64,000 nt of DNA, taken from Craterostigma plantagineum. Its lineage: Eukaryota > Streptophyta > Magnoliopsida > Lamiales > Linderniaceae. Of the stretch, positions 1-64,000 are shown in pieces. The notes under the pieces were generated by a model, which had not been told where the DNA came from, searched no databases, and saw only the letters and a program-made list of their open reading frames with translations. Each line of letters opens with the position of its first letter. Within the stretch, counting starts at the first letter, position 1. The stretch is taken from assembly GCA_027422505.1 (NCBI GenBank), contig JAPQWV010000002.1:27754501-27818500 (forward strand), written 5' to 3'. The translations under genes and the position numbers were made by a program.

Positions 1-931
1 ATGTATAAATGGTTTTCTCAATATATCACCAATTGATTTTAGTAGGAACCCTCCATCTCTAATGTTAGTGTGATCATTGCTCCCTCGTTTTTATTTAATA
101 TATTTTTTTGGTAGAATGACTTTTCATTTACCACAGTCCCAATATTCAGCTACATCATCTTTTGCACCTTTTATTTAATATTTTTGTAATTCTATAAATA
201 TTACAATTTTAATAGGGTATGGGCCAAAATTAATAACCAGTAGGGCCCAAAGCCTACAGCGTATTCGTTCCCATAACATCGTTGATTAACGTCACGCGGC
301 GGTGGCATTCTCGTAATAATGAAGTAAATGCGTGGTCAAAAATTACAATCTCTGACCGCATACAGCTAACAGTCATAGCAGCCAGCTTCAGCAGAGCACA
401 TGCCCAGAATTTTCTTTTCCTTTTTGTTTTTCGAAGAAAAAAGGAAGAAAGAAGAACCTTTAGGTAGGGAGCATCATCAACATCATAGCGGCGAGGAGAT
501 GAGATAGATCTGAATCTCGCTTGCTTCGTCGCTTCCACTCGCCTAGTAATCTCCATCAGGTTTCTAATCTGTCGCAGCTTTCTCTGATTATCGTGGTTTT
601 TTATCTAAGTTTCTTCTCCGCCTCGGATATTTCAGTTCAGTAGATCGAATTGTTCTTTTTTTTTACTGCTATCAGCTGAACCTTCTTTCAGTTTCTATGA
701 TTGGATGAGATTTCAGTGTCTCTGCTTCCGCCGTTGAATTTTCTCCCCTTTTTCTTCCTCGGATTTACTGAAAAGCAGGTAGGTTTACGATTTGAAGTTG
801 TGACGAAATGAGCTGATTGCCTCAACGTTGGTGTACTTCAATCGCAATCAAAACGACGTCGGCAAATTTCCAATCGAAATAGGGTTTTAGGCCGAAGAAA
901 TTCAATCCATCTACAAAACACTTTCAACTCA
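1..931. other. 5' flank and untranslated leader of the ankyrin gene
   Basis: No convincing protein is encoded here. The first 280 bases are AT-rich intergenic DNA. From about 400 onward the sequence becomes pyrimidine-rich and resembles a plant 5' leader, with possible splice signals (a CAG|GT near 559 and an AG|GT near 779) that could define leader introns. Short ORFs on both strands between 254 and 556 overlap each other, have no recognisable domain and are treated as chance. Confidence 0.45.
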
Positions 932-3570
932 ATGGAAGATCTATCAAAATACGCCCACAGCCCAGCGCATACAGCAGTCCTAAAGCACGACCACGCCGCC
1001 CTAAGATCCATAGTCTCCTCCCTTCCCCGCCTAGCGAAGGCAGGCCAAGTCACCACCGAGGCAGAATCAATCTCCGCCGAAGAAGACGCCGACGCCGTCA
1101 CAGCCGTGATCGATCGAAGAGACGTCCCCGGACGAGAAACGCCCCTCCACCTCGCCGTGCGCCTCCACGACGCATTATCAGCCGAAATCCTAATGTCCGC
1201 CGGCGCAGATTGGAGCCTTCAGAATGAAAACGGATGGAGCGCGCTCCAAGAAGCCGTCTGCACGAGGGAGGAGAGCATAGCCATGATCATCGCCCGACAC
1301 TATCAGCCCTTAGCCTGGGCAAAGTGGTGTCGTCGCCTGCCAAGGATCGTAGCCTCGGCGGCGAGGATCAGGGACTTCTACATGGAGATAAGCTTCCACT
1401 TTGAGAGCTCTGTCATACCCTTCATCGGGCGGATCGCCCCGTCGGATACTTACCGTATTTGGAAGCGCGGGTCGAACTTACGGGCTGATATGACCCTGGC
1501 GGGATTCGACGGGTTTCGAATACAGAGGTCCGATCAGACGTTTTTGTTCCTCGGGGAGGGTTATACGTCGGAGGATGGTAGGGTAGATTTGGGGCCGGGA
1601 TCTTTGATCGTGCTCGCGCATAAGGAGAGGGAGGTGACGAACGCATTGGAAGGGGCGGGCGGTCAGCCCACGGAGGCTGAGGTGGCTCACGAGGTGGCTC
1701 TGATGTCTCAGACGAATATGTACAGGCCCGGGATCGACGTGACTCAGGCCGAGCTCGTGCCTCACTTGAATTGGAGGAGGCAGGAGAGGGCCGAGATGGT
1801 TGGGGCGTGGAAGGCGAAGGTTTACGATATGCTTCATGTTTCTGTGAGCGTGAAGTCTAGGCGGGTCCCAGGGGCTATGACTGACGAGGAGCTCTTTGCG
1901 GCTAACGAGGAGGAGGGTGGTGGTGGTGGTGTTGGTGTTGGTGGGGAGTATGATGATTACGATGATGTTTTGACTGCGGAGGAGAGGAAGCAGTTGGACT
2001 CCGCACTTCGAATGGGGGGCGGGGATGATGGCGATGAAGATGAAGATGGCAGTGAAATTCGGGATTTTCGTGATGGTGGTGAAGTTGGGGCGGGTTCGAA
2101 GGAGAAGAAGGGATGGTTCGGTTGGAATAGGAGGAGTTCGAAGAACATGGGAGAGGAGTACGAGGATGGGAGGGCGACGAACGGTAAGAAGTTTTCGAAG
2201 AACGACAGCCGTAGGTCGTCGGCGGAGTTTGACGAGGTGGGAGATGTTAGGAAGGCGAAGGATAAGGGTGCTAAGAAGAAGAAGAAGAAAGGGGTGGGGT
2301 CCGCCGAGGCGAAGAGTGGGAGTAGTAGTAGTAGTAGTAGTGAGTATAAGAAGGGTCTGAGGCCCGTGCTGTGGCTCACGCCGGACTTTCCTTTGAAGAC
2401 TGAAGAGCTCATACCTCTGCTCGATATTTTGGCGAATAAGGTGAAGGCCATTAGGAGGTTGAGGGAGCTTTTGACCACTAAGCTTCCTCCCGGGACATTC
2501 CCTGTCAAGGTACTACTACTCTGAGTTCTATTCGTGATGTCTTTTCGACCGTAGTTTCTCCTTTTCTTTTTCGTGATTTTGATTCTTGCTTTGACGGATT
2601 TGGTAGCCTGGTTTTAGGAGTCACTAAACAATTGGTCCTATTACTTTTCACGAGATTTGCTCTTAGTCTTATGACTTGTCGCTGTCTAAAAGTAGTCCTC
2701 TAGTTTTTGTGAAATTGTGTTTTCGTCCTTGTCTTTTTAAAAAACTGGGCTAGTATGTTTACACCATTTATTATAAATACTCGATTTTATAATTTCCAGC
2801 GTTTTCTGGAAAAAAAAAAGGGGTTGCTTCAATTAAGAACGTATTAGACACTGAAAGTAAAAAGCTAAACGTATTTATTGTGATGGTTGATTGGGACAAA
2901 AGAAAAATGGCTTGAATATCGGGAAGAAGATTATTTATGATAAATGGTGTAAGCATGCTGGACTAGTCTTGGACAGCAGCGATAACTAAAGCAAATTTCG
3001 TGGAAGATATAGGACTAAAAATTTCAACTACACCAAAACTTGTCGGACTAGTTTTGGACTGAGACAAGTTAGATCACGAAAAACAACTTTCGTGAAAGTT
3101 CACAGTACTATAAAATCTCAGTTATGCCTCGGGTTCTTGGTCTTTGGGTCACACACCGTTCTTGACCATAATGAAATAGTAACGTCTGATTTCCCTTTCG
3201 ACAGATTGCAATACCCATCGTCCCTACAATTCGAGTCCTCGTGACCTTCACCAAGTTTGAGGAGCTTCACCCCGCGGAAGAATTCTCGACTCCACTTTCG
3301 AGCCCGGCCCACTTCCAAGATTCAAAGCCCAATAAGGATCCCGAGGCTTCGAATTCGTGGATCTCATGGATGAGAGGGCGTGGGGCCCAGTTGAGCGATG
3401 CAGAGGGAAGAAGCTTCCGAGACGAGGGTGACCCTTTTCACATACCCTCGGACTACACTTGGGTCGACGCGAATGAGAAGAAGCGGCGTATGAAGGCTAA
3501 GAAGGCGAAGAACAAGAAGCATCACAAAAGGCACGGGCCGAGGAACAGGTTGAGCGAGGATATCGTGTAA
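932..3570 (+). CDS. Ankyrin-repeat / GPCR-chaperone domain protein (ANKRD13 type)
   Basis: Two exons, 932-2509 and 3205-3570, joined in phase 0 across a 695-bp GT-AG intron, give 647 residues. The N-terminus (about residues 70-110) has an ankyrin motif (TPLHLAVRLHD, then GADWSLQNENGWSALQEA). It is followed by the long GPCR-chaperone region typical of the ANKRD13 family, including AGFDGFRIQRSDQTFLFLG. An acidic stretch (DDYDDVLTAEERKQLDSAL) resembles a ubiquitin-interacting motif. It is followed by a low-complexity lysine- and serine-rich linker with a run of about eight serines, and exon 2 encodes the conserved IAIPIVPTIRVLVTFTKFEE block. Animal relatives act in trafficking of ubiquitinated membrane cargo; the plant role is not established. 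The C-terminus is strongly basic. The start is the first ATG of the frame, and no upstream in-frame ATG competes. Exon 1 is GC-rich compared with its surroundings. Confidence 0.9.
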
Positions 3571-4035
3571 TAGTTATAGGCCCGGAAATTTCTTGGCAAA
3601 TTGAATTGAAGTGAATTAATTCGGACCGATTTTTAGTTTGTGGTAGAGATTTCTCAGTCTGAATGCGAGTTGAGTTTGTTGTTGTAGTAAGAAAGGAGAT
3701 TTTGTCTTGTTTGTGGTGATGTAAAACGTTTGATTCTTGTGGAGGATTCTCCACAATGTGTATCTGTATTTCTTTGTTCTGTTGTCTTGTGATGATCATT
3801 CTTTTTTCTTGAAATAGGGTTGTTTCTTATTTTAGTATAACCACTCTTTCAGTACAATCTCTAACATTTAATTCATCTGATGCAATAGCCCCACCGATAG
3901 TAAGTGATTGAAGTTGAACATCTCTTTTAGCACTTATCTCATCAATGAGTAAAAAAAAACGAAGTTGAACACAAACCCTGTAAAATATTCAGATTCTGCA
4001 GCAAGTGGAAGTTGCCCATTGGAGAATTATGGTGC

Positions 4036-4275
4036 GTTTGGTCTGCGGAATTTGATGTGGAAAAGAAAAAAAAATGTGATTATACACATTGAATTATTGT
4101 ACATTATGCTTCACGCATTGTACAATTCCACTTTTCCACGTCGAAATCCGTCGGCTTGGTAGAATTCGATGCGGAAAAGAAAAGAAAAGTGTGGTTATGC
4201 GCATTGAATCATTGTACATTACGGTTGATGTGTCGTGCCATTCCACTTTTGCTTTTTTTTTTCCACGTCAAAATC
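4036..4275. repeat. Two-copy tandem duplication of about 120 bp
   Basis: Two diverged units lie head to tail, about 4036-4151 and 4152-4275. Each runs from a GGAATTTGAT/AGAATTCGAT-like start through ATTGTACATTA to a TTCCACTTTT...CCACGTC end. The ends of each unit are partly complementary to each other (GTGGAAAAG against CTTTTCCAC), so each unit may be a small foldback element. Confidence 0.5.
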
Positions 4276-4287
4276 CGTAAAGCAAAC

Positions 4288-4541
4288 GGAGCCTGTTTGG
4301 TTCAAGGAATTTAATGAGGAAGGAAAACGTAATGGAAAAGGATATCATTTTTTATGTTTTGTTGACTATAAAAATATGTGAGGAAAAGAAAAAATAAAAC
4401 TTAAGCTAGTTTTCAAGCAAAACCCATGGAAAATCATTTTCTTCACCAAATGGTGAAGAAAATGAGGAAAAATCTAACAGAAATCAATTTCTCTCTAGTT
4501 TTCTTTTCCTCGCCACTTTCCACGATTCAAACACAGCATTA
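4288..4541. repeat. MITE-like inverted-repeat element
   Basis: The block begins with CTGTTTGGTTCAAGGAA and ends with CCACGATTCAAACACAGCA. These termini are inverted relatives, and the interior is rich in GGAAAA/TTTTCC. This looks like a Tourist-type or similar MITE, but I did not find a clean target duplication. Confidence 0.35.
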
Positions 4542-4847
4542 GTGCTCGTTTATCTACCAAGATTTTGGCAGTGGGCTACATTCGTGTAAGAAACTCTCCA
4601 GTTTGTGTAGGATTTTGATCTATCAACAACGACGGGGATATGTTAAAACACAAGTGGAATCTCGAAATTTGAAAACGTCAACAATTACTTTAATTCTAAG
4701 CTAGCGCCAAATTCGACACAAAATAGATACATGTTGCATAGATCAAAACCTGAAGAAGAGGATGATAACAAAAATTGGAAGTAGGTCAAAAAAAGGGAAA
4801 CGAAGTAAAGCACAATGTGGAAAATGTACTTGTCGGCGATACAAAAC

Positions 4848-6689
4848 TCAAAAAGGAGCTTCGAGCGATTCATCCCATATATCTGCGCTTCCATTAGAGG
4901 CATCCTCACTATCTTCCTCCATCGAAAGTCGAATGTATTCTCTGTGAGCAAAGCGGTCCCATTCGGTCAGATGAGGGTTCTCCCGCTCCTATTGAAGTGA
5001 AAGAAGAAAAATAATTTAAGTTTGGAACTTCATGAAAGATGGGTTGCAATACAAAAAGGATGTAAGAATAGCGATATGCACCGTTTTTTTTACCTGGCGA
5101 ATTAGAAATGGATCGCGGGTCTCAAAAGCCATGAACTTGTTGAGGTTAAATAATATGTTGAAGAAACTGCCTGCCAATTTTTTCCCCTTTAAAAGTCGCG
5201 CAATGTAAAATAGCTCTCGTCCTGCCAAGAAAACATTGCTAAGAAACCAAAAGGCGAAAATATCGAACTGAATAACATAACTTGAAAATTTTAGTTTACT
5301 TCTGGATGAAACATGTCGACTATCTGGCATAAAATATCCTCAAAAAGGACAGGTTCTTGGGCCATACATTCCATCCTATGCAATTGCTCTTCATAAAAGA
5401 ATTGCATTTCATTCCTTGTAATTATGCCATTTCCATCTAAGTCTATGCACTTGAACCTGAAGCAAGAAAGATATCAGAAGAATCAAAATACTGCACCGAA
5501 TGGAGGAATCAGATAAGCCCATCCACTTTTTGACGGTACAAGTACCAATAAATATGTGATGTTATAAATACGAAAAATACAGAAAAAAAATACATGTAAG
5601 GAGCATAGCATGAATACAATTAGTGTCCTACGCAATCATAACCAGATGACTGGCTACTCTGAAGTGGAGAGGCAAATTTCACTTTACACCCATCATCCAA
5701 GAAATAGAAGAGGAAAACTACAATAAAAGACTTAGGAATTGTGTAATCACTACTACTGCTTGCTAATTAAAAAACACGAACCAGTACTCAATGCTAGGCT
5801 CAGACGGTTTATCCTCCTCTGACAATATAAAATAAACGAAATCTTCATATCCCATCTTTCCTTCAACCTTGCTGGTGAACTTTCTGGTAACCTTAAATCT
5901 AAGAACCATTACTCAGAAAGGTTGAGGGAATGTCTTTCTAACAACATAACTTTATCTCTCATTGACAGACAAGAATAAGACATATTGAAAGAACGAATCA
6001 CAGACCTGAGAAAAAATTCTATCGACAATTCTGTACGTTAGTGCAGGCAGGGTGACCATATCTGATGAGGTTTTCTTTGTCAATAAAAAAGTCAGTGATC
6101 TGTGTCCAGCTCCCAAAATTTGCAGTATATCACATAAAAATGTTCATAGGAGAAGTACCTGTTTTAAGTGCAATACAAGAAAAAAAAACCAATAACAATT
6201 AGTTGAAGTTGTGGCAGCTGCGGATGAACATAGAAGTGTTTAGCAAAGTTCCACTCTTGGCATTATTGAGCAACGATTTCACCTGCAGTTTATTGTAACT
6301 ATCATCGCCAAACACAGAAGCTCTAGTGCAGTTCAAAAAGGTCTTTTTTATTTATTTAATGACTTACTCTTCAAATTAAGTTCATAGTTCATGATCCACC
6401 CACTAGGCTCTATGCAACGCACCATCCCAAGTATAAACTATATCAATCTTATCATAATCACTACAAATCAACCTAATTGGAGCTCCGAAATCCCATATTG
6501 TGCTGTATCAATAGAAACTAATAATAAACTAAAAAATTACCAGTGAATTAGTTTCGGGAAGCGATAACCACATATCGAACAGCTTCTCAGCGACATATGG
6601 ATTGGCTGCGATGGCTGAGGCGATACTTCCTGAAGCAGCAGCAGCTTGGGATCAAGGCACGCCAAATCACCTTTGAAATCCGTATCCAT
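4848..6689 (-). pseudogene. Decayed PP2A regulatory subunit B'' gene (EF-hand type)
   Basis: On the minus strand, exon-like pieces at 6541-6689, about 6215-6282, 6006-6158, 5782-5891, 5300-5456, 5094-5221 and 4848-4988 spell a plant B'' subunit of protein phosphatase 2A. Readable blocks include [16 protein letters not shown] (an EF-hand loop), [19 protein letters not shown] and [18 protein letters not shown], and the C-terminus ends SLEAPF. Splice borders are largely kept, so this is a DNA-level copy and not a processed pseudogene. It is broken by three frameshifts: near 6614-6618 in exon 1, near 6093 after WELDTDH, and near 5190 after FTLRD. The centre of the protein, roughly residues 80-290 of the family, is missing between 6158 and 6215. 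No phosphatase-targeting product can be made from it in one piece. Confidence 0.85.
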
Positions 6690-7582
6690 ATCTATAAATA
6701 GTAAAATTTCAAAGCTTCTTCAAACATCAAACACAAACCAATCTGAAACCAAATAAGCGACAGACAAAGAGCGAGATAGCTTTCGCTCTATCTCTTCCCA
6801 GTCACGGATCCACGTATCTCCTGAAAAAGGTAACGATGATGCGTGGGATTAATTGACAGAAAGGCCGAATTGAAATTTTGAAACCAAATTTTTGCTCAGA
6901 TCGACAACGTAATTGCAAGAACAGCTCAACAGAGATGTGCGACTATGTGAGTTGGAGAAAGGGCGAGCGAGTGGCGTGGCGACTAACTATGAATATTATA
7001 GTGCAAATTACGAGTCAGGCCGCGAAAGATATTCTAAATTAGGTTTCAGACCCATATCAGAAAATTTATAGTTTTAAGGACCCGACTTTTATGAAATTTA
7101 GAGATAAGGACCTGAATTTTCGCAAGTGTTATACAGTGTACATGAAGTGGTACTGTAGATCCACGAAGTGGTACTGTAGACCCATGAAGTGGTACTGAGG
7201 AACAGTGAAGTGGTACTGTAGAACCATGAAGTTGTACTGGTGAACAGTGAAGTTGTACTGTAGACCCATGAAGTGGTACTGTTGAACAGAGAAGTGGTAC
7301 AGCGGAATCCTTAAGTGTTTCTGCAGAAATCGGGTCCTTAAAACTGAATTTTCGGACAGTGTTCTAAAATCTAAATGAAACTTATGTTGGAGCCTGAACT
7401 TTAAAAGCCCCTAATATTATACTCATAAACTCATAATAAGCAAATACCAATTTGCCCATGAGGTTTGGTTTATTGTAAACACAATATATAGTTTTGTAAA
7501 TGATATATAGATCCCCTATTCACAAATCATGTATTAATAACCCCCTTGAAACATGTCTAAAAGTGACGAGGGAAGTATATAT
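6690..7582. other. Gene-free stretch
   Basis: It contains the former 5' region of the PP2A B'' pseudogene (6690-7020), the inverted-repeat element with minisatellite (7025-7430) and a short AT-rich link to the copia element. I see no coding potential. Confidence 0.5.
7025..7430. repeat. Inverted-repeat element with internal minisatellite
   Basis: The arm GTTTTAAGGACCCGAC near 7070 is matched in inverted orientation by GGGTCCTTAAAAC near 7330, and the wider flanks also pair. Between the arms lie about eight degenerate copies (7133-7310) of a 17-22-bp unit with core GAAGTGGTACTGTAGA. Variants alternate between ACCCAT, AACAGT and ATCCAC before the core. Confidence 0.65.
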
Positions 7583-7587
7583 AATAG

Positions 7588-7858
7588 TATTGGGAATATA
7601 ATCCTTATTTTGCTCCCCTTTGTCTTCCTTATTTTACTCCACTTTGTCTTTGTGTGCTAGTAGTGGTAACTTTTCCATAAATTAAGGCATGTAGTAGGGA
7701 AGTTGTTTTTGTCTTTGTTGGTTTGCATTTCCTATATATATGTTGTTAACGATGATGTGCTGAGTAGTAGAAAAACATATTTCAGCTCCAGAATATAAAA
7801 TACTCTTCCTCCCTCAACTTTTATCTTCCAACTTCTTATCCTTCGTTAAAATATAACA
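7588..7858 (+). repeat. 5' LTR of the copia element
   Basis: About 270 bp, nearly identical to the segment 11613-11881. By eye there are about eight substitutions and two single-base indels between the two copies, or about 3 percent divergence. A TATATATATG box lies in its second half. Confidence 0.92.
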
Positions 7859-10800
7859 GTGGCTATGAACAACTCTACCCAACTTTCCGTTCCAATCTTG
7901 GATGTCAAAAATTACAACAGATGGGCGGTACAGATGAAAGTCTTGTTCGATTACCACGAATTGCTAGAGATCGTGGAGACAGGCTACGCCGATGTCGCAG
8001 AAAATGCAACTGATTCACAAAAGGTTGTTCATCATGAAAACAAGAAAAAGGATAAGAAGGCACTGTTCTTTATTCATCAGGGAGCATCTGATGAAGTTTT
8101 TGAGAAGATCGAAGCGGCAACAACTTCGAAGAAAGCATGGGAAACTCTTATGATGGCTTACAAAGGAGACGAGAAGGTGAAGAAAGTGAGTTGCAGACGC
8201 TGAGGCGGCAATACGAAGTCATGCAGATGGAGTCAACGGAGTCAGTATCAAACTACATAAGCCGACTACTAACCTTGACGAATCAAATGAAGCTATATGG
8301 TGAAAAGCAAGAAGTTCAAACCATTGTTGAAAAGATTCTACGCTCATTGACATACGACTTCTAGCACATAGTGGTGGCGATCGAAGAAGCGCATGACTTG
8401 TCAAAGATGTCTGTTGATAAGTTGACCGGCACCTTGCAAGCACATGAACAACGTATGTCTGAGAAAAAAGTGAAGAAGGTTGTCGAGCAAGCCCTACAAG
8501 CTCAATCTCGTGTTGATGCAAACAAGCGACAGTGCAAGTCCCGTGGTCGAGGACGAGGAAGAGGACGTGACGGCCGATCAGACAGCAACGGTCGTGGCGA
8601 GAGTCAAGGCGATAACCAAGAGAAAGCTCAGAGCGGTCGAATTCTAACTCAAGAGGCCGAGGCCGTGGACGTAGTAGAGGACGGTATGACAAGTCTAATG
8701 TTGAGTGTTTCTCTTGTCATAAGTTTGGGCACTATGCGAGCGAATGCAGATACAAAGACAACGATCAACGGGCAAACTGTACTCAACAAGACGAAGCGAA
8801 TCATACTCTCTTGATGGTTACTTCAGGCAACAATGGGTTATCCGACTATCACACATGGTTTCTTGATACCGGGTGTACAAATCACATGTGCGGCAAAAGG
8901 GAGATATTTGCGGAACTTGATGAATCTTTCTCGACGAGCGTTAAATTCGCTGATGATACGTGCATACCTGTTATGGGTATTGGGCAGATTCTCATCAACT
9001 TGAAGAACGGAGATCAGAAGTACATTTCAGATGTGTTCTATGTACCTGGCTTGAAGACGAACTTGTTGTATCGAGCAATTATCAGAAAAGGGGTATGATA
9101 TGTCTCTTCGTAACGAGGTATTTTCTGTATGCGACCAAAAAGGTTTTGATCCTTTCAGCTCCTATGACGAAAAATCGTATGTTTCAAATTGATATTTCTC
9201 GAGGCGCTTATCGTTGTCTTAGCACAATCATGAAAGATGAATCTTGGTTGTGGCACCTGCGCTTTGGCCACCTAAACTTTCACAGTCTAAAGTTGCTCTC
9301 TCGAGAAAATCTGGTGAAGGGTATGCCATCTATTCAACATCCTGATAAGATATGTGAAGCATGCACTGTTGGAAAGCATCACAGAACAAAGTTTGCAACA
9401 GAGCGAGAAAAGCGTTCTACTCAACCTCTGGAGCTGGTTTACTCGGATGTATGTGGCCCGATGAATGTTCTTTCAAATGGGAATAGTAGGTATTTCTTGA
9501 CATTTATTGATGATTTTTCTCGCAAGACGTGGGTTTACTTTCTCCAAAGGACGTTCGACGTGTTCGATACTTTTCTGAACTTCAAAGCGCACGTCGAACG
9601 ACAGAGCGACAATCTGTTGAAAGAGCTGCGAACTGATGGTGGCCGTGAGTATACGTCTAATGAATTTAACGAGTTTTGTGAAGCACATGGTATTCATCAC
9701 GAGATTACCTTTCCGTAGCCTCAACACAACGGGGTCGCCGAGCGAAGGAACCGGATGATAATGGACATGGCAAGAAGCATGATAAAAATAAAGAATATGC
9801 CTAATTCGTTTTGGGCAGAAGCTGTGTCGTGTGCCGTTATATCCTAAATCGAATGTCCAACGAAAGGTGTTCTAGATCTTACGCCAGCAGAAGCATGGAG
9901 TGGTTTCAAACCAGGCGTTAAACACCTGAGGGTGTTTGGGTCTATTGCGTATGCTCACATTCCAGCAGCTACGAGAATGAAATTGGATGATCGCGCTGAA
10001 AAGGCGGTTCTTATTGGCTAGAAAATGGGAGGTTACAAGCTGTTTAATCCAATTACGAAGAAATTCATCGTCAGCCGTGACGTCACTTTTGCTGAAGACG
10101 AGTCTTGGGAGTGGAGCCAGGATATTCCCTCAGACCAGAATAGGAGCATTATTTTCCTTTCGAAGAGGAAACAGAGACGATGGATATCATTATAGAAGCT
10201 CCTACAAGTTCTAATATGGCGGTCGCACGAAAATCTCAACGAAGCCGACAACAAACCACATACCTTCAAGAGTTCGAGGTAACTTCTGACGATAGAGTAA
10301 ATGATGATGGGGAGCTGGTCCATTTTGCATTTTTTGCAGATTTCAAGCCTGTGACTTTGGAAGAAGCGTTCAAAAATTATAAATGGATCGAGTGGATGCA
10401 TGAAGAACTTGGAGCGATTGAAAGAAGCAACATATGGATGCTCACTGATTTACCACGAGGCTGTAAAGCGATCGTTGAAGTGGATTTTCAAAACAAAGAT
10501 GGCTAATAACGGAACAGTGGAAAGGTATAAAGCGAGGCTAGTCGCCAAAGGGGTTCGAGCAACGAGCCGGTTCTGATAGAAGTGTTTGCACCAGTCGCTC
10601 GCATGGAGACTGTTCGGTTAATGATTGCTATAGCTGCTCAAAATCATTGGAAAATTCATCAGATGGACGTTAAGTCCGCATTTCTTAACGGCCCACTGGA
10701 AGAAAAGGTGTTTGTTAAACAACCTCTTGGCTTCGTGATAAAGGGTTCTAAAGAAAAGGTTTATCGACTCAAGAAGGCGTTGTACGGCTTGAAGCAAGCT

Positions 10801-11605
10801 CCAAGGGCGTGGAACAAATGCATCGACTCGTTCTTTCTTGGAGCTGGTTTTGAAAGATGTCCATCGGAGCACTCATTATATGTGAAGGTTAGCGATACTC
10901 GTGATATTTTGATGGTATGTTTATACGTCGATGATTTGATATTTATGAGTAATTGCGCGAGCATGGTTGAAAGCTTTAAGCGCTCTATCATGGACGAGTT
11001 CGAGATGACCGACCTTGGTCTTATGTCGCACTTTCTCGGCATTGAAGTTGTTCAAAAGGCGAACGGAATTTTCATATCTCAACGAAAATATATTTCTGAT
11101 CTTCTAAAAAGATTTCAGATGGGTGATTGCAATCCAGCGAAAGCTCCAGTCGAAGTTGGTACAAAGCTTACTAAGAATGGGGATGGACCAACTGTTGATC
11201 CGACCTACTTTAAGCAAATCGTTGGGAGTTTGAGATACCTCACCTTTACGAGACCTGATATTTCTTATGACGTTGGTCTAATTAGCAGATTCATGGAGAC
11301 GACGTATCAATCTCATTTACAAATCGCCAAACGTATTCTGCGTTACTTGAAAGAGAGTTTGAAGATATTTGTGGATAATAGTTCAGCAATTAACCTGGCA
11401 AGAATCCAATTGAGCATGGTCGGAGCAAGCATATTGACATCCGATTTCATTTTTTACGCGAGCTAGTAGAACAGAAGATGATCAAGTTGGAATTCTGTCA
11501 AAGTGAAGACCAATTAGCAGATATTCTGACAAAGCCACTGAAGTATGATTCATTTGCGAAGCTGAGAAGCATGCTTGGCGTATCAATCTTACAAAATTTG
11601 GATTA
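7859..11605 (+). pseudogene. Broken copia gag-pol polyprotein
   Basis: Gag starts near 7859 with the MKVLFDYHELLEIVE region. The frame shifts near 8187 and meets a TAG stop at 8362-8364 that replaces a probable CAG codon. It then shifts again near 8635, before a CCHC zinc knuckle (CFSCHKFGHYASEC). The protease motif DTGCTNHM is at about 8868, and a frameshift follows near 9065. Integrase shows the HLRFGHLN zinc-binding start and FIDDFSRKTWVYF, ending at a TAG stop (9716-9718). Reverse transcriptase (10582-11340) keeps the YVDD catalytic motif at about 10924. Most of RNase H is deleted after RYLKES, and only its end (IFVDNSSAINLA, then a SEDQLADILTKPL tail) remains. The element cannot make functional proteins. 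Confidence 0.92.
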
Positions 11606-11612
11606 CGGGAAG

Positions 11613-11881
11613 TATTGGGAATATAATCCTTATTTTGCTCCACTTTGTCTTCCTTATTTTACTCCACTTTGTCTTTGTGTGTTAGTAGTGGTAATTTTTC
11701 CATAAATTAAGGCATGTCGTAGGAAGTTGTTTTTGTCTTTGTTGGTTTGCATTTCCTATATATATGTTGTTAAAATGATGTGCTGAGTAGTAGAAAAACA
11801 TATTTCAGCTCCAGAATATAAAATACTCTTCCTCCCTCAACTTTTATCTTCCAACTTCTCATCCCTCGTTAAAATATAACA
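11613..11881 (+). repeat. 3' LTR of the copia element
   Basis: It matches the 5' LTR along its full length and is followed by the target duplication AATAG (11881-11885). Confidence 0.92.
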
Positions 11882-11885
11882 ATAG

Positions 11886-13972
11886 TACCAGCAATAAAAG
11901 GTGTCTTCTTAAATTGGACCCGAATTATCTGTAACTTATTACCAGGTTAAGGTCGTTATGATCTTTTATTTTCTTTTAATATATTTAGAGTAATTTTTTG
12001 TTGAAAAATTTTATAAATGAAGTCATGTTATTGTTAGTTATTTTTTAATTTAACTATGTATAAGAATATTTGTAAGTTAGATGTAACTACCGATTATATG
12101 ATAGTTATTTTGTCGAAGTGGTGATCATTAAAAAGAACAACTTATCACAATGAAGAGAAATATAATGTCAAAGCGAGACAAAGGATTACTCGAGACGAAA
12201 TCTGTAAACGCTCGTCAACTGGCGTGATGGAGATGACCCGCCCATCATAATGCGGATGGATAACTCTGCTAAAACACTCACCATGGAAAAACAACATAAG
12301 GGAAAATAAAATGAATTCGAAAAAAAAAGACATAAAAACTAAATACAAATGAATTTTAATCTATTGAATATGTTACATTAGTATAATTTGAGAGGACATT
12401 ATTGTTGGGTTTATTCTGAAATAGTTGAATATTTGATATATGTTTAGAAGACAATCAACAGGATTTTATAACAAAATTTCCATTCGAAAATCCAACTGAA
12501 AAAAAAAGACCATAATAAGTGGTGGAAAGTGACGTATGTTGTCGATGCGCAATTTGCAACGAAATTAGTTTCGATATTAGGGAAAAATTTATTATGTTAG
12601 TGTTGAAATATGTTTTTTGAAAATTGCATGTTACACTGAGATTGTAATTGAATCCTCGAAGCTTTTTAGTTTGAATAGAAAGCCCTTCAACTACTTTAAC
12701 ATTCTAATAAAGTCCTTAAGCTTCTATGATTGTTAACATAAAAGTTATCCCAGTAATTCTGTTATATTATTTTTACATAACCAACGTTCGATAGTCCTGT
12801 TCCTACAAGCATGAAGCTAACACGCGGTTTTTATTATTTATTTATTTATTTAGTGCATGCTTCTGCCAAATAACATATCAATTTCTTTCTGGATAATAAA
12901 TAGCTAAAAATTGAGTTATTAATGAAATTAGGTGAAGGGCACACAAGACTTTGAAATCCAAGATTCTTTTGGTGAGTGGAACTTATGTTTGTTGATGATT
13001 GATGATCACAGAGAAAAAGGGTTAGGGTTTGTAACTGCTGCTGCTTGGTCTCTTGGATTTAGACCATTCAATCATATACTTTTATTTATTTTCTAATTTT
13101 ATATAATTTTTCATTTCATTACTAACTTCACCTTTCTGATATCTAAATGTCAAAGCCTAACCTGACATGGATTTCTCAAATTTCATCTGATTTCTTCTAA
13201 CTAGGTCTGGGTTAATCTCAGCTGGAATTATAGTTTCAAACTGTTAGCTATCGATGCTTTGTAGTTTGAATTAGGATTAGGGTTAGATCCGTTGGGTCAC
13301 GTGTTAATTGATTGGTTTTTGTAATTTTTACGCCTTTTGTTTTAATCTGGCGATTAACATGATCTTCATCTGCTGTCTACATCTTAATATGTCTTTTCTT
13401 TCTGGAAATTTTTAGTTCAGCTGATTTGTCAGTATCATTATCTGACCTGAAAAGGATCAGAGAAGGAGGAAGTTCATGTCTTCAGATCTTAATGGTATGT
13501 CGTGATTTTGCATTTCATTTGTCATAAGCAAATGTTCGTGTGCTATATGCTGAAATTTGGGATATTCGTCCCCTTTTCCCCTCATTTCCCCCCGTAAGCG
13601 ATCAGTCCTCGATCTGGTTTCAGATATACAGAAGGAATACTATGCTATTGTTGGATGTTTAGTGTACATAAATTTTTTTATTCTGGGCCACGTCTCATTT
13701 ACCTTTGCTTTCAGTCCTTTTGTCACCGTGCCTATTTTGAGATGCTTTGAAACGGTAAACAGTCCTGCCACGTGTGATTTGGCACTTTTCTTTTCTACGC
13801 TTATGAGTGGTGTTTTGCATAGTTCCTTTCTATATATCAGTGTCTCAGAAACGCAGTTTTTTTATTTCGCTATTGATGAATCTGAAGGTTGATGATGATC
13901 GAGGAAGTACCTGGGCTTAAACCTAATATCAATAGTTCAAGACATTGAGCCTTGTGCCAAAGAAGATATAGC
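11886..13972. other. Gene-free stretch and untranslated leader of the JmjC gene
   Basis: 11886-13000 is AT-rich with no recognisable repeat or protein. From about 13010 the sequence resembles the 5' leader of the downstream demethylase gene. ATGTCTTCAGATCTTAATG followed by GTATGT at about 13496 is a plausible leader exon and donor. ORFs at 13557-13892 have no domain. Just before the chosen start, a different frame reads PCAKED, which resembles the family's usual N-terminus and suggests a small frame change there. Confidence 0.45.
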
Positions 13973-19226
<5,254 letters not shown>

Positions 19227-19297
19227 ATAGGTATTTTTTTTCCTATTTGTTTTTTTCGGGACTTTGGCTTTTGATTCTTTCGTGGTCAATAGCTTCG

Positions 19298-19341
<44 letters not shown>
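19298..19341. repeat. (AT)n microsatellite
   Basis: About 21 AT repeats in the likely 3' UTR of the JmjC gene, 70 bases after its stop codon. Confidence 0.9.
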
Positions 19342-19343
<2 letters not shown>

Positions 19344-19689
19344 TGAGCAGATTCGATTTCTATCTTTTCATAGTTCCCATTTTGATTCTACTAATTTCAT
19401 CTGCTGCTGTAGTAACATTCAATCATTAATCACAGCTGCTATTGATCTTGTGATTGATTGAAGGTGTCCACGCGACGAAAAAGTAATGAAAATCGAAGTC
19501 GTCGAACATCTTTGTAACCGAAAGAAGCAGTTTTAGCCTTGGGATTTGGGAATTCAGATCACCCTAAGTACCTACAAATAAAAAAAAAATCAAAACAGTG
19601 GCTAAATCGGAATATTCAGACATTAACGTTAGCAAAATCAAAATGCTCTAAACAAAACAGGCCAAAATCTTTGGCGTTATTGTGTTTAA

Positions 19690-20175
19690 TGTTTTAAAAC
19701 GCGTAGTGCGCATCGCGCTGCGATTTAGTTACTATATTACGTAGCGTAAATAGCGTAGCGTAGTGCGTAAGTATTTCGAGCAAATTATATATAATGAAAA
19801 GCTAGGTAATATATAACAACACAAGCAAAGAAACTATTTTACAAGTAAATAACTCCTTCAAAAAAGAGATTATGTTAAAATCTAATTTAGTTATATATCC
19901 AACTTCAATATCATTTTTTTATACTGCATTCTTTTTTCTCAAAAATATAACAATAAAAAATAAAACTATATAATTAGATGATGAATCACATAAATTTATT
20001 GCAGAAATTTTTCTCTTACTTATTAATTGAAGAATTACAATGAAAAAAACCTAAAAAACAAGAAAAATTTAAACAATATAAAAAAAATGCTATTTTTTTA
20101 ACGCCGTGCCGTTTTTATGAATTTTTACGCTATTTTACGCTTCAAAGCACGCTACAGCACGCTTTTAAAGACACT
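19690..20175. repeat. Inverted-repeat (MITE-like) element with GC-rich ends
   Basis: The left end (GTTTTAAAACGCGTAGTGCG) and the right end (CACGCTACAGCACGCTTTTA) are imperfect inverted repeats rich in TAGCGTA/TACGCTA. They enclose an AT-rich core with no ORF, a layout typical of non-autonomous DNA transposons. I could not define a target duplication. Confidence 0.4.
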
Positions 20176-20189
20176 GCTTGTGGAGGGTT

Positions 20190-20345
20190 GTGCATATTGG
20201 TATACCGGCCTAATTAACCAAATTACTGAAAATTCAGTACGAAACCTAGTTCGGTTCGGTATTCGGTTCTTCAAAAAAAAATCGGTAATCAGTAAATTCC
20301 GTTCGGTATAAATTTTGGATTTTGGTAAATTCGGTATACCGAAAT
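20190..20345. repeat. Short repeat with GGTATACCG termini
   Basis: It begins TTGGTATACCGGCC and ends TTCGGTATACCGAAA, with repeated TTCGGTTCGGTATTCGG motifs inside. This probably represents a small foldback transposon remnant. No coding potential is seen. Confidence 0.35.
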
Positions 20346-20384
20346 TTTAAAACTAAAATATATTATATTATATTAACAGTGAAA

Positions 20385-21850
20385 ATTTTTGATAGTGGAG
20401 CGGACGGCAGAGACACTGCCCTTGTAAGCTGAGAGGTGGTAATTTAGTGTTGGCAACGGGGCTGGGCGGGGGCGGGGACCTAATCCCCGTCCCCGTCCCC
20501 GTCCTCGCCAGATCCCCGCGGGGATCGGATTCAAGTTTTTTAAAAAAATTAATATTTTAAATATTATATATAAATTTAATTATATTTTCGTTATAAATAT
20601 TATATAAATTATAGTTTTATATATTATTTGTATTAATTTAATATTATTTAATCTATATTTAATATTATTTTAATTATAATATAATATTATATATATATAT
20701 ATATATTAGAAGGCGGGGCGGGGCGGGGATCCCCGCCGGGAAAATTCTTTCCCCGTCCCCGCCCCGCGGGGATAGAAACTCGGGGATTCCCCGCCCCGTT
20801 CGGGGCGGATCCCCGCGCGGGGACGGGGAATCCCCGCTCCACTACCATCCCTAGGTGGTATGCAGGCCAAAAAAGCACGGGGGGTTGAATATAAAAAATT
20901 GCGGGCTGTGGAATAATGCGTTGATAGGCAAGCAAATTTGGGACATTGCGAGTAAAGCAGATAACCTTTGGATTAGATGGATTGATGGTGTCTATTTGAA
21001 AGGGAGAGACTTTTGGGACAACGTAACCCCCCTTGATTGTAATTGGCATTGGCGAAAAATCAACAAGATCAAGGGACTCTTCGCGGGCGGATACTTAGAG
21101 GGCAGGTGGACGCAATCTGCTGCTGGGACATACACTGTAAGATCTGGATATCAATGGTTGCTTGGAAATGCTAGGTTATGTCCGCAAAGTGCTGTTATAT
21201 GGAACCGCTATAACATACCAAAGCACTCAGTGATTGTGTGGCTTTTGGTGCATAGAAGATTACTGACGAAGGACCGACTGCAGTCTTGGGGGATTCAAGT
21301 CCTGGAATCTCAGTGCAGTCTATGTGCAGCTGAGGATGAATCTATCGAGCACCTATTCTTCACATGCTCGTATAGTAGGGACATTTTACGCCTTATGTCA
21401 ATATGGTTAAAGGGCATGATGATACCTACTGACTTATAGGATGGTGGAAGTGGGCACAAAGGTTGGCTCGACGGTCTAAAGTCTGGTCTAAGATAGTCAC
21501 AGCTTGTTCTGCAGCTGTAATATACTTCTTGTGGAGGGAAAGGAACAGGCGAGTTCATGGGTCTTCTCCATTGAGCTCCGAGGAGACGATGCATTGTATC
21601 CAACGGGAGGTGAAATGCCGGCTGTTTAGTTGTTCAAGATTAATACACTCTAACAGGGATAGAGAATGTGTTAGACAATTTTGTGAGGCTTCCTAGATTT
21701 TGTCTAGGTCTTTGATGGTAGTAGTTTTGGAGAAAGGAGTGATTTTGTCTAGGTCTGTTATTGACGTCGCTGTTGCAGCGTGTTTTTGACCTTGAGAGAA
21801 CCGAGTGTTAAAGCTCGTTAGGCGCTGTCATCCTCAATGTATGTATGTGT
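20385..21850 (+). mobile_element. 5'-truncated L1-type LINE, 3' part of ORF2
   Basis: The segment reads DGRDTALVS, then (after a TGA in place of TGG and an inserted element) EVVCRPKKHGGLNIKN, then a long stretch to about 21436 that ends with the zinc-binding reverse-transcriptase C-terminus (CSLCAAEDESIEHLFFTC). Further LINE-like coding continues in another frame to about 21696 (YFLWRERNRRVHG). This is the tail of an L1-type ORF2 without the catalytic reverse-transcriptase core, so the copy is dead. The region 21700-21850 resembles a LINE 3' UTR, and no poly(A) tail is obvious. Confidence 0.85.
20442..20852. mobile_element. hAT-like non-autonomous element nested in the LINE
   Basis: 411 bp with very GC-rich ends (GGGGCGGGGA-type runs) and an AT-rich core. 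It is bounded by the perfect 8-bp direct repeat AGGTGGTA (20434-20441 and 20853-20860). Left end TAGTGTTGGCAACGGGGC and inverted right end TAGGGATGGTAGTGGAGC resemble the TAGGGNTGGCAA termini of plant hAT elements. Removing the segment and one repeat restores the LINE reading VS(W)EVVCRPKK, which confirms the insertion. It has no transposase. Confidence 0.82.
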
Positions 21851-22601
21851 AGTGTGTAACCTTTCTTTTATTGTTCCTAGGTAATATGTCATATTCTTCC
21901 TTAGCAATATGCATCCTTTTCTCATTACGTCAATACAGCAGCCATATATGCATTTTAATCAGAAACACATTTACAGAAGGCTCACAGATCCGTTGTATAT
22001 TCACTTGACTTGAGTCCAAGTTCTCTAACAAATAACACCCTCAGTCGAATTCGATGATACGTTTTACCTTACCTGCATTTGCAATAGAAATTATTGTCAT
22101 TTTCGGTATGATACGGTTCGGCTTGTTCATAACAGATTGGGTGTGATGGTTGGGCTTGGAATTGTTTATAGTTTTAGCATCTTTCATGACTTGTGCTTCT
22201 GAGCACCTTTCCATGAGAGCATTTATGAGGGAGATTTAAAGACAGGGAAAGGGATGATGCTCCAAGAACACGAAACTTTTGTTATATGTGCTAGTCGAAA
22301 GTTGAAAACGATGATGCCTTTTCCTTTTCCCCATTCCTTTTTTCTTTGGGGATATTTTACTTAATTGGCTTGCCTTTTATTATTTAATCGTCCCATAAAA
22401 GTATTGTAAATTTTAGGAAGTTTTTGTCTTGTGTGAACTTCTCAATCCCATTCTACCCAATTTTTAGACATTTTAGAAAAAAGAAAATCAAGAATATGTA
22501 AGAAAAAAGCCACAAAGATCTCTCCAATTTAGTCGTCTGATATCTGAACAACACAAGTTATTTCTCCAAACCACAAAACTGTCTCAAATGCTCAATCCCA
22601 T
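21851..22601. other. Gene-free stretch and 3' UTR of the cyclophilin gene
   Basis: Nothing recognisable from 21851 to about 22400. The last 200 bases are the likely 3' UTR of the minus-strand cyclophilin gene. Confidence 0.5.
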
Positions 22602-23129
22602 TTAGTTGTTGTCTGAAATTTGACCACAGTCTTCAATCACAACAGTAGATAAAGTCGAACCAGTCTCAGAACCAACCTTCTCCATCTCCTTAACCACAGT
22701 GTAACCCTCCACAACCTTACCAAACACCACATGCTTACCGTCAAGCCAAGGCGTCTTAACCGTGGTTATGAAGAACTGAGAACCATTGGTATTGGGCCCA
22801 GAGTTAGCCATCGAAAGCAAGCCAGGCGTATCGTGCTTCAGCTTAAAGCCCTCGTCAGCAAACTTGGCGCCGTAGATCGATTCACCGCCCGTCCCATTTC
22901 CCCTGGTGAAGTCCCCGCCTTGACACATGAAGTTTGGTATGATTCGATGGAACTTCGAACCTTTGTAGTGCAATGGCTTCCCTGAGGAACCAATGCCCTT
23001 CTCCCCTGTGCATAAGGCACGAAAGTTTTCGGCTGTTTTGGGCGTTGTGTCTGCAAACAGCTCCATCACGACCCGACCCGCTTTTGCTTTCCCGATGAGT
23101 ACGTCGAAGAAGACTTTTGGGTTCTTCAT
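22602..23129 (-). CDS. Cyclophilin, peptidyl-prolyl cis-trans isomerase (cytosolic single-domain type)
   Basis: A single coding exon encodes 175 residues, the usual size of a one-domain plant cyclophilin. It catalyses cis-trans isomerisation of proline peptide bonds. Active-site and cyclosporin-binding residues are present: R and F of FHRIIPNF, Q of MCQGGDF, F of SQFFITT, W and H of [12 protein letters not shown]. The plant-specific divergent loop ([13 protein letters not shown]) and the paired cysteines (ALCTGEKG and EDCGQIS) are also present. The start ATGAAGAAC follows a CAG acceptor at 23148. A leader intron (about 23148-23786) separates it from an untranslated first exon beginning near 23890. 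The ORF extends upstream in frame only by reading into that intron. There is no signal or transit peptide, so the protein is probably cytosolic. Confidence 0.96.
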
Positions 23130-23900
23130 TGTGTTGGACGAATAAGCCTGGGAATGGATATGGAAAAGCATTGATATACTTGTGAAATTAAACATTCAGA
23201 TGAAACAGTAATAGGGCCTTAGAGTAGCAGAGGAATGGGATTTTGCAACGAAAAGCAGATGAAGATCAGCAGTTTATAAACATGGACATTGGCCAATCTG
23301 CAGAATTCTCATGTCTAAAAGGAATTCCTCGCCTCAAGGCTCAACCCATTGCATAAAAAAATATGAAGACAACCTTATTATAGAGAAGTCATAGACAGAT
23401 TAAAGATTTAAAGATATGGCTATAACCCATTTAGCTGAAGAAACTTTTACGGAGCATCCGTTATCTGAACAAACGGGAAACAATTCGATAAATTACCAGA
23501 CACCCTAAAGAAGATCTACCCAGTCAAGGGAAGACACGGAACAAAAGAAAAGAGCAATCAAATTGGGAAAATGTTCGTCCCGAAATAGTACACTCTTGGT
23601 AAAAGCCGACCAAGAAGACGAACAAATTCGCGGGATAACAGCTATTTGTAGCACATTTATTGAGCTCCATGGGTTCTTATTCATTGAAACCCATGAAGCC
23701 TTCGATATGTGCAGAATACTTTCCGTCGTAATCACGGCCAGGAAATTGAAACAGACCCATTGATTGATCAAGGGAAAGGGTTTTACCTTGAACAGTCCAC
23801 CGCAGAGTAGAAAGATGAATGTACAGCTAGCTATAGGACTCGATAGTTTCTTGTTTATAACATACAATACAAACCGACAGGCGGCACAGCTCTGAGCTCA
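23130..23900 (-). other. Leader exons and leader intron of the cyclophilin gene
   Basis: On the minus strand, TTCAAG|GTAAAACCC at 23786 and CCCAG|GC at 23148 define a 639-bp intron in the 5' leader. The upstream exon runs from about 23890. Leader introns are common in highly expressed plant housekeeping genes. Confidence 0.6.
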
Positions 23901-24008
23901 CTAGGGTTTTAGGGTTTTTGCATTTTATTGCCATTTGGCCCCTCATTTCTTGCAACTTACGTATATACCAATCTCACTATTATATAATCCATCTCATTAT
24001 TTTGTTTT

Positions 24009-24220
24009 TTTACATTTTACTATATCGGACGTCCCGCTAGCTTTTGTATATTTTTCTTTTTAAAAGACATGTCAAAATATAATAATATTTAATATTTTTA
24101 AAAGACATGTCAAAATATACACTTTTTACCTTTTAATTGTACTACATTATTAAAATATTCAGTTTCTTAAAAACCCTTCCACACTCCAAATGTCCATAAA
24201 TATATGGGACGGGGGAGTAC
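24009..24220. mobile_element. Degenerate Stowaway-like MITE
   Basis: The interior (TTTACTATATCGGACGTCCC and TCTTAAAAACCC) matches the other Stowaway copies in this window. The right end GGGACGGGGGAGTA is kept, and the left CTCCCTCCGTCCC end is lost. An internal tandem copy of AAAAGACATGTCAAAATATA is present. Confidence 0.65.
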
Positions 24221-24249
24221 TATTTATCAAAATCTTGGGAAAAAAATTA

Positions 24250-24880
24250 AATTAAAGGATATATTTGTTCTAACCAACGTTGTTAAAATAAGTTGAATCT
24301 ACATAAATATCCATTTGTATAAATATTTGCATGTCAGTACATCTGTCAGAAATTTTTTTATATAAGTACACGATTGATTGTGTGTACAATTTTCTCAGTC
24401 TTGACATACCTTTTTATATGATGTGTTATGTACTATGTCACGCGTTTATATGGTACCCATGATACCTTAATGTGTTATATGTATTCCCTCCGTCCCGGTA
24501 ACTTTTGTACATTTTACCAAATCGGGCGTCCCACTATCTTTTATACATTTCCATATTTAGTAAAAAACTATCACACACAATCAATATAATACTATTAAAT
24601 ATTCTTAAAAGACGTGTCACACCCATACACTTTTATACCTCTATATTATTAAAATATTCAGTTTCTTAAAAACCGTGCCCGAACCCATATGTACAAAACA
24701 TACAGGGACAGAGGGAGTATTATTTTCTTATTGTGTTATGCCACACGTTTCTATAAAGTACCTAAATGTGTTATATGATGTACCTTGAGGCGATGAGGCA
24801 CCAACGTGCAAAAAACTATTCTAATAAGTACCTGGGTACTTCCTTGCAAGTTTTTATACAAATAAATATTTTTATGTAGA
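24250..24880. repeat. GGTACC-rich dispersed repeat, copy A (split by a Stowaway)
   Basis: The two halves, 24250-24481 and 24720-24880, align with copies at 37957-38366 and 57238-57690. The intact Stowaway (24482-24719) sits inside it. Shared phrases include CACGCGTTTATATGGTACC, CTAAATGTGTTATATG and ACTATTCTAATAAGTACCT. Confidence 0.6.
24482..24719. mobile_element. Stowaway MITE (Tc1/mariner type)
   Basis: 238 bp including the TA target duplications. The left end TTCCCTCCGTCCCGGTAA and right end GGGACAGAGGGAGTA are inverted repeats of the classic CTCCCTCCGTCCC type. The element is closely similar over its whole length to the copy at 60145-60375. Confidence 0.93.
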
Positions 24881-25388
24881 CTTTCTTAAAATAAATGGTT
24901 TTGTCTTTCCTATCCACCAAATTCCACTCAAAAAATGACATGTAGCACATTACACCATACCCCAATCATGTTAAATCTCACGTACGTGTTTCACTAAACA
25001 CGCATAAAACATGTCATATTTTTATTGGGAGTTCGGTTATACCCAAGTCAAGGCCAAAATACATTTAAAGATAATAACATGCATTTTACTAGAATCATAA
25101 ATTTATTCTCTTTTTCGGTAGCTATGATCAATTCATAACACAGGCTTTGTTGTCGTAGATTGGACAAATAATAATCCATTTATTTTTTTTAAGATTTCGT
25201 TCTTTATAGCATGACATTAAATTATTATGGCCTTGGTTATAAATAATTCGATTAAAATAAGTGAGATAAATACTAACGAGTTTGATAGTAAAGAATTTAT
25301 CTTGAGCCTTAATGTGAGAACTTATAACCAAATACGGCCAGATAAGTGAATAGGTGATGATAAAAATTAGTCATGTACCCAAAGCTCA

Positions 25389-25839
25389 TGGGTCATGACC
25401 CGCGGGGCCGACCTGCCAAAATGGGGGGCGGACTGCGATTTTTTATGCGCAACGGGCCGCGGACTTTGGCGGGGCGGGCTTGCACATGGGCTGACCCGTC
25501 AACTATTGTAGTTACTATTTATATACTAGGTTATATAAATATATATTAAAGTAATTAGTGGATTTAGTTCATGATACATTAATTATACTGTACTTAATGA
25601 TTATCAATGAATAAATAATTAGTGGCACACCTACATTTATATAATTAAATAATATAACTATCATAAATATATTTAATAAATATCATAATCACTTAAATTA
25701 TAATTAATAAATTAAAAGTTTTACGTTAAAATTAAAGATAGTTTTCCAGGGTGGGCGGGGCGGAACGAGACTCAATTTTTAAGGCCCACCATATGGCGGT
25801 CTGGCCCACCCCGCGGGCCTGACAGTTTTTACGAGGCCT
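25389..25839. mobile_element. hAT-like non-autonomous element
   Basis: 451 bp with GC-rich ends (CCCGCGGGGCCGACC on the left, CCCACCCCGCGGGCC on the right) and an AT-rich core. It is flanked by near-identical 8-bp direct repeats, AAAGCTCA (25381-25388) and AAAGCTTA (25840-25847). The layout matches the element at 20442-20852 but the sequence differs. No transposase is encoded. Confidence 0.6.
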
Positions 25840-26617
25840 AAAGCTTAATGTAATGTTATTTCTTATTAATATATTTTTAATGACACACCAATTGATTTAG
25901 AAAAGTTATTATGCAAGTCTCTCCTTGAGACGATTTACTCGTCCCAACGCTTATCGGAGAATTCACTTTCATCCCCAACAAACAAATGGAGAGAAAATTA
26001 CCCTGCCCTCAACTCCAAAATGACTCTTACCCCACGAAAATTTCATCCCCATATATTTTAGTGGGTTAATCTATTTTGGCTTTCAGTGAAGAACTAATAG
26101 ATAGAGAGTATAGTATGGTCTTATTGCGAGAAACAAAAAAAATGACGAGCATATTCACGCAACGGCTATGAATGTATGAACACCAGTCCGTCTAGTGACG
26201 AAACCCGTATTCATAAGTTGGGCCGTCGAAAGTAATAAAAGAAAATTGACGTGGGTAAAAAATTAAATAATTTTTTTTCACTGAGGTTAGAAAAACAAGT
26301 GTGGACCTGGATGCAATCAAGCACACATCAATGTAAATTAACATAGGGAATAATTGTTAAGAGTGCTAGAGATTATTTATTATACATTCACTTCGAATAC
26401 TTAATATCTGCATGCTTTGATTGGGATCAATAGATCCTCTAAGCTCCAGCCTCCAACGTAGGCATGTCCATTTTCTACATTTCTCAGAAATGATCGGAAT
26501 ATGTCAATTAGGCACATATCATGCCTAATAACATTATTAAAACTTGTATGTTTAGCATACACAATTTGTCTGCAAAATATATTAATTTCGAACATTTTAG
26601 ATTATCAACTAATGTAT

Positions 26618-26841
26618 TTGGACATTTTACTATATCGGGCGTCCCAAATCGTTTTGGACATTCCCTTTTATAGCAAAAATTTAGCACAAACCATCAATAT
26701 AATACTATTATATTCTTAAAAGACGTGTCAAAATATACACTTTTTCACTTTTTAATTGTACAATATTCTTAAAATATTCAATTTCTTAAAAATCGTGTAA
26801 TACCCCAAATGTCCATAATCGTTTGGGACGGAGGTAGTAAT
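26618..26841. mobile_element. Degenerate Stowaway-like MITE
   Basis: The interior (ATATCGGGCGTCCC, TTAAAAGACGTGTCAAAATA) and right end (GGGACGGAGGTAGTA) match the Stowaway family seen at 24482 and 60145. The left terminus is degraded. Confidence 0.7.
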
Positions 26842-27214
26842 AAAATTGTAATAAATTAAAATGTTAAGACTAAAATTGTAACTTAACAATTTATTCAACT
26901 CAGACCAAGCTGACAATTTTTAAGCATCCTTTACATTTATATGTAAGAGTATAGATAGAAAACATTTTGGTTTTACTTCCTCTTACGCATAGCTAAGCAG
27001 CACATCCATATAAAAACTAGTATGAGAAAAAAGCTTAATATCCATCCATATAAAGAGTAAAAACTAGGATGAGAAAAAAAAAAAATAACACCGCTTCGCA
27101 CTTCAAATTAATTATTCATTCACAATTAAGTAAAGCAACGGCCATCGTTCTTTGTTTCTCCAAATTAAAACCCTAATAACACAGTTTCCTTCTCTTTCTC
27201 AAATTCGGCCGTAA

Positions 27215-30200
27215 ATGACGACGGCAGAAGGCGGCTCCCAGGCCGCCGACAGCGTACCGACTAACGATGCATCTTCTTCGTACGGAGAGGGAGGAGTCGG
27301 CGGTAAGTTCCGTAAGAAGCCGTTTCGCGGGCGTCAATCGACGCCTTACGACCGTCCTTCGACTGCTAATCGTCCGAATCGAAGCGGCGACATAAATAGA
27401 AGTGGTTGGTTGAGCAAGATTGTTTTGGATCCTGCGTCGAAACTTATATCTTATGGTGCAGACAGAATTTTTTCTTCGGTTTTTAGGAGGAAGCAGCTTC
27501 CTCCTCCTTTAGAAGGTTAATCGTCTCATTTTTTTTTTTTGCGTAATTGAAGGAGGTGAATATGTTGGATTTGTTGGAGAAGCTTATTTGACGATTCTTT
27601 TTCCTTTAGCATGTAGTTGCGTTTTTCCAGTTTGTCTTCGTTGTTGATGCACTTGAACCACTTTATGTTTTCTATGGTTCATATTTTGCTTCCCATATTT
27701 GAGATTTTGTTTTTTCATGGTTTGGATTACTGCTTTCTCTTGTGTGCGTTTGAGAGAACTCAGTATCTAGTTCTGGAAGTAACTCATTGTCCTTTGCACT
27801 TATTTTCTTGATTTGCTTAATTTTTTTGGCCTTGAGAAGTAATGTTGGACCTATGCCTCAAGGCATATGAATGAGTCGAATACTCGTCATTATGGATGCG
27901 CTGCCATTGTTTTCCTTGTTAGTTTGTTGTGTTTTTTTGGAAGGTTTTGCCACAATTTCAATGGCATGCTCCATGCAGATGTATTCAAGTTTGCATCTGT
28001 ATCTGATTGGTTATGTGGTTTGCTTCTTGTAATGCAGACGTGAACGATGATGTGAATGAAGATGTTGCGGATGTTGTTTCTAATGTAAGTTTAATACTTC
28101 CGCTTCCACTTATTCCGCTATTTGTGGTTTTTGGTGTGGATAAATTCTTTCTTCTTTTTCTGTTATTTATTAAATTGCTCCTTGGTTTTTGTGTCTGCTA
28201 ATGGTAGTTTGATTAAATGGTTAAGTTTTGGAAGTCAAGCTTTTTCTTTTCCCGTTCTGCTTTTTTGGGATCTTCGAATAAGCAACTATATTACGTTTAC
28301 GAAGGTAGCCAACATATTCTGTTCTCTTTCTTGCTGAATTTATTGTTGCAGAGCATTCCCATTGGTGAAGCTTTTCACAGTGTTTTGATTGTTTGACTCC
28401 GAAAGACACTTAGTGTTTGCTAACTTTTTGTTTTGGGTGAAAGAACCAAAGCAGGGAACAAGAGCCTGATAGAGGTCAACATAGACCACCAGCAGATGTC
28501 ACCAACGGTGATTCTATATCTGAGCTTGAGCAACTTCTGAAGCAAAAAACTTTCACAAGGTAAGCTCCTTATTAGGAAAACATTGTCTAGATTTCGACAA
28601 CTTCTCATGCAGCTTTCTATTATAGTCAGCTATTGCAATATATTCTGTAACCTTTGCAAGCTGCTTTGTCTACGATTTGTCTATTGCTTTATTTAGCTGA
28701 TTTACCCATGTGAACTTCTCCTTTTCCAGGACTCAAATTATTCATCTGACAGAATTGTTGCGATCAAGGGCCGAAGAGCTGTCCAATAGAAGCAATGACG
28801 AAAAAGCGACAACGAAAATGCTATCAAAATTAGCTAGTGGCTACTTTGAAGAGGATAGAACCAATGGGGTGAGATCTGCTGCTGTTTCAACTTCTCTTTC
28901 AAAGTTAGAAGTAAGATGTTTATATAATTGAACATCTGAATGGCTACTTTCTTTTATCATCTCAGCTGTATCTATAGCTTTGAAATTCCCATAACAATAT
29001 TTTACAGGTCCTTGATGACAATATTGCTTCTCCTGCTGAGCTCGCGAAATCTTACATGGGAAGTATTCCATCAAAAGTATCACCATCATATCTAGCAATG
29101 CGGGGTCAAACTATTAGAGAACCGCTGGGTAATACCCCATTTCGGTCAATGTCGTCTAACATGTCATTGTCAAAGAATATGTTCAGAGGTATTGATGCTC
29201 CAGAGAACAGTTTTATAACCCCACGATCTCGGGGCAAGTCAGCTACTTACAACATGGCGCGTAGCCCGTATTCCAGACTTTATTCAGCATCAACTTCCAA
29301 GGTTTTTATATTTCCCGTAAGGCATGAAAACACTTTTTTTCTTTTGTGATCAATGCTCACCAGTCCAATGACTTTCAGGGCACTGGAGTTATGAGTATTG
29401 AAAGTTCTAGACCTTCACTATCGTCTGCATCTGCGTATTTCGTTGACCATGACGATAAACTTGTAAAGCATAAGGTACGTGTTGATCAAATATTATGCTC
29501 TTATTTCCCTGTAAGTGATCCTAAGCTGTTTCAGTATCTTTCTTTTTTTTTAGTCCTTAAAACGGAGGAACACATTCATAGATGATGGATTTGGATCCGT
29601 CGGACCAATACGGAGAATTAGGCAGAAAACAAATTTATTGGCTCCCAGGACTCAACATTCGGCGCATGCAATGGTCGCTCATTCTGATGTGAAGCAGAAG
29701 GGTATATTGATTGGTGAGACAATGCATAATATAAGAGGTACTGTTAAGGAAAATGAGAATCAGAGTGGCCCAAGTACAAGTTATGCTCGTGTTCCGTCGA
29801 AATCCAGTGAGGTGGCTGCTAGAATATTTCAGCAGCTTGAAAAGTTGTCCCCTAATGAAAAATTATCACAGTCCAATTTTGTTGCTGGTCGAGAGAGATC
29901 AAATTTAGAATTGAAACCAAGCATGCTTTCTGGGCAGGCCCTTAGGAGCCTGGAAAATGTTGAGTCAGTTAAGAAACATTTTGACATCAAAGATGGCCAT
30001 GAATTGCCAAATAGATCTGATTCTTGTTTGATTGGTGCTGTTGGTTCTTCTCCCGTGAAACAAGTAAATGAAGTGAAGAACGTATCTATAGGCTCTTTAA
30101 CCCACTTGGATCCATTGAACTGTGTACCAGATGCTTCAGGTCCCACCTTTGAAGCGAAAAAAGATAGTGCACCTCAACACTTACCAAAAGACAACACATG

Positions 30201-32877
30201 TATGAGTGCGGAGGTAAAATAATCCTCTTCAATTATGGTTTCTTTTTTTCAGTGTCACTTGTAACTGTTGCAGGATGGCTGCTGGTTCAATATACCCAAT
30301 ATGTTTTGGATTTGTAGTATTAGTTATCAATAACAAGTACTGCAAATTTGAAGTTATCAATTGTTCTAAAGTTTGCTATACTCTTATGATAGAATTTTCC
30401 AATCTGCTCATTTTTTATGCGTCTTCCCAGGTTTCATTGGAGAAGGATGGTAGCATAGCGCCTGATGGGCTTGTGCAGAGACCTTCATCTGTAAGAGGGT
30501 CGGTAACTTTCAGGGACAGCACGCTATTTCCTACGGAAAAACCTGAACCGGCGGAACTCATGGGTTGGACAGAGGAGAATCCGTCTTTTTTTAAAATTGG
30601 TGAAAGTGGTGATCCTGGTACAGTCACTGGAGTAACAACAGCTTCGGAATCATTGCTTTTACCACCACCTGCCTCTGTTTCTGGAGAACTTGAGGAAACT
30701 AATTACCCTCCTCCCCTATTCAGCTTCAGCTCAGTTGCCGATAAATTTTCTGAATCAAATAAGCAAGAATTTCAAAAAGATGGCACCAACAGGTAGCACT
30801 TGCAAACATGTTCATTCTTTTATGAGTTCTATCCTCTTATTCAACTATACATGACTTTCTCAGTCATCTTTTTATCTGGTGGGTTAAATTTCTATTTTTG
30901 AAGCTATACATGATTTTTTTTTTCTAAATTTTGAGCAACTTAGATTTACATCATTTAATTGCTTTTTCTCTTTTGTTTGTGTCCTTTCCTCAAGCGAGAA
31001 GTAGAATAGAAGAATATGATTGTAAGATTTTTATCGATTATTCTTGCAGCTTGCTCTCTTTCCCAGCATCTAGTTCTCGGGAGATACCTTCTAAACTTGA
31101 CAAAGCAGGTCATTTTAACTCTGTTACGGCTGGAGTTGCCAATGAAAAATCTGAAAATATGCCTCCAGTACAATTCAACGTGTCACAGCCTGCAAGACCT
31201 GCTTCGTCGAGTGATACAAATCAAACGCCCGTGGATGGGGGTCTCAGTTTCACATCTTCAGCTACTGTTGCAAGCTTTTCCCCAAGTGTTGCTATCACCG
31301 CTGTTTCCTCTGGCACCAGCATCTTTGGGTCAGCTTCAAATGCTAGAGAACCTATGGTCAGATTTGGTGCAACGGAAGATCAAAGTACCACAATTTCAGC
31401 TGCACCATCAACAAATGGTTCTGAAAATCTGAAAAGGAAAATGGATAATGACTCAAGTTCAGCATCAGTCTCTGCTTTCGCAACATCAGCGCCAACAAGC
31501 TATGGAAGTGGGACTTCTCCATTCTTTTCTTCCTTTAGCAATTCAACAGCTGGAAAGCTCACTGATGCTGCTACATCTTCATTGTTTACAAGTGGTGGAA
31601 CCTTTTCTCAAGGTGCCTCTGGTCAGTTGGTATCATCTGATTCATTGCCCTCATTCAACGTGAAGCCTAATTCAGACAACAATTTTGGTTCGACTTCTAC
31701 AGCTTCCCATATTGAGGATACTGGTAAAGCAATAGTTGCAAAGGGGCCACCTTCTTTGAATGTATTCAAGATTGGCTCGAGTTCTTCTGCTGCTACTGAG
31801 TCAAGTACAGTTACCTCAAGCAGCAACTCTTCAGCCTTTGCACTCAGTTTCGGTTTGAATCGATCCTCTTCTTCAAGCACTACACTTGGAACAAGCAGCG
31901 TTGCCACTCCCTCAACGTTTGTTTTTGGTGCCAATTCCTCTGTTTCCTCGTCCCCCAATAATACCACCAGTGGCACTTCTGCTAAGTTCAGTATCGGCAC
32001 AACCTCTTCACCTTCAAACATCTTCGGTTCAAGTTGGGAAGGTGCAAAAACTTCTTCTCCCTTTGGGTCCACCACAGCCTCTCTATCTCAATCCACTGTA
32101 TTCTCATTTGCTGCTTCTTCAGCACAATCATTTGCGACGACCTCATCAAATTCATCTCAATCAATTGGGCTCTCTACTAGTGCATCATCAACACCACCAT
32201 TGGCTTTGACAAATACATCTCCTTTCACTGGATTTACTTTTGGCGGTCCATCAGTATCATCATCATCATCTTCTTCCTCGGCTACTCCCTCTCTATCTGC
32301 TGGGTTTGTTTTCGGCGCATCATCATCAATGCCAATTGCTACTCCAAGCCTATTCACTTCATCCTCATCTACAGGGTTTTCTCTAGGAGGAACGTCGTCA
32401 TCATCATCGACTCCATTAGCTCCTTCTACGAACATCTCTCCTACTTTCTTTACTTCATCTGCAGCGACTCATACGCCGAGTTCCATATTTCCATTTGCCA
32501 CAACCTCTGGTTCGGCTAGTCCATTTGGCTCTTCTCCGTTTACTGGCTTTGGGGCATCTCAGGGTAACAGTAACAGTAATGATCAGATGAATAATGATGA
32601 TACAATGGCCGAAGACACGGTACAAGCAGCAGCAATGCCATCTTTTCCTGCGGTGTTTGGTCAGGCGAGCGCTCCTTCGCTAGGAAACCCTTTTGTGTTT
32701 GGCGGGCAGCAGCCAAATCAGCCTGCTCCTCAGAACCCGTCCCCATTTCAAGGGTCGGGCAGTGCGCAGTTTAATGTTGGCGGTGGGTTTTCGTTGGGCA
32801 GTGGTGGGCCAGGTGGAGGCGATAAATCTGGCAGGAAAATCGTGAAGATCAATAGGAATAAACATCGGAAAAAGTAA
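27215..32877 (+). CDS. NUP1: FG-repeat nucleoporin NUP1/NUP136
   Basis: Nine exons: 27215-27515, 28038-28084, 28444-28559, 28730-28910, 29008-29301, 29379-29474, 29554-30213, 30431-30792 and 31050-32877. They join in frame to 1294 residues. The N-terminus (GWLSKIVLDPASKLISYGAD, then IFSSVFRRK) is the conserved amphipathic, basic segment of plant NUP1/NUP136, which anchors it at the inner nuclear envelope side of the pore. Exon 9 is a long Ser/Thr-rich region with scattered FG motifs (TFVFGANSS, NIFGSSWEG, SPFGSTT, GFTFGGPS, GFVFGASS, TGFGASQ, PFVFGGQQP) that contact transport receptors. The C-terminus is a basic tail (GRKIVKINRNKHRKK). NUP1 is a nuclear-basket component linked to mRNA export and lamina-like proteins. 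Exon 9 is unusually rich in serine codon runs (TCATCATCA). Confidence 0.93.
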
Positions 32878-33836
32878 GCTCTTTTGAGTGTTTCGGCTGT
32901 GTTGTACTTCTATTTCGTTTTAGAAGGCTAGTTTGTATTGGAGATCTGCTACTGGTGAATATGGATATGCAGATGGGGTTGCTGTAGATCACGTACCTTT
33001 TGTTATGATTTTGTTGGTTTTTATGAAATATTTTCTTCTTTTATTTACTTTGGAATAAGAATTTGGATGAATTTTGGTGGGCTTTTAGGGAGGTCACAGA
33101 TTATAGAAACGGTTTGTCTTTTGTACGTGTACGACGAGTGAATCCAGTCAAAGTAGTGTAATATAGCTTTACTGCATTTGATTTTGAAGTATAGATTTTT
33201 CACTTGATGGTTGAATGAAATTAAGATTAATCAACTATCATCCAGAATAGCACAAAATACATGATTCTGAAGAAATTTATATCAATAAACACTTACCAAA
33301 TTTTATATTATAATCCTTATATGCAAAAGTACTGAAAAGTATGACAAAAGTGCCTATTTCGGCCTGCGGGTATTGGGGCTTCTGCCAATGGCCCAGATGG
33401 GCCGTGCCACAAAGTCTGTTCATGTTTTGGGCTCCAAAACTAGGCCCAAAGCCGTGGGTCAGCTCGGTCCGGCCCATTGTACGGGCCCAAATATTCAGCT
33501 CTAAAAGAATTGACACATGAAACGTAATTGGGGGAAACTATGCGATAGATTGTAATTATAACAATAATGACTTCATCTAATTGGGAATTTTGCTCGGAGA
33601 ACGACTTATAGGCATAAACCGGATTTATACGGTAAATAGTCAACAACCAAGAAAATTTAATTGGTCTGCCGATTAATATCATATATGAACTTTAACATGA
33701 AAGAGATGATAAAAAACGAAATGGCACGTTGAGCACGATGCTTAAACAAACTTCAGGTTCACCACCAACAAAACCACGAATTGAGAAACTAAGGAAAGCA
33801 AGAAATGAACGGAAGAAAAACGATAAACTAATATCA
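32878..33836. other. Gene-free stretch between two convergent genes
   Basis: 3' UTR sequence of NUP1 to about 33200 and of the DnaJ gene from about 33690. The middle contains GC-rich words (GGGCCGTGCC, GGCCCATTG) but no coding signal or recognisable repeat. Confidence 0.5.
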
Positions 33837-35947
33837 TCACTGCTGAGCACACTGCACCCTTTGAGCTCCACCGTGCATATCCTCATCATCTTCGTCGTAG
33901 GCTTCTTGGGCACGCTGGCGCTGCTTCCTTCGCATCTCTTCTTCCATGTTAACGTCGTGGAGAGTCGTCTCCTCACATTCGTCCAACTCCATATCTGTTT
34001 TAGCCGCCGACCGACGAGGGAGAACGGACTCGAGGGCTTTGCTTTGGTCTACGGTTACAGAGTCGGGGAAGTCCACGGAGAAGTGTAGGTAGAGTTTGCC
34101 TTTCATGAATGGTCTTTGGTGAATGGGCATTCCTTCGTCGTTGATGGCCTTGAATTGATCTAATAATACATAATCTTAAATATGAGGGTTGAAAAGGGAT
34201 ACGAAATTTGAATCGATGAATAGGTGTTGGGAACTTGAACTTACCAGGCTTGATAACTTCGCCAGGTTCAGATTTAACAAGGAGCTGACGGTTGTCTAAA
34301 TGGGTCAGTATGAATTGGAACCCACAGAGAGCTTCGGTAAGGGTCAAAGTGTGTTCGACGAATAGATCGTCGCCCTTCCTCTTAAACTTCGGGTGCTCCT
34401 TTTGTTGTAGCACGAAGACAATATCCCCCGTGACTGTGTCAGGCTACAAAAGGAATTCATAGATTCTGTTAAAAGCGAATGTGATGATGTGATGAGTAAA
34501 CTCAGGAAGGCACATTTAAGTTACCGCTTCATCAGCTGCCCCAGGGAATGAGATCTTTTGTCCATGTTGCATCCCCTTCTCAACGTTCACCTCCAAGACC
34601 TTTTTCTCCTGCACGACCTTTTGGCCTTTGCACTGGGGGCAACGGTCCTTGTCGTTGATTGTTTCGCCAGTGCCTCTGCAATCATTGCAAGGATGTTGCA
34701 TCTGCTGTATCATGGGACCCAATTGTCTGATGGACACTTTCATGCCAGAACCTTGACAGCCCGGGCATGTTGTTGAAGCTCCCGATTTAGATCCTTTCCT
34801 GACCCACAAAACAGAGTATTCGTTATGATGCAGTGACAGTTATATAATATGAGTTAAGCTTCACTTTTAAGAAAAAAGGCCTACCCCTTGCACTTTGTGC
34901 AGAGAACGTTGCGAGAAAGTGAGAGCTTCTTAGACGTTCCATTGTACAAGTCCTCAAGTGAGACCTTGAGAGGATGGACAACATCCTCTCCTCTTCTTTG
35001 CCTCCGACCTCTGCTGCTTCCTCCGCCTGTTAGCATGGTTAAGCAATAATGAATTTCATTTCGAATGCTGTTGTGTCACAAATTAAAAATTAAAAATAAA
35101 AAATATTAAGCATACCACCAAAAGAACCACCTCCAAAAAAGGATTCGAAGATATCAAATGGGTTGTGTCCTCCACCTCCACCACCCATTCCCTCCTTGAG
35201 TGCATCCTCGCCATACTGATCATAGATTTCCCGCTTCTCAGGGTCACTCAAGACTTCATACGCCTGAGCTATCTCCTTAAACTGAAAAGAAATAGTCCAC
35301 AAATATTTTATTTTAAAGAAAAAGAAACGTAAGAGAACAGTATATTCGATTTAGAGCAACACACCGGCTAAAACTAACAGCCAGTAATTCAGGCATGTGA
35401 GTATGCAAGCAGACAAGGTGAAAAACTCATGATGAGGAGGGGAGCACGCAAGCATCAAATTTTGATTCATTATCTTCCATGAAAAACTACGAGTATCAAG
35501 AATAAAAAAAAAACAGTCCCATATAATTCATCTACCCAAAGATAGCAAATTTCATAGAAGGCGCAAGTAAATAACTCATAACCACTAACTACGTCACCAT
35601 AAAATAACTAAATAACCAGAACTCAGTCAATCTACACATATGCAAACTTACAAAGCACTTCTAACTCATCTCGAAGAATAGATCTGAAAAACAGATAATT
35701 TTGCAGAAGCTCAAAAACAGGAGGAACTTCAAACAAGCAACAAGCATTGAATACACTATTTTCAAAAAGCGGAGAAACATAGCAGAAACAAACTTACTTT
35801 CTCGGGATCTCCGCCTTTATCAGGATGATTCTTAATCGCCGCCTTGCGATAAGCTTTCTTCAAATCATCCTGAGAAGCACTCTTCGACACACCCAGCGCC
35901 TCATAGTACTTGGTGTTGTCGCTTTTCTTCGGAGCTCTACCAAACAT
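33837..35947 (-). CDS. Type I DnaJ/HSP40 co-chaperone with C-terminal farnesylation motif
   Basis: Six exons on the minus strand: 35798-35947, 35116-35281, 34885-35026, 34525-34798, 34245-34443 and 33837-34159. They give 417 residues, the usual length of plant DnaJ A homologues (J2/J3, ANJ1). The J domain (residues about 12-75) has the HPD motif in [12 protein letters not shown], which stimulates HSP70 ATPase. A Gly/Phe-rich linker ([19 protein letters not shown]) follows. The four CxxCxGxG zinc repeats are [24 protein letters not shown] and CPQCKGQK. The C-terminal substrate-binding domain ends in CAQQ, a CaaX-type farnesylation box that attaches the protein to membranes. It acts with HSP70 in protein folding in the cytosol and at membranes. 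Nothing unusual is seen. Confidence 0.96.
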
Positions 35948-36649
35948 CTCAACTATTTTGCACGAACTCGATCTTCAAGCATAAAATTCAATCAAACAAT
36001 TAATTAACTCGTGAGCGCAACCCACAGTCGAACGGATCTAACAATAAATATGCTGATCTAAAACCAATTGAATCAAACACATCAATTCGCAAAAGTAAAA
36101 GGCTTACAGATGAGATTTGGAGAGGTGCGTACTCTGCGTTTGAGGGAGAAAGGAGGAGTTAGGGTCAGTCGAAGTTTGTGGTTTTAATCGAGCGATGTCG
36201 ATGGAAACTTGGACGGTTCAGATTGTACTCTTAGAAAGAGATTAGACGGTTGAGATATTCCGAAGCACACCGCTATAGTATAGCCCACCAAAATAGAATG
36301 ATTTAAGACTGTTGACGTTGACCATATTAATTTTGACTTTGACTCAAGAATGGGCTGGGCGTTTTAGCACCTTCTCCTTTGTGAAGTTAATCAGCCCTAA
36401 TAGTACGCCTTTAATAGCCAGAATAGCCCATAATCTATAAAATAAGAAATCCATGCCCATAATCGTACTACAAAGCTCATCAATACAAAATTAACCTTTG
36501 TAACATTCAGATGGAAAAGCGTAAGAAGACAAAATCATAAATTACGATTACTTTTTTTTCCATGATATAGGGTATACTAAGCACAACAAATTTCTTAAGT
36601 CACTCTAAATTTGGATCATTTATCATTTGGGAGACTTTCACTTAAATCC

Positions 36650-36960
36650 TTATTTGCAAACTTTCTATCACATAACTCCCTTGTCAGAGAAATATATCAA
36701 TCAGGTACCTAACAGAAAAAATTTCTTGCAGATAGGTACTCAGATCCGCCGCAGGTACGCCATATCACACATTTGAGTACCCTATATAACAGAAAATAGT
36801 ACGCCGTATTAGCACATTTAGGTACGCCCTATTTAACATATAATACGCCGCACAAACACGTTTAGGTACAATGTATCAACGTGTTATGGTACGCAATAAA
36901 CACAGGAAGATACGGCATGACTGAAGAAACTGGTAAACATTAAATATGGTCCTTAAGTGA
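36650..36960. repeat. GGTACC-rich dispersed repeat, copy B (inverted)
   Basis: It shares CAGATAGGTACTC, ATCCGCCGCAGGTACGCC, AGCACATTTAGGTACGCC and GTTTAGGTAC phrases with the other copies, in the opposite orientation to the copies at 37957 and 57238. The ends are diverged. Confidence 0.55.
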
Positions 36961-37233
36961 TATATTTCTCTTACAATTATAGAAAGTTTGTCTAATAGGA
37001 ATTTAAGTGAACTTATCATTTTTTCGATAAAATCAGTCAAAATCCTACTTGACACTATTCCATATTTACCAATCATGTTGGTTAATAAATATTTTATAAG
37101 ATTTTCCGCCTTATTCATATAGAAAATATCGATGACCCAATTCGTTACTATGAACATTTTGTAAATCGAAACAAAAATAAAAAATCTTATTAGGGTGGTA
37201 CCTAATATTTTTAATTATTTTTTGTTTTGACCC

Positions 37234-37334
37234 GTTGGTATAATTTAGGGATCGTTACTCATATATATATATATATATATAGCAAAAAGAAGTGCTTTAA
37301 AGTCAGTTCAGTTGGTATAATTTAGGGATCGTTA

Positions 37335-37371
<37 letters not shown>

Positions 37372-37472
37372 ATATTAGTGATCGTTATTTATTTCTATTT
37401 TATGGATATACTATAGCAAGTTGAATGTTTGGATATTAAGCAAAAAGAAGTGCTTTAAAGTCAGTTCAGTTG
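37234..37472. repeat. Partial direct duplication around (AT)n microsatellites
   Basis: TATAATTTAGGGATCGTTAC followed by an (AT)n run occurs at 37239 and again at 37316. AAAAAGAAGTGCTTTAAAGT occurs at 37284 and at 37442. The two repeated pieces are interleaved, as expected from a template switch or slippage event at the AT runs. Confidence 0.8.
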
Positions 37473-37956
37473 CTTTTGATTAATTAATAGTATATGTTTG
37501 TCTATTGCAGCAACTTGCACAAAATATGACAACGAACTTTTCACATAAATAATGAAATGGATGGAGCAAACACCGTAATTATTTAATGTCGTTATGGCCA
37601 TGCAAAGAAATTATTATTTATTTCAAGCCAAACCAATCAATGCTATATAGTGAATTTATTTTAATTTAAAATAGTTAATTGAAATTATAACTTAAATTGA
37701 TAAGTATATATAAATTATAAATTAAAATATAAGAATTAACTAAAAATAGTATTTATAAGATAGTCAGTGATTTTTAAATTTTATTATTATTTTTTGTGAA
37801 ATTGGCCGACCAGTTTATAGTATACCCACATCTAATTCTTAATAAAATAGAATAGATATTTTAGTTAGTTAAATAGGTCATAATGGGCCATGCAATGGGA
37901 AAAAAGAGATTTTTATATTAACGGATACCAATCAAAGGAGTAGATAATATATATTA

Positions 37957-38366
37957 ATTGGTGAATCTATAGAAAAATACCCAATTGAATAACCAATTAA
38001 ATAAAAAATTTATTTTTACACATAAGTATCCATCGTAATGTTTGTACCATATTTTTCAGTCTTGGCGTACCTTTTTATATGTGTACTGCGTACCACGTCA
38101 CGCGTTTATACGGTACCTTATACGTTTTCTATATGGTAACTTAATGTGTTATATGAGGTACCATTTTCTAACTGTATTACGTACCACAATACGCTGATGT
38201 ATGGTACCTAAATGTGTTATATGGCGTACCATGCGGCGGATCGGGTACCTATGTGCAAAAAACTTATTCTAATAGGTACCTACATATAAAAAAATACTGA
38301 CAGAGTTCTGAATTACAAGTTTTTATGCACATGAATATTTATGTGTAAAGACACCTTAATTATGAT
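37957..38366. repeat. GGTACC-rich dispersed repeat, copy C
   Basis: It begins GGTGAATCTATAGAAAAATA and ends TATGTGTAAAGACACC. TTAATT flanks both ends and may be a target duplication. It is rich in GGTACC and GCGTACC words and contains CTAAATGTGTTATATGGCGT and TATTCTAATAGGTACCTACA, shared with the other copies. Confidence 0.65.
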
Positions 38367-39239
38367 ATGATGTAGATTTTATGGATTTGTTAACCAAAAA
38401 AGTATCAAGAGCAAGTTCATGCATCTGAATAAGTGGACAATTATTTTGATTAATAGTTCACTAGAGTTGATTACTACTTTCCAAAGTGGTCTTACTAGCA
38501 ATATAAAAATATGTTCCCACCAAAAATGGAAAATAAATCGTTATTTTTGTCGCATAACAAATATTGTTGTAATTCCTTTTTTTTTTGTAACGTATATGCA
38601 ACATACGTATATATACGTGTGTTAAATTAAACCGCAATTAAATATTTCATTTTATCGCATATATTTTGCGTGTGCCGACTGCCGAAGCTCCTTTACGAAA
38701 GGCGAAAGCCCGAGGGAGCGTAGGAAAAATTCTTTTTTGAACTTCATTAGTTTTGTTTGGTTACAAAGCAAATCATATGTCGATTAAATAAAAGTTTATA
38801 ATGTGCATAACTTAGTGATTTACTTCCATACTCATTTTTCTGAAAATAAAATCTCACTTGCACTTTTGACCAAGATGACTTAACGAGTATTTAATGTAAA
38901 GTGCAAATATGAAGTAAATGTTGTTCCAAATACAAACAAATTGTGCTATTTTGTTCAAATCATTAAAGGAAATTAAACATATACTATACTTTTATTTAAT
39001 CATTTCTTATATAAGTGCTAACTAAAACTATGATAATTAATTATTTGTTTGTAAATATGAATAATTTCTATATTTAGTTTGTCTTGTTTTTGCTTTTTAA
39101 TTATAACAATGATAATGAGTATGAATATGTACATGTGGTATTGTTTTTAGTGTAAAGAAATAGAACTAATGATGAATAAAAATGATGTCGCGACTATATT
39201 TTTGTGTGAAAGATCCCCATTATTTTGTATTGTTATCTA

Positions 39240-39248
39240 TTTCAAAAA
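39240..39248. repeat. Left 9-bp target-site duplication of the MULE
   Basis: TTTCAAAAA, identical to 46305-46313. A 9-bp duplication is the hallmark of Mutator-superfamily insertion. Confidence 0.92.
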
Positions 39249-39323
39249 GGGAATTACTATTTACCGCCCCCTTTTTACTTGTTACCGCCCCCTAAAGGAC
39301 TGAAAAAAGACTATTTTGCCCCT
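39249..39323 (+). repeat. Left terminal inverted repeat of the MULE
   Basis: It starts GGGAATTACTATTTACCGCC and contains ACCGCCCCCT twice. Its inner part (CCCCCTAAAGGACTGAAAAA and on to TTTGCCC) is identical to the inverse of the right end. The outermost 18 bases differ at about five positions. Confidence 0.93.
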
Positions 39324-39376
39324 ATGTTATTTAAAATAATTTAAAAAGCTAAAATATAATAAATAGTAAGAATTCC

Positions 39377-39385
39377 TATTTAAAG
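39377..39385 (+). promoter_or_regulatory. Probable TATA motif of the PMD gene
   Basis: TATTTAAAG lies 82 bases before the ATG and 128 bases inside the left end. The same nonamer occurs near the right end (46206-46214) in front of the transposase gene, which suggests a shared promoter unit. Confidence 0.55.
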
Positions 39386-39458
39386 TACTGTACTACGCAA
39401 CACTTTTCAAATCACACATCCAAATCAAACACCGAAACAGAGAAATTTGAAAATCGCA

Positions 39459-39902
39459 ATGGAACGAGGAAAAGGAAAGGGAAAGGGAAAGGGGGTGCTC
39501 TCACGATTGGTAAGAAAATTGTCGTAAAATTCATTCGTATTTAATTAGATTGTCGAAAACGAGTCGAAATAGGCCGGAAAACGGTTGAAGGGACGCGAAA
39601 TCGGGCCAAAAACGGCACGACCGAAATCCGATTTCGGTAGCCCAAGTGCCGACCGAAACATGATTTCGGTCGGCCAGGGTAGCGACCGAAATCGGATTTC
39701 GGTCACTGCCCTGGCCGACCGAAATCATGTTTCGGTCGGCACTTGGGCGACCGAATTTATTGCTCGGTCGCCGTAGTACCGACCGAAATCGGGTTTCGGT
39801 CGTAGCCTCGCCGACCGAAATCGGATTTCGGTCGGCCAGTATCCAACCGAAGTCGGATTTCGGTCGGGTAACGGGCTGACCGAAATCCAATTTCGGTCGA
39901 AT

Positions 39903-39934
<32 letters not shown>

Positions 39935-41959
39935 TTATCTAATTGCAGGCGCTTGGTGGGAAGTCCCTGGTTGGAGGGAGCAGCAGATCCCCCCCGTTGG
40001 AGGGATCTGGAGAGCGTCATACGAGGGCGCGCGGCGTTGATGCATCCGTTCGTAGGGAACGGGAGGAGGCGAGGCGGCAGCGAGCGGGTGATTCGCATTC
40101 CGTGTATGCGGAATACGATCCCAATGCGGAGGAGGAGGCGCACGCGGATGAGGAGGTGCCATACGATGCGGCATCGTTTCAGTCATCCGACGATGATGCG
40201 ATACCGGTCTCCTCAGGTACATCCCTTCTTCATTATAAACTGACTTGCGATGTCGTGTCTTAACTATCATACCAACGTTAAATTTATTTATGTGGTATTC
40301 GTAAAAAATAAAATAGGGAGCAAGCGCTCCAGGGTCGTAGATGACGATTCCTGGAGGGTGCAGGTGCCACAGCCAGGTGGTCCGCAAGATGGCGAGGTGA
40401 TCCCTAGTTACTTGGGGCACATCGCGCCCCGCATCTGGATGGGTGAGGAGGAGAGGCCCTTGCTGAAGTGCGAGGGGCGGGCGTTAGTGCTTCGGCAGCT
40501 TAAGCAGTGGTACTGCCAATTCCCGCCGAAGACACAGAGCGAGATCGATGGCACAGGCCTCTTACACCTCGCAGATGCGATGCTCGTACACTTGGACCAA
40601 CCTCTTCTGTGCGCTTTTGTGGAGCGCTGGCACCCCGACACGAACACCTTCCACATGCCGTGGGGGGAGATGACGATCATGCTCCACGATGTCGAGCAGA
40701 TCCTCCGACTCCCGATCGACGGGACGATGGTTTCGGGCACCCCGGACGCTGGCGACCAGCAGATCGCGGCGAGGGAGATTATGGGCGTATCCGCAGACGC
40801 CCTGAGGGGATTTTGGAGAGCAGGGTCGGTTGCGTCGAAAGACGTGATGCAGAGGATGCGGGAGGGTCGGCCGGCGGGATTCCAGGCCATCGCTTGGCTG
40901 TGGATTCTATTGGGGTCGACCCTGTTCGTCGACAAGAGCGGGAATCGGGTGAAGCCCGACATCATGCACGAGTTCTATCGCTCCCTGCCATCTGCCAGCC
41001 ATTACTCGTGGGGTTCGGCTGCTCTTGCTTACCTCTATCGCCAGCTTGGGCTCGCAAGCCGAGCGGATGCTAGGGGTTTAGCTGGGTGCCTGTCGTTACT
41101 ACAGGCGTGGATCTACGAGTACTTCCCATGCTTCCGCCCACACCGTCTACCCAATCAGGTGGAGCCTGGCCATGCACGATCACGCATGTGGTCCGTATCT
41201 CAGGTCGAGCGGACGGGACACCGATTATTTGAGATCCGCCGTCAGCTAGATGCGATGACAGCGAGCGAGGTATAATACCAATTTTTATTCTATATTCACG
41301 ACAATTATATAATAATAACGAACTGTTATCAGGTCGCTTGGTTGCCGTACGGTCCCGATCCAGCGGCGCAGCACCTGAGGACTCTTTTCGTGGGCTGGGT
41401 TAGATATCGCGACATCGTGGAACCCTACGTACCCTCGAGAGTGTTGCGCCAGCTGGGTTACGTGCAGCACATCCCGCCGCCGATGACACCGCCGCAGAAG
41501 GCGTATATGCCAGCAGACCCGTCGAGGTATAAGGTCCACCATTCTGGCGATGCAGCAGAATTTGCTTGGCGGCAGTTCCCGTACGCGTACATCCTGAACC
41601 TGTCGTACATCAGCCGGGCGGCCAAAGAGTACCTTGGTGAGACCGTTGAAGGGTACATGGACTGGTACGAGCGGCATTCTCATCCTCGTCTGTTTTCGTC
41701 GGAGTCAGGATCCTCTTCGGGCGGCATCCCGCCCCGCAGCCATACCGACTATGTCCGTAATTTAATGCAATTTGGATTTTATATATTTGTATGTTTAATC
41801 AAATTTTATATGTATCAATTATGTGTGCAGTGGTACAGCTCGATGTATGCATTGAGCACCGAGATGCTAGCTACGCTGCAGCTCCACGACCAGGAGCAGA
41901 CAGAGCGCTACAGAGACAGGCTCGACTACATGAACGACCGCTGGCGCAATGCCCCGTAA
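39459..41959 (+). CDS. Plant mobile domain (PMD, MAIN-like) protein carried by the MULE
   Basis: Five exons (39459-39509, 39949-40216, 40317-41269, 41333-41752, 41831-41959) join in frame to 606 residues. Exon 1 encodes only a basic 17-residue start (MERGKGKGKGKGVLSRL). An acidic low-complexity stretch follows. The PMD fold begins about residue 175: LCAFVERWHPDTNTFHMPWG, then GEMTIMLHDVEQILRLPIDG, LWILLGSTLFVDKSG, SHYSWGSAALAYLYRQLG and LAGCLSLLQAWIYEYFP. Its C-terminal part (FVGWVRYRDIVEPYVPSRVL) matches the tail of transposon-borne PMD proteins. Host MAIN/MAIL1 relatives act in the nucleus in transposon silencing and genome stability. The role of transposon-borne PMD proteins is unknown. 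Intron 4 has no stop, so a read-through form is possible. GC content is far above that of the flanks. Confidence 0.9.
39619..39899. repeat. Palindrome array in the first intron of the PMD gene
   Basis: Nine copies of a roughly 21-bp palindrome, consensus GACCGAAATCSGATTTCGGTC, are spaced about 10-16 bp apart. The spacers also pair with each other: CCCAAGTGCC/GGCACTTGGG and GGCCAGGG/CCCTGGCC flank a central copy, making one nested inverted repeat of about 130 bp. The array ends in a long poly(T) and poly(A) tract before the exon-2 acceptor. Confidence 0.92.
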
Positions 41960-41999
41960 TGTGCTCGTGGTTTATTTGTCATTCTTTTGTGTATCGGAC

Positions 42000-42935
42000 T
42001 CGTAATATTAATATTTATATAATAATATACAAAATAATAATATTTGTCCTTCTTTTGGTTTATTAAATAATATTATTAACAATAATAATATACAAAATAA
42101 TAATATAAAAAATAATATTATTAAATAATAATATTGTTAACAATAATATTATTATTAACAATAATAAGATAAAAACTAATTTTATTAACAACAATAATAA
42201 TATACAAAATAATAAGATAAAAAATAATATTATTATTTAATATTATTAACAATAATAATATTAATAATATTAATAATAATATACAAAATAATAATATAAA
42301 AAATAATATTATTAAATAATATTATTAACAATAATAATATACAAAATAATAATATAAAAAATAATATTATTATTTAATATTATTAACAATAATAATATTA
42401 GTAATATTAATAATAATATACAAAATAATAATATAAAAAATAATATTATTAAATAATATTATTAACAATAATAATATACAAAATAATAATATAAAAATAA
42501 TATTATTATTTAATATTATTAACAATAATAATATTAATAATATTAATAATAATATACAAAATAATAATATAAAAAATAATATTATTAAATAATATTATTA
42601 ACAATAATAATATACAAAATAATAATATAAAAAATAATATTATTAAATAATAATATTATTAACAATAATATTATTATTAACAATAATAAGATAAAAACTA
42701 ATTTTATTAACAACAATAATAATATACAAAATAATAAGATAAAAAATAATATTATTATTTAATATTATTAACAATAATAATATTAATAATATTAATAATA
42801 ATATACAAAAAATAATATAAAAAATAATATTATTAAACAATATTATTAACAATAATAATATACAAAATAATAATATAAAAAATAATATTATTAAATAATA
42901 ATATTAACAATAATAATAATATACAAAATAATACA
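42000..42935. repeat. AT-rich higher-order repeat between the two MULE genes
   Basis: The region consists almost only of A and T with scattered C and G. It is built from AATAATATTATTAA-type words and the phrase AATATACAAAATAATA, which recurs about every 60 bases. A longer block containing AATAAGATAAAAACTAATTT appears twice, near 42165 and 42685. It may act as the shared 3' end and terminator zone of the convergent genes. Confidence 0.85.
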
Positions 42936-42942
42936 AACGGAA

Positions 42943-45900
42943 TTACTTCATACTATATTTATGCATGAGTTGCAACCAATGTTCGAATCTGCTCTGATAT
43001 CTAAGTTCCCACCCATCAAGTCGACGATCACGATACGTATGCCAATACGGATGCAACACGGGCATAGGAAAGTCTCCACGTAAATTCAGTCGAATATAAT
43101 GCTGGTACTCGTCTCCAAGGTGCGCTATGACGATCCATCGGTTTGGTCCGTTGGCAGTCCGGGGGGCACGCAGTGGAAGTATCGTGAAAGAATGCATGTT
43201 GATGGTCGATCCGTTGCCGTACCCGTAGAGGGTAACTACAGCGTTCCAAATTGTCGCCACAGCCCACAGATCGCACGGTGTCAACATCCAGTGGTTTGCC
43301 AAGCAAGCCCCCCCTTCCCAGCGTATACGATCCAGCTGCATTTCCAATGAATCACCGTAATACAATGGCGCGTAAAGATTCCAATGGGCCTCGATTTCGT
43401 TCGCGACGTTATGCCTTAAGGTGATCCATTCTTCCTCGTCATTGTAAATATGGGAAGCGACAGCACGAAATCCGCAGTTGCCGTCCGCCACCACATCCTT
43501 ATAACTAACTATATACGGATGGATGACTGATGTTACGTGGTGCTGCAAGCGGCTGTGGAAGAAGTTGGATTCACCTGTACAAAGTAATTTACAAGACTAC
43601 ATGATTTATCCAAGTTCGCATGAATACAGGGGTGAACGTTAAAAGTACCTGTATCCGTAGTAGAAGTACGAGAGCGCTTCGCAGACAAAGATGACGTACG
43701 GCCATGACTGGAACGACCCTGGCTGCTACGGCTTGTACTGCTGCGCCCTCCGCTGCGTCCCCCCCTTGGGAGTGCGTACTCCCAAGCACTTCGATCACGT
43801 TTCGTCGAGTCTCTTTTCTTTGGTCGACCTTTTACAGATGTCTTAACAACTGGCTCATTCCACTCTTGCGCCTCGGGATAGAGATGTTCGTGAACAACTC
43901 GATGGAGGCTACGCATAACGGCGGGATCGCGTGTTTCTGCCTCGCGCACGAGGTCGTAAAAGCGCTCCTGCTCAGAAATATCTGGAACTACTCCCTCGCC
44001 GATTGTGAGTGTCCTCCAGAAGTCGTGCAAGCATTCTAACGAAACTGGATAGTTGTTGTCCACGCATTGCTGGAGCTCGCAAGCACACGGTAGTTGGTGC
44101 GTACGTCGTACTACACATCCGCACCTGGAGTAAACTTCATTCGACAACTCTTTAGCCCGCCGCAGCTCATGTCCCATAATTAATAATGCATGGTGTGAAA
44201 CTCTGTATAACAATGTTAGGAATGGAAATCCAGAGTTCGGAATAGGTCGTTTCGACCGGGACTCCTCAAGTGTCTGCATGTCAACAGTAACAAAATTATT
44301 AGATAAGGAACACTGACACGTAATTATAATATTATTTACCTTTCTTATGCGAATTAACTGGTTTTGAATCTGCTCGTGCACCTTCACCCAGACGGTGTCA
44401 AGTGATCCAGTGGCGGAGTTCAGCCATCCTTTCAGCTCGCTATGAGCACTCTCCACACGACACGTAGTGGTGTTCCCGAAATGAAGCACCTGGTTCGTCC
44501 AAGCTCTGGCGAACTTCTCCTTATGCACCAACCACGTCTGCTCAACATAACTAACGATTTCTGAGCCGGGTAGCCAACGAAGACGCATGTCGTTCACTGC
44601 GTTCTCGTATTCGTCAACCGTCGGAGCTTCCACGACTGCTTTCCAGGACTTGTGCGTGAAGTGAGCTGCGGTCTTTTTGCTCCTCCCCCCCAACCAATAA
44701 ATTTTGTTCTCCACATCTTTATAAATATGCCACGTGCACAGCAGATGGTGAGAATGTGGAAATACCATATGTACCGGTCGAAGAAGGCCCAACTCACGAT
44801 CAGTGACAATCGCGGACGGGTGGACACCTGGCCCTAGAATATCCCTGACTGACTGCAACATCCACCCGTAACTTCGCTCGGTCTCGTCCTCCATGACGGC
44901 AAACCCACACAGAAAGTTGTGATTACAGGGAGTCATCCCTATAATCTCAACTAGAGGCATCTTATATCTATTTGTCTTGTACGTCGAGTCAATCCCAATA
45001 AAATAAGGGTACGTCCTCAGCAGTGCGAGTGACTCCGGGTGCGCGAGAAAGACATGTGTCAGCACATTACTCTCCTCATCTCTCAGCGCTTCAACAAAAT
45101 ATCCGGACTCTGTCGCCTGGTGCATCAACTGGCTCACGACGTCTCGACCCTCAGAACATTGCTTCTTCAAACGATCTCTGTAATTATATACATGTCGGAT
45201 CGTCGCGTTATCCTCAGCGTGTCGAGCCCTCATCGCTGAGAGGATATGTGCTGGTTTCGCTTGGGCAGCAGTCATTTCCTCTACGACCTTCTTTGCCTGG
45301 CTGCTCAACCCACTCGTCTGGCGGTGACCCTCTGGATACTGTATCAGAGGGTGATTGTGTATGAAATTCTCCGGTGCACCCGTACGAATGTACCATTCCC
45401 TAGTAGCTGGATCTTGCTGGGCTATGACTACAAACGGACACCTGCACTTGTTAGACTTGGACATCCTCTCCAATTCATCCTCCTTGCCTCTATAACGTTC
45501 TCCGCGAGAACATCTAATCAATTTTTTTGTTCCACATTTCTTGTGCGACGAAATTATCACCTCGAAACCAAGACCAATAGCGACGCCTTTCGCCCAGTTA
45601 ATGGCTTCCACGTCGGTCGAAAATCGTCCTCCTTCTCGGAAATGCTCACTGTAGTTTATCCCGTCACCCGTGGAATCCTCCGGGACAATCTCCGAGTCTG
45701 GAAAAAAATAAAAAATAAAAAAAAATTAAAAAAAAAATTGTGACCGAAATCGGAATTCGGTCACCCTAAGAGGCGACCGAAACAAGATTTCGGCAGCCTC
45801 TTAGGGTGACCGAAATCCGATTTCGGTTGTCGCATGCCCGACCGAACAATTATTTCGGTCGGACTAAGTGGCGACCGAAAAACAATTTCGGTCACCACTT

Positions 45901-46130
45901 GGTCCGACCGAACAATTATTTCGGTCGGACCAAGTGGTGACCGAAATTGTTTTTCGGTCGCCACTTAGTCCGACCGAAATAATTGTTCGGTCGGGCCGAA
46001 TTTTCCGATACAATCCAATGTAAGTTCGAGAATTCACGTCTATACGAATTGAATTTACGAGAATTTGCTTACCATTGGTGCCAGTAGACTGTTTCTTTTG
46101 ACCTTTCAATTTCGAAAATAGACGATTCAT
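42943..46130 (-). CDS. FAR1-type MULE transposase with C-terminal OTU protease domain
   Basis: Four exons on the minus strand, 46073-46130, 44340-45697, 43649-44273 and 42943-43574, join in frame to 890 residues. Exon 1 gives a basic start (MNRLFSKLKGQKK). A FAR1/WRKY-GCM1-type zinc finger follows at about residues 60-140 (GFEVIISSHKKCG, KCRCPFVV, FIHNHPL). The MULE DDE core shows FIGIDSTYKTNRYK (first D), SAIVTDRELGLL (second D) and CRVESAHSELKGWL (E). A SWIM-like cluster (CGCVVRRTHQLPCAC) has C where H is usual. An RS/RG-rich linker leads through a spliced junction (TDTGESNFFHS) into an OTU domain with VADGNCGFRAVA (catalytic D and C) and EYQHYIRL (catalytic H candidate). OTU proteases cleave ubiquitin chains. 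Read unspliced, the transposase and OTU frames are separate; splicing fuses them. Confidence 0.9.
45742..45992. repeat. Palindrome array in the first intron of the transposase gene
   Basis: Eight copies of the palindrome family GACCGAAA...TTTCGGTC alternate with 9-12-bp spacers. CACCACTTGGTCCG pairs with CGGACCAAGTGGTG and GGACTAAGTGGC with GCCACTTAGTCC, so four copies fold into one nested inverted repeat of about 130 bp (45846-45980). The core differs from the left array (AACAATTATTTC against AAATCGGATTTC), but the ends GACCGAA/TTCGGTC are the same. Confidence 0.92.
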
Positions 46131-46205
46131 TGAAATGTTTTAATTATTTGTTATGTTTGAATCTGATTTGGATGTCTGATTGCGATATCAGATGAGTGAA
46201 AATGA

Positions 46206-46214
46206 CTTTAAATA
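46206..46214 (-). promoter_or_regulatory. Probable TATA motif of the transposase-OTU gene
   Basis: TATTTAAAG on the minus strand lies 84 bases before the ATG at 46130, nearly the same distance as the matching motif in front of the PMD gene. Confidence 0.55.
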
Positions 46215-46229
46215 GAAATTTAAATTAGA

Positions 46230-46304
46230 AAGGGCAAAATAGTCTTTTTTCAGTCCTTTAGGGGGCGGTGACTAGGAAAAAGGGGGCGGTGAATAGCAAT
46301 CCAG
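46230..46304 (-). repeat. Right terminal inverted repeat of the MULE
   Basis: Read inward it starts CTGGATTGCTATTCACCGCC. It contains ACCGCCCCCT twice and then matches the left repeat without a mismatch through AAAGGACTGAAAAAAGAC. It abuts the target duplication TTTCAAAAA (46305-46313). Confidence 0.93.
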
Positions 46305-46313
46305 TTTCAAAAA
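46305..46313. repeat. Right 9-bp target-site duplication of the MULE
   Basis: TTTCAAAAA, identical to 39240-39248. A sixth A follows at 46314. Confidence 0.92.
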
Positions 46314-46318
46314 ACCGC

Positions 46319-46328
46319 TATTTATAGC
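46319..46328 (+). promoter_or_regulatory. Probable TATA box of the bZIP gene
   Basis: CTATTTATAG lies only five bases beyond the MULE target duplication. A leader-like sequence starts about 30 bases downstream and reaches a GT donor at 46511. Confidence 0.55.
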
Positions 46329-46349
46329 CACTCCACTTGAGGAGCAAAA

Positions 46350-47442
46350 CACCAAACAGAGCTTAACTCTCACCTCTTCATTCCCCTCATTCTTTTACAT
46401 AATGGACAAATGGTGCAATCACAGTTCTGCTAATCAGTTAAGTCCATAGCTGAATGCATTTGCTCAATCTGAAGAGAAGAGCGTACAGCAAAGCGCACAT
46501 CTCGTTTAAGGTATCTGTTCTGTTATTATTATTTTTTTCTGGTTTCTTCTTGGTTTATCGCTTCAATAATTTCTTTCTTTTTTTTTCTCATCTGGTCGAT
46601 TCTGATTAGATGATTCATTGCAATTTTTTGATTGCGTTTTCAGTCTTAAATGGATATGAGATGAGGTTTGATTTATCTGTCTCTCGTTTTATTGGTCGAT
46701 TGCCTGGGAAATTTCTGCTACTATTTATGACAATTTACAAAAGGTAGTATGAATTTAGGGTTCTTTTCCGTGAAGTGGAACTGAAAATTCAGTTTATGGC
46801 TCTGCTGCGTTGATAATTGACAACTATGAGATAATGTCAATATGATGAATGTAGATTGTTCTGTTTCGTCCCTTTGTAATATTCTCTTTCACCTTTCTTC
46901 CTTTTTGGTTGAAATGTACGTATAATGCCCCTCACATCAGTTGATAATGATTTGTAATGGATCCACTGTTCTATCAGCGGCTCGGCCAATTGGTTTCTAT
47001 CTAAGAAAAAGAGTCAAAGTGTGGCCCCCCCTTAGTTTCAGTTGATGTTAATCATGTTGTGCCTTGGACTTTAGTTATGCTCTCAAAAGTATTCATATCT
47101 CCAAACTTTTATGGCCACTGGAAATTTGCAGACAGTAATACTATCTATAGCTTAGAATTTTAGGTTTTCGATTGTATCTTAGTTCATTGCGCCTTGGTTT
47201 CTGATAACAGTGTTTTGCTCTCATTTTTTTTCTCCTCAATCATCAGACGCTGTGTAGGTCATGAATTATATTTCCATCCTGGGTTTGAAACAAGTTTGCT
47301 GTAAAGCATATTATCTATCATTTGTTTCTTAACTTTTCTTCCTTATTTGTCTTCTCTACTTGGTAGGGTAGTCTTCCCTTTACGTGTAAAAGAAAATGCA
47401 GGCCTATCTTTTTTTTTTGTGCAGATATCATAAAGACCGATC
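46350..47442 (+). other. 5' leader of the bZIP gene with a 914-bp leader intron
   Basis: TTTAAG|GTATCTGTTC (donor at 46511) and TTTTTGTGCAG|ATATC (acceptor ending 47424) frame an intron just before the ATG at 47443. The intron is T-rich and has no ORF of note. Confidence 0.65.
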
Positions 47443-48725
47443 ATGTCGAGACATGCTCAACTTCCACCTCGTTGTCCTCTGCAAAGGAAAGTCGCTAATC
47501 AACAACACAACACCTCATTTTCCCCACCATTATCACAAGATTACATCGATTCTTATCAGAGGAAAAGTGGACTTCATAAAAAGTCCATATCCCAAAGTTT
47601 CGTGCTCGATCAACCAGCATGGTTAAATGATTTGTTGAACCACGAGGACGCAGATTTTAATGGGACACTACATCTTCAAGCTGCAAGAGATTCTTTGACA
47701 CCTTTCAAAGATCATGTTCCGTTACATGAGAGTGATCATCTCCATGAAACCGAACCTGCAGATTCTTGTGGAACACATAACGTGCTTGACTCTACTTGCA
47801 CCTACGGTCCTAACTCACCTCGGAAAAAAGATAACTTGGAATTCCCTGAAAGAAAGATCGCTTCAGCGTTTTCTGAATATCCTGTTCAAAATATGAAACA
47901 CCTATTAGAAGGATGCAACTCTTTATATGCATCAGTTCAACAAGCTGACAGCAACGATACAGCGGGTGAAGGCAACGATGATCAGAACAAACTATTGAAA
48001 CGGTAATATTCTACTCTTTTCTGTGCTGCAAAATGATGCTACTTCCATCACGATCATGTTAGTTTCGCTATGCATCCATTTCTTTATACAATCTTCTGTA
48101 GAGCGATCTTTTGTTGTTGTCTGTGCTGCTTGATCTTAGTTTCGTCTTGTTGAAAAGCCTTTCTCACATTACGAGTGCCATTTATTCAGTCACCCAGGGC
48201 AGAGGTCTAGAGCTCGGAAGCTTCAATACATTGCTGAGTTGGAAAGAACTGTTGATATTATTCAGGTAAAGACTAATAACAGCAAACACAATTTTCAGTT
48301 CTTACAGTATGCCCTTATTTCGCTTCTTCGTAATTGAATACTATGTGAGTGCAGAACATGGGATCCGACTTATCCATTCGTGTGGCCTCACTGCTTCAGA
48401 AGCATAAAGCTTTATCGATTGAAAACAGTACGCTGAAGCAGCAACTACTCAGAGTTCAGCAAGAGAAATATGTAGTAGATGGTAAGACTAAGACAACTTC
48501 AACATTAGGTCCTATTTAGCCTCTACGAACCATTAAAGATCGTATCTCGGTATACTTTCAGGCGAATACAGATTACTTAAGAACGAGGTAGAGAGGCTGC
48601 GATCTGCTCTACCTATTTCATCGAAGAACAAGATGAAGCACAATAGGTCACTTTCCTCTGGCTACTTAGATTATTCAGACGCTATCTGGGACATGTTAGA
48701 CGTGCGAAAATTCGATCTGAACTGA
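47443..48725 (+). CDS. Atypical bZIP protein (At4g06598 / bZIP34-61 relative)
   Basis: Four exons (47443-48002, 48190-48265, 48355-48481, 48562-48725) join to 308 residues. The N-terminal half has the conserved [13 protein letters not shown] motif of this bZIP group. The basic region is short: [20 protein letters not shown] keeps the RSRxRK and YIAELE part but lacks the usual asparagine-containing first half (RxxANRQSA). A leucine zipper follows, with heptads through the [20 protein letters not shown] region to the [10 protein letters not shown] block. Related proteins form dimers and act as nuclear regulators. With the DNA-contacting Asn missing, this one may bind DNA poorly or act as a dimer partner. 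The start is the first ATG after the leader intron. The upstream promoter has been invaded by the MULE. The family call is from memory. Confidence 0.85.
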
Positions 48726-49197
48726 AATAAACCTGCCCGAACTTCACGAAGGTAAAACAGTAGTCTTATCCTATTCTACATATTAAAACGAAAAATGGAA
48801 CTTAAGAGGCAAAGTTGAAGCCACAAGGCTTGCATGGTTTTAAGCATGTTTCTATTGTCTATTGATATAGTTTTGGTGCACCTGTCAAATGTTGAGTAAC
48901 AATTTAACGCAATGAACGTGTGTGAGATGACGAATCGCCTGCAATCACCCAACAAGCCGAGTATGCATATACACATCAAATCAATCTACAAATTCAACAC
49001 ATCATAGACGGACGGTAAGGAATCGCTTTGTTTACAATATCGAAACAATCCTAAGAAAATGGAGTTGGCGTCTTGTCTTGCCTTGGCAAGAACGTATCAG
49101 CCATTTCAAGACACAGTGGAAATTGTATGTAACATGACACTGATAATGTTTGTATGTATGCCCACGAACTTCTTTGTGCCATGCCAAACACCCAAAG
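48726..49197. other. Gap between two convergent genes
   Basis: The 3' UTRs of the bZIP (+) and VPS60 (-) genes probably fill this space. No other signal is seen. Confidence 0.55.
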
Positions 49198-51114
49198 CTA
49201 GTTTCGTAGTGAAGCATTAGGGACAGTTGGTAAGCCCAACTCATCATCAGCCTGTTCAAAGTCGAGGAAGAATAAAAAAATCAGAAAGTACGCATTCCTA
49301 AGAACAACACATTACTCGTAACTAAGCGCGGTTGCAAAAGGGCAATGAAGAAGAACGAAAGAAGGGCGATATAAGAATTGCAGTCAATAACACTGAAACG
49401 AGTATTATTATTGGAAGTACTACAGAAGCAAACTAGGCAAGTGACCCAAAATCCATCGAAGTTATTAAAGAGGGAAAGCAACACTCAATCCATTTCATAG
49501 CTTTGAAATAAACGATGAGAAATGATAGTAACTACCTGTGCATTTGTTCTGCCAGCTGGCATATGCCCCATCGGTGCTGAAGGCAAGTTGAGTTCCGAAT
49601 CCAAGTCAGAATCCTTGTCTGGCTGAAGGTAAGAAGGCGTACCTTCGGTCTCGAATCCCATGTCTGCTTCGAGGGCATCGAGTTCTGATAATACAAAGCA
49701 AAGGTTTTTAATGGATAATAAAACAAAGAATACATATATAGTTTCGTAAGCTAACAAATCGAAATTAACTTGCTTAATTTTATAATCTGATGCAAAAACA
49801 AGCATTATAGAATCTTCGGTTTAAGGGTAATAATAAGTGTATCTTATCTTACCACCCATGAGTTCATCCTCATCAATGTCATCGGGAACATTGTAGCTTC
49901 TGCCAAGGGATTCTTGGATTTCATTACTCACATCCATTAGGTCTAGCATCTCGTCTTGTAGGCTCTGCATTCAAAAACCAAAATGAACTGAGCAAGTGAA
50001 ACATAAAAAAAAACATAATTTCTTTGCTATGATGAAGGGATGATTTCAAAATATAAACATCGATGTCTTGAATCTTCACTGTCTTCATCATTCCTTTGAG
50101 CTCTTTGTTTGCCGACTTCAAGGCTGACATCTGGAGAAAAAGCATAGTTTAGTATCTTTTGAAATCGAACCGCAGCACTATAATTTACAAGCATAAGGCC
50201 CTGATGCCAAAAAAAATATCCTTGAACAAACATATATCCCAAAATGTCTTAACAGCACTATCAAAACTGTGTAGTAAAGCTCCCACAAAGTTCGATCAAT
50301 ACTAATGCGGACTGTGACACATACCGTTTGTTGAGCATCTTTAATCCCCTCTGCAGCAAATGCAACTTGATCTAGGTTGAATGTTTGGTTGTATAGCATA
50401 TCTCGTTGACCTTCATACCTGCCCATAACAAAAGCGTAAGAGAAATCAGTTGCATAAAGTAGCAACTGAAAATGCTTGATATCACATCACAAATTGACGT
50501 TTACATTCTCTTCTGCTTAAGAACTCTCATTGCTCTAGCTTTGACCGCTTCTTGTGCTGGACCTGGTCGGGTTTTCTTGATCTGCTCCCGGTATCTTGTT
50601 AATTCAGAATCAAGTTTCTTTATCTTATCATCGACATTTTCGCCTCTTTTATTGATCTGGGACGAGAAAAAACAATGCATACGTAAATCTCTGCACCACA
50701 ACTTAGTATATCCACCATTACATGACGATCAACTAAGCTGGACAGATTTTCTCGGTTCTCATCATAATACTGACTTCGTTACTACAACGAAGAAACCAAA
50801 TGACTTGTAAACCTTCGACTATAGCTATGGCTATCAAAAGCAAAACAATACAATTGCTGCAATCTACGAACGTTCCTTAAATTTCTGACATGAGAAAAAC
50901 AGCAACCAAGATTTCACCAGTCATCACGATTTTAGTTCACAAATAAGCCGCGATAATTTTGAAAAAAAAGAAAAAGGTAAGTCATAATCAGATCATAACG
51001 AAAAGGGAAGAACCAATTCAGAAATTAAAAAGTCACGAAGCACACCCGATCGGATGCATCTTGGACAGAAGGAGGCGGTTCCTTGTCTTTCTTCACTCCA
51101 AAGACCCTTTTCAT
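49198..51114 (-). CDS. VPS60: VPS60/CHMP5-type ESCRT-III-associated protein
   Basis: Seven exons on the minus strand (51046-51114, 50505-50656, 50325-50418, 50059-50130, 49853-49964, 49536-49684, 49198-49251) join in frame to 233 residues, the family's usual size. The SNF7 fold begins with a basic N-terminus (MKRVFGVKKDKEPPP), then helix 1 (NVDDKIKKLDSELTRYREQI) and an EAVKARAMRVLKQKRMYEGQ hairpin. The middle contains TFNLDQVAFAAEGIKDAQQT, and the acidic C-terminal half includes DIDEDELMGELDALEADM. VPS60 works on endosomes with LIP5/VTA1 to support VPS4 disassembly of ESCRT-III during multivesicular body sorting. The acidic tail is the expected LIP5-binding region. No defects are seen. Confidence 0.95.
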
Positions 51115-52496
51115 CGTTCACACTTCCGAACAAAGATAACAACGACCCTTGAAACTGCAAAAACCGAGTCCTCCGTATATGCGATTGCAATGAAAATCAA
51201 GCTTCCTAAACTTCAACTTCCTGTAGAAGAACTAACTAAAACTCCTGGAAATTTCGTCTACGGAGAAATGATCAACGTTCAATTAAACGTCGTACCCATC
51301 GATAGAAATATAATTTGGGGTTAGGATATTCGATAACGATTTCTTCTTCGTTGGACGGCTGACCACGTGCTCCCACGTGATCATCGTGTGGGCCTTTTAT
51401 GAGTTCTCAGCCCAATAAAGATCATCCTTTTGGGCTTTTTGAGAGCCCATAAAAATTGAATATAAAAATGAAAACCATTTACTTTTTCTTCATACTACTA
51501 TCCTATGTTTAGCTACACGTGTGCAATTCAAAATTATTTTATATTTTTGAACATTTTAGATTATTAATTAAGTTGTTTAAAAAATAACCGGCGTTTTTAA
51601 CAAGGTAATTAAATTGGCTTGAAGTTGAGCTAGTTTTAGTATTTTTCTTATTGTTTCTTAAATTAACAAACGGTTGGAATTCTACTTGTAAGTTGTTGAA
51701 TGATTCTATAAAAAGCATGCATTTTTTAGTATGTTTTTCCATAATAATATTAGATTTATTTCTGACTTGTTGAGATTCATATTACAATTTGTTACATCTT
51801 TTGCCCACTTTAAAGTAGCTACCCAATAACTATTTGGAATTTATAATCCTACACCGGTTTTGGTTATATATCAATGTTTAAAATTGCGCTTATTTTTCAA
51901 AGACATTCTTCATGTCCAATTTTGCGTGAATAACTTAAACATGAGTGGTTTAAATATTTTGTAGCAATCTCGAAGTATTTTTAATTGCTAATCTATTGGA
52001 TCCCCATATTCATCTAGAAGAACAAATGTTAAACTACCGAAGCGAAGATTGAGCGATTATGGTAGTTTTTTCATAATAGTCTGCATATTTTTTTTAACTT
52101 TCTAAGCTGGACATGCATTTTTTACATTATTAAAAAAAATAGTATTCTTACATATCTATAATTTTCTATTAAGCATGAGGGCTTGATATAAATCAATTAG
52201 TTTGTCAAATTAGGTTTAAAAAACTAATAAAATTAAAAAAAAATCACTCACTAACTAACTTTAATTAGTATTTTAGTTATTTCACCTTTAATTTTATGAT
52301 GAATGAATTTTCCTTTTATATACTTATAGAATATATTTTTACCAAGCTCAACTAATTGCACCCCTGATTTATAGTTTAATTACAACACCATCTTAAACTG
52401 TCCTGAAAACAAACACATCATATGTTGCAATAAGCATCAGGTAAAAACAAAGCCCATGCTTCTAACGATTTGGTAAAAATAACTACCACAACACTC
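51115..52496. other. Gene-free stretch
   Basis: 51115-51330 is the 5' flank of VPS60. The rest is AT-rich with no repeat family or protein that I recognise. The last 100 bases may be the 3' UTR of the minus-strand oxidoreductase gene. Confidence 0.5.
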
Positions 52497-54992
52497 TCAA
52501 GGGTCGAGGCCGAGCTCCTTCCTCGTCTTCCCCACGAACAAGTCCCCGGACTTGAGCATGCCGGGCAGCCGACCACCGAAAGTAACGAATGGAAATTGCA
52601 CGATTCCTTCTCTCCGGCCGAGCGAGACGAGGGCGGCCGCCTTGGAAGGCTTGTATTCCGATAGCCTCTTCTCGCCCCGTCCCCTCATCAACAGCCTCAG
52701 GTTCTTGGCCGTCAAAAGGGCATGCGTTTTAGCCAAGTACGCTTGTTTGATCTCCTACAATAACTGTGATTTGTGTTTCCTGTGTCTGAAATCGAAAGAG
52801 TGAATGCCATTTTTCGTCCTCAATATTTGGGTATAGATGTTTTTAGATTCTACACGTTTTCAGGTATCGCTTATTGTTGTCAATGTTACAGATTTTGGAT
52901 CGTTTTGATCCTCCGATTTATTTACCCGTTAGTCTTGATGGAATTTACGGGCTGGACCAGCTTGAATTTACGAGTCGTTTTGGTCCCATATTCTCCGTCT
53001 CGCAAAAGTTCGAATTGGCCAGCCCGTATAATCCTTCCAAGCATACGGTTAGATTTACCGAGGGAGTCAAAATGACAAACAGTCGACAATATTGGAGAAT
53101 CAAAAGTGGCATCTCGGAACATGAAGGATAAGAATATGTGTATCCCACTTATTGAGGACCAAAAATGATATTCTCCCGTCAAAATCTAGAATCAACATGT
53201 TTACTTACCGGGACATTCGTGACGTCTCCGATCGCAAAGATGTTGCCGTGGCCCACGACCCTCAGCTTCGAATCGACGACCAACCTTCCGCCCGCGTTCA
53301 ACCTATCCTCTAAGATCGTCCCCCTCAGCCAGGACGAGGCGACGGTCGGGCCAGTGCAGAGGAAGTAGCAGTCCGCCGCGATTTTCTCGCCGCCCGACGT
53401 CTCGTAGGCGCCGTCGTTGGCTCCGACGCTCTTCACGTCGACCGATTGGTTCAGGACAACTTCGACCCCCTTCGAAGTGAGCCAATCCATCGCCAGTTTC
53501 CCGGCCTTTTCTCCGATGAATTCGAGCAACCTCGGCCCTTGGTGGACTAAAGTCACCCTCTTCTCCGGGAAATCGAAGGCTATCTCCGCCGCTAGCTCCA
53601 CTCCCGTGGGCCCGCCTCCGACGACTAGGATTGACCGCGACGATTCGATCCGGTCGTGCGCTGAGGACGTAAAAATACGACGACTTAGCAACAAAATATA
53701 TAGACCTAAAGATATTTTCGGGATCGAATGGCGCTGAAAATATAATATATAAAATTTGAAAAATCCTACAAGATTAAGTTTTTAGGCGAAGTGGTCATTC
53801 GATATGATATTAGAATTGAGAGATCAAATTAGTCATGGCTACGAATCCTCACGATCACCACTTCTAAGGCTACATAATACGTGAAACAATGTAAGTTAAA
53901 TAAAATATATAGTGTAATAATAATATAAATCCAGTGTGTTTTGGTTGGGATATTAGGAAGGGTTAGAATTAACTAAAATTAGTGATTGGTTGAAAGGTTT
54001 ATTTAAAGGTGGAATGTAGTTAATACCCGTAATAAGGTATTATCTAAAGCTACCTCTCCGCGTACCTTAGCTAATCTCGGATTTATGACAAAATTTACTC
54101 TAAATATTAAATTAAAAAACGTGTAAAATCTTAATTAAACTTGATATCATTTAAAATCATTTACCAGACACATCCTACATCATTATTTAAATCTATCAAC
54201 CCAGAACTCGATAAATTCATACCCTTCATTATTAAAATCCAACTAAATCTAATACCCTCTAACACATCCTCCCACCAATCGGACCCTAAAAAGGTTTAGC
54301 CGTTTAGGTGAGATGGCCATTAAGGAGAACATGAAAGAGAGCGAAAAGAAGAAATTCATCTTTTTCTCTACCTTCTTGGTAGTATCCCATCTTCTCCGAC
54401 TTTGTATAACCGCCTGTATTTACCGAGCCAGTGGCAATTACGAGGTAATCATATTCGACTCGATCGCCCTGGGCGGTTAGTACTTCGTTTTCGGTGATGT
54501 TGATCGCCGGCGAAGCGATGATTCGTGCCTTGGGAAGGTAATCCCTGTGATTGATGAGCGTTCTCTTGGCAAACGATGGCTGCACCATAGCTCTAAGGCT
54601 CGCCCAAGAGACTTCAAAATACTCATTTCTGAAAATCATCAGACGAAATAGAGCCGATTTTTGGGCTGATTTTCGAAGGTAATGAGAAATTCGAAAGAAC
54701 CCCAAAATGCTAGATTCTTACAAATCTCGATATCTAAAATCTTCTTAGAAATCACTAGACTTGGTATTTACCATAGTGGAGCAGGGAGTAAAAAGAGCGC
54801 AAGATTAATAATAGCTTACGCATCTATGAGGACAACATCGGCGTCGTCTTGGAGGTTCTTGGCGAGTACTGAGCCGCCGGCGCCCCCGCCGACCACCACC
54901 ACGCGCTTCCTCGGCGGCCGACCGGTTTTTCTTGGGATTAGATTCGTCAGGAAACTGTATAGGAAAAACAATGCCGAATAAAAGAAACCCAT
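52497..54992 (-). CDS. AIF/FSP1-like FAD-dependent NAD(P)H oxidoreductase
   Basis: Four exons on the minus strand (54820-54992, 54372-54628, 53209-53660, 52497-52754) join in frame to 379 residues. The protein starts with a hydrophobic segment (FFYSALFFLYSFL), a likely membrane anchor. An FAD-binding Rossmann motif (RVVVVGGGAGGSVLA) and the redox fold (YDYLVIATGS) follow. The second, NAD(P)H-binding Rossmann motif is ILVVGGGPTGVELAAEI. The conserved IFAIGDVTNVP near the end of exon 3 contacts FAD. The C-terminal block (FPFVTFGGRLPGMLKSGDLF) is typical of plant AIF-homologue A and animal FSP1/AIFM2 proteins, which reduce quinones at membranes. The plant role is less clear. The start at 54992 places the hydrophobic segment at the very N-terminus; the ORF extends further upstream, but that part looks untranslated. 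Confidence 0.92.
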
Positions 54993-56399
54993 TGTAAAGA
55001 AGGTATGCTTGCTTAAATGTGGCCCTTTCGTATTATTTTTGTGGATACATATATGTGCTAAATAGGGATATTCGCCAACCTCCTTACGTCGGCAGTAGCT
55101 GAGTAATGCCAAAGTGATTGGCTATTTTATTCAAGCTGGTATTAATGTATAGATGTTACATAAATTAATGATATTCTACCATTAAATCTTATTAATTTAG
55201 AGAGTTATTAATATACAAAGACTAAATAGCCCATTTTGAATGAAATGAAAAAGCTATCGTTTATGTTTAAAAAAAAAGTTATTAATATATCGATTAATAT
55301 TTTATTAATTAAAATAAAAACTTTAATTCAGCTATTTCTTAGTCCTGATGGACCGTATCAAATTAGAACAAGAGTGAATATATATTCATATTACATACAA
55401 TTATATCGCATACAATAATGTATCATTAATAATATTGATCATTTTATTTGTTGTAATCTTCTAGATATATGATATGCTGGCCATAGCAAAACTCATGAAT
55501 ATTTTGTCATTGTTATAGTTTAGCAAATCATAATTGATTTATAATCGTAATATTTATGAATTATTAACTTAATGTTTTAATGTGACCTAATGTTTATAAA
55601 GGAATTTTTCAAAAAATTATTATATTATTTTCTTATCGAATTTGATGATTTTTTACAAAGGTCCAAGTCGCGATTAGACGATTTTATTATTTTAAATAGT
55701 TTATTAATTTATAAGGTTACTGTAACAATGTCTATTATTGAACATTGGTTTTCGAAAATTTGAATGCTTGATGGGAAAACCATAGAGTAAATCATATAAT
55801 AAAGGATGTAAAAGGTATGAGCGAGTTTTTGGCAACGTCGGGCTCGGGCCCTATTGCTTTTGATTTATATTTATTTTTCGCTCTTACAAAATTTTTCGAA
55901 CTTATACGATGTAAATTACCTTTTTTTCGAAATGATACCTTGTATTAATCAACAAAATACAGGGACTAAATAGTCCAAAGGGTCTCTCCGATGACATCAA
56001 TATCCGGTAGAGAACAAAGGCTCACATAGGAGCAAAACACCACAGTGACAAGCCGATAGAAACGAAATAAACCCTAGACTTGGACCAAGGAACTATAGAA
56101 CATACCACAAAAAGGCTATTAATCCACATCTACGATACTCTACACTTTTTGTCCAACGACTCGAGGCCCTCGTCTTCATCGGAAGGGGCTCCACTGGGGG
56201 AGAAAGGACTCCACAATGGGAGAAAAGGGCTCCTGCCGCCAATGGCCGAGAGAAACGAGCTCCACGCGGGAGACTAATGGGTGGTCGATGGCGAGTGGTG
56301 GTGGAATGTGGCGGTGTGTGATAGCCGGTGGGCGGCGAGGAGGCTGCGATGAGGCGACGGAGGAGGCTGTGGCGAGGTGGCGAAGGAGTGAAACAGCCC

Positions 56400-56730
56400 G
56401 CTCTCGGGACCTGTGGGGTTGGGCCTACTACACTTCATTGATTGTCTGACTCCACTGTATCACCACTAACCTCCCAGGTTGCTTTGCACTGCACGCACCT
56501 GGAGCTACTTCCTAGGGGGTCACCCATTTCAATGCTACTACAAGTTAAACACGCTTAACTTTGAAGTTTTTAAATGGACTCCCGAAAAGGAAGGTACACC
56601 TTTAGTGTTATGAGTAGCACTATCAAGTCTCTTATACTATTCCTTGACTTTACACCGTCAATACAATGCCCAGTCTCGGCTCATTGTCATTCGTATGTAG
56701 TATCGGTTCATTCATGTACCCTCTGCTTAG
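56400..56730 (-). repeat. Cassandra-like TRIM LTR fragment with 5S rRNA-like segment
   Basis: On the minus strand, 56515-56580 resembles the 3' part of plant 5S rRNA. Read on the plus strand, GGGGTCACCCATTTCAATGC and AAACACGCTTAACTTTGAAG correspond to the inverse of the GGGTGACC and GTTAAGCGTG promoter and box regions of 5S. The neighbours TCTGACTCCACTGTATCAC, CTCCCAGGTTGCTTTGCACT and TTAGTGTTATGAGTAGCAC fit my memory of Cassandra LTRs. Those elements carry a 5S-like sequence. I see one LTR-like copy only, with no clear partner. Confidence 0.6.
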
Positions 56731-57237
56731 AAGCCTGCCAGGAGCCGCTTCTTGTTCGTGCACCTCTCTGCACCGGCGATCACTCCCCGACCTCATCGGC
56801 CCCGGACCTACAAGGAGGCTGTGGCGAGGCGGCAACAACAAGGCGGCGGAGGAGGCTGCGGCGTGGTAGAATTTTTTTATTTTATTTATTAAAGACAAAG
56901 AAAAATGAGGAAGAGAATAGAGAAAAAAAAAACAAGAAATGGAACTCCCCCAACCTCCTTAAAATACACTAGTATATTTTGCACATTCAAATGCATGTGG
57001 ATCATCATATTAATTTTATTTAATCAAAATATTCTTTAGGAATTATAATTTAACTTTATTTATAATGAAATAGAAAATAATAATTCTTCATAAAATTAAA
57101 GACTAATTAAATAAAAATAGAAGTGTAAAATAGTAATTAATTAATGAATTTATTGTAAAATTTTATTAAAATTTAATAATCTAAGAAGCCACCAACTACA
57201 CTTAATTGCTATTTTTTGTTATTTCACTTTAAAATTA

Positions 57238-57690
57238 AGGTGAATCTATAGAAAAATACCCAATTGAATAAAATTTTTACAGATAGGTACCCCATGTCAG
57301 AAATGTTTACATATAGGTACCCGATTTAATGTTTATCAGTTCTTCAGTCACGCCGTACCTTCCTCTGTGTGTATGGCATACCATAAAACTTGATATATGG
57401 TACCTAAATGTGTTTGCACTGCGTACCTTATGTGTTATAGTTGGAGTACCTAGGCGTACCTAAATGTGCTAATACGGCGTACCATTTTCTCAACGTATGA
57501 CGTACCACAATACGTTGATATAGGGTACCTAAATGTGTTGTATGGCGAACCTGCGGCGGGTTGGGTACCTATCTGCAAAAAATTTATTCTACTAGGTACC
57601 TACATATAAAAAATCTGACAGAGTACTAAATTATAATTTTTTTTTCCAAATGGGTATTTATGTGTAAAGACCCGTAATTTGATTGATTAA
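57238..57690. repeat. GGTACC-rich dispersed repeat, copy D
   Basis: It begins GGTGAATCTATAGAAAAATA exactly like copy C and ends ATTTATGTGTAAAGACCCG. It contains CTAAATGTGTTTGCACTGCG, a GGCGGGTTGGGTACCTATCT block and TTCTACTAGGTACCTACATA. Confidence 0.65.
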
Positions 57691-59379
57691 TTGACTGTTT
57701 ATATCAAGTCCTCAAGCCTAATAAAATATGGATACTACTATTAGGGGTGCAAAAAACTTTGGGAATGTAAATTATAAAATATTTTCTAGAAGTCAAACAC
57801 ATTTTAAAGGTTCAATTATTTTTGTGTCAAACACACGCTAGAGTAATTCAACGGACATAAGTTAATCATACTCTTCTATTTACTCAACATCAACGTTAAT
57901 TACAAATATATATCTTCGAAGCAAATAACATGCCACTATTTTGATCAACATTTAACGTAAATAACAGCCACCAATTACTTAATTATAATGCACACACACG
58001 AAATACATATAACATTTTTTAAGAAAAATAAAAAAATACTCGTGCGTGTTACATGTTGTTGCACTTAGTGAAATAAATTTAAAAAAAAAATATTTGTTAT
58101 ATGATCAAACATACATTCGTTAAATTTGTCGAATACATTCACATTTCTACAACTATTTAAGCAAAAACGATGATGAATTGGTTAAACAAACTTAAAAGGT
58201 TCAATTATTCCAGCGTAAGTGACAAAAAAACGTTCGTTATATTTGTGAAGCAAAATTTATACAACTATTTAAGTAGAAACGATGATGAGTTTTGGTCAAG
58301 TCAAGCACACTTTAAAGGTTCAATTATTTTTGTGTTAATTTATGAGGGGTTTAAATAGAATGAAAGGGGTGCATATAGAATGATATATATTTTATAAAAT
58401 GCAGCCAACCACGCTTGCCGGCGGCTGCCTCTTTGTGGCGTGAATCACGCTTTAGTTGCACTAAATGCCACATGTCGGACACGTTGACCTCAATAATTCA
58501 TTGTCATATTTATCAATCACCACAATAAGAAAATTTGGTGATTAAGACCTTAATAATAAATAGATTTAGGGAGATTTTTTGTCAGGCCATGTCTGAATTT
58601 AAAATTAAAGATCATGCTCTGTCTGTTTTTTTAGTTTAAAGGACTTTGTTTTTGAAAAAATCAGTGAAAAGGATCCAAAATTATGTTTTGACGAAAATAA
58701 AGTGATTTCTGAATGGATATTTGACGTCAGTTTTATGATACACAGTTATATGATTTGTTACCGTAAAAACCGTAAGTGTTACTTTTAACGTCATAAGACG
58801 TTACTTATCGACAGTAAAATGTTATTAACAGTCATATTTATTACATCGGACTATCGAACCCCATTTCCACACTGATCGAGCCCAGTCGATTGTTAACACC
58901 TTGTTTTGTTTTTCATAAGTATTGATGTGGTATTTTGTATAGCAGATCTCTTTCGATAATTTTTGGCATCGAACTGGTTTTTACTACATAAAATCGAAAC
59001 GTTACTTAGATCATCTAAAGTGGTACTAAAAGTACAGTATCTGTTACTAAATTAGCAATAAAAGTTACTCTGTTTTCCAAATGTTGTATTACACCCTAAA
59101 CCCTAAACCTGGCGCAACGGCCCTTAGTGTTCTCCTATAAAAGATCGAATCATTAGCGTTTCGATCTTATTTCACGTTTCGAGATTGAAAATTGATAAAT
59201 CTATTATAGGAGTATTGCTCCTTATAATGATGAATTTTCTGCCTAGGAAAACAGGGAGATGGTCGGGTGGAGGGTTTAAGAAGGGGTCATTGAACCCTTC
59301 TCAGTGTTCAAAATAGAGGATCACAGGCAATCGAAACGCTAATGTTTTCTATGACGGTTATGCACTGAAAAAAAACATT

Positions 59380-59685
59380 TCATTTCATTTGGATAACAAG
59401 CAGTCTTGTATTGAGTACCATATGGTGTCTATTTTGTAACAAATGATGTCGCAGTAAAAAACAATACCGAACCCTAAACCATAACCCTATATGACAATTA
59501 TAACAGTTTTGCGCTGAAAAACACATTAAAAATAATACCGCTTGCTGCAATAACACATTAACAAATGATGTTGCAGGAAGCGGTATTATTTTTGTATGAT
59601 AGTGTTACTTCTGCGACATCTTTTGTTACTAAATAGACACCATATGGTACTCAGTACAAGACTGCTTGTTATCCAAATGAAAGCA
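59380..59685. repeat. Nested inverted repeat (large hairpin)
   Basis: The outer arms 59383-59454 and 59611-59680 are inverted copies. GGATAACAAGCAGTCTTGTA and ACCATATGGTGTCTATTT on the left match the inverse of the right arm with few mismatches. An inner pair, AATAATACCGCTTGCTGCAA (from about 59530) and TTGCAGGAAGCGGTATTATT (about 59571-59590), forms a second nested hairpin. There is no coding content. Confidence 0.85.
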
Positions 59686-60144
59686 AGTGTTTTTTTAACG
59701 CAAAATTGTTATAATTGTCTGGAAACTTGTTATCGGATCATTTAGGTATCCAGCGTAATTTTGGCATATGCTATGTTTAAATATGTCTTTTCGCATCATT
59801 TTAGGGCCTGACCACTTAATTTTCCGAAAAGTTGGTCCTTATTCCTAAACTAAACTCTAGTGGGACCTGAACCCAAATCCAAACATCTTAATAGGGCCTG
59901 AAATTGAATTAGCCCTAAATTTTGCGACTTGCATGGCATTGTGCGCCGGCGCTTCAAATTGTACCAAGTACTTTTTAAACACTTGATTAAGAGCATTCAT
60001 TATTATAAAATTAAAGTTTAAATAACTAAAAATAGGAATTAATATTTTCTTTTAATTTTAATAATTAACTTTCTTTAATAAAGTTTAATGTAAGAACAAT
60101 TGCCGGTTTATATATGAAGCCCCTACCCTTAATAAAATAAATAG

Positions 60145-60375
60145 TACTCCCTCCGTCCCGGTAACTTTTGTACATTTTACCAAATCGGGCGTCCCACTAT
60201 CTTTTATACATTTCCATATTTAGTAAAAAACTATCACTCACAATCAATATAATAACATTAAATATTCTTAAAAGACGTGCCACACACATACACTTTTCTT
60301 CTCTATACTATTAAAATATTCTTAAAAACCGAACCCAATCTCAAATGTCCATATATTACAGGGACGGAGGGAGTA
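60145..60375. mobile_element. Stowaway MITE (Tc1/mariner type)
   Basis: 231 bp with TA target duplications, left end CTCCCTCCGTCCCGGTAA and right end GGGACGGAGGGAGTA. It is closely similar to the element at 24482-24719, and both come from one recent family. Confidence 0.94.
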
Positions 60376-60404
60376 TTAGATTTGATCAACAAACTTATTC
60401 GATA

Positions 60405-61599
60405 GGCTTAATTACTTTGTAGTCCCGTAATTTAGGGGGTTGGCATTATAGGGGCCGTTAACTTAGGTAGTGCATTATAGGGACAGTAACTTTCGAAAAG
60501 TAAGCATTTTTAGGACATTATACGCCCCGACACGATATTTTGACCCAAACCCGCTGATGTGGAACCCGACCCGCTGACGTGTCTGCATACTCAATGCACT
60601 GATTTCGACGAATTGTTTGCGACGGAATTTCCGTCGCTAAAAGGGAAAAAAAATAAATTACGTCTTAGCGACGGCAAGTCCATCGGTAAAGGAAAAAATT
60701 AGAAAAAAAAACCACGCGTTTGGCTTCGATGGTTGAGCTCAGTTATGCCCATCCATGGAAATCTCGAGCTAAGCTAACTCAGGTAATTTCATTTATCTGA
60801 CGCTGAAAACTGTACATCTTGCAGATTCCGTACAGAAAGGAAGGTTTGAATCTCGGACGTGCAGGTGAAAATTAGGGTTTTCGCATTTCGATTTCGCATC
60901 TGTGATTTGGGTATTTTGAAGGAAACTACGTTTAATATGGATAAGCTGTGGAACGAAGGTGATAAGGCCATAGTTGCCGCTGTTTTAGGCACCAAAGCCT
61001 TCGATTACCTACTGTCATCAAGCTCAGTCTCAGCTCAATGCTTATTAATGGCAGCCATAGCCATTGATGAGAATCTACGGAAAAAGCTCTCAGAACTCGT
61101 CGAAAAGCATTCGAACCCTTGTAACTTTTCATGGAACTACGCAATTTTCTGGCAGATTTCGAGGTCTAAATCCGGCGATTTGGTCCCTAGGATGGGGCGA
61201 TGGCTGTTGTCGAGAGCCTCTCGAGGATGAAGAATCCAAGATCATTCGAATGCAGAATGAGCCTCGCAAATTTTTTATTTTTTTATTTTTCCCCTCGTCG
61301 CTAAGACGTCTCTTTTACATCGGGCTATGTTTATTTATTTATTTTTTATTTTTCCCCCCTTTAGCGACGGGAGTTCCGCCGCAAACTTTCCGTCGCAAAT
61401 GTGTCTACTGAGTAAGCAGCCATGTCAGCGGGTCGGGTTTCACGTCAGCTCATTTGGGTCAAAATACGGGCTCGGGGCGTATAATGTCCTAAAAATGCTT
61501 ACTTTTCGAAAGCTAATGTCCCTATAATGCACTACCTAAGTTAACGGTCCCTATAATGCCAATGCTCCTAAATTACGGGACTAAAAAAATAATTAAGCC
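60405..61599. mobile_element. Pack-MULE: non-autonomous Mutator-like element with captured bHLH gene piece
   Basis: 1195 bp with long terminal inverted repeats (about 170-250 bp). The left end GGCTTAATTACTTTGTAGTC is mirrored at the right, and the pairing continues through GTAAGCATTTTTAGGACATT to a GCGACGG-rich inner part. The flanking 9-mers TATTCGATA (60396-60404) and GATTGGATA (61600-61608) agree at 7 of 9 positions, as in an aged Mutator target duplication. The interior is unrelated to transposons and carries a host gene fragment. Confidence 0.85.
60937..61262 (+). pseudogene. Captured 5' fragment of a bHLH/MYC-type (JAM/bHLH13-like) gene
   Basis: From the ATG at 60937 the sequence reads MDKLWNEGDKAIVAAVLG, then KAFDYLL and NFSWNYAIFWQISRSKSGD. 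This is the start of the bHLH-MYC N-terminal domain that binds JAZ and MED25 in MYC2/JAM proteins. An extra C near 61187 shifts the frame, after which LGWGDGCCREPLEDEESK continues in the next frame until about 61262. The DNA-binding bHLH part is absent. The preceding 150 bases, including a possible leader intron (about 60782-60825), seem captured with it. No functional transcription factor can result, although a truncated peptide or an interfering RNA could. Confidence 0.88.
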
Positions 61600-61608
61600 G
61601 ATTGGATA

Positions 61609-62019
61609 TGAAATAAACGAAAAATATTTTAAGACGGGATAAAGAAGAAACGTGATTTCCCGGATTTCTTTTGGAGGCTGAACTGTATGATGAAAATGAA
61701 GAATGAGATTTCCTATTTACTGACGAGACCGAAATTAGTTGAAGAATTATGGTAAAAACACTTCAATCGTACTCAAAATGCAATCTCAAACACTCAAAAC
61801 GACGTTATTGCAAAACATATTCAGTAAAGAACCCTGTAATGTTTCATACCTTAATTGCTGCAAAACATAAATTATGGTAATTCAGAAATCGATTTTATTG
61901 CATCATCTTGCGAGAGATGGACCCAAAAATTCTATCGAATAATGCAAATGCGATTGCACCCGTTATTAAATTCGAGTATGATATGGACTAAAGAGCAAAG
62001 TTCGATAGCGTTCTTCCCT
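61609..62019. other. Short gene-free stretch, 3' side of the Nudix gene
   Basis: Contains the likely 3' UTR of the minus-strand Nudix gene. No repeat or ORF with support is seen. Confidence 0.5.
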
Positions 62020-63354
62020 TCAGTCGATGAGATACGACGATAGAACTTTCAGTACTTCCTCGTACACAGGCTTCTTGAAATCCACGGCCTGCAATAAAAC
62101 GCCAAGTACGCTAAAATGTTAATCGTCGAGCTAAAGATCTAACGATTTACGACGAAATTCAAATTTGAAAAAAACAAAAACAGAAACTAACTCGATCGAT
62201 TATTTCTTGCGGAGAGAGCCACGACCACTGTCCAAACTCGGGCTTCTCAGTACCATCGCCCAAGAGATTGATCTCTTCCTCCTTCCCATTAAATTTCAAC
62301 AGAAACCTATAGAGAGAACTCATGAGAAAATTTGCTTCTTGGGTTTATCTTTCACGGCGAGTAACGAAAAAAAAAAGAAGGCTGACCATTTCTGCGCTTG
62401 TCCTTTCCAATCTGAGCCCCACTGTACCTTCAGTTTCTCTCTAACCTCTGGCGGGAAGTCGTAGGTTAACCAATACGGCACCTTTCATGCAAGAAATTGC
62501 TATTTTTTAGAAGAAATTTTATGGCTAAATCTTTCTGCAATTCGTTAACGACACCGTTCAACAGTATTAGTTTTCTGTCTATTACAGCGAAACAGAGACT
62601 GCTATAGAATTATATGTTTTGATCCCATTTAGTCATCCAACACACAAGCATCTTTACATACTGAATGGAACATATGCTTTCCATGTTGTTTTAAGCCCAT
62701 ATATAGGAGTGATCTATGTGTATCTGTGTGAACTCATTTTCTCTATGATTAAGAAGCTTACTGCTAACGAATTCACAGTTGGGTAATTGAAAAAAGCATT
62801 ACCTCTGCAACGATATCAGCAGAAGTTACGCCAGTTTCTTCTCTCAGTTCTCTAATGGCAGCATCTCTAGGATCTTCGTTCTCATCAATTCCACCCTACA
62901 TCGTTCCAAGAATGAAAAATTTGCCAGACAAAGTAGCGATCGTTTCAATTTCGGACCTTCTTTCCCCCCAAGAAATATACCGTGGAAACAATCATATATC
63001 AATCGGCAGCAATTAACGGCATAGGAAATTCAATTCGATTCTAACCTGGGGCATTTGCCAGGCATCTGGTATGTCGAGCCTCGAAGCCGCGAAAATCTAG
63101 AACGAATCGAAATTACGTAAAAACAAGCAAACAAAATTGGGACTTAATGGTGGGGAAAAACGAATTAAAGGAACAACCTTTTTAGCTGGGTTGATGAGAC
63201 AAAGTCCGACGTTTCTCCTGTAACCTTGAGGTGGGTCTTCCATGGAAGAAGAGAGGGAAAAGGCTGCAAATCTGCGAAGATAGAAAGGACGTTTAGTGAA
63301 GAAGATGCACTGCGATGGGATGCTAAAGGGTACCAAATTTCGGCATAAAGCCAT
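62020..63354 (-). CDS. Nudix hydrolase, plastid type (NUDT26/27-like Ap4A/ppGpp-class hydrolase)
   Basis: Six exons on the minus strand (63178-63354, 63046-63096, 62803-62895, 62387-62481, 62192-62306, 62020-62088) join in frame to 199 residues. The first 37 residues (MALCRNLVPFSIPSQ...FAAFSLSSS) are hydroxylated and basic, like a chloroplast transit peptide. The mature part begins with YRRNVGLCLINPAKK. The Nudix box lies in exon 3 (GGIDENEDPRDAAIREL plus REETGV) and fits G-x5-E-x7-REUxEExGU, with the metal-binding EE pair present. The later WKGQAQKWFLLKFNG and PEFGQWSWLSPQEIIDRAVD blocks are typical of bacterial RppH-like and plant NUDT25-27 enzymes, which cleave diadenosine polyphosphates and related nucleotides. 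The exact substrate cannot be read from the sequence. No defects are seen. Confidence 0.94.
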
Positions 63355-64000
63355 ATTAGCTTTGTCTAATGCTCTACCTTACACATGGATGGATCTGCGT
63401 CGCTAAGAGGTGCTGCGTTGGAAATGACCGAAAAACCCTTCGTTGATCAAGTATTTTCTATCCAGCTAAAAAGTTGGCCTCTCAACACAATGTCCGTCCC
63501 ATGAAATTTAAGCTCACGTTTCTTTCGATTTCCGCCGCCGACAGCTATTGCATGCTAGGGGGAAAGAGGATTTGAAGGCTGGAATGATTTCCGATGGCCG
63601 AGGTTGTGAGTTGTTCGTAGGATTTATGCTCGTCCATTGTTTTGATATTTTCGTTTTTTTTTTCTGCCTAGGCAATTTTACTTTCGAAGGATTCAATATA
63701 ATTGGGCAGGGGCAGCCATAGATTGTCTCCTATGCTTCGAATTTCATCAATGTTGCTTTGGAAGTGATTGGGTGAAATGTAAGATAGATGACAGTTCAGT
63801 TTTCTGTGGCCCACGGCTGCTTTTTTTCTGCGTGAGGGAACAGAACATTACTGTAATATCGATCAGATAGATATTCAATCATGGCCCAAGGAAGAGAAGA
63901 TGTCTTTACTGTGTATCTTATCTGATACCGTCGAAAAATAGATCTACCACGTTGGACGGCTAACAGACTTGTTCCCGCCTAGATTCCACCGCGCACGTCA
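63355..64000. other. Upstream flank of the Nudix gene
   Basis: No gene or repeat is recognised. A short ORF on the minus strand (63514-63696) has no domain. The window ends in intergenic or leader sequence. Confidence 0.45.

Follow-up and report, generated by a model that had tools for sequence, protein, structure and literature searches.

A complete Mutator-like element with two convergent genes

The window analysed here, 64,000 nucleotides of Craterostigma plantagineum DNA, contains a complete two-gene Mutator-like element (MULE) of 7,056 bp at 39249-46304 (Table 1). The element has the terminal inverted repeats (TIRs) and the ~9-bp target-site duplication of a MULE, the duplication, TTTCAAAAA, being a perfect 9 bp; in 200,000 random draws of two 9-mers from the window, 5 gave an identical pair. 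Counted from 39246, the inverted repeat of the element ends comprises 76 nt with 89% complementarity. Homology between the two ends continues beyond the TIR, with a local alignment score of 63 between 39322-39617 and 45997-46231, compared with 21.2 +/- 2.9 for 200 shuffles.

Both genes are free of stops and have GT-AG introns. The gene on the plus strand (five exons) encodes a protein of 606 aa that matches the plant mobile domain (PMD; Pfam PF10536, E 2.6e-62), and the gene on the minus strand (four exons) encodes a transposase of 890 aa with a MULE domain (PF10551, E 5e-25). We take D256, D319 and E435, assigned by motif, to be the DDE residues of the transposase, and these presumed residues are retained in 12/12 copies with a complete set of four transposase exons. 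The sequence-only reading of this DNA had described a perfect 9-bp duplication, inverted ends of about 75 bp, two convergent spliced genes without stops and the pairing of a transposase with a PMD gene, all of which held up; to these we add an OTU domain, the end homology past the TIR and the arrays of palindromes in intron 1 of each gene.

The OTU-like cysteine protease domain lies at the C-terminus of the transposase. Its Pfam match (E 0.0072) is below the Pfam cut-off, and the model of exon 4 (pLDDT 89) matches the fold of OTUD5/DUBA (E 2.7e-7), with predicted catalytic Cys and His. The presumed OTU D, C and H are retained in 12/12 copies. Relative to the window copy, pN/pS for the domain is 0.52-0.87, and we therefore consider it to be under weak constraint in the window element's family.

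Table 1. Features of the element, in window positions.
Feature	Position	Strand	Remarks
Left target-site duplication TTTCAAAAA	39240..39248		one TTTCAAAAA at empty sites
Left TIR	39249..39321	+	73 bp; ACCGCCCCC twice, at 39263 and 39284
PMD-end segment homologous to other element end	39371..39540	+	leader, start codon, exon 1, splice donor, start of intron 1
PMD exon 1	39459..39509	+	
PMD intron 1	39510..39948	+	predicted RNA fold -251.7 kcal/mol, z -22
Left array	39619..39898		9 palindromes GACCGAA-N7-TTCGGTC, some bases changed, 32-33 bp apart
PMD exon 2	39949..40216	+	
PMD exon 3	40317..41269	+	most of PMD domain
PMD exon 4	41333..41752	+	
PMD exon 5	41831..41959	+	with stop
AT-rich repetitive stretch	42003..42930		about 5% GC; between the two gene ends
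Transposase exon 4	42943..43574	-	OTU-like cysteine protease domain (fold match and weak Pfam match)
Transposase exon 3	43649..44273	-	
Transposase exon 2	44340..45697	-	MULE domain
Transposase intron 1	45698..46072	-	predicted RNA fold -242.8 kcal/mol, z -29
Right array	45742..45992		8 palindromes of the GACCGAA-N7-TTCGGTC kind, 32-33 bp apart
Perfect inverted repeat within right array	45836..45996		arms 77 nt, 7 nt between
Homologous segment at transposase end	46042..46220	-	local alignment
Transposase exon 1	46073..46130	-	
Right TIR	46232..46304	-	73 bp; ACCGCCCCC twice on the minus strand, at 46261 and 46282
Right target-site duplication TTTCAAAAA	46305..46313		perfect 9-bp match to left

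Copies, empty sites and recent amplification

The left flank of the element was found at four other places in the genome (84-91% identity over 150 nt), all of them unoccupied and each with one TTTCAAAAA; these empty sites are 94.8-96.0% identical to the joined flanks over 609 nt, gaps not counted. An insertion-free allele with two separate copies of TTTCAAAAA had been named beforehand as evidence against a transposon, and we found the opposite at 4/4 empty sites, which also rule out a chance duplication. Other genomic copies, likewise to be sought, were found: 40 of 2759 candidate left-TIR places were scored, and all 40 are 96-100% identical. Both ends and target duplications (7-11 bp, zero mismatches, tolerating a shift of at most 3 nt) are present in 18/20 fetched copies, the right end lying beyond the fetched stretch in 2/20. 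The existence of these copies rules out a single degenerate copy.

Since dS is 0-0.005 in the four close copies tested, amplification was recent. The element had been proposed to be recently and possibly currently active; the near-identical TIRs, the duplications, the low dS and the four empty sites bear out recent activity, but not current activity, as both frames are intact in the window copy and in 0/20 fetched copies.

The PMD gene is under purifying selection (pN/pS 0.20-0.27). With copy L021, which has an intact PMD frame, as the reference, pN/pS is 0.41 versus L028 (p 0.004) and 0.58 versus L024 (p 0.055); pairs with L020 or L024 as the reference (0.44-1.07) were left out, as codons are misread in broken frames. 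The full frame together with purifying selection rules out a Pack-MULE carrying a gene fragment. The four close copies show 2-6 non-synonymous versus 0-1 synonymous changes in the PMD gene and 2-7 versus 2-3 in the transposase gene, a mostly non-synonymous pattern that resembles that of copies decaying freely once inserted.

Palindrome arrays in both first introns

Shortly downstream of both gene starts, the first intron of each gene holds an array of palindromes. Such arrays are present in 10/10 loci picked by PMD similarity, and exact copies of this candidate target array number in the thousands. The half-site is identical in every array examined, with units called at three or fewer arm mismatches, a threshold that favours conserved arms, and its uniformity could stem in part from array amplification. 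Left arrays start 367-396 bp from the left end and, in copies whose right end was seen, right arrays stop 298-318 bp from it. One array is retained in L010, in which exon 1 alone of each gene was found, and two are retained in L022, which is without PMD exons 2-5 and transposase exons 3-4.

As expected of palindromes, each of the 18 arrays from nine copies has a more favourable predicted fold than the average of 20 shuffles. Mirrored spacers pair inside each window array, and left and right spacers differ. Mirrored spacer pairs, differing in sequence from those of the window, were also seen by eye in L050, L051 and L055-L057. A search of the element for known RNA families returned no Rfam family at gathering score.

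A predicted fold in common with VANC21

The PMD domain is described as being of unknown function in the part of PMC8616336 that we drew upon. Among the folds listed by VIA-align, the PMD model, which is that of a Mercurialis relative of the window protein, resembles VANC21, an anti-silencing protein encoded by a MULE, with moderate TM-scores of 0.31 and 0.48, suggesting that PMD proteins have the DNA-binding fold of VANC21. By sequence, the window protein falls outside the VANC/DUF1985 family: DUF1985 had no match in it at E <= 1, PMD being its sole Pfam match, and a PDB search with a profile of 42 PMD relatives did not find VANC21 up to E 10. A weak DUF1985 match occurs in 6/42 of these relatives. 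Neither a PMD-VANC fold link nor such palindrome arrays were found in the literature passages searched; 9lnj's own paper lies outside these, so the link is possibly in print.

Possible roles of the PMD protein and the arrays

We favour the explanation, to which we would give an even chance of being right, that the window PMD protein acts much as VANC does, recognizing the arrays as a sequence-specific DNA-binding factor and counteracting silencing. A recently amplified MULE of MuDR-like layout, its two inward-reading genes each launched from its own element end, would produce from one gene a transposase of MULE type that ends in an OTU domain and from the other a PMD protein that binds the GACCGAA-N7-TTCGGTC palindromes, probably as a dimer. 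The period of 32-33 bp is about three helical turns, and the palindromes would therefore lie on one face of the DNA. Bound PMD protein may then remove silencing marks at the arrays or keep them off, holding the two promoters open in cis and also acting in trans on other copies; along with binding and anti-silencing we infer demethylation and expression.

Several points weigh against this VANC-like role. A fold in common is not a function in common, the moderate TM-scores come from the Mercurialis relative, and the 42-relative profile did not find VANC21 by sequence. Host PMD proteins promote silencing, the arrays are linked as tightly to the transposase as to the PMD gene, and the changes in the four close copies are mostly non-synonymous. 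Moreover, VANC targets differ among families, and as the half-site is constant in all arrays examined here, no co-divergence of protein and motif is seen. The sequence-only reading had proposed that a transposon carrying a PMD gene could be equipped to deal with host repression; the idea emerges strengthened, but not the reasoning from host MAIN and MAIL1, which promote silencing. Better support comes from the predicted VANC21 fold match and the VANC-like layout of the arrays.

CACTA and Ac elements, among other DNA transposons, make use of subterminal motif arrays, and the arrays described here could be binding sites for the N-terminal region of the element's own transposase, used in end assembly or autoregulation, with the PMD protein doing something else. 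We regard this as unlikely, though worth serious consideration: the arrays lie near both ends, they survive in copies whose internal deletions leave no full gene (L010 and L022), and the presumed DDE residues persist in all 12 four-exon copies, yet the TIRs already carry a conserved candidate site with repeated ACCGCCCCC, the arrays are intronic rather than at the element tips, and it is the PMD protein whose predicted fold matches that of a protein in complex with its own target DNA. It seems to us improbable that the arrays act as RNA, with long first-intron hairpins being diced to small RNAs that restrain or modulate the element, by self-silencing or as decoys for the host pathway. Such a role would fit the window introns, which fold far better than shuffles, the folding of all 18 arrays (as palindromes must), the pairing of mirrored spacers in each window array despite the difference between left and right, the spacer pairs seen by eye in five further loci and the perfect 77-nt inverted repeat; however, the half-site sequence is fixed beyond what pairing alone requires, and there was no Rfam family match.

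Whether MAIN/MAIL1/PP7L contacts chromatin is stated to be unknown in the portion of PMC9899485 used here. Many PMD relatives are named MAIN-LIKE, and the PMD gene might be a captured host gene whose product competes with MAIN/MAIL1/PP7L complexes without binding the element, the arrays being unrelated. We consider this very doubtful, as it leaves without a role arrays that are present in all ten loci picked by PMD similarity, and as global interference would not be element-specific.

Returning to a VANC-like PMD protein, we tentatively extend the reading, while leaning against its holding in full, to the proposal that the PMD domain is a VANC-type DNA-binding fold, that transposon-borne PMDs are anti-silencers reading built-in palindrome arrays and that MAIN and MAIL1, of common descent, also bind DNA directly. 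Should this hold, the use of DNA-binding proteins and motif arrays against silencing would not be peculiar to Arabidopsis but a strategy of MULEs more widely, and the anti-silencer carried by a transposon would be related to a silencing pathway of the host. The predicted fold match and the abundant candidate array make the role of a widespread PMD family reducible to a simple binding test.

Relation to known elements

MuDR of maize has long TIRs and two convergent genes, each begun in its own end, the second being mudrB. The window element likewise has long TIRs and two convergent genes that each appear to begin in their own end, and differs in having a PF10536 PMD gene for mudrB, array-bearing first introns and an OTU domain on the transposase. 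To VANDAL21 and VANC21 of Arabidopsis, as presented in the parts of PMC5735166 and PMC10398659 consulted, it is alike in combining a MULE transposase with a separate protein, in the predicted common fold of PMD and VANC21 and in having motif repeats in non-coding element DNA. Unlike VANC21, the window protein is a PMD protein by sequence; the motif is a palindrome of 21 bp with a fixed period of 32-33 bp, versus the 9-base YAGTATTAY of VANDAL21 (PMC5735166, PMC10398659), and is constant across the subfamilies examined; the TIRs are not degenerate; and the function is here a proposed one.

A MULE-carried PMD domain is also found in the PMD-C MULEs of grasses and Amborella (Ikeda et al. 2017, PMC5418596), which in the sections drawn upon are PMD-transposase fusions, whereas the element of the eudicot Craterostigma has palindrome arrays and a separate, convergent PMD gene on the strand opposite the transposase. 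Eudicots have mainly genic PMD-C according to the text consulted of Nicolau et al. 2020 (PMC7156037). Ikeda et al. 2017 (PMC5418596) already suggested, in those same sections, that MULE-borne PMD proteins are possible anti-silencers; what is new here is the PMD fold match, the palindrome arrays and the element architecture, the anti-silencing idea itself being in print.

In having an OTU domain at the transposase C-terminus the element is like Ginger1 (PMC2836005), which, as covered in the part of that source used, carries an OTU or Ulp1 protease there; the Ginger1 transposase is Gypsy-integrase-like and the families given are from animals. MULE-OTU transposases of eudicots, annotated as 'PKS-NRPS hybrid synthetase cheA-like' or FAR1-RELATED, are alike, with P0121 showing 43% identity over 97% of the query. 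Among 13 fetched relatives, the motif DGNCGFR is exact in seven and has one change in four, while two are missing the region that would hold it.

A complete and recent Mutator-like element

Positions 39249-46304 hold a complete Mutator-like element (MULE) with the 9-bp target-site duplication TTTCAAAAA at either flank, terminal inverted repeats (TIRs; 76 nt, 89%) and a convergent gene pair with GT-AG introns and stop-free frames, consisting of a plus-strand plant mobile domain (PMD) gene and a minus-strand transposase gene. This bears out the sequence-only reading, which had described the duplication, the inverted ends and the two spliced genes. That reading had also proposed a search for empty sites, which we ran in the genome: the left flank is present at four other places, all unoccupied, and each runs directly into the right flank across a single TTTCAAAAA, so that insertion and duplication are directly demonstrated. 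We conclude that the element is real and recent. The occurrence of the flank in five places (the window and the empty sites L060, L061, L062 and L063; 84-91%) points to a polyploid genome, to old duplications or to haplotypes assembled as separate contigs. MULEs favour the 5' ends of genes; TATTTATAG, which may be the TATA box of a plus-strand gene lying beyond it, stands at 46319, 5 nt downstream of the element (46314-46330 region).

Homology between the two ends, which the sequence-only reading did not mention, extends beyond the TIRs. It covers the leader with the start codon and exon 1 with its splice donor, and reaches into the first part of intron 1 (score 63 versus 21.2 +/- 2.9 in 200 shuffles), which suggests that the two genes take their starts from a long end that was once shared. 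The genes of MuDR likewise start from shared long ends.

Copies in the genome

With the left 161 nt as query against the host genome (1.71 Gb), the best 40 of 2759 candidate places were scored, and all were 96-100% identical; the other copies for which the sequence-only reading had proposed to look are thus present. Twenty of these 40 were fetched. In 18 of them (1,032-7,137 bp long) we found a TIR at each end and mismatch-free target duplications of 7-11 bp, scored with shifts of up to 3 nt tolerated; the right end of the remaining two lies outside the fetched stretch. The PMD frame is intact in 8 of 16 copies having all five of its exons and the transposase frame in 2 of 12 having all four, and both are intact together in none of the 20, some single-base shifts being possible assembly errors. 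Relative to the window copy, the four close copies tested (L009, L011, L014 and L023) have 0-3 synonymous (dS 0-0.005) and 2-7 non-synonymous changes per gene. Using PMD exon 3 as query, we scored the best 125 of 4891 candidate places, all at least 88% identical; in these top-scored places, which are no random sample, exon 3 is stop-free in 97 (hand count of the table). Two short derivatives with TIRs and duplications, L010 (1,032 bp) and L022 (2,277 bp), carry no full gene and keep one or both of the intron arrays described below; in L022, transposase exon 2 survives in part, in diverged form. On contig C19 (G000:C19:16075758-16079017), three left ends in one orientation lie inside 3.3 kb and are nested or rearranged insertions.

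The two proteins

The PMD protein (606 aa) matches the plant mobile domain PF10536 (Pfam, E 2.6e-62) and the transposase (890 aa) the MULE domain PF10551 (E 5e-25). Against four divergent copies the pN/pS of PMD is 0.24, 0.27, 0.26 and 0.20 (p <= 5e-6 each), and that of transposase residues 1-690 against three is 0.33, 0.29 and 0.23, indicating that constraint on PMD is about equal to that on the transposase. In L015 and L017 the PMD frame is intact despite the loss of transposase exons 2 and 3. Agenet domains are of a chromatin-reader type; two such stretches (E 5.3e-22) in a Mercurialis annua PMD relative (P0004) are in line with a chromatin role for PMD proteins.

The last transposase exon encodes an OTU-like cysteine protease domain that the sequence-only reading did not include. 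Pfam alone places it under its cut-off (E 0.0072); an AlphaFold2 model of the exon, built with 19 relatives (pLDDT 89), has OTU deubiquitinases as its top PDB matches, OTUD5/DUBA first (E 2.7e-7 for the predicted structure). The motif DGNCGFR is exact in 7 of 13 fetched transposase relatives and has one change in four, the region being missing from two, and the presumed catalytic Asp, Cys and His are kept in all 12 copies with all exons. With the window copy as reference, pN/pS of the domain is 0.52-0.87; its constraint within the element family is weak.

Palindrome arrays in both first introns

Directly behind the homologous end segments, both first introns contain arrays of the palindrome GACCGAA-N7-TTCGGTC, likewise absent from the sequence-only reading. 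The window has nine units on the left and eight on the right, always spaced 32-33 bp apart, with 2-3 CpGs per unit. ACCGAA and TCGG (six and four bases) are invariant in all 17; the centre of the palindrome and the spacers of 11-12 nt are variable (identity between units 95% for arms, 48% for cores and 56% for spacers, versus 43% for shuffled spacers). RNA of the array introns is predicted to form hairpins of great length (z -29 and -22).

Arrays are present in the window and all 20 fetched copies, as two clusters each except for one array in L010. Allowing at most three arm mismatches, we detected 319 units (227 perfect), with 258 of 278 intervals 32 or 33 bp; of 12 units missed by this rule, 11 remain half-site pairs, mostly with altered core length, and one is largely deleted. 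All ten further loci picked by PMD exon 3 at 89-91% identity, for which the array part alone was fetched and of which L055-L057 are near-identical to one another, have an intron-1 array (84 units, arm identity 94%, 68 of 74 intervals 32-33 bp). In one locus with 83% identity in exon 3 (263/317), the same palindrome recurs at a mostly 32-bp period with different spacers; a 13-bp tandem repeat follows the array in the intron of this locus (L064:281-540). A genome-wide search counted 12,633 exact matches to the pattern and 0 to a reversed control.

Between seven divergent copies and the window, 4.6% of arm positions differ (63/1370), compared with 17% in the cores (114/666) and 24% in the spacers (225/924); Fisher's test gives p 1.5e-43, with neither the sites nor the copies being independent. 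The conserved part of the arrays, on this sequence comparison, is the half-sites, a pattern that the binding site of a dimeric protein would show, making the palindrome a candidate site. The arrays evidently expand and shrink within the family. We detected 15 units in the left array of L021, where groups of spacers recur.

A possible reader of the arrays

VANC21, the anti-silencing protein of the Arabidopsis MULE VANDAL21, binds a short motif tandemly repeated in non-coding parts of that element and brings about a loss of methylation (PMC5735166), and RNA-directed DNA methylation (RdDM) acts on the same regions (PMC10398659). The present element resembles VANDAL21 in itself encoding a protein of, by prediction, VANC21's fold and in having one conserved motif arrayed in non-coding DNA adjoining both gene starts. 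The simplest joint reading of fold and arrays, likely enough to test, is that PMD would bind the arrays and, so bound, counter silencing; it is the predicted fold match and the precedent that would assign the arrays to PMD instead of the transposase. In grasses and Amborella, Ikeda et al. (2017; PMC5418596) describe fusion proteins that go back to two captures of PMD-C by MULEs, and they propose that these serve in anti-silencing; Nicolau et al. (2020; PMC7156037) describe PMD-C of eudicots as mainly genic. Judged by the closest relatives of the ANKRD13 gene in the window, the present host is probably a eudicot of the Lamiales. The promoter 'DOWN' motif, to which host PMD proteins are linked, does not, in the form given for MORC1 (CATGCAGTTT), resemble the element's palindrome.

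Other features of the window
Feature	Position	Evidence
ANKRD13 gene	932-2524	Closest: Paulownia, Handroanthus, Andrographis, Striga, 76-77%
Copia-type retrotransposon pieces	8619-11466	Pol_BBD, RVT_2
zf-RVT piece, probably LINE-type element	20858-21439	Domain match
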